From positions 53,391 through 117,390 of the forward strand of contig OMOD01000046.1 of assembly GCA_900290255.1 (NCBI GenBank): a stretch of 64,000 nucleotides of DNA, written 5' to 3'. Source of the stretch: Candidatus Sulfotelmatobacter kueseliae. GTDB lineage: Bacteria > Acidobacteriota > Terriglobia > Terriglobales > Acidobacteriaceae. How positions within the stretch are numbered: the stretch's first letter is position 1; every line of letters starts with the position of its first letter. Position numbers and translations under genes: made by a program. Positions 1-64,000 of this stretch are shown here, piece by piece. Below the pieces are notes generated by a model. The model saw only the letters and a program-made list of their open reading frames with translations, was not told where the DNA came from and ran no database searches.

Positions 1-337
1 GCACCACCAGATCGACCGCGTCTTTCGGCTTATATCCGTGCGCCACCATTTTTCGTATGCGGGAGGTAAAGCTCTCGGGCCCCACGCCGGTCATGCGCGT
101 AGGGTGATCGGCGCACTTGTGCTCGCGGAACTTGGCCGACGCCAGGCGATCATAGGCATTCTTGGCTTCGGGATCATTCAGCAGCGTGGGAACCGGATAA
201 TTCCACTCGCATTGGGAGCAAGTCCATCCCTGAAAGTTGCGGTCGAAGCTCCACTGGATCTCCCTAGCAGGCTTCTTGTCTGCCGTATTCTCCTTTGAGG
301 TTTGACGGTCTGGCCTGCGGTCGTCCATATGCTGCAT
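1..337 (-). CDS. Conserved hypothetical protein with CxxC motif, partial (runs off window start)
   Basis: Reverse-strand reading from ATG at 335-337 gives MQHMDDRRPDRQTSKENTADKKPAREIQWSFDRNFQGWTCSQCEWNYPVPTLL...HKCADHP..., open to the window edge; possible zinc-binding C-x2-C...H/C pattern. Confidence 0.5.
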   Translation of the reverse strand, partial: MQHMDDRRPDRQTSKENTADKKPAREIQWSFDRNFQGWTCSQCEWNYPVPTLLNDPEAKNAYDRLASAKFREHKCADHPTRMTGVGPESFTSRIRKMVAHGYKPKDAVDLVV

Positions 338-512
338 GGCTGCCCCACCCACAACTTGCGTGGCCCATGAGCACCCTTCGGGAAATAGTACTGCGAATAG
401 GCGGGAAGGTGCGAGGGCACAGGTGTCGAGAACGGTTCGGGGGCAGGAGCAGATGCAAGAACTCAAATTCCAAAGTCAAGGGCGGCGGACAGGAGTGTCC
501 GCCCCACACCAG

Positions 513-872
513 CTATTTGGCGAAGAAGTAGTCGAACGACTTTACCGCCTTGAATTCGTCGTCGCGGATGTCGAAGACTGTATACAGCTTGGTGACGTGG
601 AGCACGTCCTGGACTTTCTGCGTAAGGTTGAGGAGTTTAAGCTCGCCGCCCGCGTTGCGCACAGTCGTGTAGCAGCCTACGAGTTCCCCAACGCCAGAGC
701 TGTCAATGTAATCCACCCCGACAAGATTCAGGATGATTTTCTTCTTGCCCTCGTTGACCAGGCGGTGGACGGCATCGCGCAGTTGGCCTAGTTCTTCGCC
801 GAGGATGATTCGGCCGTGAATGTCGAGGATGGTGACGTGGGCAACTTCGCGAGATGCAATCTTCAAGGACAT
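513..872 (-). CDS. STAS-domain anti-sigma factor antagonist (SpoIIAA-like)
   Basis: MSLKIASREVAHVTILDIHGRIILGEELGQLRDAV...VGVDYIDSSGVGELVGCYTTVRNAGGELKLLN: STAS signature with DSSG phosphorylation motif; start moved from 929 to the internal Met. Confidence 0.9.
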   Translation of the reverse strand: MSLKIASREVAHVTILDIHGRIILGEELGQLRDAVHRLVNEGKKKIILNLVGVDYIDSSGVGELVGCYTTVRNAGGELKLLNLTQKVQDVLHVTKLYTVFDIRDDEFKAVKSFDYFFAK

Positions 873-955
873 ATGGGTTGCCCCAAGGGCGATGGCCGGA
901 ATGGTAGTGGGTAGAAACAGGCAAGTCAATGGGCGGGATTAGCCGGCTTCCAGAG

Positions 956-1351
956 TCAAGACACGCTGCGATCAGTGTTCAGGCAGGCAGGATCAGTATC
1001 GGCCTGATAGTCGCGGATTTCCTGGATGGCTGACGTCACGATGGGGGTGGCATATTCGGGGTGACGGAACTCCAGGCGCATGCCGCGGCCCACGTACTGC
1101 AGCTTGAGCATGGAGCCTCCCCACGTCGAGCCGGCGATGGCGACGTGCACCGGCGTGGGGCAGAACTCAGGGTGGCCGGAAAGCAGAGCCTCGCTCCCGC
1201 CCAATAACACGGCCGTGTAGCGGTGGTGCATCGTCTGGATCTCCAGCACGGTAGAAGGCGGAAGATCGTTGAGGAACACGCCCCCCTCGATCTCCGCTTG
1301 GATGATCCTGCCGTTCACTTCATCGGCCAGGTTGGGGTGGGGGCTGAACAT
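956..1351 (-). CDS. Conserved hypothetical protein
   Basis: 131-aa ORF between STAS and tldE genes, same strand; no confident family recognised. Confidence 0.5.
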   Translation of the reverse strand: MFSPHPNLADEVNGRIIQAEIEGGVFLNDLPPSTVLEIQTMHHRYTAVLLGGSEALLSGHPEFCPTPVHVAIAGSTWGGSMLKLQYVGRGMRLEFRHPEYATPIVTSAIQEIRDYQADTDPACLNTDRSVS

Positions 1352-1538
1352 AACGGATGTTAGGGCATTAGGGTATAGCGTTTCAGGCGGGGGAACAAGG
1401 GTCCTTTGGTCGGGGTCTGGGAACCGGGGAGCATGTCCTTTAGAGGTGCGGGTAGGGGGTACGGCTGCAGAAATTCACTGCAAACCACTGCTCACACGCC
1501 ACTTTACGCTAAGGGGCTGCGCTTGCAGCGCCTTGCGG

Positions 1539-2927
1539 TCATTCTCCGCCGACGGTGAGGCCGTCCACGCGTGTGGTGGGACACGCAACCGAGCCGCGAA
1601 ACTCCAAGTCATTGGCGATTTCGGAGATGTTGAGAAACACGTCTTTCAGGTTCCCCGCGACGGTGATTTCCTCCACCGGATAGGCGAATTCTCCGCCCGA
1701 AATCCACAGCCCTGACGCGCCGCGGGAATAATCGCCGGTTACGAGGTTTACGCCGTGGCCGAGAAATTCCGTGACATAGAGACCTTCTCTAATTCCCGCA
1801 ATCAGTTCTTTCGGCGTCTTGGACCCCGGCTGCAAGAAATAGTTACCGGGGCCGATTCCGGGTGTTCCAGCGAGTCCGCGGGAGGCGTTGGCGGTGGTCT
1901 CGAGGCCCAGTTTCTTTGCCGTGTAGGTGTTGAGCAAGTATGACTTCAGCACGCCCTTTTCGATCACTACCGTGCGGCGGGTCGGAATGCCTTCGCCATC
2001 GAACGGGCTGGTGCCGAAGCCGCCGGGCATGGTGCCGTCGTCAATGACGTTGACAATGTCGCCCGCGATTTTCTCGCCGAGCTTACCGGCCAGAAACGAC
2101 GCGCCGCGGTAGACCGAGTCGCCGTTCACGCCTTCGAAGATGTGCTCGAGGATCGAGGTCGAGACCATGGGATCGAAGACGACCGGGACTTGGGCGGTCT
2201 TCACTTTACGCGCGCCGAGGCGGCGCAGCGTGCGCTCCGCGGCGATCCTGCCGACTTGCTCCGGCGGATCGAGTTTTTTTAACGTACGCGAAACCGAATA
2301 CCAGTAATCACGCTGCATCGCACCGGCATCCGTTTGGGCAATCGGAACGGCTGCCACCGAACAATAAGACCGGCGGTATTCGCCGACAAAACCGTTCGAG
2401 TTGGCCAGCACTTTGTGGCCGGTAGCGGCATCGAACGATCCGCCTTCGGAATTCTTGATGCGGGGATCGAAATCGAGCGCGGCTTTTTCGGCGCGGCGGG
2501 CGTAGTCGATGCGGTCGGGGCCGGGCAGCGAGTACACGTCTTCGTGGTAGAGATCGAGATCGCCCGCGAGTTGACCGAGTTGCGAGGCTTCGGGAATTCC
2601 CCCGAAGGGGTCTTCGGACGTGATTTTCGCCAGTTCCAGCGCGGACTTCACCATGCGGTCGAGACCTTCGCGCGAGAAATCGCTCGAGTAGGTGCTGGCG
2701 GCGCGCTGTCCGAAGAACACGCGCACGCCGATGGATTTCGATCCCGATTCCTTCAGGGTTTCGACCTGGCCAAGGCGAACCAGCGTGGAGAATTCGTCGC
2801 CTTCACGGACGACGCATTCGGCGGCGGTGGCGCCACCTTTCATCGCGCGGCGGACGATGTCCTGTGCGAGGGCGCGGAGATCGGTTTCCAGTTTCGGGTT
2901 TCGGGTTTCTAGTTCGGTTGTGGTCAT
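1539..2927 (-). CDS. pmbA: TldD/PmbA family protein, TldE/PmbA-type subunit
   Basis: 462 aa; PmbA-like N-terminus (AAECVVREGDEFSTLVRLGQVETLKESGSKSIGVRVFFGQRAASTYSSDFSREGLDRMVKSALELAK) and C-terminal GDYSRGASGLWISGGEFAYPVEEITVAGNLKDVF. Confidence 0.9.
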   Translation of the reverse strand: MTTTELETRNPKLETDLRALAQDIVRRAMKGGATAAECVVREGDEFSTLVRLGQVETLKESGSKSIGVRVFFGQRAASTYSSDFSREGLDRMVKSALELAKITSEDPFGGIPEASQLGQLAGDLDLYHEDVYSLPGPDRIDYARRAEKAALDFDPRIKNSEGGSFDAATGHKVLANSNGFVGEYRRSYCSVAAVPIAQTDAGAMQRDYWYSVSRTLKKLDPPEQVGRIAAERTLRRLGARKVKTAQVPVVFDPMVSTSILEHIFEGVNGDSVYRGASFLAGKLGEKIAGDIVNVIDDGTMPGGFGTSPFDGEGIPTRRTVVIEKGVLKSYLLNTYTAKKLGLETTANASRGLAGTPGIGPGNYFLQPGSKTPKELIAGIREGLYVTEFLGHGVNLVTGDYSRGASGLWISGGEFAYPVEEITVAGNLKDVFLNISEIANDLEFRGSVACPTTRVDGLTVGGE

Positions 2928-3043
2928 AGAAAAAATCTTTAGCCGCAGAGGACGCGGAGTAAGTGCATGGATCCTTCGCTCCGCTCAGGATGACAAGCCT
3001 TTGAAAAATCCGCGAAATCCGCGTGAATCCGGGGCAAAGAAGT

Positions 3044-4516
3044 TTATTGCATGAATCCGCCCGGATCTTTCCTGGCGGTGCCGCCCACGGTCAGCCGATC
3101 GATCTTTAGCGTCGGAATGCCTACGCCGACCGGCACTGCCTGGCCGTCTTTGCCGCAGGTGCCGACGCCTTCGTCTAACTTCAGATCGTTCCCCACCATG
3201 GAGACTCGCGTCAGCACATCCGGGCCATTGCCAATCAGCGTTGCGCCTTTAATCGGCGCGGTAATCTGGCCGTCCTCAATCATGTAGGCTTCCGATGCCG
3301 AAAAGACGAATTTCCCGTTGGTGATATCCACCTGGCCGCCGCCGAAATTCACCGCGTAAACGCCGCGCTTCACCGAGCGAATGATGTCTTCGGGATTGTC
3401 CTGGCCCGCCAGCATGTACGTATTGGTCATGCGTGGCATGGGGATGTGCTCGTAGCTCTCACGGCGTCCGTTGCCGGTATCGGCGATGCCCATCAGTCGC
3501 GCCGAAAGTTTATCGCTCAGGTAGCCCTTCAGAATTCCTTTTTCGATGAGGACAGTTTCCTGGGTGGGCGCGCCTTCGTCATCCACGTTGAGCGAGCCGC
3601 GACGCCATGGCATCGTGCCGTTGTCAACCACCGTGCATTTTTCGCTGGCCACACGCTTGCCAACCAGACCGGCGAAGGCTGACGTTTTCTTGCGGTTAAA
3701 GTCGGCTTCGAGGCCGTGCCCGACCGCCTCGTGCAAAAGCACGCCCGGCCAACCCGGGCCCAGAACCACTTCCATTTCGCCGGCCGGAGCTTCACGCGCG
3801 TCGAGTTGCAGGATCGCCTGGCGGGCGGATTCGCGGGCAAAGAATTCGGGATTCTTCTCGCCGAAGAAAAAGTCGAGGGCGACTCGGCCGCCGCCGCCGG
3901 CAGTGCCGCGCGCAGAATTGCCGTCAGTCTTCGCGATCGAACTAACGTTCAAGCGGGCCAGGGGTTGGGAGTCCTCGGCAAAAGTTCCGTCGGAACCGAC
4001 AACAAGAATGTTGCGCAGTTCGTCGGCGTAGCTGGCACGCACTTCCTTGATGCGCGCGTCGTAGGCGCGGGCTGCTTTGTCGGCCCGCATCACCAGTTCG
4101 ACCTTGGCGGTGATTTCGGCGTCAACCGAGGGCAAAGTCACGGGATACAGGCTGCGGGCCGCGGCCTTTTGAAATCCGGCCACGGGCGTCTTGGCCGGAG
4201 CGCTGGCGATCAGCGCTGCCGTGCGCGCAGCGTGCACGATGCGGTCGGCGGAAAGATCGTCGGTGTAAGCATAGCCGGTGCGTTCCCCGGAGACCACTCG
4301 CACGCCACAGCCCGCGGAGATCCCCTGCGACGCCGACTTGACCATGGATTCGTCCACCATGAGCGACGTGGAGGAAAGATATTCGAAGTAGAGATCGGCG
4401 TAATCGCCGCCTGCCGAAAGTGCGGCTGCGAGATAGCGCTCGAGATCGCGCTCGGCGAGGCCGTAATGCTCGAAGAAAAAACGCTTCCTGTCTTTATTCA
4501 CGGAGTTTTGGTTCAC
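3044..4516 (-). CDS. tldD: Metalloprotease TldD
   Basis: 490 aa; HEAVGHGLEADFNRKKTSAFAGLVGKRVAS metal-binding motif; paired with tldE/pmbA. Confidence 0.92.
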   Translation of the reverse strand: MNQNSVNKDRKRFFFEHYGLAERDLERYLAAALSAGGDYADLYFEYLSSTSLMVDESMVKSASQGISAGCGVRVVSGERTGYAYTDDLSADRIVHAARTAALIASAPAKTPVAGFQKAAARSLYPVTLPSVDAEITAKVELVMRADKAARAYDARIKEVRASYADELRNILVVGSDGTFAEDSQPLARLNVSSIAKTDGNSARGTAGGGGRVALDFFFGEKNPEFFARESARQAILQLDAREAPAGEMEVVLGPGWPGVLLHEAVGHGLEADFNRKKTSAFAGLVGKRVASEKCTVVDNGTMPWRRGSLNVDDEGAPTQETVLIEKGILKGYLSDKLSARLMGIADTGNGRRESYEHIPMPRMTNTYMLAGQDNPEDIIRSVKRGVYAVNFGGGQVDITNGKFVFSASEAYMIEDGQITAPIKGATLIGNGPDVLTRVSMVGNDLKLDEGVGTCGKDGQAVPVGVGIPTLKIDRLTVGGTARKDPGGFMQ

Positions 4517-4589
4517 GCAAATTAGATGCCGGCGAGTTAGGTGAGGACTCGAAGGCGGGTTGTTCCTAGTTTGCTATTATCCCACCCGT

Positions 4590-7328
4590 TCACGGATTTG
4601 ACCGCATGTCGCTGGAGATTCCTCCAGCTGCGGGATTGTAGCACTTGAGCGTGTAATCCATGACCATGCGGTCCGCGCTGAAGCGCCAGCCCAGCGTGCG
4701 GATGGCCCGCTTCATGCGCTTGATCCAGCCCCGCGGCAAGCCGTCGCGATCGCGCTGGTAGTAGAGGGGAATCACTTCTTCGCGCAGGGCGCTTAGCAGG
4801 TCTTCGCCGTCGCGCCCGTCGTGCACGCTCATGTTGGAGTGAGTTTTGCCTGTTCCAATGGCGAATCCGTTCATGCCGTCGTAGGCCTCGGCCCACCAGC
4901 CATCAAGAATAGAAAGATTCAACCCGCCATTGAGCACCACTTTCTGGCCGCTGGTGCCGGAGGCTTCCTGCGGTCGTCGCGGATTGTTGAGCCAGACGTC
5001 GACGCCCTGCACGAAGTGGCGCCCAACGTTGATGTCGTAGTCCTCGACGAACACGAACTTGTCGCGGAATTGCGGGTCGCGCATCATTCCCGCAATCTGC
5101 TGCAGGATGCGCTTGCCGGGTTCGTCGAGCGGATGCGCCTTGCCGGCAAACACAAACTGCACCGGGCGGTTGGGGTCGTTGACCATCGTGGCCAGTTTCT
5201 CGATGTCTTTCAAAATCAGATTGGCGCGCTTGTAGGTGGCGAAGCGGCGCGCGAATCCGATGGTGAGCGCATCGGGGCTCAGGACTCTTTCCAGGCGTTC
5301 CAGCACTTCGCGCGATTCCCCCCGGCGTTCCGCCTGTTCCACCGCGCGCCGGCGCACAAACTCGAGCAACTGGGATTTCAGGGTGAGGTGTGTTTCCCAG
5401 AGCTCGCCATCGTCCACGTTTTCGATTCCTTCCCAAGTCTTGGCTTCGCTGCTGCGCTGGTGCCAGCCTGTCCCCAAATGCCGGTCGTAGAGGCGGAACA
5501 TGTGCGGCGCCAGCCACGAGGGAACGTGGACTCCGTTGGTGATGTGGCCAATGGGAACATCGTCTTCCGCCTTGCCGTGGAACAGTCCGGTCCACATGGC
5601 GCGGGAGACTTCGGCATGGAGCGCCGATACAGCGTTGGCGCGCCGCGAGAGGCGGAGTGCAAGCACCGTCATGCAGAAGAGTTCGTCGGCGTTGTCGGGA
5701 TTCTCGCGGCCCAGCCCGAGCAGGCTTTCCTGCGTCAGACGCAGCGCCTCGCGCAGCGGTCCAATGTGCTCCTCCACCAGAGCGGCGCTGAAGCGGTCGT
5801 GACCGGCCGGAACCGGGGTGTGGGTGGTGAATACCACTTCGCGCGACACCCGCGGAACCGCGACGTCAAACCCGATGCCTTCGTCTTCCATCCTCATGCG
5901 GATGGCCTCCAGCACCGCGAAACCGCTGTGGCCTTCGTTCAGGTGGAGCACGCCGGGAGAAATTCCCAGCGCCTTCAGAGCGCGCAGCCCGCCCACTCCC
6001 AGCAGCACCTCCTGGCGAATCCGGATGCGGAGGTCGCCGCCGTATAACCGCGAAGTGAGCTCGCGGTCCTCGGGAGCATTGCCTTCGACATCGGAATCCA
6101 GCAGCAACAGGTCGCGGCGTCCTACTTTGACCCGCCAGACCTTGGCCTGAATACGGCCGCTGCGCGTCTCGATTTCCACCACCACCGGCCGTCCGTCTTT
6201 GCCGATCGCCGCTTCCATGGGCAAGTGATCCAGGTCGGTCTCCAGATATTCCTCGCGCTGCCAGCCGCCCAGATCGAGCCGTTGCCGGAAGTAGCCCTGG
6301 CCATAAAACAGGCCAATGCCAATCAGAGGGATATCGAGGTCGGAAGCGGCCTTGATGTGATCTCCGGCCAGCACTCCCAGGCCCCCGGAGTAAACCGGCA
6401 GAGACTCGTGCAAACCGAACTCCGCCGAGAAGTACGCCACAGGGTGAGGCCGCAGGACGCCGGCATGCCGGGCGCCCCAGGTACGGTCCGCTTCGAGGTA
6501 TTCGAGCAGGCGGCGGTAGGCATAGTTCACCCGGCTGTGCAGCGTGAGCTCCGCCGCCCGGCTTTCCAGTCTCGCCAGGGGAAGCTCTCCCAACAGCGAA
6601 ATGGGATTGTGGTTCAGCTTGCTCCAGCGGACGGGATCGAGGTCAACGAACAGACTGGACGAATTGTGGTCCCAGGCCCACCACAGATTACGCGCGAGTT
6701 CCCAAAGGCGCTCCTGCAGTGGAGCAATAAAACGATCAAGAGCGCGGGCTTCGCTGACCACCGGGGCTACCTGGGTGGCAGCTTCGGTCAACATTCGGAT
6801 CTCGTCTTCGCCAAAAACGCGGGCCTCGATGGTCTGCACCACCAGGACTCCCTGCAAAACGCCGCGATCAATGAGGGGGACGCCAAGGAAAGACTGGTAC
6901 GGTTCTTCGCCGGCCTCCTTGAAGTACTTGAAGCGGGGGTGGTGCTTGACCTGGCTAACGGCGACGGGCCGCAACTGTTCCGCCACCAGGCCGGTAAGCC
7001 CCTCGTGGATTCCCATCCGTAGATTCCCAATGCATTCCCGGCGCAGCCCCACCGTTGCGGCCAGCACCAGATTGGCGCGGTCCGGCTCGAGCAGGTACGC
7101 TGAGCACACATCGGTTCGAAACCGTTTGGCAACGAGTGCCACAACGTTCATCAGGGTCTCGGCCGGCTGGCCACCTTCGGCCCCGAGGCTTCTGACTTCT
7201 TCTAGAGTCAGGACGCTCCAGGCGCCGCGCGAGTGCGCTTCCTGCCCAATTTCCTGAGCCACTTCGTCATATCGGTCCAAGTCTTTCCCCAGCCTCCCCG
7301 GGAGGTTCCACTCCACCTGCTTTGCCAT
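4590..7328 (-). CDS. glgP: Alpha-glucan (glycogen) phosphorylase with N-terminal GAF-like domain
   Basis: 912 aa; residues ~50-190 GAF-like (LLEPDRANLVLAATVGLRRECIGNLRMGIHEGLTGLVAEQLRPVAVSQVKHHPRFKY); then ELARNLWWAWDHNSSSLF, YFSAEFGLHESLPVYSGGLGVLAGDHIKAASDL, GFARRFATYKRANL and GGLNLSILDGWWAEAYDGMNGFAIG phosphorylase motifs. Confidence 0.93.
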   Translation of the reverse strand: MAKQVEWNLPGRLGKDLDRYDEVAQEIGQEAHSRGAWSVLTLEEVRSLGAEGGQPAETLMNVVALVAKRFRTDVCSAYLLEPDRANLVLAATVGLRRECIGNLRMGIHEGLTGLVAEQLRPVAVSQVKHHPRFKYFKEAGEEPYQSFLGVPLIDRGVLQGVLVVQTIEARVFGEDEIRMLTEAATQVAPVVSEARALDRFIAPLQERLWELARNLWWAWDHNSSSLFVDLDPVRWSKLNHNPISLLGELPLARLESRAAELTLHSRVNYAYRRLLEYLEADRTWGARHAGVLRPHPVAYFSAEFGLHESLPVYSGGLGVLAGDHIKAASDLDIPLIGIGLFYGQGYFRQRLDLGGWQREEYLETDLDHLPMEAAIGKDGRPVVVEIETRSGRIQAKVWRVKVGRRDLLLLDSDVEGNAPEDRELTSRLYGGDLRIRIRQEVLLGVGGLRALKALGISPGVLHLNEGHSGFAVLEAIRMRMEDEGIGFDVAVPRVSREVVFTTHTPVPAGHDRFSAALVEEHIGPLREALRLTQESLLGLGRENPDNADELFCMTVLALRLSRRANAVSALHAEVSRAMWTGLFHGKAEDDVPIGHITNGVHVPSWLAPHMFRLYDRHLGTGWHQRSSEAKTWEGIENVDDGELWETHLTLKSQLLEFVRRRAVEQAERRGESREVLERLERVLSPDALTIGFARRFATYKRANLILKDIEKLATMVNDPNRPVQFVFAGKAHPLDEPGKRILQQIAGMMRDPQFRDKFVFVEDYDINVGRHFVQGVDVWLNNPRRPQEASGTSGQKVVLNGGLNLSILDGWWAEAYDGMNGFAIGTGKTHSNMSVHDGRDGEDLLSALREEVIPLYYQRDRDGLPRGWIKRMKRAIRTLGWRFSADRMVMDYTLKCYNPAAGGISSDMRSNP

Positions 7329-7707
7329 TCATGATGGCACAGTCGCGCCCTCCGCGCTAACCCCAGTAGCAGTCCCTGGGATCATTTTACGGGCTGCTGG
7401 CAAAATCGCGCACGGCGTCTTTATGCCGGACCGGGGCACTGCCGGAAGTATGCGGAAAATGAGGAAAACGCGCGTTGCGCACGCCCGGTGGAAGGAGTAA
7501 AATTTCGGCCATTCCAGCCTCACCACTCGGAGATGAGCACCCAGCCTGCGATCTGGTGGTTCGAGTATGAGATATCGCGCCATGCAGGTCCGCGAACGAA
7601 GAGAATGAACACAATCCCGGCCTGCGGATTTCAGTGGCCGGAAACCGGCAGCTACAAGCGTTCCACAATCGTCGAGCCTCTGCAGTAACGAGATGAGGAG
7701 TAGCAAG

Positions 7708-9855
7708 ATGGAAGGAAATATTTCCCGCGTCGTTCGCCTCGGTGCAGGTCTACTAGGAGTCGTGACCCTGGGATGGATTTTGACTGGCCAGGCGGCCCAA
7801 CCCATCCTGGAGGGCCTGCCCACGGACTGGACTCACCGGCACGTCATTTTCTCCCAGCCCGCGACGGCAGAGGAGACCGCGCGCATGGCGGGGGATCCGC
7901 GCTACTGGCAGCAATGGTATCGGCAGAACGCAGTGCGCGTTCTCTCCTCCGATGCTGCGGCTTCACCCGACGCGACTTCCTGGGGCATCAGGCGGACCGC
8001 TCGGCGGGCTGGCAGCCAGATTCATGCCGACTGGTCTCAGGCCCTTGGCGCCGGTGGCACCCTCGGCGCGGGCAACTTTGCCGCCAAGTATTCCTTCGGC
8101 ATTACGACAGCCAACTGCGGCAACGCGATCGCTCCGGCCGCTCCGGACTTCGTGGTTTTCAGCACCGGTCTTACGGGTGCGGCGAATCAGGCCAGCGTCA
8201 TCGCTTTTGACAATCTCTATTCCGGATGCACCCCACCTGTACCTTCCACCTATTGGGCCTACAACACCGGCGGGCAGATTCTTACTTCTCCAGTATTCTC
8301 GCGCGACGGCTCGCAGATCGCTTTTGTGCAAACCAGTGGCGGCGTAGCCAGCCTGGTTGTGCTGAAGTGGGCGGCTTCTACCGGTACCCTGGGCAGTCCT
8401 GCGACCCCGGCCGTCATGACTACGATCGCTTTAAAGAGCGGTACCGGGACTGCGACCGCCGATACAACGTCGTCCGTTTTCAATGACTACGTCAGCGACA
8501 CCGCTTGGGTGGGTGACGGCAGCGGCTGGCTCCATAAGTTCCATCCTGTGTTTACTGCCGCCCCGGTCGAAATCCGGACGGCTCCTTGGCCCGTTCAGGT
8601 TAGTACAACCGCCCATCCCGCCCTCAGCAGTCCTGTCTTTGACGGGGTGTCGGAGAATGTTTTTGTGGAAGATCAGGGCGGTTACCTCTATAGCGTAGTT
8701 GCCTCGGGCGTCTCAGCAGGGACGATCACCAAATCCGTGCAGGTAGATTTTGGCCCCTCGACCGCGGCTCTGGTATCGGGTCCTATTTTGGACAAGATTG
8801 CCGAGGAGGTGTATGCCTTTTCCTCCAACGATGGCAGCACGAATTGTGCAGCTGGAACGGCGCCGTGCTCGGCAGTCTACAAATTCCCTGCCACTTTCAC
8901 CGCCGCCACGATCCCCGCGGAAATTACTGTCGGCACCAGCAGCGCAACCGCCAATCCGCTGTATGACGGCGCCTTCGACAACGAGTTCTACTCTTCGCCT
9001 ACCCGCACGGGAAACCTTTACGTCTGTGGAAATACAGGGCTAAACCCGAGGCTGTACCAGGTGCAAATGCTGGCCGGAGCTTTTCATCTTTCCGGAGAGG
9101 TTGCACCGTTGACGCCCGCTGCAGATCATGTCGCGTGTTCCCCCGTTTCCGACATACTGAACCCAACCGCCTCGGCAGGTGCCCCCGAGGAGCGGGTGTT
9201 CTTTGGTGTGACAAATTTCGCCCACCCGACAGCATGTACCCCTCATGGGTGTGCCCAGAGTTTCGTCAGTATGCCGTGGCTGTCCAAGACGACCTACACG
9301 GTGGGCCAAGAGATCCTGATTTACCGGCCTGCAAACGGCGCGCTCGACGTCAATGTGGCTATCGTGGCAGGCACCTCGGGGACGAACGTGCCTGCATGGC
9401 CGAACGCGGCGGGTACGGCTACGGTCGATGGCAGCGTTAGCTGGCTGAACCAGGGAGTCGCCCAGTTTACTGTGATGGCAGCTTGGGCAGCTGGCCATGC
9501 CTACGCCTTGCACACCCGTATTCTCGACAGCAATGGCAACGTCGAGGTGGTGACCATTGCGGGGACTTCCGGTGGTACAGCGCCGACGAACTGGGCCACA
9601 ACTGCCGGCGGGACCACCGTGGACGGCACGCCGCCGTCGCCTCCAGCAGTGACTTGGACCAATGCCGGTCCCTTGCCCAGCGCCGCTCTGCTTGCGACCG
9701 GAGGCACGAGCGGAATTATCATCGACAACACGGTGAGCACGGGAACGCTGGCCGGAGCTTCGGAGCTATACTTCACCCCTTTGGCCAATGAGAATTGCCC
9801 GATAGCACCAGCCAGCGGGTGCGCAGTGCAGGCATCGCAGTCGGCGTTAAAATAG
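7708..9855 (+). CDS. Large secreted protein, probable beta-propeller-like body plus two C-terminal ~60-aa tandem modules; first gene of putative RiPP operon
   Basis: GAGGAG at 7695-7700 precedes ATG 7708; hydrophobic N-terminal signal (VVRLGAGLLGVVTLGWILTGQAAQ); ends 23 bp before the precursor-like small ORF. Confidence 0.8.
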   Translation: MEGNISRVVRLGAGLLGVVTLGWILTGQAAQPILEGLPTDWTHRHVIFSQPATAEETARMAGDPRYWQQWYRQNAVRVLSSDAAASPDATSWGIRRTARRAGSQIHADWSQALGAGGTLGAGNFAAKYSFGITTANCGNAIAPAAPDFVVFSTGLTGAANQASVIAFDNLYSGCTPPVPSTYWAYNTGGQILTSPVFSRDGSQIAFVQTSGGVASLVVLKWAASTGTLGSPATPAVMTTIALKSGTGTATADTTSSVFNDYVSDTAWVGDGSGWLHKFHPVFTAAPVEIRTAPWPVQVSTTAHPALSSPVFDGVSENVFVEDQGGYLYSVVASGVSAGTITKSVQVDFGPSTAALVSGPILDKIAEEVYAFSSNDGSTNCAAGTAPCSAVYKFPATFTAATIPAEITVGTSSATANPLYDGAFDNEFYSSPTRTGNLYVCGNTGLNPRLYQVQMLAGAFHLSGEVAPLTPAADHVACSPVSDILNPTASAGAPEERVFFGVTNFAHPTACTPHGCAQSFVSMPWLSKTTYTVGQEILIYRPANGALDVNVAIVAGTSGTNVPAWPNAAGTATVDGSVSWLNQGVAQFTVMAAWAAGHAYALHTRILDSNGNVEVVTIAGTSGGTAPTNWATTAGGTTVDGTPPSPPAVTWTNAGPLPSAALLATGGTSGIIIDNTVSTGTLAGASELYFTPLANENCPIAPASGCAVQASQSALK
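9271..9669 (+). repeat. Two tandem W...G...VAGTSG...P.W....G.TTVDG...W.N.G modules encoded inside the 7708-9855 protein
   Basis: MPWLSKTTYTVGQEILIYRPANGALDVNVAIVAGTSGTNVPAWPNAAGTATVDGSVSWLNQG versus MAAWAAGHAYALHTRILDSNGNVEVVTIAGTSGGTAPTNWATTAGGTTVDGTPPSPPAVTWTNAG. Confidence 0.75.
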
Positions 9856-9878
9856 AAAGACAGAGACAGGTTTCTCCT

Positions 9879-10046
9879 ATGACCATGAACGATGTGTCCT
9901 CCGACAATCCGCGCACTCCGGCGACCAAGAAGCCGTACGAAAAGCCGTCTTTTCGCTACGAAAAGGTATTTGTGACCACCGCTCTTTTCTGCGGGAAGAT
10001 GAACACGACGCAACTCAGCTGCACTCACAACCTCAGTGCGTCATGA
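9879..10046 (+). CDS. Putative RiPP precursor peptide (55 aa)
   Basis: MTMNDVSSDNPRTPATKKPYEKPSFRYEKVFVTTALFCGKMNTTQLSCTHNLSAS; stop overlaps the peptidase start (ATGA at 10043-10046); followed by peptidase, HprK-like, PqqD-like and radical SAM genes. Confidence 0.75.
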   Translation: MTMNDVSSDNPRTPATKKPYEKPSFRYEKVFVTTALFCGKMNTTQLSCTHNLSAS

Positions 10047-10522
10047 AGCCTTCTCCACTGCTATTCGATGGTAAGCACGCCGTCAAATGCGAACTGGCGA
10101 GCGAGGTTCTGCGGTCGTCGGGGACCTTGCGCCTGCGGGTGATGGGCTGGAGCATGCTGCCCGCCGTGTGGCCCGGCGACACACTGGTGATTGAGCGCAT
10201 CGAGAGCGGCGGCGTTTCTGAAGGAGACATTGTGCTGTTTGCTCGCGATCGTCGCCTCTTCGCTCACCGCGTGCTGGCGAAGGGCAGCCCCGCCGGAGAT
10301 TCAACAATTCTGACCCGGGGCGACGCGATGCCCCAGCCCGATCCGCCCGTGGGAGATCGCGATCTACTGGGAAGAGTTGTTTTTATCCTGCGGGATGGAA
10401 AATGTATTGAGCCGAGCAAGACGCCGCGCTTTTCCGAGCGCGCGCTCTCGGCTGTGGTTCGAAATTCGGAAATCGCTGCCCGTGTCGTTGTGGGCGTACA
10501 CGGCATGCGCCAGACTTCATAG
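10043..10522 (+). CDS. S24/S26 (signal peptidase-like) serine peptidase, RiPP-operon associated
   Basis: LRVMGWSMLPAVWPGDTLVIERIESGGVSEGDIVLFARDRRLFAHRVL...ILTRGDAM: GxSMxPxxxPGD nucleophile box plus HRV and TRGD boxes. Confidence 0.85.
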   Translation: MKPSPLLFDGKHAVKCELASEVLRSSGTLRLRVMGWSMLPAVWPGDTLVIERIESGGVSEGDIVLFARDRRLFAHRVLAKGSPAGDSTILTRGDAMPQPDPPVGDRDLLGRVVFILRDGKCIEPSKTPRFSERALSAVVRNSEIAARVVVGVHGMRQTS

Positions 10523-10537
10523 GAGTTGGGTTTTCCC

Positions 10538-11353
10538 TTGCCAGAGTTAACCGCCGAAGTTGAACGCTTCAGCCTCGTGATTGCAATCGGAGGCATGCCC
10601 ATCCGTGTCAACACGGCCGATCCGGACTTTCTCGCCTTGCTCGAGGGCCGCTATTCGGGTTTTCTGGGCTCGTCGGAGAATGCGGAAGTGGAATTCGAGG
10701 TTGAGCTCGTTCGGCCCGGCTTTGCCGATCCCGCGGCTGAAGTGCGTGTCACCCATCGCATGGGCCGGTGGTCGTTGACGCGCGGCGATTTTCGCGCCGA
10801 ATGGGAGCCGGCGTCCCGGCGCGGCTGGATTCGCCAGTCAGCCAATCCCTACTCGATCGATGCCGTTCTTCGGATCGTTCATTCGCTGGTTCTGGCCCGG
10901 CAGGGAGGCTTCCTGCTGCATTCGGCCAGCGCTCTGCGCAATGGGAAGGCATTTCTTTTCGCGGGAGTTTCCGGCGCAGGAAAGACCACGATTTCCCGTC
11001 TGGCTCCTCCCGACGCCACGCTTTTGACCGACGAGATTTCTTATATCCGCAGGCACGACGCAGGCTATGTTGCGTTCGGTACTCCGTTTACCGGGGAACT
11101 GGCCAAGCTGGGCGAAAACGTTTCGGCGCCGTTAGCGGCGCTCTATTTGCTGGCGCAAGGTCCGGAGAACCGGATCGACCCGGTTGCCCCCGGCGAGGCC
11201 GCCCGCTCCCTTCTTGCTAATGTTTTGTTTTTCGCGGAAGATGAGGAACTGGTGCGGGCGGCATTCCATTCCGCTTTCGAGTTCGTAAGCCGGGTGCCGG
11301 TCTCGCGCCTGACATTTGTGCCCGATGCCCGGGTGTGGGAGTTGATTCGATGA
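10538..11353 (+). CDS. HPr kinase-like protein (RiPP-associated HprK-related kinase)
   Basis: GGFLLHSASALRNGKAFLFAGVSGAGKTTISRL...LLTDEISYI: P-loop and HprK-like context; probable TTG start at 10538 downstream of TAGGAG (ORF track start 10526). Confidence 0.8.
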   Translation: MPELTAEVERFSLVIAIGGMPIRVNTADPDFLALLEGRYSGFLGSSENAEVEFEVELVRPGFADPAAEVRVTHRMGRWSLTRGDFRAEWEPASRRGWIRQSANPYSIDAVLRIVHSLVLARQGGFLLHSASALRNGKAFLFAGVSGAGKTTISRLAPPDATLLTDEISYIRRHDAGYVAFGTPFTGELAKLGENVSAPLAALYLLAQGPENRIDPVAPGEAARSLLANVLFFAEDEELVRAAFHSAFEFVSRVPVSRLTFVPDARVWELIR

Positions 11354-11676
11354 GCAGGCTTTTTGTGGCCCGGAATCCGCGGGTGGCGGCACGTTGTCTC
11401 GACGGCGAAATGATGATCATGTCCGCCCGGGATTCGACTCTCTTCACCCTGAACCGCACCGCCACCATCCTTTGGCAGGCGGCCGACGGAACCACGCCGC
11501 TGGATGAGATCGTGCAGTCTCGGATTTGCCCGGAATTCGAAGTTGAGCCCGCCGAGGCGCTCAAAGACGCCGAAACCCTGGCTCGTGAACTGGCCGGCCA
11601 TGAGATCCTGCAGATTTCCGAAGAACCGATTCCGCAACGGAATGCGCCGGGAGAATCACCAGGAGAATCCCGATGA
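11350..11676 (+). CDS. PqqD-like peptide chaperone / RiPP recognition element protein
   Basis: RNPRVAARCLDGEMMIMSARDSTLFTLNRTATILWQAADGTTPLDEIVQ...LARELAGHEIL: PqqD-like winged-helix pattern; ATGA overlap with both neighbours. Confidence 0.88.
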   Translation: MSRLFVARNPRVAARCLDGEMMIMSARDSTLFTLNRTATILWQAADGTTPLDEIVQSRICPEFEVEPAEALKDAETLARELAGHEILQISEEPIPQRNAPGESPGESR

Positions 11677-12782
11677 GCGGCCTCCTGGAGGAAATGACGG
11701 TAAGGGCGCTGGCCCGCAACATTCCGCTCAGCGTGCAGCTCGATCTGACCTACCGCTGCAATGAGCGCTGCGTTCACTGCTATCTCGACCATAACGACCA
11801 TGGCGAGATGACGACCGCGGAAATCAAGCACCTGCTCGACGAGATGGCCGACGCTGGTGTCTTCATTCTGACCCTGAGCGGCGGCGAAATTTTCCTGCGC
11901 AAGGATTTCTTCGAGATTTTCGAGTACGCCCGGCGGCGCTTAACGTTCTGCGTGAAGCTCAAGACCAACGCCATCCTGATTAAAGAGCGCGAGGCCGCCC
12001 GCATTCGCGATCTCGGCGTTGAATCCATCCAGATCAGCATTTATTCCCACCGCCCCGAAGTTCACGACGCCATCACGCTCGTGCCGGGCTCGCTCGAGCG
12101 CTCTTTGAATGCGATTCGCTTTCTCAAGTCCCAGGGGCTGCGCGTCGTCATTGCCAACGTGCTGATGACCCTGAATGCGCAGGACTATACCGGCGTTCGC
12201 GCCCTGGCCGACGAACTGGATGTCGACTGCACGCTCGATCCGACCATCACGCCCATGATGGATGGCAACCGTTCGGTGCTGAGCCTGAGCGTGGACCAGA
12301 GTGCCCTGCGGCAAGTCTTCCGCGACGGGGCGCTGGTGGGGAATGTGGACGAATTTTGCGCCATCCCGGCTCCGGCTCACGAGAATGATCTTGCGACCCT
12401 GCCCTGCAGCGCCAGCCACACCGCTTGCTATGTTTCGCCCTACGGCGATGTTTTTCCCTGCGTCCAGTTCCCTTTGCCCACCGGCAACGTGCGGAAGCAG
12501 CGGTTTATCGACATCTGGCGGCACTCGGATCAGATGAATGAAGTCCGTTCGATCCGCATGAAGGATCTGCCCACTTGCAGCCAGTGCACCCACGTGGCGA
12601 ATTGCACGCGCTGTCCGGGGCTGGCGTTTATGGAAGGAAACATGCGCGGGCCTTCCACGCAGGATTGCGAGAAGTCATTTGCGAGGACCGGAGTTCCGTC
12701 GGCGAATATGCTGGCGAAAGGGCGCAGGGCGGCGAATTTGATCCAAATTCGGTCGCTTCCGTCCCTTACCGCAACGGCTTGA
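11673..12782 (+). CDS. Radical SAM/SPASM peptide-modifying enzyme
   Basis: CNERCVHCYLDHND (CxxxCxxC) and a C-terminal Cys-rich SPASM region (ACYVSPYGDVFPCVQFPLPTGNVRKQRFIDIWRHS...CSQCTHVANCTRCPG). Confidence 0.93.
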   Translation: MSGLLEEMTVRALARNIPLSVQLDLTYRCNERCVHCYLDHNDHGEMTTAEIKHLLDEMADAGVFILTLSGGEIFLRKDFFEIFEYARRRLTFCVKLKTNAILIKEREAARIRDLGVESIQISIYSHRPEVHDAITLVPGSLERSLNAIRFLKSQGLRVVIANVLMTLNAQDYTGVRALADELDVDCTLDPTITPMMDGNRSVLSLSVDQSALRQVFRDGALVGNVDEFCAIPAPAHENDLATLPCSASHTACYVSPYGDVFPCVQFPLPTGNVRKQRFIDIWRHSDQMNEVRSIRMKDLPTCSQCTHVANCTRCPGLAFMEGNMRGPSTQDCEKSFARTGVPSANMLAKGRRAANLIQIRSLPSLTATA

Positions 12783-12786
12783 GTCC

Positions 12787-13974
12787 GTGCCTGCGGGTTC
12801 TACCGAAATCATGCCCGGGACTGGCCCCACCCTCGATACCGAGTGGTCCATTCTGCTAGCCGCCTGTTCCGCGATAGCACCCGAACAAAAACGAGAGCGC
12901 CTTTTGCCGCTCCTTCAGCAAACGGTCCGGTGGCAAAGGCTGTTCGCACTTGCCGATCACCACGGCACTCAGCCACTTCTATATCAGGCGCTCTCCCGCC
13001 TTGAGAACACGGTTCCTCCCGTCGAGATGCATTCGCTGAGGCAAAGCTGCCAGGCGAATCTGCGCAAGGCCCTGTTGCTTTCGCGCGAGTTGATTCGAAT
13101 CATGGAGCATCTTGCCACGCTTGACATCGAAGTGATGCCCTACAAAGGCCCGGCTCTGGCGGAATTGCTTTATACAGATATCGCTCTGCGGCAGTCCGGC
13201 GACATCGACCTGTTGATTCATCCGCGGGACCTGCCTTCGATCCTTGATGCGGCCCGTGAACTCGGGTACGCGCCGCACCAACATCTCTCCGCCTGGGAAG
13301 AACGCGCCTATCTGAAATCGGGATACGAATATGCCTTCGATGGCCCGGCCGGGCCGAATCTCCTGGAACTGCAATGGGCGATTCAGCCGCGGTTCTACGC
13401 CGTTGATTTCGACATGAACGGTTTGTTCCAACGCGCAGTCACCCTCACCGTGGCCGGCCGACAGATGAAGACGCCGTCACCCGCGGACTATTTTCTGATT
13501 CTGTCGCTGCATGCGGCCAAGCATGTGTGGGGAAGGCTGGTCTGGCTGTGCGACATCGCGCAGCTGATGAGCAGGCCAGGCCTCGATTGGAACTGGATCG
13601 GATCGCAAGCGCAAGACCTGGGCATCGCGCGCCTCTTGCGCATCACCCTGCTCGCGGCGCACCAGTTGCTGGGCGCTTCGATCCCTGCTGCAGCCGAGCA
13701 GACCATCCCGGAAGATCGTGCGACACCTGCATTGGTGCAAGAAATTCAGGCTCACATCGTCAGCGAGTCCGCCTTCAACGTCGAGTCGTTGGCCTACTTT
13801 CGCCTGATGCTGCGCCTGCGCGAAAGACGCTCCGATCGGCTGCGGTTTCTCGCCCGTCTGGTGTTTACTCCCGGCCCCGGCGAATGGGCGGCGGTTCGAC
13901 TGCCGCGGCTGCTGTTCCCCTTGTATCCCCTGGTCCGGCTTGCGCGTCTGGCGACGAGGCCGATCCGCACTTGA
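12787..13974 (+). CDS. Nucleotidyltransferase family protein (PF14907-like)
   Basis: VMPYKGPALAELLYTDIALRQSGDIDLLIHPRDLPSIL; 5 bp after the radical SAM stop. Confidence 0.85.
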   Translation: MPAGSTEIMPGTGPTLDTEWSILLAACSAIAPEQKRERLLPLLQQTVRWQRLFALADHHGTQPLLYQALSRLENTVPPVEMHSLRQSCQANLRKALLLSRELIRIMEHLATLDIEVMPYKGPALAELLYTDIALRQSGDIDLLIHPRDLPSILDAARELGYAPHQHLSAWEERAYLKSGYEYAFDGPAGPNLLELQWAIQPRFYAVDFDMNGLFQRAVTLTVAGRQMKTPSPADYFLILSLHAAKHVWGRLVWLCDIAQLMSRPGLDWNWIGSQAQDLGIARLLRITLLAAHQLLGASIPAAAEQTIPEDRATPALVQEIQAHIVSESAFNVESLAYFRLMLRLRERRSDRLRFLARLVFTPGPGEWAAVRLPRLLFPLYPLVRLARLATRPIRT

Positions 13975-13997
13975 ATGGAAAATTGCAGTCCGGAGCT

Positions 13998-15194
13998 CTA
14001 AGCAGGCCGCTCCGGCGACGCCGGTTTCCATTCTCGCAGGAACAGAAGGATCATCGCCGCGCCTCCGATAAGCGGCACCGCGAGTCCCGCCTTGAGCGTC
14101 CCGAAGCGATTCGAAGCCACTCCCACCACCCATGGAAGCGATGCCCCTCCCAGGTTGGATAGCGTGAACATCACCGAGCCGACTCGGGAAGCTTCGGAGC
14201 CAAATTCATGCGACAACATGGAAATCGTAATCGGATACACGCCCGAGAGCCCCAATCCAGCCAGACAGGCGCTCACGCCTACTCCGAGCAAATCATGCGA
14301 CAACACCAGCCCGGCCATGCCTGCGCACGCAACTACAAGTCCGATCTGCACCAGCCGGACGTCGGCGATTTTGCGCAGCAGCAGTGGTGCCAGCCACCGG
14401 CCAAGCATGAGTGAGGAATAAAAAAAAGCCGGTGTGATCACCGCCGTGGCCGCCGTCATGCTGCCCAGTGCCTTCGAATACGATGCGACCCACCCCCCGA
14501 TCGCGTTCTCCGTACCGACATAGATAAAGAACAACGCTGCCAAGGCGGGCACCGCGCCGTGGCGCCAGTTCATCGCCGGCTTTGTCTCTCCGCTTTGATT
14601 TTTAGGGGCGGCCGGTTCCTTGATCCACGAGGGCATGACCGCGATGCCGATCGCCACCAGCAGGGAAAAAACCGCCACTGCCCCGAGCAAAAGCGGGACC
14701 CGGTGACTTTTCGCAGCTGCCGCAACCAGGAACGGGCACGCCACGGCTCCCGCACTCCAGCAGAAGTTGAGCAGGTTCAAAGTCGCGCTTCGCCGCTCGG
14801 GATTGACTTCCGCCACCAGCAAATTCGCCGCCGGCACCGTCAGTCCAAGACCAGCTCCATAGGCCGCGATCGAGATGATCCCCAGCAGCCGTGGACCAGC
14901 CAGCAGCAGAGCCACGCCCGCGGCCGTGAGCACCAGACCGGACTTGATCGGCAACCGGAATCCCCAGCGCGAAGCCAGCGCACCCGAAACCGCGACCGCC
15001 AAGGTTGACGCTACATATTGCGCCGTAAACAAGGCGCCTGCCTGAGAATAGTTCAACGACCACCGTGCCGAAAGTGTTGGCAGCATGGGACCGAGCAGCA
15101 CCGTTACAATACCCACCGGAACGAACGCCATGCAGGCGGCAAGAGTCAGCGCCCGGGCGGAATCTGGAGCTTGCGGTCTGTCGGACGCGGGCAT
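13998..15194 (-). CDS. MFS transporter
   Basis: 398 aa, ~12 hydrophobic segments (AACMAFVPVGIVTVLLGPMLPTLSARWSLNYSQAGALFTAQY...). Confidence 0.85.
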   Translation of the reverse strand: MPASDRPQAPDSARALTLAACMAFVPVGIVTVLLGPMLPTLSARWSLNYSQAGALFTAQYVASTLAVAVSGALASRWGFRLPIKSGLVLTAAGVALLLAGPRLLGIISIAAYGAGLGLTVPAANLLVAEVNPERRSATLNLLNFCWSAGAVACPFLVAAAAKSHRVPLLLGAVAVFSLLVAIGIAVMPSWIKEPAAPKNQSGETKPAMNWRHGAVPALAALFFIYVGTENAIGGWVASYSKALGSMTAATAVITPAFFYSSLMLGRWLAPLLLRKIADVRLVQIGLVVACAGMAGLVLSHDLLGVGVSACLAGLGLSGVYPITISMLSHEFGSEASRVGSVMFTLSNLGGASLPWVVGVASNRFGTLKAGLAVPLIGGAAMILLFLREWKPASPERPA

Positions 15195-15251
15195 GAAAAG
15201 GGCCGGGGCGTTATGTTATCACTTGCACCAGAACGAAACGTGGTTTGGATG

Positions 15252-16295
15252 TTAGCAGGAACCGCGAGCCTTGCCGGTAGACTCACGCACGATCAACTCG
15301 GGTTCGATGGTGATCTCCGCCCGATATTTTTTCTTCCCTTCAATGCGTTCCAGCAGGCTCTGGGCAGCTACTTCTCCCATCCGTTTCAAAGGCTGTCTTA
15401 CCGTAGTTAGACTGGGAGTCTGCCACGCCGCGCTGGGAATGTCATCAAAGCCCATCACCGAAACATCCTGGGGAACGCGAAGCCCCTGTTCCTGAAAAGC
15501 CCGAATGGCGCCGATCGCGGAAATATCATTGTATGCAAACAACGCCGTGAACCGCTTCCTGCGCTCCAACAGCTGCTTGGCAAACGGATACCCTATCATC
15601 GGCGTCGGGTCGTCGCTGTCGAGTTGCACCACCAACTCGGGATCGATCTCCAGCCCAATCTCCCTGGCTACCCGGCAGATCGACTCCCACCGATCCTTCG
15701 AATCCGAGCTCGTGGGCTGGCCCTTCATAAAAGCGATGCGTTCGTGGGACAGTTCCTGCAAATGGCGGAGAGCCAAAACCGCAGCCCGCCCATGATCGAG
15801 GACAATGTTGGTGACTCCCTTTACTTTCTTGTGGCCGGCGACGGCCACCGTAGGCAACGCGGGCGGTTCATACACGGTCGTATCCACCGTGATGATACCC
15901 TCGACGCCGCGCTCGGAAAGGATGTGCGAGTATCGCTCCAGCAATTCAGGATCGTGGCGGTGAGCCACGGTCAGGAAGAAATAGTTGCGCTTCCTCAGGT
16001 ACTGCTCGATCCCACTGATGACCGCTGAGCCGTAGGCGTCGCCAATCTCTTCCGCAATCACTCCTACGGTATACGTCCGCTTGTTGCGCAGCGTGCGGGC
16101 AAAAAAATTCGCCCGGTAGTTGAGCTCCTTGGCCGCCGCGTGGATCCGATTCTTGGTGGCTGGTGGAATGGAGCGGGACGACGGCGCGTTGTTGAGAACC
16201 GCCGATACCGTGCCGGGAGTAAGCCCCAAGTGCTGGGCTACGGTTTTGAGTGTGACGACTGCTGGTTTCTTGCGAGAGCTCCTGTCCTGGCCCAT
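15252..16295 (-). CDS. LacI family transcriptional regulator
   Basis: VTLKTVAQHLGLTPGTVSAVLNNAPSSRSIPPATKNRIHAAAKELNYRANFFARTL HTH, then periplasmic-binding-like domain (DVSVMGFDDIPSAAWQTPSLTTVRQPLKRMG). Confidence 0.95.
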   Translation of the reverse strand: MGQDRSSRKKPAVVTLKTVAQHLGLTPGTVSAVLNNAPSSRSIPPATKNRIHAAAKELNYRANFFARTLRNKRTYTVGVIAEEIGDAYGSAVISGIEQYLRKRNYFFLTVAHRHDPELLERYSHILSERGVEGIITVDTTVYEPPALPTVAVAGHKKVKGVTNIVLDHGRAAVLALRHLQELSHERIAFMKGQPTSSDSKDRWESICRVAREIGLEIDPELVVQLDSDDPTPMIGYPFAKQLLERRKRFTALFAYNDISAIGAIRAFQEQGLRVPQDVSVMGFDDIPSAAWQTPSLTTVRQPLKRMGEVAAQSLLERIEGKKKYRAEITIEPELIVRESTGKARGSC

Positions 16296-16320
16296 GATTT
16301 CACACCCCGAAGGGGCCTCG

Positions 16321-17679
16321 TCATCCTTTTGCGTAGCGCTCACTGTTTGGCCTGGACCCGCTCACGGCGTAGAACAGGATGTACAAATAGCAGAATGTTG
16401 CAACGATGAGTGCGTAGTGAATACCTTGGCCCCAGCTCAGTTCGCCTTGGGTCATCGTGGGATAGTGGGCGTGATTAATAGCGTCAGCAATCTTGCCGAC
16501 GATCCACGGAATTGCAGCTCCCCCCACAATTGCAGTGTTCAAGATGCCTGATCCATCGCCCGTAAGCTGCCCAAGCTCTGCGATACCGCTCGTGAAGATG
16601 CAGGGGAACATGATGGAGTTGAACAGGCCTACGGATAGGATGGACCACATCGCCACAGGTCCATTGGTGGCAACCGAAACTGCTACCAGCAGAGCCGTCA
16701 GGATGGCGCAGAACGCCAGCACCCGCGAAGTTTTCACCTTCTGGAGAACCGCCGATCCAATGAACCGGCCCACCATCGCTCCGAGCCAATAGACAGATAT
16801 GTATCGTGCAGCAACCGCCTTTGCTGCGAGGTAGCGAGCCGCAGGGTCCACCACATTCGACGCAAAATGTCCGATATTGTTCAGCGCGAGATAGTTGGAT
16901 ATTGAGCTACCTATCGCAACCTCGGCGCCAACATACACGAAGATTCCGACTGCGCCGAAAACCAGGTTCGGATGCTGCCACACGGAATCTCCGATTTTCT
17001 GGCCGATGCGATGCTCGGCGGCTTCCATTTTGGGGAGCCTGAAGACGGCAAACAATACTGCCAGCAGAACGAGAACAATCGCAAAGAAATAGACGTAGAG
17101 CTTCACTACCGCATCCTGCGATGCGCTTTGTGCCGCGGCGTTCACCGATTCTTTAAGGATCAGCCTGGCTCCGACCCAGGGGAAAACGGCAGTCCCGAGA
17201 GAGTTAAAAGCCTGGGTCAGGACCAACCGACTGGAAGCGGTTTCGGGCCTGCCCAGCACGGCTACATAGGGATTCGCCGCAACTTGCAGCACTGTGATGC
17301 CGGCGGCGAGGATCAACAAAGCTGTCAAGAAAAAGGGGAAAGACGGGATCTTCGCCGCCGGATAAACCAACAGGCAAGCCGCAACCATGGTGCTCAGCCC
17401 CACGATAATCGCCCGTTTGTATCCGATCCAGTCGATGATCCTCGCCGACGGAATAGAGAAAACAAAATAGGCGAAAAAAAACGCCGTTTGAATCAGAAAA
17501 CTCTGAGCCAGGTTTAAGTTGAAAACGTTTTGCGCGAAAGGAATCAGTACGTCATTGAGCGACGTCAGCGATCCCCATATGAAGAACAGTGTCGTCAAAA
17601 CAGCCAGCGGAGCACGGTAGTCCTGCTTGGTTCGGGGTGCGGTTACCGTTGTGGAGGTATTGGGGGCTGTCATTGCCAT
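16321..17679 (-). CDS. Sugar MFS transporter, FucP-like (L-fucose/glucose/galactose permease)
   Basis: FFIWGSLTSLNDVLIPFAQNVFNLNLAQSFLIQTAFFFAYFVFSIPSARIIDWIGYKRAIIVGLSTMVAACLL...LQVAANPYVAVLG. Confidence 0.93.
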   Translation of the reverse strand: MAMTAPNTSTTVTAPRTKQDYRAPLAVLTTLFFIWGSLTSLNDVLIPFAQNVFNLNLAQSFLIQTAFFFAYFVFSIPSARIIDWIGYKRAIIVGLSTMVAACLLVYPAAKIPSFPFFLTALLILAAGITVLQVAANPYVAVLGRPETASSRLVLTQAFNSLGTAVFPWVGARLILKESVNAAAQSASQDAVVKLYVYFFAIVLVLLAVLFAVFRLPKMEAAEHRIGQKIGDSVWQHPNLVFGAVGIFVYVGAEVAIGSSISNYLALNNIGHFASNVVDPAARYLAAKAVAARYISVYWLGAMVGRFIGSAVLQKVKTSRVLAFCAILTALLVAVSVATNGPVAMWSILSVGLFNSIMFPCIFTSGIAELGQLTGDGSGILNTAIVGGAAIPWIVGKIADAINHAHYPTMTQGELSWGQGIHYALIVATFCYLYILFYAVSGSRPNSERYAKG

Positions 17680-17874
17680 GAGTCCTGTATCCGTCCTTCA
17701 AGAGAAAGCCTGTAAACTGAGAACCTCGCATGATAGCATCGAACGTTCTTGAGCTTTGAGTTTTTCTTGGGGCGGAAACTGACTCCGTCCTCTACAAAAT
17801 CGTTCCTCTAGTTGCACATCATATTCCCTGCAGAGGCTCTGCGCAGGCGTAAACTCTTTCGTCAGGTCAAATTC

Positions 17875-20800
17875 ATGTTCAGACTCCCGGTCCTGGCTGT
17901 GGTTGCGCTCATTTCCCTCGCCGCTCAAACCTCACTCACGCAGGTCAGCATGCTCGGAACTGTGGTCTTCAGCGAACCTCATTTCCCGACAGCCGATTCC
18001 GCCTCGCCGTCTTCGCCGCAATTGACAGCAGCATTTCCTGAAGCGCAGTCCGCGGATGCTGACCACCTGCAATCCGCTCTGGCCGTGCCGTCTGTTCGGC
18101 TCCTGGTGCTCCCCTACGGCTCGGCGTTTCCCGAGGATGCCTGGCCGGCCATCAAGCAGTTTCTCGATCGCGGTGGTAATCTCCTCGTGCTCGGGGGCAT
18201 GCCTTTTACCCGCGCCGCCTACCGCGATCATGCCGAGTGGCGTCTGCGCGACTACAGCGTGCGTTTCGTCCGTCCGCTGATGATTGACCAGTACCAGCAG
18301 ACGCCTGGCTCCGACGGTTTCGAATTCCAGTCCAACCCCGAGGTGACACTGCAGCTTCATCCCTTTGCCTGGAAGCGCGCTTTCAGTCCGGTGATTCGCC
18401 TGAGCGCCGTGGATCTTTACAAGCGCGACGGGACCGCCGGTTCCATCGACGCGCGCCTCGACACGCTGGCGTGGGGCGCGAAGAACGGCCGCAAGCTCTC
18501 GGCGCCGGCCATTCAGGTGGACCACTACCGGGACGGATTCGATGGCGGCCGCTGGATCTTTGTGAATGCGGAACTCTCGCACCAGTTCTTCGAGGATGCC
18601 AGCCGGTTGCAATCGCTCGCGCAGCGCGCGTTGCAAGGTGCTGAAGAATTCACCGTTCGCCCCGTGCTGCCGCTTTACCTTCCCGGCGAACCGGTGGAAT
18701 TGGAGGTTCATTGGCATGCAGCGGAACCGCCGAAGGCCGCCCTGTCGGTGAAGGTCACAACCTTCCCCGAAGCACAACCGGCGAATCACGCGACCGTATC
18801 CGCCGCAATTCCTGCAAGCGCGCCAATCCTGCTGCCCGCACCGCAAAGCAAAGGGCTTTACATCGTCGAGGCGCAGTTGCTCGACGGCGACCAGGTTCGC
18901 GCCATCTACCATTCCGCATTCTGGATTCGCGACGAATCGTATCTCCGCTCTGGTCCTCGTCTTACCGTCAACCGCGATTACTTCGAACTCGATGCCCATC
19001 CCCTGGCCGTGGTGGGAACGACCTACATGTCGAGCGAGGTGCAGCGGTTGTTCTTCGATCATCCCAATGTTTACGTGTGGAACCAGGATCTGGCGCAGAT
19101 TCACGATGCCGGCCTGAATATGATCCGCACCGGATGGTGGACGGGCTGGGACAAATTCTGCGACGAGAACGGCCAGCCCTACGAGCGCACGCTGCGCACG
19201 CTCGAGGCCTACCTCATGACCGCCCGCAAGAATGGGTTGCCGGTGCAGTTTAACTTCTTCGCTTTTCTGCCCGACGCTCTCGGAGGCACGAATGCTTTTC
19301 TCGACCCGCAAGCGGTTCGCCGGCAGCAGACTCTGATTTCTTCCGTCGTCGCGCGCTTTCACGACGTGCCTTTTCTCGCCTGGGATCTCATCAACGAGCC
19401 GAGTTTTTCCCAGCATCTGTGGATCATGCGGCCGAACGGTGATCCCATCGAACTCGCGGAATGGAATCGCTGGCTCGGCGAGCGTTATCCCGATCGAGCC
19501 AGGCTCGCGGCATTGTGGAGCGTCCCTGCCGCGTCGCTGGAAGGGACCATCCCTTTACCTACGGACGATGAGTTTGCGCCGCGCGGCATGTACACCGGCG
19601 CGAACTCGCTCAAGATTCACGACTGTTTTCTTTTCGCGCAGGAGAAGTTCGTCGCATGGGTGCGCGCCCTGCGCGATGCGATTCGCGCCACCGGCTCCCA
19701 ACAACTCGTCACCATCGGCCAAGACGAAGGCGGCATTCAGGACCGCCTCTCGCCCGCATTCTGGGGAGCGTCGGTTGATTTCACCACGAATCATTCCTGG
19801 TGGCTGAACGACTACGTTCTATGGGATTCGCTCGCTGCCAAACAGCCCGGCCAAGCCATGCTGATTCAGGAAACCGGTCTGCAACGCGAACTCAATCTCG
19901 ACGAGGTCGCCCGCCGCACGCCGGAGAGCGAAGCCGCACTTCTGGAGCGCAAGGTGGCCATGTCATTCATTCAGGGTTCGGGTGCGATCGAATGGTTGTG
20001 GAACACGAACTCCTACATGACCGAAAGCAACGAAACGCCCATCGGCGCCGTGCGCACCGATTACACGGAGAAGCCGGAAGCCTCGGTCATGCGCGCCTTC
20101 GCGCAGTTCGCCCCGTCGTTACAGGATCACCTGCGCGATCCGCAGCTGCCTTCGATCGCAATCATCACCTCGCACGCCGCTCAATACTCGGCGATCGCCG
20201 AGTTCCAGCTGGAAGCTCAGCGCCGCGCCGTGCGCGCCCTGTCTTACGACGTTCATCTGCCTGCCTATATGATCGCCGAAAATCAGATTGAAAAGCTGGG
20301 TTCGCCGAAACTGGCAATTCTGCCTTCTCCGCAGGCGCTCGGCGAACCCGCATGGCAAGCGCTGTTGAAATATGTAGACGCGGGAGGGAATCTTCTCATC
20401 TCCGGCCCGGTGGATCGTGATGAGCACTGGCAGGTCGTGCACCGCGCGCTCGAACTCGAAATCCAGGGTCAGGCGGAGCCGCTGACTTACCACAACGCCA
20501 CGCTCCGCCTGGGGAACCGTTCGCTGGCCCTCGCGTTTGGCCAGATGCAGCAGAACGGGCTCGAAGCGCTGCGCTTTGACGACGGTTCCACTTTTAAGGA
20601 GATCCCCCGCGGGAAGGGGCGCATTTTCTGGGCCGCGTATCCGGTTGAACTCGCCGAAGACTTGCAATCGGCTGGGGCCGTTTACGCGTACGTGACCGGC
20701 GAGTTGAGCCTTGCACCACCCTTCACGCCGCAGTCGCCGCTTCCGGCCGGCGTGCTCGTCTTCCCCACTATGCTCGCGGATTCCGTGCTCTACATCTTCG

Positions 20801-20946
20801 TCTCCGATTCAGCTAATGACGCCGCGATCAGCCTGCGGGATCAGATTACGGGTGTGCCGATTTCGTTTAACTTGCCCGCGGAACACGCGGCAATCGCAGT
20901 GATTGGGAAGAAAGAAAAGAAAGTCGTCGCCAGGTACGGATTCTAG
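17875..20946 (+). CDS. Secreted glycoside hydrolase, GH-A clan (GH5/GH42-like)
   Basis: Signal peptide MFRLPVLAVVALISLAAQTSLTQ; FLAWDLINEPSF acid/base motif and MLIQETGLQ putative nucleophile; GATase-like segments (YGSAFPEDAWPAIKQFLDRGGNLLVLGG). Confidence 0.82.
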   Translation: MFRLPVLAVVALISLAAQTSLTQVSMLGTVVFSEPHFPTADSASPSSPQLTAAFPEAQSADADHLQSALAVPSVRLLVLPYGSAFPEDAWPAIKQFLDRGGNLLVLGGMPFTRAAYRDHAEWRLRDYSVRFVRPLMIDQYQQTPGSDGFEFQSNPEVTLQLHPFAWKRAFSPVIRLSAVDLYKRDGTAGSIDARLDTLAWGAKNGRKLSAPAIQVDHYRDGFDGGRWIFVNAELSHQFFEDASRLQSLAQRALQGAEEFTVRPVLPLYLPGEPVELEVHWHAAEPPKAALSVKVTTFPEAQPANHATVSAAIPASAPILLPAPQSKGLYIVEAQLLDGDQVRAIYHSAFWIRDESYLRSGPRLTVNRDYFELDAHPLAVVGTTYMSSEVQRLFFDHPNVYVWNQDLAQIHDAGLNMIRTGWWTGWDKFCDENGQPYERTLRTLEAYLMTARKNGLPVQFNFFAFLPDALGGTNAFLDPQAVRRQQTLISSVVARFHDVPFLAWDLINEPSFSQHLWIMRPNGDPIELAEWNRWLGERYPDRARLAALWSVPAASLEGTIPLPTDDEFAPRGMYTGANSLKIHDCFLFAQEKFVAWVRALRDAIRATGSQQLVTIGQDEGGIQDRLSPAFWGASVDFTTNHSWWLNDYVLWDSLAAKQPGQAMLIQETGLQRELNLDEVARRTPESEAALLERKVAMSFIQGSGAIEWLWNTNSYMTESNETPIGAVRTDYTEKPEASVMRAFAQFAPSLQDHLRDPQLPSIAIITSHAAQYSAIAEFQLEAQRRAVRALSYDVHLPAYMIAENQIEKLGSPKLAILPSPQALGEPAWQALLKYVDAGGNLLISGPVDRDEHWQVVHRALELEIQGQAEPLTYHNATLRLGNRSLALAFGQMQQNGLEALRFDDGSTFKEIPRGKGRIFWAAYPVELAEDLQSAGAVYAYVTGELSLAPPFTPQSPLPAGVLVFPTMLADSVLYIFVSDSANDAAISLRDQITGVPISFNLPAEHAAIAVIGKKEKKVVARYGF

Positions 20947-20998
20947 AATTGGACTTTGGGTCGAGGAGGGCTTTAGCGCTGCGATAAAGCCAGCGCAA

Positions 20999-21163
20999 CC
21001 GTGGAAGAGCGGCCCTTCAGAGCCGCGTTTGGGCCGGGAATCTCGATGCCCTTTAGGGCTGGAGACTATTGTTCAGTTACGGGCGGGAAGTAACCCACCG
21101 GGGCTAAAGCCCTCTTTTCACAGCGCTTGACGCGGCGCTGGAGCGCCGCTCTTCCACGACTGC
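20999..21163 (+). repeat. Dispersed palindromic repeat cluster (GTGGAAGAGCGGC...GGCTaaAGCCC family)
   Basis: gtggaagagcggcccttcagagccgcgttt ... ggggctaaagccc ... gcggcgctggagcgccgctcttccac; similar to copies near 35.2, 36.0, 50.4 and 62.4 kb. Confidence 0.75.
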
Positions 21164-21213
21164 TTCGTCCGTCGGAATAGAATCAATCGGATTCACGCAG
21201 ACCGACGGCCGCG

Positions 21214-21894
21214 CTACGTGCGCGCTACCGCTCGTTGCTCGGCCAATCTTTGGCCAAAGAAGTTCAAACATTCTTCCATTCCTTCGCCGGTTTTCGCCGA
21301 TACGCGGAAAATCTGCATTCCCGGCCGCACCGCCTGAATATTCGCCTGCGCGGCATTCCAGTCGAACTCCGCGGCGCTCGCCAGATCGTTCTTGGTGACG
21401 ACGGCAACGTCGGCACTGTTGAAGATCGTCGGATACTTCAGCGGCTTGTCTTCACCCTCGGTCACCGACATCAGCACCAGACGCAAATTCTCGCCCAGGT
21501 CATATGAAGATGGACACACCAGGTTCCCTACGTTCTCGATAAACAGGAAATCCAGTTCAGGCAGGTTCCAGCCTTGCATCGCGTTCTCGACCATCGCCGC
21601 CTCCAGATGGCAGAGCGTGCCGGTCGTGATCTGCTTTACCGGCGCCTTGCTTCGCGCCAGCCGGACGGCATCGTTCTCGGTCGCCAGATCCCCGACCAGC
21701 GCTGCCACGCGATATCGCGGCTGAAGTTCGGTGAGCGTCTTCTCCAGGAAAGTCGTCTTGCCTGAGCCCGGGCTTGAAACCAGGCTCACCACATAGACTC
21801 CCTTCGCGCGAAATTGTTCGCGCAAGGCACGCGCCATGATGTCGTTCTGCTTAAGAACATTTCGGCGCACTTCGACCAGGCGTGGCTCGCTCAT
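21214..21894 (-). CDS. hypB: Hydrogenase/urease nickel incorporation GTPase HypB
   Basis: VVSLVSSPGSGKTTFLEKTLTEL...VAALVGDLATENDAVRLARSKAPVKQITTGTLCHLEAAMV...LDFLFIENVGNLVCPSSYDLGE. Confidence 0.95.
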   Translation of the reverse strand: MSEPRLVEVRRNVLKQNDIMARALREQFRAKGVYVVSLVSSPGSGKTTFLEKTLTELQPRYRVAALVGDLATENDAVRLARSKAPVKQITTGTLCHLEAAMVENAMQGWNLPELDFLFIENVGNLVCPSSYDLGENLRLVLMSVTEGEDKPLKYPTIFNSADVAVVTKNDLASAAEFDWNAAQANIQAVRPGMQIFRVSAKTGEGMEECLNFFGQRLAEQRAVART

Positions 21895-22238
21895 TCCTGC
21901 ACCTCCAAAGCGAAGACTTCCAGTTCCTTGCCCTGCAGAATGTCCCGGGTGGGCGCGCCGCATTCCGGACAGGCAAATGACTGTATCGAATCGAGCGCCC
22001 GCCGCTCGTGGCATTGCGGACAAAATACAACCACCGGAACGTCCTCCACGATCAGACGCGACCCTTCGAGCGCGGTGTCCTGGCACGCCATTTCATAGGA
22101 AAACACGAGCGCAGCCTTGACCACGCCGGAAAGCGCGCCCAGCCGCAGGTGGACAGCGCTCACCTGCAAGCCGCCCCGACGCTGAGCTTCTTCCAGTGCC
22201 GCGTCTACAATGCCCATCGCGATTGAGAGTTCGTGCAT
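21891..22238 (-). CDS. hypA: Hydrogenase maturation nickel metallochaperone HypA
   Basis: MHELSIAMGIVDAALEEAQRRGG start and CPQCHERRALDSIQSFACPECGAPT zinc site; overlaps hypB by 4 bp. Confidence 0.95.
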   Translation of the reverse strand: MHELSIAMGIVDAALEEAQRRGGLQVSAVHLRLGALSGVVKAALVFSYEMACQDTALEGSRLIVEDVPVVVFCPQCHERRALDSIQSFACPECGAPTRDILQGKELEVFALEVQE

Positions 22239-22293
22239 GTCCCACCGTGCATAATCTTACGCGATTGCCGGAGCGGCCGACCGAGAACGCATT

Positions 22294-22410
22294 CCTTTGC
22301 GCCCTTTGCGTAGCCTTCGCGAGCTTTGCGGTCCAAGTGTCTCCTGACGGGAACGAAACGGCTAGAAACCGCAAAGCGGGCAAAGACGTTTCGCGAAGGA
22401 CGCAAAGAAA
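22294..22410. repeat. Imperfect long inverted repeat of 'CTTTGCG' words between hypA and the amylase gene
   Basis: cctttgcgccctttgcgtagccttcgcgagctttgcggtc ... accgcaaagcgggcaaagacgtttcgcgaaggacgcaaag. Confidence 0.7.
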
Positions 22411-22447
22411 GACAAGCCACTTCTGCCAGCGCATCAGATTGTTCCGA

Positions 22448-24148
22448 TCATTTCGCCAGCTGCCCGATGAATACTCCGAACGGCCCCAGGGTTACCGTTT
22501 CGCCTTTCGCCTCGGCCTTCTCCGTCGCCACCAGGCTCTTTACCCCAGAAAACCCTTTCTTGCTCAGATCAAAGCTCGCCGTCTGCTCCGTTCCCGACAT
22601 GTTCAGCGCGACCAGCACCGCCTGATCTTTGTACACGCGCAAATATGCGAGCACATTCTGATCGTTCTCATTCAGGGGCACGTAGCTCCCGTCCAAAAGC
22701 GCAGGGTTGGTGTGACGCAACTTCAGCACTTTCTTGTAGAACGACAGAACCGAGTCGGGATCCTTGGATTCATCGGCCACGTTGTGCGTCTTGTAGCTCG
22801 GCGGCACGGGAAGCCACGGCGTCGCCTTCGAGAAGCCTGCATTCTCGTTTTCGTTCCACTGCATGGGAGTGCGCTCGCCGTCCCGGCCTTTTTCCTCCGG
22901 CCAGCCGGTGATGCCTAGCGGATCTTTGACGTCTTCCTTGCGGGTGGGCGGGGTAGTCGTCATCCCGATTTCTTCGCCGTAATACATGATCGGCGTTCCG
23001 CGCAGGGTCAGATAAAGGCCGGCCATTACCTTTGCAATCTGATCATTGTGCGCGCCATCGCCATAGCGGTCGTAGGAGCGGACAATATCGTGGTTGCTGA
23101 TGACGAATGTCGGCCAGCCGGAAGCCGCATCCACGGCGGCGATCTGCTTGCGGAACTCTGCCGGCGACAGCTTGTTGACTGTGGCAAAGAGAAAATCCAT
23201 GGGCAACTGCAGCTCGTTGTTGCCGTCGCCATAGTAGCGGTTCAGTGCCACGATATCGTCGGTCCAGGTTTCGCCGATGAGCACCCCGTCGTATTCATCG
23301 GCGATTTTCCGCAATCCGCGCAGCACGTCATGCACCTCAGGCAGGTTGTCGTTGTACTTGTTTTCTTCGATGGGATCGCCGAGGGCGTTCTTGCCCGGGC
23401 GCTCGATCGGGTTGTCGTTCAGATCTGGATCTTCGAACAGCGTGTCTACCGCATCCAGGCGAAATCCGGAAACTCCGCGCTTGAGCCACCAGCGCTCGAC
23501 ATCGAACATCGCGTCTTTCACCGCCGGGTTGCGCCAGTTCAAGTCGGGCTGCGCCGCCTCAAAAAAGTGGTAGTAGTACTGGTTTGTCGTAGGATCGAAT
23601 GTCCAGGCCGGGCCCCCAAAATCCGAAACCCAATTGTTCGGTGGCTGGTCCGGTCCTTTTCCGTCGCGCCAGATGTACCAGTCGCGGTGCTCCGCCGTGC
23701 GTGATGACTTGGAATCCAGGAACCATTTGTGCTGGTCGGAAGTATGATTCACTACGAAATCGAGGATGATATGAATCCCGCGCTTCTTGGCCTCTTTGGC
23801 CAGCCTGTCGAAGTCCGCCAGCGTCCCGTACATGGGATCGACGTTTTCGTAGTCGGAAACGTCGTAGCCAAAATCCTTTTGCGGCGAAGGGAAGCAGGGC
23901 GAAATCCAGATCGCATCCACGCCCAGTTTCTTCAGATAATCCAGCTTCGATGTGATGCCGTTCAAATCGCCTACGCCATCGTTGTTGCTGTCGGCGAAGC
24001 TGCGCGGATAGACCTCATAAAAGACGGCGTTCTGCCACCATTGATGTCCCGCGGCGTCTGCCGCCTTACCGGAATTCTGGGCGCTGGCCGCAACCAGCGG
24101 GAGACACAGCAACCCGCAAACCAGCATCCAAAGGGATTTTCGATGCAT
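22448..24148 (-). CDS. Secreted GH13 alpha-glucosidase / alpha-amylase family protein
   Basis: Signal peptide MHRKSLWMLVCGLLCLPLVAASAQ; HQWWQNAVFYEVYPRSFADSNNDGVGDLNGI, DFVVNHTSDQHKWF, GFRLDAVDTLFEDP, GVLIGETWTDD, VISNHDIVRS. Confidence 0.93.
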   Translation of the reverse strand: MHRKSLWMLVCGLLCLPLVAASAQNSGKAADAAGHQWWQNAVFYEVYPRSFADSNNDGVGDLNGITSKLDYLKKLGVDAIWISPCFPSPQKDFGYDVSDYENVDPMYGTLADFDRLAKEAKKRGIHIILDFVVNHTSDQHKWFLDSKSSRTAEHRDWYIWRDGKGPDQPPNNWVSDFGGPAWTFDPTTNQYYYHFFEAAQPDLNWRNPAVKDAMFDVERWWLKRGVSGFRLDAVDTLFEDPDLNDNPIERPGKNALGDPIEENKYNDNLPEVHDVLRGLRKIADEYDGVLIGETWTDDIVALNRYYGDGNNELQLPMDFLFATVNKLSPAEFRKQIAAVDAASGWPTFVISNHDIVRSYDRYGDGAHNDQIAKVMAGLYLTLRGTPIMYYGEEIGMTTTPPTRKEDVKDPLGITGWPEEKGRDGERTPMQWNENENAGFSKATPWLPVPPSYKTHNVADESKDPDSVLSFYKKVLKLRHTNPALLDGSYVPLNENDQNVLAYLRVYKDQAVLVALNMSGTEQTASFDLSKKGFSGVKSLVATEKAEAKGETVTLGPFGVFIGQLAK

Positions 24149-24345
24149 TTGAGGATGACTCCAAGACTGAGGCTTTCGATAAATATTGAGTGTAACCTTT
24201 TCTGGATTGAAGTGCTCAGCAGGAAGGAGGCGCAGGCAGAGATTCGGGAGGCATTTCAAACTCCGGTTGATCCTCGCGACGAAAGCGAGGGAACCGCGCG
24301 CCCTGGAATTTCCGACAAATGCGAAGTCCGAATAGAACACCACTA

Positions 24346-24378
24346 CAGAAAAACGGCAGGGCCGACCCCCTGCCGTTT
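24346..24378 (-). terminator. Rho-independent terminator downstream of HU gene
   Basis: AAACGGCAGGGGGTCGGCCCTGCCGTTTTT on the minus strand (stem AAACGGCAGG/CCTGCCGTTT followed by T run). Confidence 0.8.
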
Positions 24379-24402
24379 CCCGACAATTTTGAGAATTTGG
24401 CC

Positions 24403-24681
24403 CTACTTCCTGTTCACAGCCTTCTTGAGTTCGGCCCCAGGGGTAAACTTCGCGACTCTGCGGGCAGCGATCTTGATAGTGGCGCCGGTTTGCGGGTTGC
24501 GCCCGTTCCGTGCCTTTCTTTGCGACACGGAGAACGTGCCGAAGCCTATCAAAGCCACTCGATCTCCTTTGCGGAGAGCAGACGTAACGCTGTCCACCGC
24601 GGTATCAATGGCAGTCGTGGCCTGCGCCTTGCTGATCTCGCATGCACCAGCGATCTTGTCAACCAGATCGGCCTTGTTCAT
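24403..24681 (-). CDS. hup: HU family DNA-binding protein
   Basis: MNKADLVDKIAGACEISKAQATTAIDTAVDSVTSALRKGDRVALIGFGTFSVSQRKARNGRNPQTGATIKIAARRVAKFTPGAELKKAVN. Confidence 0.97.
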   Translation of the reverse strand: MNKADLVDKIAGACEISKAQATTAIDTAVDSVTSALRKGDRVALIGFGTFSVSQRKARNGRNPQTGATIKIAARRVAKFTPGAELKKAVNRK

Positions 24682-25020
24682 AGTTTCTCCTCGCAGGTCT
24701 CTTTCGTGCCCAGCCTGAACCGGAAGAAAACCGGTGAGAGCTGAGTTGGGAAACCTGACCGTCTCGTATTCTCTACCCTCTGCGGCGAATGTCAACTGTG
24801 AAAATCCGCACCGGAAGCCTGTTTCGCACCTTCCCGACCCGAAATGGGGCTGCCCGGGCGGTTCTTGACCCGGCCGGGGCGCTTTTTCCTACAGCCTCCA
24901 CAGTTCACGCCGTTACTTCACAGGATGTACACAGGCCGCCAGCCTTTCCGGCTTGCGCGAACCGCGCCTTCGGGTGCAAAGTCAAGGAGCAGTTTTGGCA
25001 GCGTCTCAGTCGGCGAAAAC

Positions 25021-25048
25021 GTGTGGGGACAGCCGCCCTCGGCTGTCC
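25021..25048. repeat. Short palindromic repeat GTGTGGGGACAGCCGcccTCGGCTGTCC (second copy at 43295-43322)
   Basis: gtgtggggacagccgccctcggctgtcc matches atgtggggacagccgcccccggctgtcc at 43295. Confidence 0.75.
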
Positions 25049-25126
25049 GGTCGAGCGAAGCTCGATACTTGTGCATGAGAGTCGAGACTCAGATACTGCC
25101 TAATTTCTTAAGGTGAAGGGCCCCAG

Positions 25127-25930
25127 GTGATCAAAGCTCCCGCAGAGACTTGTCCCTTGTGCGACGGCACAGGCTGGAAGACAGTACCCTCCGGCCCTCA
25201 GGCCAGCAGCCGTAAGAGCGAACGCCGCGTAACCCGCTGCGACTGCCAGTTGCGCGCGCGGGTCCACTCGTTACTGGCCGCAGCCCGCATCCCGCGCCGC
25301 TACGAACACTGCGAGCTCACTAACTTTGAATTCGACGGCGCGTATCGTTCCCTGGCTCCCGCTCGTATGGCGGCCTGCAAGTTTGTGGAAGAGTATCCGA
25401 TCGACAAGACTGGCCTGCTGCTGATCGGCACGATTGGTGTGGGCAAAACCCACTTAGCCGTCGGAATGATCAAGGAACTGATCCTTGGCAAAGGGATTGC
25501 ATGCCTCTTCTACGATTACCGCGAATTGCTCAAGCAGATCCAGAATTCATACAACGATTCTGTCAAAACCACAGAACTGGACGTGCTGCGGCCCGTATTT
25601 GAAACCGAGGTGTTGGTGCTCGACGAACTGGGCGCGGTCAGGCCGACCGAGTGGGTCTGGGACACCGTGAGTCTGATTCTCAATACGCGGTATAACGACA
25701 ATCGCACCACAATTATCACGACAAACTACCCCAATTCCGCGGAACGCGAGCGACTCGGAAACAACCTGAGCAGCCGAAGCTCCGAAGCCGCCAGATATGC
25801 GGCCGAGAGAGAAACTCTCGGCGATAGAATTGGTGATCGCATGCGCTCTCGACTCCTTGAAATGTGCCGCATCGTCACCATGGAAGGCCAGGATTACCGT
25901 GAGCGAGTCAGGAGCGCCAGTTTTCGGTAA
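25127..25930 (+). CDS. DnaC/IstB-like ATP-binding protein (helicase-loader family)
   Basis: CPLCDGTGWKTV zinc-knuckle start; LLLIGTIGVGKTHLAVGMIKELI Walker A; VLVLDELGAVRPTEW Walker B; GTG start. Confidence 0.9.
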   Translation: MIKAPAETCPLCDGTGWKTVPSGPQASSRKSERRVTRCDCQLRARVHSLLAAARIPRRYEHCELTNFEFDGAYRSLAPARMAACKFVEEYPIDKTGLLLIGTIGVGKTHLAVGMIKELILGKGIACLFYDYRELLKQIQNSYNDSVKTTELDVLRPVFETEVLVLDELGAVRPTEWVWDTVSLILNTRYNDNRTTIITTNYPNSAERERLGNNLSSRSSEAARYAAERETLGDRIGDRMRSRLLEMCRIVTMEGQDYRERVRSASFR

Positions 25931-25935
25931 CATCT

Positions 25936-26045
25936 CACCACGGAGTCACAGAGACACGGAGAAGAAACGCTGATTTTCTCGGTGGCCGTAGCCGATGCTT
26001 CTGGTAATCCTGGGATTCTCCGTGCCTCCGTGTCTCCGTGGTTGA
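25936..26045. repeat. Intergenic inverted repeat of 'CACGGAG' words
   Basis: caccacggagtcacagagacacggagaa ... ttctccgtgcctccgtgtctccgtggttg. Confidence 0.8.
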
Positions 26046-26064
26046 TTCCCACTAAAATAAATCC

Positions 26065-27225
26065 GTGCTGACCCACCGCCTGGAATTCGCGCCGGGGCGA
26101 GACCGCGAGATCTTCGCCACCGTCCCGGCCGCTCCGGCGGTGTTCCTTCTGCGTGGCGCCGACGCCCAGGCCGAACCCTATGTCAGCAAAACCGCCAATC
26201 TGCGCCGGCGTTTGCAGCGCCTTCTCGGGCCGGTCGAGGAGCGCACCAAAAAGCTCAACCTGCGCGATCGCGTCCGAAGCATTGAGTACACCCCCACCGG
26301 GTCGGATTTCGAGTCCGGCTTCTTGCTCTACACCGTTCTGCGCGCCGCGTTTCCCAAGACTTACTCAGCCCGCCTGCGCTTCCGCTTCGCGCCTCTGGTG
26401 AAACTGCATCTCGAGAATGAATATCCCCGCGCCTCGATCACTACGCGTTTGGGCCGGCTCAACGGACGTTCGCTCTACTACGGCCCGTTCGTCTCGCGGG
26501 TTGCCGCCGAGAAGTTCATGAACGACTCGCTCGACTTCTTCAAGATGCGCCGCTGCGTGGACGACCTGCACCCCGATCCCAAGTTTCCCGGATGCATCTA
26601 TTCCGAGATGAAAATGTGCCTGGCTCCGTGCTTCAAGGGATGCACCGACGAAGAGTACGACGTGGAAGTGAACCGCGTGCAGGCCTATTTCGATTCTGCC
26701 GGGGACTCGCTGCTGCGCCAGTTCTCAGCCGAACGCGAAGCCGCGTCCGCAAACCTTGCCTTTGAGGAAGCCGCCGCCATACATGCCCGCGTGGAAAAAC
26801 TCAAGCCGGTTCTCAGCCAGCTGCCCGAGATCGTGCAGCGTCTCGACCGCATGTCGGCGCTCATCATTCAGCCCAGCCATCTAACGGGATCGGTTGCCTT
26901 TTCCCGCATCACAGGCGGCCGAATCTCGGGGCCGATTCCGTTTTGCATCCAGCCCGCCGAGCACGCCAAGTCGCAGTCCATGGAATCGCGAGTGGAAGAA
27001 GCGTTGGCCTCGCTTGCCCCGACGAAAGCCAAGTCTGCCCTCGAAACCATGGAACACCTGGCTATGCTCAAACGCTGGTATTACCGCAGCAGCCGCACCG
27101 GCGAAATCTTCTTCGCTGACGCCAAAGGAGAACTCCCCATGCGCCGGGTCGTTCGCGGCATTTCGCGCGTCTTTCGCGGCGAAAAACCGGAGCCCAACAC
27201 CGATGGAAGTTTTCCCGCGCTCTAG
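26065..27225 (+). CDS. UvrC N-terminal/Cho-like GIY-YIG nuclease
   Basis: APAVFLLRGADAQAEPYVSKTANLRRRLQRLLGP GIY-YIG-like; C-x8-C...APCFKGCTDEEYDVEV and UVR-like SAEREAASANLAFEEAAAIHARVEKL; lacks the UvrC C-terminal RNase H/HhH region (386 aa). Confidence 0.85.
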   Translation: MLTHRLEFAPGRDREIFATVPAAPAVFLLRGADAQAEPYVSKTANLRRRLQRLLGPVEERTKKLNLRDRVRSIEYTPTGSDFESGFLLYTVLRAAFPKTYSARLRFRFAPLVKLHLENEYPRASITTRLGRLNGRSLYYGPFVSRVAAEKFMNDSLDFFKMRRCVDDLHPDPKFPGCIYSEMKMCLAPCFKGCTDEEYDVEVNRVQAYFDSAGDSLLRQFSAEREAASANLAFEEAAAIHARVEKLKPVLSQLPEIVQRLDRMSALIIQPSHLTGSVAFSRITGGRISGPIPFCIQPAEHAKSQSMESRVEEALASLAPTKAKSALETMEHLAMLKRWYYRSSRTGEIFFADAKGELPMRRVVRGISRVFRGEKPEPNTDGSFPAL

Positions 27226-27275
27226 ACGTTCTTGGCGTGGCGCCGCCACGATGGAGGCCAGTTCTTGGCCCAACG

Positions 27276-27299
27276 AAAAAATGCAGCCCGAAGGCTGCT
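27276..27299 (-). terminator. Probable intrinsic terminator downstream of gyrB
   Basis: Minus strand GCAGCCttcgGGCTGCATTTTTT. Confidence 0.65.
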
Positions 27300-27357
27300 T
27301 TGATTACTTTTGTTCTGGTTTATCCGTGTGAATCCGCGTGAATCCGCGGCAAAGAAG

Positions 27358-30081
<2,724 letters not shown>

Positions 30082-30395
30082 CTAGCTGGAAATTTCGTCC
30101 CGATCCGGCCCGCGTCGAAGTCGCTCAACTCGACTTCAAGTCATTGAAATTCCAAATACTTACGACCGTTTCGGACTGGTTAAATTATAGCACAAAACGA
30201 GCCACTTGGGACCCCCTGTCCAGCGCCGAATCGAGACAGTAACAGGCAGATTTTGCAGGAATTAGGACGCCTTGGGGGAATGGCCAGGGAGCCGCTACGC
30301 GGGTTCTTTCCGGTTGCCGTAGCGCTCTTGCATTTCTTTGAGTAAGATAGATTCCCTTCGCAAGATAATCCGCTCGTCCATTTGAGGAGGTCTCT

Positions 30396-30968
30396 ATGGC
30401 GCAGCAGACTCCGTCCGGTATTGTGCGCTCGGCTTCGACATGGTCCATCGTGTGGGGCGTTTCGCTCATCATCTTGGGCATGCTGGCGGTGGGATCGCCG
30501 TTTCTCGCCGCTGTCGCGGTCAACGCGGTACTTGCCTGGCTCATCGTTTTGGCAGGTGTGGTTCACTTGACCGTCGCTTTTCACACACGCGAAGCAGGCA
30601 GTCTGATCTGGAGACTGCTGGTAGGGCTGGCATATATCTGCTTTGGTGTGTACCTGATTGCGCGTCCAGCACTGGGTGTGGTGTCGCTCACTTTGGTACT
30701 GGCATCGCTTTTTCTGGTGGAGGGCATCCTGAACATTGTTTTGTTTTTCAGGATACGGTCAATCCGAGGATCCGGTTGGGTTTTGCTTGACGGGATCATT
30801 ACTCTGTTGTTGGGGCTGATGATCTACACACAATGGCCGTCGAGTTCGGCCTGGGCGATAGGCACGCTGGTCGGCGTGAGCATGATCATCAGCGGCGTTA
30901 CACGGGTGATGGTCTCTTTCGCGGTCCGGAAGGCAGCGGACACGATCGAGTCGAAATTGGCTGCTTAG
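30396..30968 (+). CDS. HdeD family membrane protein (DUF308)
   Basis: 190 aa, six hydrophobic segments; WSIVWGVSLIILGMLAVGSPFLAAVAVNAVLAWLIVLAGVVHL; RBS gaggagg upstream. Confidence 0.85.
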   Translation: MAQQTPSGIVRSASTWSIVWGVSLIILGMLAVGSPFLAAVAVNAVLAWLIVLAGVVHLTVAFHTREAGSLIWRLLVGLAYICFGVYLIARPALGVVSLTLVLASLFLVEGILNIVLFFRIRSIRGSGWVLLDGIITLLLGLMIYTQWPSSSAWAIGTLVGVSMIISGVTRVMVSFAVRKAADTIESKLAA

Positions 30969-31088
30969 TGGGTCGGGGCAACATTTGGGAAAGCTCGCTC
31001 TAGCGACGCGAGGCAGGATGCGGCGCTTCGGGGTAGTTGTGTCCGCTGAAACCTGGCGTTGACCGAAAACTGAACGGAGGAATACGGC

Positions 31089-31739
31089 ATGGGAGGCTTG
31101 ATTCCGTTAGGCGATGCCTCGCGGCGCCCGGCACGCGTCCCCCTGGTTACCGCCCTCATCATCGTGGTGAATGCCGTTGTTTTTGTGCTTGAGCTGATGC
31201 GCGGCGAATCATTCGTGATGCAGTGGTCAGCGGTGCCCGCGCAAATTGTTTCCGGCCATCACTGGATCACGATTCTGACCGCCATGTTCATGCACGGCAG
31301 TTGGTCGCACATCATCGGCAACATGATTTTCTTATGGGCCTTTGCCCCCGAAATCGAAGATGCCATGGGCCGGGGTCGATATCTTGTCTTCTACCTGCTT
31401 GGCGGGCTCGTGGCCATGCTTGCCCAGGTTCTGGCCGACCCGCATTCCACGGTGCCCAACCTCGGCGCCAGCGGAGCAATCGCAGCGGTGATGGGCGCGT
31501 TTCTGGTGACCTATCCTACTGATCAGATTCGCACGCTTCTGTTCATATTCGTGTTCGCGCGAATCAGGTTCATCCCGGCAGCCCTCTTAATTGGTTTTTG
31601 GTTTCTGACTCAGCTCTTCCAGGCAGGCACTGTGGCACACGTGCAGACCGGCGGCGTGGCATACCTGGCGCACATTGGTGGCTTTATCTTTGGAGTTGCC
31701 ACTGCCCGTCTGTTCGAGGGCTCGCGTCGAATCGCGTGA
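31089..31739 (+). CDS. Rhomboid family intramembrane serine protease
   Basis: FMHGSWSHIIGNMIFLWAFAPEIEDAMG, NLGASGAIAAVMGAF, AHIGGFIFG. Confidence 0.95.
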   Translation: MGGLIPLGDASRRPARVPLVTALIIVVNAVVFVLELMRGESFVMQWSAVPAQIVSGHHWITILTAMFMHGSWSHIIGNMIFLWAFAPEIEDAMGRGRYLVFYLLGGLVAMLAQVLADPHSTVPNLGASGAIAAVMGAFLVTYPTDQIRTLLFIFVFARIRFIPAALLIGFWFLTQLFQAGTVAHVQTGGVAYLAHIGGFIFGVATARLFEGSRRIA

Positions 31740-31802
31740 AATAATCGCTTCTTCTATCCGAGAGCCGAGCGGGCGTCGACCAGCCGGCTCCCTATCAGCA
31801 GT

Positions 31803-31829
31803 AAAAAGGGCGGCCGCAAGGCCGCCCCA
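31803..31829 (-). terminator. Rho-independent terminator downstream of ftsH
   Basis: Minus strand GGGGCGGCCTTGCGGCCGCCCTTTTTAC. Confidence 0.8.
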
Positions 31830-31857
31830 AACTGGCAACTAATTACTGCAACTGCTC

Positions 31858-33768
31858 TTACGCCGTCGCCGGCCGCTCACCGGCCTTTGGAGCCCGTCCC
31901 GGCTGCAGGTCTGGCTTGATCACATGTTGCACGCCGTCTTCCGGCTTCGACGGCGGCGCCTGCACCGGAGGCAGTTCCTGGCCATCGACCAGGAGCTTGA
32001 TCTCGTGCGCGTCGAGCACTTCCCGTTCAATCAGCGCCCGGGCAATCTTTTCGAGCGTGTCGCGATTATCCGACAGGATCTGCTTGGCGGTGTTGTAGCC
32101 GTTATTGACCAGCTTGCGCACTTCCTGGTCAATCTTGATCGCCGTGTCTTCGCTGTAATCGCGATGCTGTGCGATTTCGCGTCCGAGAAAGATCTGCTCT
32201 TCCTTCTTGCCGAAGGTCAGCGGACCCAGATCGCTCATGCCCCACTCGCAGACCATCTTGCGCGCCAGGTCCGTGGCCCGTTCGATGTCGTTGCCGGCGC
32301 CCGTGCTCATGCAGTTCAGGAACAGCTCTTCCGCGATGCGCCCGCCCATCAGAATGGCGATCTCGGTCTCCAGATAGTTCTTGTAATAGTTGTGCCGGTC
32401 ATCAATGGGCAGCTGCATGGTGACGCCGAGCGCCATGCCGCGCGGAATGATCGTGACCTTGTGCAGCGGATCGGAATTCGGCATTTTCGCCGCCACCAGC
32501 GCATGCCCGGCCTCATGGTAGGCCGTATTCCGCTTCTCCGCGTCCGAAAGCAGCAGCGACTTGCGCTCCACGCCCATCAGGACTTTATCTTTGGCCAGCT
32601 CGAAGTCATACATCAGAACCGCTTTACGGTTCTGCCGTGCCGCCGCAAGGGCCGCCTCGTTGACCATGTTCTCGATATCCGCCCCGGAGAATCCCGGAGT
32701 GCCGCGTGCCAGCACGGAAAGATCAACGTCCTCGGCCAGCGGCTTCTTGCGGGTATGCACGCGCAGGATTTCCTCGCGTCCGCGCACATCCGGACGGCTC
32801 ACCACCACCCGCCGGTCAAACCGCCCCGGCCGCAGCAGGGCCGGATCGAGCACGTCTGGACGGTTGGTCGCGGCCATCAGAATCACGCCTTCGTTCGACT
32901 CGAACCCGTCCATTTCGACCAACAGTTGATTCAGCGTCTGCTCGCGCTCATCGTGCCCGCCGCCCAGGCCGGCGCCGCGATGCCGCCCCACCGCGTCAAT
33001 TTCGTCAATGAAAATAATGCAGGGAGCGTTTTTCTTGCCCTGCTCAAACAGATCGCGCACCCGGCTGGCCCCGACGCCGACAAACATCTCCACAAAATCC
33101 GAACCGGAAATCGAGAAAAACGGCACGTTCGCTTCGCCAGCAACCGCCCGCGCCAGCAGTGTTTTGCCCGTTCCCGGAGGCCCTACCAGCAGCACGCCTT
33201 TCGGAATGCGCCCGCCCAGCTTCTGGAATTTTTGTGCCTCGCGCAGGAATTCGATGATCTCGCGCAGCTCTTCTTTGGCCTCATCCACGCCCGCCACATC
33301 TTTGAACGTGACTTTTTTCTGCTGCATGGAGAGCAGCCGCGCCCGGCTCTTGCCGAACGACAATGCCTTGTTCCCGCCCGTCTGCATCTGGCGCAGCATG
33401 AACAGCCACACGGCTCCAATCAGTACAAACGGAATCACCTGGATCAGCCACGCCCAGTTTCCGCCATTGATGTCGCGGAAAGTGATGCTGACGCCTTTGC
33501 TCTGCAACGTCTTCAACATCTCCGGAGTGAAGTAATTTGCGGGCGCAGTGGTGTGGAAGGCGGAACCATCGGTGTGCTTTCCGCGCACTTCCATCCCGTT
33601 GACCGTGAGCTCGTGGACTTTGCCCTGGTCGATGTCACTCATGAACTGCGTGACGTTGAGTTCTACGTCCTTTTGCCCGTCGCGGGCGCTCTTCAGCAGT
33701 TGGTACAGCAGCAGTCCTGAGACTACGATCAGCACCCAGAAGAGCACGGTCTTTACAGTTGAGTTCAC
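31858..33768 (-). CDS. ftsH: ATP-dependent zinc metalloprotease FtsH
   Basis: [63 protein letters not shown]. Confidence 0.97.
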
Positions 33769-33912
33769 CTAGAAGACTCCTCGAACAGGGGTCACTGCCT
33801 ACACCTACTCCTGCAGCTATATTAGATGCCCATGGCCAACTTTTGATTGGCCAAATCCCTGGTCCTATTCTACCTTTTCTGCACAAAAAAGAAGTGAACC
33901 AGCGAATATGAC

Positions 33913-34482
33913 TTAAGTCACGGGGCCACTTAGACTTGCCGCCGCTACATAGGGCAGGTTGCGGCTCGTCTGCTCGACCGCGCCCAGGCCGTATCCCACC
34001 AGAAAAGTCTCATCCACCAGGAAGCCGAAGTAGTCGGGCTGCAGCGACACCCGGCGCGCCGCCTGCCGGTCGAGCAGCGTCACCAGCTTCACCGACGCCG
34101 CCCCTCGCGCCCGCAGGTCGGCCATCAGGAACTCACTGGTTACCCCCGAGTGCACTAGCCCCTCAACCAGCAGAATGTGTTGACCGCGAATGTCGGGTTC
34201 GTGGCTGAAGAAGATCTCCATCACCTCGTTGGCCGATCCGTCCTTCGTCCGGCGATACTTCGGCTTGATGAACTGGCAAACGATCGGGACTTCCAGCACC
34301 CGCACCAGGTCGGCCAGAAACATGAACGCATTCTCCAGCACGGCCAGCACCTGAACCGCCTGATTTCCGGCGGTTTGCCCTTTGTAGTCGTCGGAGATCT
34401 GCCGCCCCAGTTCCTTCACCCGCTTCTGAATCTGCTCGGTCGTGATGACCTGCCGCAGGGGCTCAACTCTCGCGCCGCTCAT
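33913..34482 (-). CDS. hpt: Hypoxanthine phosphoribosyltransferase
   Basis: Phosphoribosyltransferase order ...VLENAFMFLADLVR..., ILLVEGLVHSGVTSEFLMADLRARGAASVKLVTLLDRQAARRVSLQPDYFGFLV; adjacent to tilS and ftsH. Confidence 0.85.
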   Translation of the reverse strand: MSGARVEPLRQVITTEQIQKRVKELGRQISDDYKGQTAGNQAVQVLAVLENAFMFLADLVRVLEVPIVCQFIKPKYRRTKDGSANEVMEIFFSHEPDIRGQHILLVEGLVHSGVTSEFLMADLRARGAASVKLVTLLDRQAARRVSLQPDYFGFLVDETFLVGYGLGAVEQTSRNLPYVAAASLSGPVT

Positions 34483-34516
34483 CGAAGTTTGGTTTCTCCC
34501 GCCCTGCCGCTCAATT

Positions 34517-36526
34517 CTACGCCGTCGGCGTCCCGGCGAGGGGCCGCTCTACGATCCGGATCGCCTCCCGCCCCGGCGCCGCCCGCAGCTTCGCCGGTGC
34601 CGGAAATCCCCGCACCCACACGATCTCATTTCCGCTCGCCGCCACCGGCCATGACCGGCGCTCCGGCTGCGCTACGTGCCGCTCCTGCAGCAATTCTTTA
34701 ACTTTCTTGGGGGATTTGGTATGGGCCGGCCAGAACCGGTCTCCCGGACGCCAGTTCCTCACCGTTAACGGTCCGCGCAAGGATGCCGCATCCAGAACTT
34801 CCTCAGGATTATACGCTGCCACCGCATCGGCGGGAATGTGCAGCACTTCGATTTGCGTGCCGGTTTCGTTGACCACGATTGTTCCTGGAATCGGCAACTC
34901 GTATTCGTAGTCCTGCGACGCGAGCGGCTGGCGCAGGTCGGGAGTCAGGAAGACGATCTCCTCGGCATCACGCCTCGCCTTCCATCCCAGTGGCAGCGAC
35001 AACTCCCTGCCCGCGCCGGCGTCTTCAGCGGCAAAGCGCAGAATCTCTTCCACGTGCTTGAACTCCAGCGGAATTCCCGCGTGTGCGCCAACCGCTTTGA
35101 TCACCCTGCGTTGCACGGCAACCGGCTCGCCCAACAACCACAGCCGGCTGACGGATGCATTCATGACCAGCCAGGGAGCGTTGGCGATTCTTGACCGCAG
35201 ATCCGCATCCGACGTCACGTGGAAGAGCGGCCCTTTAGGGCCGCGTACAGACGAATCTTCTGGAGCGAGGGGCTTTAGCCCCTGAGGTTCGCTGCCGCCC
35301 GCCGATGCAATCTGCACCAAGCTCGCCTGAGAACCCGCGTCCCGCGCCCACTCGGGCTCAGACCAGTGCACCGTCGTGCCCATCCAGCCCGCCACTTCAT
35401 TTTCCCAATAATCTTCTTCGCCCCGCGCAATCTCAGCCAGCTCCGCCAGACTCTCCGCCACCGCCGGATTGAATTCCTTTTCCAGCAGCGGCACCACCAG
35501 CTTGCGCACGCGGTTGCGGGTCAGCGCAGCGTCAGTATTGCTCGAATCTTCGCGCCAGCTTTGCCCAATGTCGTTGAGATACTGCTCCAGCTCACGCCGC
35601 CGAATCGCCAGCAGCGGCCGCACAATCTCGCCGCAAATCTCTCCCTCATCGTCTTCCACCGGAATTCGCGGATAAATCCCTCCCAGCCCCCGCATGCCCG
35701 CCCCGCGAATCATCCGCATCAGGACGGTCTCGGCCTGATCGTCGAGCGTGTGCCCGGTAACGATCTTGTCCAGATGGGGAAGCTGGGTGCCCCACCCTTC
35801 TGGCAGGTTGCCCCACCCTTGTCCCTGGCGGGTGCCCCACCCTTGTCCCCGCGCTTTTTGCGGGGACAGGGTGGGGATTTTGACTTGAGCGGCCTGGACG
35901 TGTTTTGAAAGGGCGCGGCTTCCAGCCGCGCCGTCAGGATGGGCACCGGAAACCGGGAGGGGCACGGCTTCAGCGGTGTCGCGTGCGGGAAGCTCCCTGC
36001 TCCGACCATCACCGTGGAAGAGCGGCCCTTCAGGGCCGCGTCCCGGGGCAACTTCTGAAACAGAGGGCTTTAGCCCCTGGGATTTGCTTTGGGGTGGCGC
36101 AGCGCTTCCAGCGCTGCGATCAGTGCCGCCCTCAAGGATCTGGGCTTTAGCCCCTGAGGGACTTTCCCCTAACAAAAGCCGGAAGAATCCATACCTCAAC
36201 TCCCGCGCCGCCGCTTCTACGCTGACGCCTTCCTCGCGTGCATGCTCCGCCACATCGTCGCCATCAACAGGAAACTCCAGATCATGCTCGCGAGCCAATT
36301 CCGCGACGAACTTCTCGTCCGCGTCCGATTCCGCCCCGCGCAGCTTGTGATTGAAATGAACAACCGAAAGGACAATCCCCAATTCGCCCCGCAACTCCAG
36401 CAGCAACCGCAAAAGCGCAACCGAATCGATCCCGCCGGAAACGGCCACGCCAACGCGATCCCCGGCCCTCAGCAGCTCCTGCCGCCGGATATGGCCAAGC
36501 ACGCGCTCCGCGAGTGAATGCATCAA
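34517..36526 (-). CDS. tilS: tRNA(Ile)-lysidine synthetase with long repeat-derived in-frame insertions
   Basis: GVAVSGGIDSVALLRLLLEL, SVVHFNHKLRGAESDADEKFV, KIVTGHTLDDQAETVLMRMIRGAGMRGLGGI; ~130-aa insertion between RYGFFRLLL and KIVTGHTL. Confidence 0.93.
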   Translation of the reverse strand: MMHSLAERVLGHIRRQELLRAGDRVGVAVSGGIDSVALLRLLLELRGELGIVLSVVHFNHKLRGAESDADEKFVAELAREHDLEFPVDGDDVAEHAREEGVSVEAAARELRYGFFRLLLGESPSGAKAQILEGGTDRSAGSAAPPQSKSQGLKPSVSEVAPGRGPEGPLFHGDGRSRELPARDTAEAVPLPVSGAHPDGAAGSRALSKHVQAAQVKIPTLSPQKARGQGWGTRQGQGWGNLPEGWGTQLPHLDKIVTGHTLDDQAETVLMRMIRGAGMRGLGGIYPRIPVEDDEGEICGEIVRPLLAIRRRELEQYLNDIGQSWREDSSNTDAALTRNRVRKLVVPLLEKEFNPAVAESLAELAEIARGEEDYWENEVAGWMGTTVHWSEPEWARDAGSQASLVQIASAGGSEPQGLKPLAPEDSSVRGPKGPLFHVTSDADLRSRIANAPWLVMNASVSRLWLLGEPVAVQRRVIKAVGAHAGIPLEFKHVEEILRFAAEDAGAGRELSLPLGWKARRDAEEIVFLTPDLRQPLASQDYEYELPIPGTIVVNETGTQIEVLHIPADAVAAYNPEEVLDAASLRGPLTVRNWRPGDRFWPAHTKSPKKVKELLQERHVAQPERRSWPVAASGNEIVWVRGFPAPAKLRAAPGREAIRIVERPLAGTPTA
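35217..35287. repeat. GTGGAAGAGCGGC-type palindromic repeat inside tilS
   Basis: gtggaagagcggccctttagggccgcgt...gaggggctttagcccctgag, translated in frame. Confidence 0.85.
35786..36169. repeat. Composite repeat insertion inside tilS: GGGTGCCCCACCCTT units plus GTGGAAGAGCGGC/GGGCTTTAGCCCC units
   Basis: Three 'tgccccaccctt' units, a gtccccgcgctttttgcggggac hairpin, gtggaagagcggcccttcagggccgcgt, and two gggctttagcccctg copies. Confidence 0.85.
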
Positions 36527-36667
36527 GGCATCTTACAACTCCGCGCACATACAGTTGGAGGGGCGGACGCCCTCGTCCGCCCAGACAGCAGCGGTGACTT
36601 TCAAGGGACGAGCATAAAGCGCTGCTCCCCGGACGCGGCGTCCGGGGCTCCACGGAGAACCCGGCGC

Positions 36668-38647
36668 CTACACTCCCGCGCTCTTCTCCGCGATCAGCTT
36701 TCTGATCTTCTCCACGAACTCCGCCGCCGGCATGTCCTCGGTCTTCTCTTTCCCCCGCGAGCGGACGTTCACCTTTCCCGCCTCCGCCTCTTTATCCCCG
36801 ACGACGAGTAAAAACGGCACCTTCTGCATGGCGTGCTCGCGAATCTTGGCGTTCATCTTCTCGTTGCGCGCATCCACTTCCACGCGCACGCCGATCGCCT
36901 TCAGCTGCGCCGCGACTTTATTCGCATACTCCGCGTGCCGCTCGCTGATCGGGATCATCACCGCCTGCACCGGCGACAGCCACACCGGAAACGCGCCCGC
37001 GTAGTGTTCGATCAGCACGCCGAAGAAGCGTTCCACCGACCCGTACAGCGCGCGATGCACCATGACCGGCTGCTTGCGCGATCCATCTTCGGCGACGTAT
37101 TCGAGTCCGAAGCGCTGCGGCAGGTTGAAGTCGAATTGCACCGTCGAGAGCTGCCAGAGCCGCCCGATCGCATCCACCAGCTTGATGTCAATTTTCGGCC
37201 CATAGAACGCGGCCTCGCCGGGCATCGTCTTGTAGTCAATCTTCTTCTCCTTCAGCACTTTTTCGAGCGACTCGGTGGCGTGGTTCCACTGATCTTCGCT
37301 GCCCACAAAATTCTTACGGTCCTCCGGATTCCACGTCGAAAGCTCGGTCTGGAACTGGTCGAAACCGAAATCCTTCAGCACATCCAGGGCAAAATCAAGG
37401 CACAGCGCGATCTCGCCTTCGATCTGCTCCGGCGTGCAGAAAATGTGCGCGTCGTCCTGGGTGAATCCGCGCACGCGCATCAGGCCGTGCATCACTCCCG
37501 AACGCTCGTAGCGATACACCGTGCCCAGTTCGCCCAGCCGCACCGGCAGATCGCGATACGACTTCAGCGAATCCCGGTAAATCAGAATGTGGCCGGGGCA
37601 GTTCATCGGCTTCAGCCGATATTCGGCGTCGTCGAGCTCCATGGCGTCGAACATGTTTTGCGAGTAATAGCCCTCGTGCCCCGAGGTATAAAACAGCTGC
37701 CGCCGCGCCACATGCGGCGTGCACACCAGCGCGTAGCCGCGCTTGAGGTACTCGGAGCGCATCCAGTCTTCCATCTCCTTGCGGATGATCCCGCCCTTGG
37801 GATGCCAGAAAATCAGCCCCGGCCCGGCCAGTTCCTGTATGGAAAACAGGTCGAGCTGCTTGCCCAGCACGCGATGGTCGCGCTTCTTCGCCTCTTCGAC
37901 CTGCTTCAGATAATTGTCGAGGTCCTTCTTCGAGAAAAACGACGTACCGTAGATCCGCTGCAGCTGCGGGTTTTTCTCATCTCCCAGCCAGTACGCGCCT
38001 GCAATGTTGAGCAGCTTGAACGCCTTGATCCTGCCCGTCGACGGGACATGCGGCCCGCGGCAGAAGTCGGTGAACTTGCCGGTGCGGTAAATCGAAATCT
38101 TTTCATCGGGCTTGGTGAATTGCTCGATGAAATGGCACTTCATGAAGTCGCCGTCTTTCTTGAATTCGGCCAGCCCCTGGTCGCGGGGCAGAAACTCGCG
38201 CGCATAGGGAATGTTCTGCTCCACCAGTTCCTGCATCTTCTTCTCGATCTTTTCCAGGTCTTCCGGGGTAAACGCGGTCGGGCGGTAGAAGTCGTAGAAG
38301 AATCCGCTCTCGGTCGCGGGCCCATGGCCCAGCTTGGTCTCCGGGAAAAGCTCGAGCACGGCCGCCGCCAGCAAGTGTGCCGACGAATGCCGGTAAATTT
38401 CCAGCGCCTCCGGATCCTTTTCGGTCAGGATGCGAAGGTCGATGTCTTTTTCGAGCGGGCGGGTCAAGTCGATCAGGGTGGGGCGGGCGCCCTCGCCCGC
38501 CTGTTCGGCGTTGGAAGATATCTTGGCCGCCAGCGCCGCCTCGGCCAGACGCGGGCTGATGGACTTCGCAATCTCGAGCGCGGTCGTGCCTTTGGGAACT
38601 TCCTTGACGCTCCCGTCCGGGAGCTTCACATGAATGCTGTCTGCCAT
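36668..38647 (-). CDS. thrS: Threonyl-tRNA synthetase
   Basis: TGS domain start MADSIHVKLPDGSVKEVPKGTTALEIAKSIS; YRHSSAHLLAAAVLELFPETKLGHGPATESGFFYDF; MNCPGHILIYRDSLKSYRDLPVRLGELGTVYRYERSGVMHGLMRVRGFTQDDAHIF. Confidence 0.97.
   Translation of the reverse strand: MADSIHVKLPDGSVKEVPKGTTALEIAKSISPRLAEAALAAKISSNAEQAGEGARPTLIDLTRPLEKDIDLRILTEKDPEALEIYRHSSAHLLAAAVLELFPETKLGHGPATESGFFYDFYRPTAFTPEDLEKIEKKMQELVEQNIPYAREFLPRDQGLAEFKKDGDFMKCHFIEQFTKPDEKISIYRTGKFTDFCRGPHVPSTGRIKAFKLLNIAGAYWLGDEKNPQLQRIYGTSFFSKKDLDNYLKQVEEAKKRDHRVLGKQLDLFSIQELAGPGLIFWHPKGGIIRKEMEDWMRSEYLKRGYALVCTPHVARRQLFYTSGHEGYYSQNMFDAMELDDAEYRLKPMNCPGHILIYRDSLKSYRDLPVRLGELGTVYRYERSGVMHGLMRVRGFTQDDAHIFCTPEQIEGEIALCLDFALDVLKDFGFDQFQTELSTWNPEDRKNFVGSEDQWNHATESLEKVLKEKKIDYKTMPGEAAFYGPKIDIKLVDAIGRLWQLSTVQFDFNLPQRFGLEYVAEDGSRKQPVMVHRALYGSVERFFGVLIEHYAGAFPVWLSPVQAVMIPISERHAEYANKVAAQLKAIGVRVEVDARNEKMNAKIREHAMQKVPFLLVVGDKEAEAGKVNVRSRGKEKTEDMPAAEFVEKIRKLIAEKSAGV
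38477..38518. repeat. Palindromic repeat inserted in frame in the thrS TGS domain
   Basis: ggggcgggcgccctcgcccgcc hairpin; related sequence ggggcggacgccctcgtccgcc at ~36556; encodes extra AEQAGEGARPT. Confidence 0.75.
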
Positions 38648-38800
38648 AGTGTGGGAACCTGCAAGTGAACTGAATCCTTCAGTCTAAAGAACGGCGTGGG
38701 GAGGGTCAAACCCAGTACCAAGTGCTTGCACAAATTAGTCCACCAGCGGGAATGTGTCTTAGAATTGCGAAGGCCATCGCGACCACCCTTGGGAGGAATC

Positions 38801-39532
38801 ATGCCAAACGCGCTTAGAATCCTCATCTGCGCCGTCATCTTTGCGCCCTTTCAATTTATCCATGCCCAAACCATCCTTTGGAAGGGTCACGACTGGAAGG
38901 TCACAGATGGTGGCATGGCTGGCGTCGCACGGGGTAACCCGGCAAACGTCAACGTCGACAAGAACGGATACCTGCACCTGTCGATCGTGAACCGGGGTGG
39001 CAAGTGGACTGCCGCGGAACTGTTTACCACGGACAATTTCGGCTACGGCACATACCAGTGGGTAGTCGAAGGCGATGTCTACGCCATGGACAAGTCCACG
39101 GTGCTCGGACTGTTTACGTACGGGGCGGTGCACAAAATCGGCGTCGACGCCGAGAACGAAATTGACATCGAATTCTCGCAGTGGAACAGGACCTGCAACG
39201 GTTGCAATGCCGACTTTACCGTCTATCCTTCGACTGGGAACCGCAAGCCCAAGGGTGTGTCGGCCTGGGAGGACAACTTCCAAGTTACGGGTGGAAGCCT
39301 GACCACCGCCAGGATGGAATGGGCTTCCGGGCGAATTACTTTCACGCTCATGAAAGGCATTCAGCCGATCGGCACGACTGCGGAGGTGATTAAAACCGAA
39401 GTCTACAGCTCAAATGCAACCAACATCCCCCAGGAGGCTTCTCCCGTGGGCATCAACTTGTGGTGCTTCCGGGAAACACCCGCAGCCAGCCAATCCGTGA
39501 TTATTCGTGACTTTCAATTCGCGGCTCAATAG
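38801..39532 (+). CDS. Secreted GH16-like family protein
   Basis: Signal peptide MPNALRILICAVIFAPFQFIHA; ENEIDIEFSQW matches the GH16 ExDxE catalytic motif. Confidence 0.8.
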   Translation: MPNALRILICAVIFAPFQFIHAQTILWKGHDWKVTDGGMAGVARGNPANVNVDKNGYLHLSIVNRGGKWTAAELFTTDNFGYGTYQWVVEGDVYAMDKSTVLGLFTYGAVHKIGVDAENEIDIEFSQWNRTCNGCNADFTVYPSTGNRKPKGVSAWEDNFQVTGGSLTTARMEWASGRITFTLMKGIQPIGTTAEVIKTEVYSSNATNIPQEASPVGINLWCFRETPAASQSVIIRDFQFAAQ

Positions 39533-39659
39533 CTCTGGCGAGCACGTTTCCGCGCCGCTGCAGTAAAACCTTGGCCGCGTATTGGCACGGATTTGGATCT
39601 ATGAACTTTCAGAATTTGAATCCGTGAAGATCCGTGTGAATCCGTGGCCGATGGTTTTC

Positions 39660-40424
39660 TCAGTACGATTTCCAGAAGAAGTAGACCGTCATCCCCGTAC
39701 CGACCAGCACCACAAATGTACGCACCCAGGCCTGCGGAAGTTTCTGCGCGTAGTGCGCGCCCAGGTAGCCGCCCGCGATGCCGCCAATGATCATCACAAT
39801 CCCTTGCTTCCAATACACGGCCCGCGCCACGATAAACGTGACCACTGCGACTCCGTTGATCACAAATCCCATCACGCTTTTTAGCGCATTCATGGCGTGA
39901 ATGTCGGCCATGCCCAACGTGGCCAGCATGGCCAGCATCACGATGCCCATGCCGCCGCCGAAATAGCCTCCGTAAACGGCGACAAACAGTTGAAACGCCG
40001 TGGCACCGGCCAGGGCCCCGGTCGTGGCCTCGCGCCCCAGCGCCGACTGGCGTCCTCCCGTGAGGCGCTTGCCAAAGACAAACAGCAGCGTCGCTCCCAG
40101 GATTAACCATGGCAGCACGCGCATGAAAGTCTGTGCCGGCGTATTCAGAAGCAGAACCGCGCCTGCCAATCCGCCAGCCACGCTGGCAGTCAGCAACGGA
40201 ACAAGCACACGCCGCGGCACGTCCAGCCGCTTGCGATATGCTCCGCCGCTGGCCGCCGCCCCCGTCCACAGCGCGATCGTGTTGGTGGCATTGGCCGGAA
40301 TCGGCGGCACGCCCATAAACAGCAGCGCCGGAAACGAAATGAAGCTGCCGCCGCCGGCCACCGAGTTCAGCGCCCCGCCGAGCGCCGCGGCGAAAGTAAG
40401 AAAGAGGATGGTTCCCAGGTTCAA
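39660..40424 (-). CDS. TauE/SafE family sulfite exporter-like membrane protein
   Basis: 254 aa; AALGGALNSVAGGGSFISFPALLFMGVPPIPANATNTIALWTG. Confidence 0.92.
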   Translation of the reverse strand: MNLGTILFLTFAAALGGALNSVAGGGSFISFPALLFMGVPPIPANATNTIALWTGAAASGGAYRKRLDVPRRVLVPLLTASVAGGLAGAVLLLNTPAQTFMRVLPWLILGATLLFVFGKRLTGGRQSALGREATTGALAGATAFQLFVAVYGGYFGGGMGIVMLAMLATLGMADIHAMNALKSVMGFVINGVAVVTFIVARAVYWKQGIVMIIGGIAGGYLGAHYAQKLPQAWVRTFVVLVGTGMTVYFFWKSY

Positions 40425-40546
40425 GCAGTAAGGTGTACCAGAAACCGCGCCTTACCGCCAACCGCTGCGCGCGGAGCCGCAGCTCAGTCCGAGCCCGATC
40501 GGAGGATTGAGGCTGCGCGAGGCGCAGGCGGATATAATGTGTGTAG

Positions 40547-41671
40547 ATGAAAACCCTGGGGACAGGAGCGTTGATCAGGATTGCCGCATTTACGGTGCTG
40601 GCTCTCGTAGCCAGTGCGGCCGCGCAGTCTGCGCCCGCTCCGTCTCAACCGGCTGCGCCCGCCGCGCCAGAGCCACAAGCGCAGACTGCGAATCCTCCGG
40701 CTGCGACCACTTCTTCCCCCGCTACCCCGGCGGCACAACCCGCCCCGGCCCCCGAGCAGCCGGCCCAACCTGCCGCTGCGAACCCCAGCGACGACCGCGT
40801 CCTGACCATCAAGGTGCCCTCCAACGAAGTCAACGTCGTGTTCGTGGTGACCGACAAGCACGGCAGGCGCATCACCGACCTGAAGCAAGCCGATTTCCGC
40901 GTGGTGGATGACAACCGGCCTCCGGATGAGATTCGCAGCTTCAACGCCGAGACCAACCTGCCCCTGCAGGTGGGGCTGCTCATTGACGCCAGCAACTCGG
41001 TGCGCGACCGGTTCAAATTCGAGCAGGAATCCGCCGTCGAGTTTCTGAACCAAACGGTGCGCCGCAGCTACGATCAAGCCTTTGTGGTGGGTTTTGACGT
41101 GACTCCCGAGGTTACGCAGGATTTTACCGACGACACGGAAGCGCTGGCGCACGGCGTGCACGAATTGCGTCCCGGCGGCGGCACGGCGCTCTACGACGCG
41201 CTCTATTACGCCTGCCGCGACAAATTGCTGAAAGCGCCCAAGGCCACGCCGGTGCGGCGCGCCATCATTCTGCTCAGCGATGGCGAGGATAACCAAAGCC
41301 ACGTCACCCGCGAAGAAGCCATCGAGATGGCACAGCGCGCCGAATCGATTGTCTACACCATCAGCACCAACGTGAGCGGCACCAAAGGGCCCGGCGACAA
41401 GATCCTGGAGCGCATTGCCGACGCGACCGGCGGGCGCGCCTTCTTCCCCTTCCAGATTCGCGACGTATCCGACGCGTTTGCCGAAATTCAGGACGAGCTG
41501 CGCAGCCAGTACGCCATTGCCTACAAGCCGGCCGACTTCAGGGCTGACGGGCATTACCGCACCATTGAAATCGTCGCCAACAACCGGAAAGATCTGCGGG
41601 TGCGGTCGCGGCGCGGATACTACGCCCCGGCAGCGTCAGCTTCTCTTCCTGGGACCGCCGTCATCCGTTAG
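40547..41671 (+). CDS. VWA domain-containing protein (VWFA-related Acidobacterial domain type)
   Basis: Signal peptide; Pro/Ala-rich linker; VVFVVTDKHGRRITDLKQADFRVVDD, LQVGLLIDASNSVRDRFKFEQ, LRSQYAIAYKP...YRTIEIV. Confidence 0.92.
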   Translation: MKTLGTGALIRIAAFTVLALVASAAAQSAPAPSQPAAPAAPEPQAQTANPPAATTSSPATPAAQPAPAPEQPAQPAAANPSDDRVLTIKVPSNEVNVVFVVTDKHGRRITDLKQADFRVVDDNRPPDEIRSFNAETNLPLQVGLLIDASNSVRDRFKFEQESAVEFLNQTVRRSYDQAFVVGFDVTPEVTQDFTDDTEALAHGVHELRPGGGTALYDALYYACRDKLLKAPKATPVRRAIILLSDGEDNQSHVTREEAIEMAQRAESIVYTISTNVSGTKGPGDKILERIADATGGRAFFPFQIRDVSDAFAEIQDELRSQYAIAYKPADFRADGHYRTIEIVANNRKDLRVRSRRGYYAPAASASLPGTAVIR

Positions 41672-41686
41672 GGACCGTTCAACTGC

Positions 41687-42091
41687 ATGCCCGGATATTC
41701 AGGCACACCACTTCCGAAAAAGCTGGGGATCAAGGACGGATTCCGCGTGCAGTTCGTCCAAGCACCGTCTGAAGTGCTCGGCGAATTGAAAGCCGCGCTC
41801 ACCGCCTGCGCAGCGGTTCGCGATGGACGAACTCCGCTCGACTTCGCCATGGTGTTCACCCGCTCGAAAACCGAATTGACGAAAGAATTCAAACCGATCG
41901 CGCGGCAGCTTGCTCCCGCCGGAATGCTCTGGGTGAGCTGGCCTAAGAAAAGTTCCGGGGTGGCAACGGATCTCGACGAAAACGTCGTGCGCGCAATCGG
42001 GCTGGCGGCAGGCCTGGTGGACGTGAAAGTCTGTGCCGTCACTGAAGTCTGGTCGGGGCTGAAATTCGTGCGCCGCCTGAAGGACCGGTAA
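41687..42091 (+). CDS. DUF3052-like protein
   Basis: MPGYSGTPLPKKLGIKDGFRVQFVQAP...AMVFTRSKTELTKEFKPIARQLAPAGMLWVSWPKKSSGVATDLDENVVRAIGL. Confidence 0.85.
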   Translation: MPGYSGTPLPKKLGIKDGFRVQFVQAPSEVLGELKAALTACAAVRDGRTPLDFAMVFTRSKTELTKEFKPIARQLAPAGMLWVSWPKKSSGVATDLDENVVRAIGLAAGLVDVKVCAVTEVWSGLKFVRRLKDR

Positions 42092-42185
42092 GCTCTCGTT
42101 TTCCTCTGTGGTCTCTGTGCCCTCTGTGGTTTAAGCTTTTCTCGCGTTTGAATTCTTGTCTTGGCAGTCGGAGAAAAAATCAACC

Positions 42186-43244
42186 ATGATTCGAGTGGGT
42201 CTGATCGGATTTGGTCTGGCGGGACAGGCGTTTCATGCGCCCGTGATTCTGGGCGTTCCGGGGATGGAGCTGGCGTGCATTCTCGAGCGGCACGGCTCGC
42301 GGGCCAAGGAAAGATATCCCAAGGTCCGCGTGGCGCGCACCCTGGATGAAATGCTCTCCGACAAGACCATCGGCCTGTGCGCGGTCGCCACGCCCAACGA
42401 TTCCCATTTTTCCTATACCAAGGCCTGTCTCGAAGCCGGGCGAGACGTGGTCGTGGACAAGCCTTTCACGCCCACGATGGCCGAAGCCGAGCAACTGGTG
42501 CATCTGGCCGCCGAGCGCGGGCGTTCGCTCACCGTCTATCAGGACCGCCGCTGGGATGGCGTTTTTCGAACCGTGAAGAAGCTCCTGGCCGCGGGCGAGT
42601 TGGGCGAAATCGCCGAGTTTGAAGCGCGCTTCGACCGCTTCCGCCTTGAGGCCAAGCCCAACGCCTGGCGGGAGCGCGCCGATTTTCCCGCGGCCGGCGT
42701 GCTCTGGGACCTCGGCCCGCACCTGATTGATCAGGCGCTGGTGCTGTTCGGCGAGCCGGAGACAATTTCCGCCTCGGCCTTCCGCCAGCGCGCAACTTCC
42801 GCCATCGACGACGCCTTTGACGTGAGCATGGAATATCCGCGCCTGCGGGCCGAGCTGCGGGCGCGGATCATCGCCTATGCTCCCGGCCCGCACGTGCTCA
42901 TTCACGGAACCCGGGGATCGTTCGTGAAGTACGGCATGGATCCGCAGGAGGAAATTCTGCGCAGCCCGGCTTGTCCCGACGGCGATCAGTGGGGCCCGGA
43001 TTGGGGCCTGGAGCCGGAAGAACGCTGGGGCACGCTGAGCCTGGTGAGCGGCGAGACTCGAAAAGTGAAGACCGAACGCGGAGATTATCGCGGCTTCTAT
43101 GCCAATGTCCGCGACGCGATCGATAAGCGGGCGCCGCTCGATGTGTCGCCGCAGCACGCACTGCGGGTGATGCGCGCGCTTCTGCTCGCACACAAGAGCA
43201 GCCGCGAAGGCCGAACCGTGCCTTGGACCGAAACGGTGGAGTAA
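42186..43244 (+). CDS. Gfo/Idh/MocA family oxidoreductase
   Basis: MIRVGLIGFGLAGQAFHAPVI; CAVATPNDSHFSYTKACLEAGRDVVVDKPFTPTMAEAEQLV. Confidence 0.95.
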   Translation: MIRVGLIGFGLAGQAFHAPVILGVPGMELACILERHGSRAKERYPKVRVARTLDEMLSDKTIGLCAVATPNDSHFSYTKACLEAGRDVVVDKPFTPTMAEAEQLVHLAAERGRSLTVYQDRRWDGVFRTVKKLLAAGELGEIAEFEARFDRFRLEAKPNAWRERADFPAAGVLWDLGPHLIDQALVLFGEPETISASAFRQRATSAIDDAFDVSMEYPRLRAELRARIIAYAPGPHVLIHGTRGSFVKYGMDPQEEILRSPACPDGDQWGPDWGLEPEERWGTLSLVSGETRKVKTERGDYRGFYANVRDAIDKRAPLDVSPQHALRVMRALLLAHKSSREGRTVPWTETVE

Positions 43245-43294
43245 AGACGGCGGAAGACGCCGCCGTGTCACGTTTGCAGCCCCCTGAAATGCCC

Positions 43295-43322
43295 ATGTGG
43301 GGACAGCCGCCCCCGGCTGTCC
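43295..43322. repeat. Short palindromic repeat ATGTGGGGACAGCCGccccCGGCTGTCC (copy of 25021-25048)
   Basis: Direct comparison with 25021-25048. Confidence 0.75.
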
Positions 43323-43425
43323 AGCGGCCCGGGCGTGTCGGGCCGCTGCGTGTCCTTCAGGGTAAGGAAACTCAGGCCGTCGAATGCGATGGTAAAAAGC
43401 CTGCGGAAAATACCGATCCTCCGGT

Positions 43426-43626
43426 TCAGCGAGCCGTTTTGCCCAACGCAGCAACGGCATGAGCAGGAGCGAGGCGTACCGCAAACCTGTCGTCCTGTCC
43501 ACAGCTGATTACTGTCACCTGGTTGGGATATTCCCTGACCCAGATAACCCGTTCGGGGTTCACAAAGACTTCCAGGCCGTCCACATCTTCAAACATTACA
43601 AACTCCACCGTGCCTCCTTTTGGCAA
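43426..43626 (-). CDS. Small hypothetical protein
   Basis: MPKGGTVEFVMFEDVDGLEVFVNPERVIWVREYPNQVTVISCGQDDRFAVRLAPAHAVAALGKTAR; plausible small globular protein, family not recognised. Confidence 0.4.
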   Translation of the reverse strand: MPKGGTVEFVMFEDVDGLEVFVNPERVIWVREYPNQVTVISCGQDDRFAVRLAPAHAVAALGKTAR

Positions 43627-43836
43627 TCGCTAGGCGCCATTTTAGGAATGTCGCAATCACCCAGTGTTCGGTCGATTGTACAGATGTCGAAGCCTAATAA
43701 ACCGGGAGGGAGGCTGATCTGATAAAAAGTCGCGATCAGACGCATTGGCCCGGCGCCCGGGTACTCATGGCTCTCACGCGGCATTTCCGGGCGCGGCCAC
43801 TTTCCCCGGCGTAAGCCGGATACGCTCGAATCCGGA

Positions 43837-44928
43837 TCAGTCTTTGCTGACGCCGGCGTAGTACCCGGCGCGGGCCTGGATCTTGTAGTTTTCCTTGTTC
43901 TTGACTTCCAGCTTGCGGTAGCTGCCGTCGAGTTTGGTATTGATGGGAGTGTAGCCGATGTTGTACTGGCTGCGCAGTTCGGCGGCGATCTGGTCGAAAG
44001 CTTCTCTGAGCTTGTCGAACTTGTTGCCCACATTGATGACGCGCCCGCCGGTTTGCTGGGTGAGTTTGTCCATGTCGTATTCGCCGGAATAACCGCCCCC
44101 GAATCCACCATAGAATCCCCGGTCGGCACAGAGCAGGACGTAGACAATGGCATCGGCTTTTTGTGCCGCTTCAATCGCGTCTTTGATCTTGAGCTGGCTG
44201 CCTTCATCCTGGCCATCGGTGAGCAGAATCATGGCCTTGCGCCCGATTTCTTTGGCCAGCATGTCGTGGGCCGAGAGATATACAGCGTCGAACAGAACCG
44301 TGCCGCGCTGGGTGCTGGGTGAGGTGGGTACGGGGTTGCCTGCGCCGGGCACTGGGTTCACGTAGCCCGCGTTGATTTTGACTTTGTTGAGAGCGGCTTG
44401 CAGACGGTGAACGTCGCGGGTGTAGTCCTGCAGAAGACTGGCGTCGATGTTGAAATCGATGACGTACGCCAAATCCTTATCCGTGAGGATCTGTTTCAGA
44501 AAAGCCCCACCGACTTCCTTTTCCATGTCGAGCACTCGCAGTTGGCTGCCCGAGGAGTCGATGAGGATGCCGAGCGTGAGCGGCAGATTGGATTCGGCGG
44601 TGAAGTACTTGATAGTCTGGGGCTTACCGTCCTCAAAGACCTGGAAATCATCCTTGGTGAGGTTGGGGATGAGGGCTCCGTGCTTGTCTTTGACGTTGAA
44701 GAACAGGTTCACCACGTTGACGTTCACTTTGAGCGTCTCGGTAGGTTCCTGAGACTGGTCGGTGGCCTGGCCGGCAGAGTTCTGGCCTGCCGAAGACGGC
44801 TGCTGCTGGCCTGATGCGGACTGCTGGGCAAAAGTCAACCAGGCCGTGGCCGACAAGGCAACCAGGGCCAGAAGCGATAAAATTCTGGAGCAGGAAACGG
44901 AAAACTTGGGCATGCAGGATTCTCTCAC
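43837..44928 (-). CDS. VWA domain-containing protein (VWFA-related Acidobacterial domain type)
   Basis: NVVNLFFNVKDKHGALIPNLTKDDFQVFEDGKPQ, LGILIDSSGSQ, ELRSQYNIGYTPINTKLDGSYRKLEV. Confidence 0.92.
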   Translation of the reverse strand: MRESCMPKFSVSCSRILSLLALVALSATAWLTFAQQSASGQQQPSSAGQNSAGQATDQSQEPTETLKVNVNVVNLFFNVKDKHGALIPNLTKDDFQVFEDGKPQTIKYFTAESNLPLTLGILIDSSGSQLRVLDMEKEVGGAFLKQILTDKDLAYVIDFNIDASLLQDYTRDVHRLQAALNKVKINAGYVNPVPGAGNPVPTSPSTQRGTVLFDAVYLSAHDMLAKEIGRKAMILLTDGQDEGSQLKIKDAIEAAQKADAIVYVLLCADRGFYGGFGGGYSGEYDMDKLTQQTGGRVINVGNKFDKLREAFDQIAAELRSQYNIGYTPINTKLDGSYRKLEVKNKENYKIQARAGYYAGVSKD

Positions 44929-45038
44929 GATTCTTTGTTAGTCTAATCCTGTAACTTAGATGCACCAAATGGGCTGGATCGGGCATCCCAAGAAGGGAAG
45001 TTTTTCCCGGTTGCGGGAGGAAGGCCTCGAGGAAGACT

Positions 45039-46400
45039 ATGACGGCGCTAAAGCGGAGTGACGTTCGTCAGAGAGGCGCGGGAAAGGCCGTGCTGGCTCT
45101 GGCCTTTGGCCTGGCGGTAGTGGCCCTGCCGGTACCGGTGCTGTGGGCGCAGTCAGCCAGCCCGACGCAGTCGCAAACGCCCCCGCAACCGCCCTCAAAT
45201 GCTCAGCCGGCTCAGAATCTCCCGGATGCGCCGTCAACAGTGCAGCCGCCGCCTGCCAAGCCCACATTCCCGGACGTACCGCCTGGCGCGGCCCCCAGGC
45301 CACAACCGGCTCCGAATGGCAATTCGCAGACGCCGGAACAGAAGCCAGCTCCGCCCCCGATGCCTCCCATCGAGACCCTTCCTCCGGGGACCGGTCCGCG
45401 GAACCAGCTCAACGCCAAAGACGAGCTCTACAAGATTTCCGTGTCCACCAACTTCGTTCAGGTTCCTGTCATGGTGAAGGACTCGAGCGGGCGCCGCGTG
45501 GATGGTCTGATTCCCAAAGATTTTACGGTGCTCGAGAATGGCAAGAAACAGACGCTGACCTTTTTCTCCAGCGATCCGCTGGAACTTTCGGTGGCGATCG
45601 TGCTCGACATCGGAATGCCCGACGTGGACGTGCAGAAGGTGAACCAGACTTACTCGGCGCTGGTCGGAGCCCTCAGTCCCTACGATGAAGCGGCAATTTA
45701 TACCTACAGCAGCACGGTGAGCCAGGTTACCGACTTTACCCGCCATCCCGAGAAGCTGACGGCGGCGCTGAACGAATTGAAAGATGTGCGAGGCCGCAAC
45801 AATGGCCCTGCGGTCCTGAGTGGGCCGCTGGCGGCCGGTCCGCCGACCGTCAACGGAGCTCCGGTGGGCGGGCCGATGATCCAACCAGTAAATACTCCGC
45901 CCAGAGAGGCGCATGTACTGAATGACGCCATTCTGCGGGCCGCAGTCGACCTGAGCAAGCGCGAGCGCACCCGCCGCAAAGTCATCTTCGTTATCAGCGA
46001 TGGGCGCGAGTTGGGCAGCCGGGCCAGCTACCGAGATGTGCTGCGTGTGCTCCAGAGCCGCGACATCCAGGTCAAGGCAGTTGTAGTGGGGGGTGGGTCC
46101 TTACCTGTTTTTCGCCAGGTTGGGAAAGTTCATCTGCCAGAGCAAGGTTACTCCGACATTCTTCCGAGATACTCGTCCGCGACCGGCGGTGGGGAGGTGC
46201 AGCACGAACTTTCCCGCAATGCGATCGAAGATGCCTACGCGGCGATCACCTCTGAGGCCCGGAACCAGTACACGCTGGGTTACGCGCCCCAGGCCATAAC
46301 CGGCAGCTCGGCCTACCGCGATATCAACGTGCTGGTTGACCGCAAAGGGCTGAAGGTCTACGCCAAGGGCGGATACTACTCGACGCCCTCAGCTCGGTAA
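45039..46400 (+). CDS. VWA domain-containing protein (VWFA-related Acidobacterial domain type)
   Basis: FVQVPVMVKDSSGRRVDGLIPKDFTVLENGKKQTLTFF, VAIVLDIGMPDVDVQ, EARNQYTLGYAPQAITGSSAYRDINV. Confidence 0.9.
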   Translation: MTALKRSDVRQRGAGKAVLALAFGLAVVALPVPVLWAQSASPTQSQTPPQPPSNAQPAQNLPDAPSTVQPPPAKPTFPDVPPGAAPRPQPAPNGNSQTPEQKPAPPPMPPIETLPPGTGPRNQLNAKDELYKISVSTNFVQVPVMVKDSSGRRVDGLIPKDFTVLENGKKQTLTFFSSDPLELSVAIVLDIGMPDVDVQKVNQTYSALVGALSPYDEAAIYTYSSTVSQVTDFTRHPEKLTAALNELKDVRGRNNGPAVLSGPLAAGPPTVNGAPVGGPMIQPVNTPPREAHVLNDAILRAAVDLSKRERTRRKVIFVISDGRELGSRASYRDVLRVLQSRDIQVKAVVVGGGSLPVFRQVGKVHLPEQGYSDILPRYSSATGGGEVQHELSRNAIEDAYAAITSEARNQYTLGYAPQAITGSSAYRDINVLVDRKGLKVYAKGGYYSTPSAR

Positions 46401-46569
46401 CGATTTCTCTGTGTATTAACCAAGGCTTGCGGGGACCGAGCCAGACAGGGGTCACCTGAGTAACCTGCCTGGGATACCCCTGGTGTGATATAAAAGCCGC
46501 GAGCCCCCTAAAAGGACATTGGTGTGCGTGGCCCGGCCTTATCGTGGTCGCGCACCGTAAGGAAAGCCT

Positions 46570-47157
46570 TTGAGTTTCATCAACTTCGCAGCCCGCGAGA
46601 TTAACTGCAAGATCGTGTACTATGGCGCCGGTCTGGGCGGCAAGACCACGAACCTGCAGATGATCTACCAGAAGACTGCGGACCAGCAGAAGGGCAAGAT
46701 GATCTCGCTGGCCACGGAGACGGAGCGTACGCTGTTCTTCGACTTTCTGCCCCTCGATCTCGGCTCGGTGCGCGGCTTCAAGACGCGCATCCACCTCTAT
46801 ACCGTTCCCGGCCAGGTTTTCTACGACGCCAGCCGCAAGCTGATTCTGCGGGGCGTGGACGGCATTGTGTTCGTGGCCGACTCCCAGGAACAGCGCATGG
46901 ACGCCAACGTCGAAGCGCTCGACAACCTCATGTCGAACCTGAAAGAGCACGGCTACGACTTCAACAAGATTCCCTACGTCCTGCAGCTCAACAAACGCGA
47001 CCTGCCCAATATTCTTCCTGTGGAAATGCTGACCACCGAACTGCGGCGCAAGAACGAGCCGGTCGTCGAGGCGGTTGCCTTTCAGGGCATCGGCGTCTTC
47101 GAAACTCTGAAGGAAATCGCCAAGCAGGTACTGACGGAACTCAAGGCCGGCGGATAA
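46570..47157 (+). CDS. mglA: MglA-like small GTPase
   Basis: [36 protein letters not shown]...[30 protein letters not shown]...[12 protein letters not shown] start. Confidence 0.95.
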
Positions 47158-47279
47158 GGTCAGCCGTCAGCTACCAGCCTTCAGCCGTCAGCTTCTTCCC
47201 GTTACCAGCGTAAGTACACAATTCTGTTTTCTGCTGCAACTTCGCTGCTTCATTCGCTAGCCTGAGTAGGGGACGCGGT

Positions 47280-48479
47280 GTGTCCGGCGCGTCCCGGGAT
47301 TCCGTCGTGACTCTACTTGCTTTCATCATTCGCTCCAACGACCCCACGTCACTGTTGATCTGGTGCGTCGTCGGTTTCTGCGCCGGCATCGGCCTGTTCA
47401 TCCACGGATTTCGCTTGCTGCTGCGCCGCCGCCTGATTCTCGACACGCCGTTCTCGAAAATTCGCAGCGCTCCCATGGGCATGGTGGAAATCAACGGCCT
47501 GGCTCTTGGTCCGTACACGATGGTCGCGCCCATCACGGCGCGCCCCTGCTATTACTACCGAACCCTGGTCTGGGAGCTGAAACAGCAGGGCAAGAACAAA
47601 TCGTGGGTCAAGGTCGCCGGCGAGTGCATGCACCTGCCGTTCTTCGTGGACGACAACACCGGCCGCCTGCTGGTGGACCCGCGCGGCGCCGATCTCGACC
47701 TGCATCGCGATTTCGAGCAGGAATTCTGCAATTCCTTCTTTACCACCAAAGAGCCGGCGCCTCCCAATGTGGTTGCATTTCTGGGCCGCCACGGGGTCGC
47801 GACCAGGAACAAAATCAAGGTGCAGGAGTACTGCATCAAGCCCAAGAACGCTCTGTTCATTCTGGGCACGTTGGCGGAGAATCCTGGATTTGAGGTTACG
47901 CCGCAGCCGATCGTAAACAACGAACCCATCAGCTCCACTTCTTCGCACGTTTCCATATCGGTCAATTCGTTTTCCATCAACCTGGGGTCGCCGGGCGGCA
48001 GCGGGGATGCGGCTTTGGAACAGCGGTTCGCAGAACGGTTCAACGTTCCGCCGCAGCAGATTCAAATGTCTCCGGGAGTCACTGCCAGCGCGCGGACAGT
48101 GAATCCGGCGCCGAGCGAAAAAGTCGCTGACGCATTGTCGAAGGCGGGAATCTCGAACCCGGCGGCCTGGGCCGCAGCGGGATTGACCCCAACGGGCGCA
48201 GGCACCGCAGTGCAGGTAGCCAGGGACCCGTCCGCTTCGGCCAACGCCCTCAGCAACCCCTCCAACACCGAGAGCGATTCGGCCGCGAACGGCTTCGACC
48301 CGCATCCGCGGGTCGTGCTGATGAAGGGCGCCAACAACAAGACTTTTCTGATTTCCTGGCGCAGCCAGAAAGAAGTCGCGCGCAATTTGGCATGGAAAAG
48401 CACCCTGATGATCTGGGGAGGGCCCGTGCTGGCGCTGGTCAGCCTCTACGTCTTTCTGAGCATCGAAAAGCTGCTCTAA
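47280..48479 (+). CDS. Membrane protein with GIDE-like (MUL1-type) domain
   Basis: Terminal TM segments; IRSAPMGMVEINGLALGPYTMVAPITARPCYYYRTLVWELKQQGKNKSWVKVAGECMHLPFFVDDNTGRLLVDPRGADLDL. Confidence 0.8.
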   Translation: MSGASRDSVVTLLAFIIRSNDPTSLLIWCVVGFCAGIGLFIHGFRLLLRRRLILDTPFSKIRSAPMGMVEINGLALGPYTMVAPITARPCYYYRTLVWELKQQGKNKSWVKVAGECMHLPFFVDDNTGRLLVDPRGADLDLHRDFEQEFCNSFFTTKEPAPPNVVAFLGRHGVATRNKIKVQEYCIKPKNALFILGTLAENPGFEVTPQPIVNNEPISSTSSHVSISVNSFSINLGSPGGSGDAALEQRFAERFNVPPQQIQMSPGVTASARTVNPAPSEKVADALSKAGISNPAAWAAAGLTPTGAGTAVQVARDPSASANALSNPSNTESDSAANGFDPHPRVVLMKGANNKTFLISWRSQKEVARNLAWKSTLMIWGGPVLALVSLYVFLSIEKLL

Positions 48480-48564
48480 CCGCGCTTCGTGACGATCACG
48501 CCCGTACCCACACTGCTAACACCCTGTCCCGCAGTTTTGCCCGTCTTGTCGCCGGTCCCGGCCC

Positions 48565-49365
48565 ATGCCCTCTAGTACAATCAAATGCGTGAGCGACGCC
48601 GTACGCATCGGAATCCTGGGCGATTTCAACGCCGAATTTCGCTCGCATCACGCCACCAACGACTCCCTGCAGCATGCCGCCCGCAAGCTGGGCATAAAAG
48701 TGGAATCGGAATGGATTCCTACACCGTCCCTCTCCGATCCAGGCGGAGAAGAAAAGCTCGCTGCGTTCGACGGCCTATGGGCTTCTCCCGGGAGCCCCTA
48801 TAAGAGCTTCGAGGGCATGCTCAAAGGCATTGAGTTCGCGCGGCGGCGGGACTGGCCGTTTCTCGGCACCTGCGGCGGATTCCAGTACGCCTTCATCGAA
48901 TTCATCCGCAATGTGCTTAACATCAAAGACGCTGACAGCGCCGAGAACAACTCCGGATCGAAGAATATTGTCATCTATCCGGTAGCCTGCGCCGTGCCCG
49001 GCCACAAGGACAGCGCTCCCAAGCTCTCCGGCGCGGTGCCGGAAATTCGCCTACGGCCCGGCTCTTACCTGCAGTCGTTCTACGGTAAAGGGAAAGAAAC
49101 TGTAACTGAAGAATTTTTCTGCAACTTCGAGATCAACCCGGATTTTGAATGGGCCGCCATGGAAGCCGGATTCCCGGTCGTGGCGCGCGGTCCGCAAGGC
49201 GAGATTCGCGCCATTGAATCGCCCACCCACCGCTTCTTTCTGGCCACGCTGTTCCAGCCGCAGCTGTCTTCCACCGAAAAGAAGCCGCATCCGCTGGTGC
49301 TGGCGTTCGTCCAGGCCGCGGCCGATTGGAGCAAGAAAAAGCTCGACGACTGCGTGCTGGAATAG
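48565..49365 (+). CDS. Standalone class I glutamine amidotransferase-like protein related to the CTP synthase C-terminal region
   Basis: PFLGTCGGFQYAFIEFIRNVLNI nucleophile-elbow-like motif; start may be GTG 48589 (VSDAVRIGILGDFNAEF); C-terminus LATLFQPQLSS lacks the usual HPE. Confidence 0.82.
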   Translation: MPSSTIKCVSDAVRIGILGDFNAEFRSHHATNDSLQHAARKLGIKVESEWIPTPSLSDPGGEEKLAAFDGLWASPGSPYKSFEGMLKGIEFARRRDWPFLGTCGGFQYAFIEFIRNVLNIKDADSAENNSGSKNIVIYPVACAVPGHKDSAPKLSGAVPEIRLRPGSYLQSFYGKGKETVTEEFFCNFEINPDFEWAAMEAGFPVVARGPQGEIRAIESPTHRFFLATLFQPQLSSTEKKPHPLVLAFVQAAADWSKKKLDDCVLE

Positions 49366-49370
49366 AGCAA

Positions 49371-49440
49371 GGTTTCAAAGTCTCCGAGTTTCAAGGTTTC
49401 AAAGACATTGAAACTTTGCAACCTTGAGACTTTGAAACTT
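49371..49440. repeat. Intergenic palindrome built of GTTTCAA(A/G) words
   Basis: ggtttcaaagtctccgagtttcaaggtttcaaagacattgaaactttgcaaccttgagactttgaaactt; related to 58897-58974. Confidence 0.85.
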
Positions 49441-49576
49441 GCTGTTACGTTACCAAAGTCCAAGCACTACCCCGGTCATCGTCCCATCACCATGTGCATC
49501 TGGAGGCCGGGTCAGCCTCCCGCTAGACTCATACCGATCGGTCGCCCTCCCCAAAACCCCCGCGTCCGCCGGAGTA

Positions 49577-50254
49577 ATGCGCGCCATGCATATGCAGTTG
49601 GTCAACTCGTTCCGCATTCCTTTTACTACGCTGATCAGCTACATCCCCATTATTGCCACCATCGTGACCTGTCTTTTCAGCGTGGTGCTGGCCCGCGCCA
49701 CGCTGCGCTACGTGGAGGCGACCGACAAGGGCCTGGCTCTGGCCCGCGAAGAATTCGAGCGCGAGTGGTCTCCCGACCTGCACATTAAGATGGAGCGGGT
49801 CTCCGCCACCGAGGCGAAAGTAATTGTGACCAACCTGGCGAAAACCTCGGTCCTGCTGCAGTTGCTTCAGTTGCGCAAACTTTCCCATGCCATGCCCTTC
49901 GAGCGCTGCCGGTTAAATGATCCCCTGGTCGGCGGCATGACCTGGACGCAGGAAATGGGCAAGCGCATCATCGCCTGCACCGGGCACGAATTCGAGGGTC
50001 CGATCGCGGCCTGCATCACCTTTTATGCCTCCGGCCGCATGTACCGCACCGACTGGTTTCGCTCGCAGGTCCAGGTCAGGGAAGGCCGCATCGTCAGCCT
50101 GGAGCCCAGCACTATGCCCACCCGCCGCGTGCGCGTGCTCGACCGCAAAGGCCCGGAACGTCGCCGCGAGTTCGTCCAGGACGTCACCGCCGACGTGGCC
50201 CCGAACAAAGTTGAGAGCAAGCCCGACGAAAGCTACTTCGTAACCGGAGCGTGA
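49577..50254 (+). CDS. Hypothetical membrane-anchored protein
   Basis: MRAMHMQLVNSFRIPFTTLISYIPIIATIVTCLFSVVLARATLRYVEATDKGLALAREEFEREWSPDLHIKMERVS; single N-terminal TM. Confidence 0.65.
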   Translation: MRAMHMQLVNSFRIPFTTLISYIPIIATIVTCLFSVVLARATLRYVEATDKGLALAREEFEREWSPDLHIKMERVSATEAKVIVTNLAKTSVLLQLLQLRKLSHAMPFERCRLNDPLVGGMTWTQEMGKRIIACTGHEFEGPIAACITFYASGRMYRTDWFRSQVQVREGRIVSLEPSTMPTRRVRVLDRKGPERRREFVQDVTADVAPNKVESKPDESYFVTGA

Positions 50255-50402
50255 AGGAAACGCCTTTTGGCATGGGATCCACCGGGGCCGAAGGAAGCGG
50301 AACAACGCAAAAGTGCCTTTGGGTGGCGGTGGCCTTTCAGGGCCTGCGAGGGAGATCTCGTAAACATTGGGCTTTAGCACAGAGGCACCTCGGCGGCTGA
50401 AC

Positions 50403-50541
50403 AGGCTGCGGAAAAAGTTGCGAATGCGTGCGCCACCGTGGAAGAGCGGCGCTTCAGCGGCCGCGTAAGCGGTTTGAAATCAACGCGGGCTTCAGCCCCG
50501 GTGGTCATTCTCCTATCGACAACGGACTTTTCCAGCATCCT
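50403..50541. mobile_element. ~139-bp MITE-like element with imperfect terminal inverted repeats
   Basis: Left end aggctgcggaaaaagt; right end reverse complement aggatgctggaaaagtcc; internally near-identical to 62432-62569. Confidence 0.75.
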
Positions 50542-50735
50542 CTGAAGCCGCTCGAATCGATCTGCTTGAATCGCAGCGCTTGAAGTGCCGCGCCCGCTCC
50601 GGCCTTCTCCGCGCATGGCCACCACGCCAGGCGGTTCTCGTCCTGATTTCGTAACGCTGTGATCCATCTCCTTTGCGTTTTCGTTCGAAGAGCGGATAAT
50701 TTAGCTGCCTCTTTCTTCCTTTCCCCAGGAGGTTT

Positions 50736-53210
50736 ATGCCGTTTCTTATGCGCACCCTGCGAAGCACGGTTGCGCCTGCACCCGCAGTCTCAGCCGTTTT
50801 CACAGTGCTTGTGGTGGCCGCGTTTCTAGCCGGAAACGCCCAGGCCCAAAACGCCGCCCCCGGGCCCAATTCTGATCCGAACTACCAGGCGCTGCGCAAC
50901 CTGACGCTCAGCGGCGAGGGCGTGAGCGTCACCAACTTCGAACTCAAACGCGATGCCGGAACCTTTCATCTGCACTCGGGTACGGTTTGCTTTACCGCGC
51001 CGGTCAACGGGAAGGTGACGGGCGCCGTGTTCGCGGGAGATGGAAACTTTATCCTCAATCCGCCCACCGAGACCGAGAGAAAGTCGCTCAAACTGCTGAC
51101 CAAGGAAGACGAGTTCAGCGAGAACTTCAGCCAGATGGTGTTGCGCTTCACCGACTCGACTTACGAGGAAATCAAGAAAGGCGGCAGCGGGAGCGCATCC
51201 GGATGCGACGCGGGGCCGCTGAAAGACAGCCAGCACATCACTCGCCACAAGCTCAAGGACAACCTGGAAGTGCGCCTTCTGGAAGATGTGCTGAGTCCGG
51301 AGCCGGGCGGACTGTTTATCGCCTTCATCCACGGCAAACACTACGACGGGCAGGAACGTTACACCATTGATCCGCACGAGGGGCGATATGAACAAGTCGA
51401 GTTCATGACCTACGACGAGAACAAGTTTGGTCAGTGGGCTGCCTTCCCGATGTCCGGCGAGCACAAAAGGGGAGCGGTTGGGCGGCCGATCCATGTTGAG
51501 CATGAGCAACTGGAAACCACGCTGGAAAAGAACGCCAATCTCATCGGCAAAGCCACGACTACCTTCACCGCGCAACTGAACGGCCTGAAGGTTGCGCCCT
51601 TTGATCTGTTTCGCAGCCTGCGGGTGAAGAGCGTCCACGCCGAGGACGGCACGGCGCTGTCGTTCATTCAGGAAGACAAGAACGATGATCCGCAGTTCGC
51701 AGTAATTCTGCCGAAAGTTTTGGCGGCCGGAGACAAGTACACGATTACGACGGAATACGAAGGCAAAGATGCGGTCACCAACGAAGGCGGCGGGAACTAC
51801 TTTCCCGTGGCGCGGATGGATTGGTATCCGAACAATCCGGAAAGCGGCCTCGGCGAATATGCCAGCTACGACATGACGTTCCGCATTCCGAAGGGGATGC
51901 AGATTGCGGCGACCGGAGTGCGGGTCAGCGACTCGAACGAGGGCGGCCAGAACGTGACCGTCTGGAAGAGTGAAACGCCGCAGACCGTGGCTGGCTTCAG
52001 CCTCGGGCGGTTCAAGGTGGAGGAGGCCAAGCTCGACAAGCCTGAGTACTTCATTCAGTCGTTCGCCAATCAGGAGTCGCCTGATTGGGTGAATGCGCTG
52101 CAACATGCAGCGAGCGGCGGCGAAATGCCCCAGCCGGGTGGACCGGGGGCCTCCGGTGCGCCCGAAGTGGCACTGGGCACGATGAGCACCACCGGGCTGA
52201 ACAAGAAAGCGCTGGCCGAGGGTGAGCTTGCCGTCCAGCTCTACACCGACTATTTCGGCCCTTCCTTGTTCAAGCACTTGCAGCTCACGCAGCAGACGGC
52301 CTGCAACTTTGGTCAATCCTGGCCGGAATTGGTGTGGATTCCGATCTGCTACTACTTCGACACCACCGTGCGCCACCAACTCGGCATGGACTGGGGCGAC
52401 CGCGGATATTGGAAGGTGGTCACGCCGCACGAAGTGGCGCACCAGTGGTGGGGACACACCGTGGGATTCAACTCGTACCGCGACCAGTGGATGAGCGAGG
52501 GATTTGCCGACATGTCGGCTTCCTTGTACCTCTCCTTCATCGAAAAGAACCCCAAGAAGTACCTTACCTTCTGGAACGACGAGCGGGAGTTGTTGCTGGA
52601 GCGCGACCCGCGAGGATTCCGCGCCATTGATGCCGGTCCGCTGACCATGGGGTACCGCACCAGCAATACCCGCACCGGATTCGATACCTCCCGTCGCCTC
52701 ATCTATCCCAAAGGCGCATACGTTCTGCATATGATCCGCATGATGATGCACGACCGGCAAACCGGCGATCAGCGTTTCAAAGAGACGATGCAGGACTTCG
52801 TCAAGACCTACTCCGGAAAATCGGCCACGACCGAAGACTTCAAGGCCATGATCGAGAAGCACATGACCCCGGAGATGGACCTCGAAGGCAACCACCGGAT
52901 GGACTGGTTCTTCAACGAGTACGTGTACGGAACGGCGCTGCCCACCTACAAATCAGACTCCACCTTTGATATTGGAGCGGATGGAGACGTCGTGCTGAAT
53001 ATGAAACTCACGCAGTCGGGCGTGGACGATAAATTCCGCATGCTTCTGCCCGTTTACCTGGAGCTGGCGGATGGAAATATAGCCTTTCTGGGGCGGGCGC
53101 GGATGACGGGAAATAATACGGTCGAGCAGAAAGTTCCCCTGAAGGGGTTGAAGACGAAACCGCACCGCGTGGCTCTCAACTATTACGACGATGTGCTGGC
53201 GTCGCCCTAG
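50736..53210 (+). CDS. Secreted M1 family aminopeptidase
   Basis: HEVAHQWWGHTVGFNSYRDQWMSEGFADMSA (HExxHx18E); N-terminal signal peptide. Confidence 0.95.
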   Translation: MPFLMRTLRSTVAPAPAVSAVFTVLVVAAFLAGNAQAQNAAPGPNSDPNYQALRNLTLSGEGVSVTNFELKRDAGTFHLHSGTVCFTAPVNGKVTGAVFAGDGNFILNPPTETERKSLKLLTKEDEFSENFSQMVLRFTDSTYEEIKKGGSGSASGCDAGPLKDSQHITRHKLKDNLEVRLLEDVLSPEPGGLFIAFIHGKHYDGQERYTIDPHEGRYEQVEFMTYDENKFGQWAAFPMSGEHKRGAVGRPIHVEHEQLETTLEKNANLIGKATTTFTAQLNGLKVAPFDLFRSLRVKSVHAEDGTALSFIQEDKNDDPQFAVILPKVLAAGDKYTITTEYEGKDAVTNEGGGNYFPVARMDWYPNNPESGLGEYASYDMTFRIPKGMQIAATGVRVSDSNEGGQNVTVWKSETPQTVAGFSLGRFKVEEAKLDKPEYFIQSFANQESPDWVNALQHAASGGEMPQPGGPGASGAPEVALGTMSTTGLNKKALAEGELAVQLYTDYFGPSLFKHLQLTQQTACNFGQSWPELVWIPICYYFDTTVRHQLGMDWGDRGYWKVVTPHEVAHQWWGHTVGFNSYRDQWMSEGFADMSASLYLSFIEKNPKKYLTFWNDERELLLERDPRGFRAIDAGPLTMGYRTSNTRTGFDTSRRLIYPKGAYVLHMIRMMMHDRQTGDQRFKETMQDFVKTYSGKSATTEDFKAMIEKHMTPEMDLEGNHRMDWFFNEYVYGTALPTYKSDSTFDIGADGDVVLNMKLTQSGVDDKFRMLLPVYLELADGNIAFLGRARMTGNNTVEQKVPLKGLKTKPHRVALNYYDDVLASP

Positions 53211-53275
53211 GGGCGCCACCGCTTACAGCCGCGAGAGACGGCGGCGCTGCGACGTGGCTTTACCGTATCGAGAAC

Positions 53276-53303
53276 AAAGGGGAGCACTGAGAGGCTCCCC
53301 TTT
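53276..53303. terminator. Bidirectional intrinsic terminator between convergent genes
   Basis: AAAGGGGAGC actgagag GCTCCCCTTT. Confidence 0.75.
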
Positions 53304-53322
53304 CTGTTGGTCACGAGCGCGG

Positions 53323-53709
53323 CTATTTTGCTGATCCGGCCTGCATGCCGTCGCTCGACTCACCGATTGCCAGAGCGAACTTCTTGCCTTCGAAACGGGC
53401 GCCGCTCAGGGTCCTGGTTCCGTCACCGTTGTTTGTGACCACGGCAGCAGTATTGGCCGAGGGAGTGCTCAGGTCCACTAATTTCGCCGGAACCTTGGCA
53501 ACGACGGTCTTGCCCTGAATGATACTGACTTCGACGCTGGGGCCGGTGCCATCCCACAGCAGCTTGTAGTCTCCCGGCTTAAGAGTGGTGCCGTTCACCG
53601 TCACCGGACCGGACAGGCTCAGGTTGGCTTTGGTGGCTGCAAACGCGCTCGAGGCCAGCAGCAATGCCAACCCCACAACCAGAATCTTCGAAACTGTCGC
53701 GAACTTCAT
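53323..53709 (-). CDS. Small secreted hypothetical protein
   Basis: MKFATVSKILVVGLALLLASSAFAATKANLSLSGPVTVNGTTLKPGDYKLLWDGTGPSVEVSIIQGKTVVAKVPAKLV; Sec signal peptide. Confidence 0.85.
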   Translation of the reverse strand: MKFATVSKILVVGLALLLASSAFAATKANLSLSGPVTVNGTTLKPGDYKLLWDGTGPSVEVSIIQGKTVVAKVPAKLVDLSTPSANTAAVVTNNGDGTRTLSGARFEGKKFALAIGESSDGMQAGSAK

Positions 53710-54337
53710 GACTGCTCCTTTTTCTTTCCCGAAGTTACGTCGGGAAGCGGTTGGGGCGGCCCGGCTCGCGACCAGCTCGAGAAAACACTTGTGTTTCCCC
53801 ACCAATCGCCTACAATGCTGCCGCCGGGGTTGAACAGCCAAGCTCAGCCGACAGGCCGACCGCTTGCGCTGCCGCTAAAGGGGGTTTTCTCACCTGGGCC
53901 GCCAAACCGAGCGTGAGAGAATCCCCTGACCCCGCAAACCACTTCAACGTCAAATCTGGCCAGAGCCGCCTTGGCACTGGCCATGGGTCTTCGCTATTCA
54001 ATACGCATTCACCGCGCCCGAAGTTCCGCTCGCTTCCTCGGGGTGTACATTTCTTGGACGTGGTATGCGTCTTTCCGATAGCAAGAAAGTCTGCCGCGTT
54101 CGTTCCTTTCAGTAAGCACACGCTGGCAGTGTTTTGTGATCGGGCTGAACTCCCCCGAACCCAGGTCAAGTCCGCTCAAATTTCAGGGAACAGAAGACAC
54201 ATTCTTCACGTATCGTGAGGTGTCAGTACTCATATAGTGCCTTTGTAGCTGCGTTTCTGTGCTGAGGAACTGCGCTGTCCGGCGTCTGGCCGGCGCGATT
54301 CCGCATTTCCGGGAGGCGCTTCCACGCGTAAAAACCA

Positions 54338-55267
54338 GTGATTGAATTTGTTCACCTTCGCAAAGAATTCGACAACGTGCTGGCGGTTGAGGATCTAAGC
54401 CTCGCCATTCCGCCGGGAGAAATCTTCGGGCTGATCGGCCCCAACGGCGCGGGCAAAACCACCACCATCCGCATGGCCTGCGGCCTGCTCGCTCCCACGC
54501 TGGGGCGCGCGCTCATCGCCGGCGTGGACGTGGCCGAGGAGCCGGAACGGGCGCAGCAAAACATCGGATATCTCTCGGACTTTTTCGCGGTCTACGAAGA
54601 CCTGAAAGTCTGGGAGTATCTCGATTTCTTCGCGCACGCCTACAAGATGCCGGGAGCGGAGATTCCCGCCCGCATCACCGAAGTGATCGCGCAGGTGAAT
54701 CTGGAGGTCAAGCGCGACGCCATGATTGGCGGCCTGTCGCGTGGCATGAAGCAGCGGCTGGGCATTGCGCGGGCGATCATTCACCGTCCGAAAGTGATGC
54801 TGCTCGACGAGCCGGCCTCCGGGCTCGATCCCAAGGCGCGGCTGGAGTTGCGCAACCTGCTGCGCGGGCTGCGCGACCAGGGAGCGACCATCCTGATTTC
54901 ATCGCACATTCTCACCGAGCTGGAGGGCTTCTGCACTTCCATCGGCATCATGGAAAAAGGCCGCATGGTGCGCAGCGGGAGCATTGAAGAAGTGACTGCC
55001 GCGGCCGCTTCCCAGCGGCGGGTGCGGTTGAGTTGGGCGGGAAATTCCCAGGCCGTGGTCGAGGAGAAGCTGCAACGCGATCCTCGCGTGTCGGAGGTAA
55101 GTCTGGCCGCGGGCGCGGGAACGTTTCGCTTCAGTGGATCCGAGGAAGACCTGGCGCCGGTGCTGGCGGGTCTGGTAGCGGCGAACGTGCCGGTGACCTC
55201 TTTTGGCGAAGTGAAGCAGACGGTCGAACAACTCTACATGAAGCTTTCGACCCACGAGGTGATGTGA
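54338..55267 (+). CDS. ABC transporter ATP-binding protein
   Basis: IFGLIGPNGAGKTTTIRMACGLL Walker A, GGLSRGMKQRLGIARAIIHRPKVMLLDEPASGLDP signature/Walker B. Confidence 0.96.
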   Translation: MIEFVHLRKEFDNVLAVEDLSLAIPPGEIFGLIGPNGAGKTTTIRMACGLLAPTLGRALIAGVDVAEEPERAQQNIGYLSDFFAVYEDLKVWEYLDFFAHAYKMPGAEIPARITEVIAQVNLEVKRDAMIGGLSRGMKQRLGIARAIIHRPKVMLLDEPASGLDPKARLELRNLLRGLRDQGATILISSHILTELEGFCTSIGIMEKGRMVRSGSIEEVTAAAASQRRVRLSWAGNSQAVVEEKLQRDPRVSEVSLAAGAGTFRFSGSEEDLAPVLAGLVAANVPVTSFGEVKQTVEQLYMKLSTHEVM

Positions 55268-56807
55268 TGCTGCGATTCTGGAATAACCCTGAATTTGTGC
55301 GGCACCGGCGGGCGGAACTGCGTCCGGCGCGGGCCATTACCGTAGCCGCCGTGGTGGTGCTGATGTGCGTGTTGCTGGGAATAGCGTGCTGGAGCTTCGA
55401 GCAGGCCCAGCTGGACCGCGGTCAGCGTGCCGAGCAGGGTTTCGCGCGGGACACGTGGCTGCTCCTCTACTACTGGCTGATGGGGCTGCAGGGCGTCGCG
55501 CTGACTTTCTGGACGTTGTCTTCGTGCGCGCAATCGGTCTCGGGCGAGCGCGACCGCAAGACGTGGGAATTTCAGCGCACGACGGGACTGACCGCGGCGG
55601 AACTTCTGGTCGGAAAACTCATGGGCGAGCCGATCCTGGTGTACTTCGCGGTGGCGTGCGCGGCGCCCATCACCTTGATCGCCGGGCGGGCGGGCTTTCG
55701 ATGGGCACCGTGGTTTCAGTTTTCCTGCTCCTCGCGGTGACATCCGCGTTTCTCGGTCTGGGCGGAATGTGGTTTTCAACCCTGCTGGAAAGCCGCACCC
55801 GCGGCGTCGGGATGATGGGGGCCCTGGTGCTGTACGGCATCACGCTAGGCATGTTCGGCATGAGCGAGAGCGGACTGCCGGGGCTGGCGGCAATCAGTCC
55901 GGTGACGCACATGATTCAGCTGCTGGGGGATCAGAACGCGAAATTGCGTGCTCCTGTCTTGTTTGGCCACGAGATTTCCTGGTTGCTGATGGGCGTGCTG
56001 CTGTGCGGTTCGTTCAGCGCGTGGCTGACGCTCATGCTGGTTCGCAACCTGAAGCGGGATTATCCCGAAATTCGGCCGCTGTCGCGCTGGCAGGCAGTGG
56101 GGTGCGCGGCATTTCTGAACTTTCTGATCTACGCACTGATGAGACCTGGCGATTCGTTTGGCGGCGGGGGACGAGTGGGATGGTTCCCTGACTCCGCGAC
56201 CGTTGCGCTGTTCGTGGTCGCGATGAACGGCCTGATTCTGTTTCTGATGGGGATGGCCACGCTGACTCCGCAGGAGCGTCTGAAGGTCTGGCGGCGCAAA
56301 CGCGCGACCGGAGAATCGGCCTTGTTTGCCGACGACGGGCTGCCCTGGCCGTGGCTGGGAATTTCCGCCGTCGTGGCTTATGGGCTGATGGTGTGGGGGC
56401 TGCTGGCGTGGAAACACACTCTTCCTTTGGAGATGGGCACGCTGCAGGGCGCGGCGATCCGGCTGCTGCTGGTGCTGGTGTTCGTGACCCGCGATGTGCT
56501 GTTCCTGCAGTGGTGCATGCTGACGCGGCTGCGGCAACCGATCGTGAAGGGCGTGTTGTTCCTGGGCCTGTACTACACGGCGGCAGGCGTTTTGACCGGT
56601 CTGGCGGCAGTTTCCTCAGAGGCAGCGGCGCGCTGGATGATGGCATTGCTCACGCCAGTAATGGTGTTCGACACTGAAGTGAAAGGCCTGGCGTTCCCGG
56701 CCGCGACCTATGCCGGACTCGTGTTGCAGATGGGAGTGATTGGCGCGATGCTGGTGGCGATCGGCAGCCGCCTGCAGCGGCCGATGCAGGCGGGCGCCGC
56801 GGCGTAA
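55267..56807 (+). pseudogene. ABC transporter permease, apparently split by a 1-nt frameshift near 55691-55700
   Basis: Frame of 55267 gives MLRFWNNPEFVRHRRAELRPARAITVAAVVV...CAAPITLIAGRA then diverges; homologous continuation GLSMGTVVSVFLLLAVTSAFLGLGGMWFSTLLESRTRG... is in the -1 frame to 56807. Confidence 0.75.
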
Positions 56808-56958
56808 CGTTTGCGGCAGTTCATGTGGCGCAGACACTCCCTTCGACTTCGCTCAGGGCAGGCTCTGCCCGCGCTTGAGCGGTCTGCTGAAAGCGCCGTG
56901 ACTCGTATCCGGGCATCGCTTTAAGGCTGCGTGTCCCGCCGCAGAAACGCACTGGGGA

Positions 56959-58035
56959 TTACGGCCGCTCGATCGCCGCTAGAAATTCCCGCAGTTCCTC
57001 CGGCAACCGGCTCGTGAGCGCGATCCGTTTGCCCGTGCGGGGATGCGCCAGTCCCAACTCGGCCGCATGCAGGAAATTTCGCGGCAGGGAAAGCGTTCCC
57101 GCGGTTGCCCCATCCTTCTCGCGTTCTTTGCGAGAGGGTGGGGTATTTGATCTCCGTAGATTCGCTGCGGTTGCCCCATCCTTCGTGCTTTTTGCGAAGG
57201 GTGGGGATTTCTGCAGTTCTGCCGGCGCTCCATAAAGCTTGTCCCCGACCACAGGATGCCCCACCGACGCCATGTGCACGCGAATCTGATGAGTCCGGCC
57301 GGTGTCAATCTTCACTTCGATCAGGGTGAATTTTCCGAAGGGCGTATCGAGTCGCCGCACCACGCGGTAGTGTGAAACCGCTTCGCGCCCGCCCGCAAGG
57401 AGCGTGGTCATGCGGGTGCGGTGCACCCGGTCGCGGCTGATGCTGGCCGCGATCGTTCCCTGATCTTTCTTCACCCATCCACACACCAGCGCGATATAGG
57501 TTTTCTTCACTTCGCGCCCGGCAAATTGCGCGGCCAGCTTGCGATGCGCTTCGTCATTCTTGGCGACAACGATCAGCCCGCTGGTTTCCTTGTCGAGCCG
57601 GTGCACGATGCCCGGCCGCACCTCGCCGCCAATCGCTGACAGGCTGGCGAAATGATGGAGCAGCGCGTTCACCAGCGTTCCCCGATTGCGCCGGTCTTCC
57701 GTCGCGCCCGCGCCCGCATGCACCATCATGCCGGCAGGCTTGTTGATGATGGCGAGATCGTCGTCTTCGTAGAGGATATCGAGGGGAATCTCTTCCGCAA
57801 CGGCACGCAGTGGAGGCCGCTCGGCGGGACCGAGCATGGTGATGCTCTCTCCGCCGCGCAGTTTCACCGATGCCTTGGCCGGCGCGCCGTCCAGCAAAAC
57901 CTTTTCTGCGCGTATGAGTTCCTGCACCCGCGCCCGGCTGACGTTGAGCTGCGCGACGAGGAACTGATCGAGGCGCTGCCCTGCGGCGTCATTGGAAACA
58001 GAAATCGTGATGGGACCGGACTCGGTCAAAGGCAC
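56959..58035 (-). CDS. rluD: RluA/RluD family pseudouridine synthase with repeat-derived in-frame insertion
   Basis: S4-like LDQFLVAQLNVSRARVQELIRAEKVLLDG; GIVHRLDKETSGLIVVAKND; GRTHQIRVHMASVGHPVVGDKLYG; probable GTG start at 58033-58035 (ORF track start 58122). Confidence 0.93.
   Translation of the reverse strand: MPLTESGPITISVSNDAAGQRLDQFLVAQLNVSRARVQELIRAEKVLLDGAPAKASVKLRGGESITMLGPAERPPLRAVAEEIPLDILYEDDDLAIINKPAGMMVHAGAGATEDRRNRGTLVNALLHHFASLSAIGGEVRPGIVHRLDKETSGLIVVAKNDEAHRKLAAQFAGREVKKTYIALVCGWVKKDQGTIAASISRDRVHRTRMTTLLAGGREAVSHYRVVRRLDTPFGKFTLIEVKIDTGRTHQIRVHMASVGHPVVGDKLYGAPAELQKSPPFAKSTKDGATAANLRRSNTPPSRKEREKDGATAGTLSLPRNFLHAAELGLAHPRTGKRIALTSRLPEELREFLAAIERP
57101..57210. repeat. 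Two tandem GCGGTTGCCCCATCCTT...AGGGTGGGG hairpin units inside rluD
   Basis: gcggttgccccatccttctcgcgttctttgcgagagggtgggg and gcggttgccccatccttcgtgctttttgcgaagggtggggattt. Confidence 0.85.
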
Positions 58036-58045
58036 GGGAGGAATT

Positions 58046-58858
58046 CTACCGTGCCGCGCTCGCCGTCTGCGCCGGAACCGCCTTCGCCCCGGGTCGCAGC
58101 CACCAGATGAAGCCTCCGCCAAGCACCAATCCGATGGCGATCAACTGCGTGCCGGTCATGGCGCCGCCGAACACCGAGCCGCGGCCGGGATCGCCGCGCA
58201 GATACTCCAGGAAGAATCGGGCAAAGCCGTACAGGAACATGAACGCTCCGATGATCTGGCCATCAAACTTGCGCCGCTTCAGCAGCCACGTGAGGAAGAT
58301 GAAGTTCGCCAGCTCGACCGCCGACTCGAACAGCTGCGTAGGCTCGAGCGGCACATGCAGCGGCGTCTGGGTGATGGAAAACGCCAGCGGGTTGGTGAAG
58401 GTCACACCCCACCAGTGATGCGTCTCTTTCCCGTAGCAGCATCCGGCGGCGAAGCAGCCGATGCGGCCGATGGCGTGCCCCATGGCGAGGCCGGGGGCGA
58501 AGGCATCGCAAGTGCCCAGAGCCGGCAAGTGATTCCTCCACACAAACCACGCTGCCGCCACAAACGCCGCCAGCAAGCCTCCGGAAAAGACACCGCCCGC
58601 CTGCAGCGTATCGAGGCTGAAAATCCGGCCGAGATTATCTTTGTAAACGTCCCAGTCGTTGATGACGTAAAGCACTTTCGCGCCGAGGATGCCGCAAAGC
58701 ACGACCAGAATTCCCAGGTTCCATGCCTTTTCCCCGTTAATCCCCATGCGCTCGGCGTTGCGCACGCTGATCCACAAACCGATCAGAACGCCGGTCGAAA
58801 CCAGAAATCCGTAGGTGGGAAGAAAGAACCGTCCGATATGAAAGAGTTGCGGGAACAT
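58046..58858 (-). CDS. lgt: Prolipoprotein diacylglyceryl transferase
   Basis: MFPQLFHIGRFFLPTYGFLVSTGVLIGLWISVRNAERMG; GHAIGRIGCFAAGCCYGKET; PLEPTQLFESAVELANF. Confidence 0.95.
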   Translation of the reverse strand: MFPQLFHIGRFFLPTYGFLVSTGVLIGLWISVRNAERMGINGEKAWNLGILVVLCGILGAKVLYVINDWDVYKDNLGRIFSLDTLQAGGVFSGGLLAAFVAAAWFVWRNHLPALGTCDAFAPGLAMGHAIGRIGCFAAGCCYGKETHHWWGVTFTNPLAFSITQTPLHVPLEPTQLFESAVELANFIFLTWLLKRRKFDGQIIGAFMFLYGFARFFLEYLRGDPGRGSVFGGAMTGTQLIAIGLVLGGGFIWWLRPGAKAVPAQTASAAR

Positions 58859-58896
58859 GGTTCTTAGATGCGGGAATTCGCGGAATTACTCAGACC

Positions 58897-58974
58897 AAGG
58901 TTTCAGAGTTTCAAGGTTTCAAGGTGTCAAAGACAAACACCTTGAAACTTTGAAACCATGAAACTTTGAAACCT
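58897..58974. repeat. Intergenic palindrome built of GTTTCAA(A/G) words
   Basis: aaggtttcagagtttcaaggtttcaaggtgtcaaagacaaacaccttgaaactttgaaaccatgaaactttgaaacct. Confidence 0.85.
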
Positions 58975-59474
58975 CTGCAATTCAAGCCGACCCGCTGTGC
59001 CGTGTGGTGGGCCGAGAATGAACCCGTCGTAAGACGTTGGGAACCCGCCGAGACCCTTTAGGCATCTCCGCTTGGCGGAGCATCGCTCACCGGATCCTAG
59101 TTCGAGTCAGGCCCCCGTTCATTCAGTGTTGGTTCAAAAATCGGTTACCACCATCACCAACCTGGCAGGCCGGCTTTCAGATTGGATGCTAGGCAAATTG
59201 CGGCGGATTGGCAAGAGTCGGGGCGCAAAAAGATGGCAGGTGATTTGCAACTAAAGTAATGCGGCATTCACAGGAACAGCTTGCCAGAGGGCGCGCCCGA
59301 AAAGGAGCATGGAGCAGTGTCCTCAAACCCCGCGGCGGCACCGACCATGGAAGTACTTGATTTGGTTGGAGCGCCGTGAGTATATACTTTGGAGACGAAT
59401 ACCGAGCCTCCCCCAACAAGCGCGCCGCGCCGGCCCCTTTGGGTATTGCTGCGCTGTGACATTGGAGAAGCTGA

Positions 59475-62360
59475 GTGAAGTTCAAACCCCGCACGACCGC
59501 GCTGGCGGCGGCGTTCGTTCTCATGGGTGTCCGTGTGGCCGTGCTGATATTGTGGTACGGCACGGACACCGCGTCCCTGCGGGGCGACTGGATTGACACT
59601 GCGGCCCCGTTGACCGCCGCCGTGGTCTGCTGGATGGTCGCACGCCAGGCGGAAGGCTTCGGCCGCCGCGTGTGGCGTCTGGCCTGCATTTCCTTCCTGC
59701 TCGCTTCCGTGGGCCAGGGCCTCTATACCTACAACTACGACTATCTTCACGCCCCGCTGGCAACGATATGGCCCAGCGACGTTCTGGTCTTTTTCTGGAT
59801 CGTGCCGGCCATGATGACGCTGTTCCTGAGTCCCCGGGACCCGGACAGTGGATTTCGCTGGTTGCGCGTCTGCGATTTCGTGCAGGTCTGCACCCTGGTC
59901 CTGGCCGTGGAGCTGTCGCAGATCTACGTGCCCTCTCGCTGGCAGGCGGCGGGCCCGGCGATGCAGTTGCGCGCGGTGCACGCAGGCATCTTGTTCTTTG
60001 GCGCAATCGCCGTGAGCTTCCTCGTGCGAGGATGGCTCTGTCAGAATCGAAGCGCAAGATCTTTCTTTCTGCGCATGGGCGCGTTCCTGGTCGTCTCCGC
60101 GACTGTTCTCAATGCCACGCTCTACTATCAGGCTTCCGGCCATTACCAGCAGGGGACCTGGACCGACCTGCCATGGACCTTCAGCTTCTGTTTGGCGATT
60201 GTGCTGGCGGGCACGTGGAACGAACGCGAAGATTCTTCCGCAGCCGCGCCGCTTTCCCGCAGCCTGCAACTGCTGGCGCAATTCTCTCCTCTGTTGATTC
60301 CCGCGGTCGTCTTCCCCCTGGTGCTGCGGATTGCGCAGGAACAATTTGTCTGGTCGGTACTGTTGGTCACGCTATCGTTCGCGGCCGCCAGCGGACGCCT
60401 GTTCGTGCTGCAGAACCAGTTGCTGGTCAGCTCGCGCGAACTCGAGAATAATCTTGCCTTGCTGCGGGGAATCACCGAAGGCACGCCGGACGCGGTATTC
60501 GTCAAAGGTCTGGAAGGCCGCTATCTGATGATCAACTCCGCCGGCGCCCGCTTCCTGGGCCTTACTCCGCCGGAGGTCGTGGGTAAGACCGACGCCGAAG
60601 TGTTCGTTCCAGAAGTTGGCCGCGCCATTTGGGAACGCGACTGTAGGGTGCTGCAATCGGGCCAGACCAATACCTACGAGGAATTCGGCACCGCCGCGGG
60701 AGTGACCCGTCTGTACCTCGCCACCAAGGGCCCCCTGCGCGATCCGGGCGGCAAAGTGATCGGTTTGCTGGGCATCTGCCACGACATCACCGACCGCAAA
60801 CGCGCCGAGGAGGCGATCCGGCAGTCGCAGGAGAAACTGCGCATGCACATCGAGAGCACTCCGCTGGCCGTGGTGGAGTGGGATCTCGAATTCCGCGTCG
60901 CCGCCTGGAATCGCTCGGCGGAACGCATCTTCGGATATAGCCGGGACGAAGCCATGGGACGGCATGCTGACTTTATTGTTCCGCCCCAATTGCGTCAGCA
61001 TGTGAACCAGGTCTGGCGCGAGTTACTGGTGCGCCAGGGCGGCAGCCGCAACACCAACGACAACCTCACCAAAGACGGCCGCATCATTACCTGCGATTGG
61101 CACAACACTCCGCTGGTAGACGAGGCCGGCCGCGTGCTGGGAGTTGCTTCCTTCGTCGAGGACGTTACCGAACGCGTCGCCCTGGAAGAGAGGTTCCGTC
61201 AGTCGCAGAAGATGGAGGCCATTGGGCGCCTGGCAGGAGGCGTGGCCCACGATTTCAACAACCTGCTGACCGTAATCCTCGGATATGCGCAGGTTTTGGC
61301 GGACAAGCTTCCTGCCGGCCGCCTGGCCGACAGCACGGTCCAGATCAAATCCGCAGCCGAACGCGCTGCCGGCATCACGCAACAGTTGCTGGCTTTCAGC
61401 CGGAAACAGGTGCGCTCGCCGCGCATCATTGACCTCAACGACATTGTGCTCAACTTGGACTCCCTGTTGCGCCGCCTCATTGGCGAAGACATCGAGGTTC
61501 TCACCGTGCCGGCCCGCGACCTGGGCTCAGTCAAAGCGGATCCGGGACAGATCGAACAGGTCATCATGAACCTGGCGCTCAATGCCCGCGACGCCATGCC
61601 CCACGGCGGAACACTCACTCTGGAAACCGCCAATGCGGAACTTGACGAGGCTTATGCCCACGATCATCAGCCCCTCGAACCCGGCAGCTATGTGATGCTG
61701 GCGGTCAGTGACACCGGCGTGGGCATGACACCGGAAGTTCAGGCACGCATTTTCGAACCGTTCTTTACCACCAAAGAGGTGGGCAAAGGAACGGGGCTTG
61801 GCCTTTCCACGGTGTACGGAATCGTCAAGCAGAGCGGCGGCTACATCTGGGTCTACAGCGAGCCGGACCGGGGCACAGCCTTCAAGATTTATTTTCCACG
61901 GGTGGAACAGCCGGCCCAAACACCGGGGGTTGAGAAGCACCCCTCCGGAGCGCAGCATGGTACCGAGACCATCTTGCTGGTCGAAGACGATCCGCAACTG
62001 CGCGAGCTGACCTCTTCCGCCCTCACCCAGTGCGGCTACAAAGTGCTGGTGGCGGGTAACCCCGAAGAAGGGCTGGACAAGGCCAAAGCCGCCCACCGGG
62101 ATATCCGCCTCTTAGTTACCGATGTGGTCATGCCGCGCATGAACGGCCGCCAACTCGCAGAGCAGATCCAGCGCATCGCCCCGGACGTTCGCGTGCTTTA
62201 TATTTCCGGGTACACCAACAACGCCATCGTCCATTACGGTATGGTCGACGACGGACTCTGGTTCCTGCCCAAGCCCTTTACCCTGGCCGCCCTGGTCAAT
62301 AAGGTCCGGGAAGTTCTCGATGCCAGCCCGGATGCGGCGCAAAGCGCCCGCCAAAAGTAA
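59475..62360 (+). CDS. Hybrid sensor histidine kinase (membrane N-terminus, two PAS domains, HisKA, HATPase, C-terminal receiver)
   Basis: PAS-like GITEGTPDAVFVKGLEGRYLMINSAGARFLG; AIGRLAGGVAHDFNNLLTVILGYAQ H-box; GVGMTPEVQARIFEPFFTTKEVGKGTGLGLSTVYGIV; TILLVEDDPQLRELTSSALTQ...LLVTDVVMPRMNGRQLAE. Confidence 0.96.
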   Translation: MKFKPRTTALAAAFVLMGVRVAVLILWYGTDTASLRGDWIDTAAPLTAAVVCWMVARQAEGFGRRVWRLACISFLLASVGQGLYTYNYDYLHAPLATIWPSDVLVFFWIVPAMMTLFLSPRDPDSGFRWLRVCDFVQVCTLVLAVELSQIYVPSRWQAAGPAMQLRAVHAGILFFGAIAVSFLVRGWLCQNRSARSFFLRMGAFLVVSATVLNATLYYQASGHYQQGTWTDLPWTFSFCLAIVLAGTWNEREDSSAAAPLSRSLQLLAQFSPLLIPAVVFPLVLRIAQEQFVWSVLLVTLSFAAASGRLFVLQNQLLVSSRELENNLALLRGITEGTPDAVFVKGLEGRYLMINSAGARFLGLTPPEVVGKTDAEVFVPEVGRAIWERDCRVLQSGQTNTYEEFGTAAGVTRLYLATKGPLRDPGGKVIGLLGICHDITDRKRAEEAIRQSQEKLRMHIESTPLAVVEWDLEFRVAAWNRSAERIFGYSRDEAMGRHADFIVPPQLRQHVNQVWRELLVRQGGSRNTNDNLTKDGRIITCDWHNTPLVDEAGRVLGVASFVEDVTERVALEERFRQSQKMEAIGRLAGGVAHDFNNLLTVILGYAQVLADKLPAGRLADSTVQIKSAAERAAGITQQLLAFSRKQVRSPRIIDLNDIVLNLDSLLRRLIGEDIEVLTVPARDLGSVKADPGQIEQVIMNLALNARDAMPHGGTLTLETANAELDEAYAHDHQPLEPGSYVMLAVSDTGVGMTPEVQARIFEPFFTTKEVGKGTGLGLSTVYGIVKQSGGYIWVYSEPDRGTAFKIYFPRVEQPAQTPGVEKHPSGAQHGTETILLVEDDPQLRELTSSALTQCGYKVLVAGNPEEGLDKAKAAHRDIRLLVTDVVMPRMNGRQLAEQIQRIAPDVRVLYISGYTNNAIVHYGMVDDGLWFLPKPFTLAALVNKVREVLDASPDAAQSARQK

Positions 62361-62431
62361 GCCAAGCCACTAGTACATTTTCCGAGTTGCTGTGGCGTGC
62401 AAACCACGAACGGGAGGGGCACGGCTTTACA

Positions 62432-62569
62432 GGCTGCGGAAAAAGTCACGAATGCGTGCGCCGCTGTGGAAGAACGGCGCTTCAGCGCCGCGTAAGCGGT
62501 TTGAAATCAATGCGGGCTTCAGCCCCGGTGGTCTTTCTCCGATCGACGACGGACTTTTTTCCGCATCCT
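62432..62569. mobile_element. ~138-bp MITE-like element with terminal inverted repeats
   Basis: Left aggctgcggaaaaagtc; right reverse complement aggatgcggaaaaaagtcc; internal gcgccgcgtaagcggtttgaaatcaatgcgggcttcagccccggtggt shared with 50403-50541. Confidence 0.8.
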
Positions 62570-62615
62570 CTTTAGCTGCTGAAGGCAGGCACTCTACACC
62601 ATCAGGAGAACTGCT

Positions 62616-62780
62616 TCAGTTGCTGCCTTCCGCCCAATAACTGCTTCGCGCCAGCACCGTGGCATCGCTGGCATCTTTCAGGCGCACCCGAATCTGGTGC
62701 AGCCCGGGTTGCGGGTTCTTGGGCGCAAAGCTCAGCAGATAACGGCTATGCAAATGATTGGTGAAATCTACTCCGTTTCC
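62616..62780 (-). pseudogene. C-terminal remnant of a VWA (VWFA-related Acidobacterial) protein
   Basis: Reverse reading GNGVDFTNHLHSRYLLSFAPKNPQPGLHQIRVRLKDASDATVLARSSYWAEGSN* with an in-frame stop just upstream; resembles the C-terminal end of this family. Confidence 0.65.
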
Positions 62781-63023
62781 ACCTCATCCCCGAACCGCTT
62801 ATTCAGGGCAGCCGCGTGCCTGATTGCAAAACTTCGGTAACCCACGTAGGGGCTGGGAATGGATTCCACAACATCTCTGCCCATTATGATTCACCCTAGC
62901 TGCTTAACCTGGCCTTGTACCGAGGTGCGCCATCAGCGATGGAGGATCAGTGCTTGCCGAACTGACCACTGGGCGTACGTCCGTTCGACTCTTTGCGTCA
63001 GGCTGGCATCGGAGGAGGAGCGA

Positions 63024-64000
63024 GTGACCGAGCATGTTGTCGTGGGCAGTGCCTGGGCCTTTTGGGTCGCCGTAGTCTCTCTCATCGGCCTTTTGCTGAC
63101 CGCGGACAACAAACGCAAACGAGAGCGCTATCCCTGGATTTACATTTTATTTTTCTTCTCCGGCTTCTCGGCGTTGCTTTACCAAATCGTATGGCAGCGC
63201 GCTTTGTTTGATATCTACGGCGTCAACATTGAATCAGTCACGGTGGTTGTGACCGCGTTCATGCTGGGACTCGGGCTCGGCAGCTTGCTGGGCGGACAGC
63301 TATCCCGGCAGATGCGTCTGCCGCTGCTTGCCCTGTTTGGGACTCTCGAACTGGCAATTGCTGTTTTTGGCGTCTTTTCCCTTAGGTTATTTCACTGGGT
63401 TGCGTCGTTCACCGCAGGCGCATCTTTACTCACCACAAGCCTGGTCGCATTCGTGGTGGTTCTGATTCCGACGCTGCTCATGGGCAGTACGCTGCCTTTG
63501 CTCGTCACCCAGATGGTGAAGGTAACGGAAAATGTTGGTCGATCGGTCGGCAAATTGTACTTTGTGAATACGCTGGGTTCTGCGGTGGCCTGTTTTTTCG
63601 CGGTAGTGGCGATGCCTGCGCTGGGCCAGTCAGGTTCTGTCTTGCTGGCGGCGGCGATCAACACTTGCGTCGGCGGGTCGGTTATCGTTTTTTCCCTCTC
63701 TTCTTCTCGCTCCCGATTGAAGGCCGGCATTGAATTGACAACCGGGCAACCGGCAGAACCAAGTGGCGCCGTCCCCGTGCCCTTTCCTCTGGCAGCCGCA
63801 ATAGCGGCGCTTGCTGGCCTTATTGCGCTGGGCTATGAAATTCTCTGGTACCGAATTTTTTCCTTTGTAACCGGCGGGATGGCGAGGAGCTTTGCCGAAC
63901 TGCTGGGTTCTTACCTCGCAGGCATTGCCCTTGGATCCTTGGCCGTGGAAGCAATCTGCCGCAATTGTTCCCGCCGCAACTCGCGAAAGTGGCTTGGCTT
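63024..64000 (+). CDS. Spermidine synthase-like membrane protein, partial at window end
   Basis: GTG 63024 after GGAGGAGG; MTEHVVVGSAWAFWVAVVSLIGLLLTADNKRKRERYPWIYILFFFSGFSALLYQIVWQRALFDIYGVNIESVTVVVTAFMLGLGLGSLLGG...; open to window end. Confidence 0.85.
   Translation, partial: MTEHVVVGSAWAFWVAVVSLIGLLLTADNKRKRERYPWIYILFFFSGFSALLYQIVWQRALFDIYGVNIESVTVVVTAFMLGLGLGSLLGGQLSRQMRLPLLALFGTLELAIAVFGVFSLRLFHWVASFTAGASLLTTSLVAFVVVLIPTLLMGSTLPLLVTQMVKVTENVGRSVGKLYFVNTLGSAVACFFAVVAMPALGQSGSVLLAAAINTCVGGSVIVFSLSSSRSRLKAGIELTTGQPAEPSGAVPVPFPLAAAIAALAGLIALGYEILWYRIFSFVTGGMARSFAELLGSYLAGIALGSLAVEAICRNCSRRNSRKWLG

Follow-up and report, generated by a model that had tools for sequence, protein, structure and literature searches.

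A candidate family of phosphorylated, radical SAM-modified RiPPs linked to a secreted β-propeller in Acidobacteriota

The closest described relatives of the system reported here are the linear polyphosphorylated peptides (LPP), a type of RiPP, and the kinase-type lasso peptides. The LPP system (LppA/K/B/S/D/N) of Paenibacillus was described in 2026 in the Bacillota and is given as restricted to that phylum; LppS carries the triad S29/H68/D93, LppA is cleaved between FET and the core, and the text of the paper never uses the term radical SAM (PMC13381572). Among lasso systems, the kinases PadeK, ThcoK and SyanK phosphorylate a C-terminal Ser that is conserved in precursors accompanied by a kinase gene, and PsmN has been linked to hexoses added on the C-terminal phospho-site Ser (PMC9266682). 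A third point of comparison is quinohemoprotein amine dehydrogenase (QHNDH): a radical SAM enzyme crosslinks its small subunit, which a serine protease cuts and which is exported (PMC7876137).

We have analysed a stretch of 64,000 nucleotides from the soil acidobacterium Candidatus Sulfotelmatobacter kueseliae (the window) and find that positions 9879..10046 (+ strand) almost certainly encode a RiPP precursor peptide. The ORF runs from an ATG to a TGA, and its 55-residue translation reads exactly as an earlier note on this DNA had stated, with YEKPSF at residues 20-25 (the YxxPxF motif), C38 and C48 in a C-x9-C arrangement and Ser as the last residue. The predicted leader comprises residues 1-33, ending ...KKPYEKPSFRYEKVFVT, and the predicted core residues 34-55, TALFCGKMNTTQLSCTHNLSAS. 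The start of the precursor lies 24 bases beyond the stop of a gene for a secreted β-propeller (SBP), and the ATG of a peptidase gene at 10043 falls within the precursor's TCA-TGA end, which places the precursor in a tight operon. The pattern Y..P.{14}C.K.{4,16}C.{3,12}S-stop matches once in the window, against a mean of 0 in 200 mononucleotide shuffles; this, together with a paralogue in the same 5.39 Mb genome (44% identical; C50:2828-2986) and the 143 homologous tails described below, argues that the precursor is not a chance ORF. It has no match in NCBIfam or Pfam, and no RNA element in the cluster was found in Rfam.

On the 3' side of the precursor there follow, in order and on the same strand, genes for an S24/S26 peptidase, an HprK-like kinase, a PqqD protein and a SPASM radical SAM enzyme, and in the window an NTP_transf_5 gene closes the series. 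The peptidase (10043..10522; PF00717, TIGR02228) is an archaeal/ER-type signal peptidase I-like (SpI-like) serine protease and the predicted leader peptidase; its profile aligns to SEC11A/C, and Ser37, His75 and Asp100 are invariant in 44 homologues. The kinase (10541..11353; possible TTG starts at 10526 or 10541) has weak sequence matches to ScmC and HprK_rel_A, and a sequence search against the PDB was also weak; it was the structure model (pLDDT 90) that settled its fold as PEPCK/HprK, through Foldseek matches to PEPCK (E 7e-10) and to HprK 1kkl (E 1e-4). It has a conserved P-loop, with GVSGAGKT as Walker A, and invariant His127, Asp164 and Glu165; matched by sequence position rather than by structure superposition, the His-Lys-Asp-Asp set of the lasso kinases would read His-Lys-Asp-Glu here, with His127, Lys148 and Asp164 conserved and Glu165 as the fourth residue. 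The PqqD-family protein (11350..11676; PF05402, E 1.4e-11, 45 bits) is a predicted leader-binding RRE whose profile matches TbiB1 (E 2e-8), the lasso PqqD chaperone 9x90 and TfuB1. In the radical SAM/SPASM peptide maturase (11673..12782; PF04055, PF13186) the CxxxCxxC motif and seven SPASM cysteines are invariant in 31 homologues. The nucleotidyltransferase (12811..13974, with the ORF open from a GTG at 12787; PF14907, E 3e-59) is optional and, by context, LppN/PsmN-like. Among 51 well-covered loci, those with enough flanking sequence, we find PqqD at 42, the radical SAM gene at 41, the S26 peptidase at 41, the HprK-like kinase at 40, the SBP at 38 and the NTP_transf_5 gene at 27, and all four core genes (peptidase, kinase, PqqD and radical SAM) are present at 40. 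Among the window genes checked we saw no dedicated exporter, and across the 81 loci neither an exporter nor any further gene cluster is conserved about as often as these genes. We also note a gene for a TldD/PmbA metallopeptidase (PF19289), likely housekeeping, on the opposite strand about 5 kb upstream (window 3044-4516); TldD/E proteases process some RiPP leaders. Elsewhere, an uninterrupted frame at L080 6531-9344 links a short stretch of NTP_transf_5 domain to a complete SBP whose signal peptide is internal to the frame, as either overlapping genes or a fusion; we did not count it as a true fusion.

A profile built from two sequences recovered clear precursor homologues in many genomes of the class, and in an alignment of 27 precursors Y20, P23, E28, F31, A35, L36, C38, G39, K40, C48 and S55 are invariant. 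Scanning public genomes with the pattern F[EV][TV]xAL[SAT]CGK gave 79 further loci; conservation inside this pattern is thus partly selected, and the far C-terminus lies outside it. A later profile search of all loci collected by then yielded 143 distinct tails (Tyr motif to stop), anchored on YxxP. In every one of the 143 the first core Cys lies 18 positions past the YxxP Tyr, two Cys are present in 141, and the last residue is Ser in 140, Gln in two and Thr in one, with a slight bias toward Ser-ending tails possible since the profile includes the terminal Ser. The earlier note had held that its reading would fail if the Cys pair, the leader motif or the terminal Ser were not conserved; all three are, and the proposal that YxxPxF marks a leader of the type bound by PqqD-type RREs is supported, with Tyr and Pro in 143/143 of these YxxP-anchored tails. 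The C-x9-C spacing is indeed the common form (102/143), but it is not general, as other spacings range from C-x6-C to C-x13-C and one divergent member (...ALHCPNKGISS) has a single Cys; we therefore rejected a fixed C-x9-C as a mark of the family.

Since core length, Cys spacing and the penultimate residue (12 kinds among the 143 tails) all vary, the Ser appears bound to the C-terminus and not to an alignment column. The single-Cys member ends in GISS, and members from other classes also end in Ser. The sole class-1 precursor with a different end (L106/L147) was rejected as a true exception, since in this gene codons for Thr-Ser come immediately after a premature stop. The terminal Ser codon is TCN in 113/115 class-1 members, so the codon box does not independently prove that Ser was selected repeatedly, although its third position varies freely. 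Purifying selection acts on the precursor: pooled pN/pS over 310 pairs is 0.24 (leader 0.17, core 0.29), values that are rough because synonymous sites are near saturation. A second precursor class, with the form YEKPAIIHTEKIEARAVxCxK...C..GPIxS, occurs in other Acidobacteriota. Some loci have more than one precursor: at L200 (4125/7146) and at L202 (5991/8923) a single cassette region carries two near-identical precursors separated by about 3 kb, an apparent duplication, and two second-class precursors (EARAVxCxK...GPIxS) stand in tandem at L207 5195-6133, where the same region encodes an FG-GAP repeat protein. L140 and L158 are decaying copies, one having Tyr in place of the first Cys and a C-terminus that runs on, the other with a stop inside the leader.

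We find that the kinase follows the precursor closely, which agrees with the association that the earlier note had drawn from the terminal Ser. In 50 genomes picked by precursor presence, the kinase is found in 25/25 with a precursor and 0/25 without; across 299 genomes of the class (precursor E < 1e-3, kinase E <= 1e-40) it is found in 44/45 with a precursor and 2/254 without (Fisher p ~4e-49, ignoring the relatedness of the genomes). Two of the three discordant genomes reflect thresholds, since G283 does have a precursor and G271 does have a kinase at its locus. Within a single genus (g6) one genome has precursor, kinase and SBP (G290) and two have none of the three (G083 and G287), and HprK-like genes are present in 17/17 genomes with the second precursor class. 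We consider it likely, with good confidence, that the kinase acts on the terminal Ser of the precursor.

We present evidence that a further protein, absent from the earlier note, belongs to the precursor system. The SBP (7708..9855, + strand, with the ORF open from 7693) is a secreted protein of about 715 residues with a signal peptide; its AlphaFold model is a β-propeller (mean pLDDT 84.7), its profile matches BamB/PQQ-type propellers, and a structure search returned generic β-propellers only, pointing to no enzyme class. It occurs in all 25 genomes with a precursor and in none of the 25 without, a count that is uncorrected for relatedness. In 17 genomes in which we placed the precursors there are 35 matches, two of them weak or decayed, with up to four precursors per genome, and 19 have an SBP within 1 kb. 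The orphan precursors, those with no cassette near, have an SBP within 1 kb in 13/19 cases. The radical SAM enzyme of this family is a single gene in 15 of the 17 genomes and two genes in the other two, and a strong kinase match occurs once per genome except in one genome with two. Given such scattered pairs and usually one cassette per genome, maturation in trans is probable for the orphan precursor-SBP pairs. Against the link, 9 of the 40 loci with a cassette show no SBP inside 9 kb, and SBPs outnumber precursors in several genomes. One genome (G649) has precursors but no detected SBP, and there, at L066, two precursors (10103 and 13443) flank a 1039-residue pro-kumamolisin-domain protein, from which we suggest that other secreted proteins may replace the SBP as partner. 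Precursors of the second class (GPIxS ends) lie near C25 peptidase or FG-GAP proteins, often with no adjacent kinase or peptidase. A recurring arrangement is a precursor beside a large secreted protein. The co-occurrence of cassette and SBP across related bacteria suggests that the finished peptide works with the SBP, and on balance we favour such a joint function, in a mode that may take several forms.

The precursor family with its invariant residues, the cassette, the shared occurrence of precursor, kinase and SBP, and the orphan pairs, all read from sequence, are probably best explained by an undescribed family of phosphorylated, radical SAM-modified RiPPs that serves a secreted propeller. 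In such a pathway the PqqD protein (RRE) would bind the YxxPxF part of the leader and present the peptide, the HprK-like kinase would phosphorylate, and perhaps polyphosphorylate, the C-terminal Ser, and the SPASM radical SAM enzyme would modify the core around the invariant Cys-x-Lys. A thioether from Cys would be the most likely product of this last step, but our prediction of it is tentative, since other crosslinks near Cys-x-Lys are possible. The Ser/His/Asp SpI-like peptidase would cut after F-[EV]-T to give a core of about 22 residues, and the NTP_transf_5 enzyme, where present, might decorate the phospho-Ser. The product could then act with the SBP as a ligand, a prosthetic group or a small subunit, one cassette serving several precursor-SBP pairs at separate places in the genome. 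Two further points weigh against this explanation: no dedicated exporter was found that would bring the peptide to a secreted protein, and the kinase has Glu where lasso kinases carry their second Asp. A more specific form of this proposal, in which the mature peptide is a phosphorylated, radical SAM-crosslinked prosthetic peptide or small subunit of secreted propellers, with a central cassette and scattered pairs, is conceivable and, as a whole, rather doubtful.

The system has much in common with LPP. Both have a YxxP...FET leader, a discrete PqqD-type RRE, an HprK-like kinase, an NTP transferase and a Ser/His/Asp peptidase of the archaeal SpI type, with a triad spacing near that of LppS and a His-Asp spacing of 25 in both. 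In 100 ungapped class-1 tails the leader motif reads Tyr (100), Pro (100), Phe or Tyr (100), Glu (85; Val in 15) and Thr (93), and the window has FVT; the YxxPxF that the earlier note compared with lasso leaders is present, but the leader runs on to F-[EV]-T and is thereby closer to LPP. Because leader and peptidase both match LPP, in which LppA is cut at FET (PMC13381572), cleavage is predicted after VFVT33, and cutting by the SpI-like peptidase after F-[EV]-T is very probable. These parallels might be taken to mean that the locus encodes an LPP-type RiPP proper, linear and mainly (poly)phosphorylated, with the radical SAM enzyme as minor tailoring and the SBP as a co-regulated but independent neighbour. 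We think this unlikely. The radical SAM gene recurs as regularly as the kinase gene (41 against 40 of 51 loci); the LPP phosphosite, core Ser3 (FETxxS), is Leu in 100/100 ungapped class-1 tails, while the Ser kept almost throughout here is C-terminal; the MsbA-like exporter of the LPP cluster has no counterpart among the window genes checked or among the genes widely conserved at the 81 loci; and the SBP both tracks the precursor and stays with orphan precursors. Unlike LPP, which is found in Bacillota, the present system occurs in Acidobacteriota and Pseudomonadota and combines a constant SPASM radical SAM enzyme with a Cys-x-Lys core, usually with a second Cys, and a linked secreted β-propeller.

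Sactipeptides and ranthipeptides likewise have Cys in the core and a radical SAM enzyme of the SPASM type, the thioether being here a tentative prediction; they are not known to include a kinase or an SpI peptidase. QHNDH, whose β subunit is a β-propeller, offers a different parallel, in that its maturation (QhpC/D/E) likewise involves a small leader-bearing polypeptide, a radical SAM enzyme (making Cys thioethers in qhp) and a serine leader protease, a likeness of description. With this precedent (PMC7876137), the preferred explanation could be narrowed to a cofactor system like PQQ or cysteine tryptophylquinone, with the peptide as a redox or prosthetic group in the SBP, as the resemblance of the SBP profile to BamB/PQQ-type propellers, the strict co-occurrence of SBP and precursor and the presence of several SBPs per maturation cassette would fit. 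So narrow a version is improbable: the core has no conserved Trp or any other conserved aromatic residue, no ABC exporter as in qhp was found, and PQQ-like propellers are a broad fold to which the SBP has generic structural matches. The present system also differs from qhp in that it has no Trp for a quinone, a kinase and a PqqD protein are present, the product is far shorter and no cytochrome subunit was seen.

The product might instead be an antimicrobial or signalling peptide, with the SBP as an immunity, receptor or carrier protein. Core loops that vary between fixed ends would suit this, as would a secreted SBP that is often directly adjacent, and glycosyltransferase-like genes surround one locus or more (L066), LPP and paeninodin clusters being found near capsule genes. 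Since no exporter was found, the core is under purifying selection and several similar copies occur per genome, we regard such a role as a little less probable again. The last alternative, a lasso cluster, is what leader and kinase point to at first sight, and the earlier note drew its comparisons from lasso systems; it is highly improbable and was rejected: the YxxPxF leader, a PqqD protein closest to lasso B1 proteins of known structure and the terminal Ser with its kinase recall paeninodin, but neither a B2 transglutaminase-like peptidase nor an asparagine-synthetase-like cyclase was found by Pfam in the cassette or the window neighbours checked, the related loci share no conserved gene cluster of this kind, and the class-1 core has no conserved Asp/Glu at positions 7-9 to close a ring.

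What is shared with the kinase-type lasso systems (paeninodin PadeK, ThcoK, SyanK; pseudomycoidin PsmK/PsmN) is the C-terminal Ser, the HprK-like kinase, a nucleotidyltransferase homologue, a PqqD-type B1 and a YxxP-like leader; unlike those systems, this one has a radical SAM enzyme and an SpI-like peptidase in place of the B2 and cyclase, and Cys in the core. As a defining feature of each was looked for and not found, the system is a member of neither LPP nor the kinase-type lasso peptides, and the radical SAM enzyme is an addition relative to the features of both.

In a tree of 54 radical SAM sequences, a single clade (100/99) nested among those of Acidobacteriota unites seven sequences with Pseudomonadota titles, an eighth lying elsewhere, which suggests transfer out of Acidobacteriota to Pseudomonadota, with the proviso that titles of metagenome bins may be wrong. 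L066, titled Nevskia soli, was left out of this argument, as it groups with Acidobacteriota in the phylum sample of the genome collection. We found no description of an acidobacterial radical SAM/HprK RiPP in a literature search that mostly lay outside subscription papers. The family joins RiPP features that had until now been described separately: Cys in the core together with a radical SAM enzyme of the SPASM type, a leader peptidase that is SpI-like, and a C-terminal Ser accompanied by an HprK-like kinase. It also extends such systems to Acidobacteriota and, through a well-supported nested clade, to Pseudomonadota. If the peptide does prove to be prosthetic, it would represent a type of peptide-cofactor system that has so far gone undescribed.
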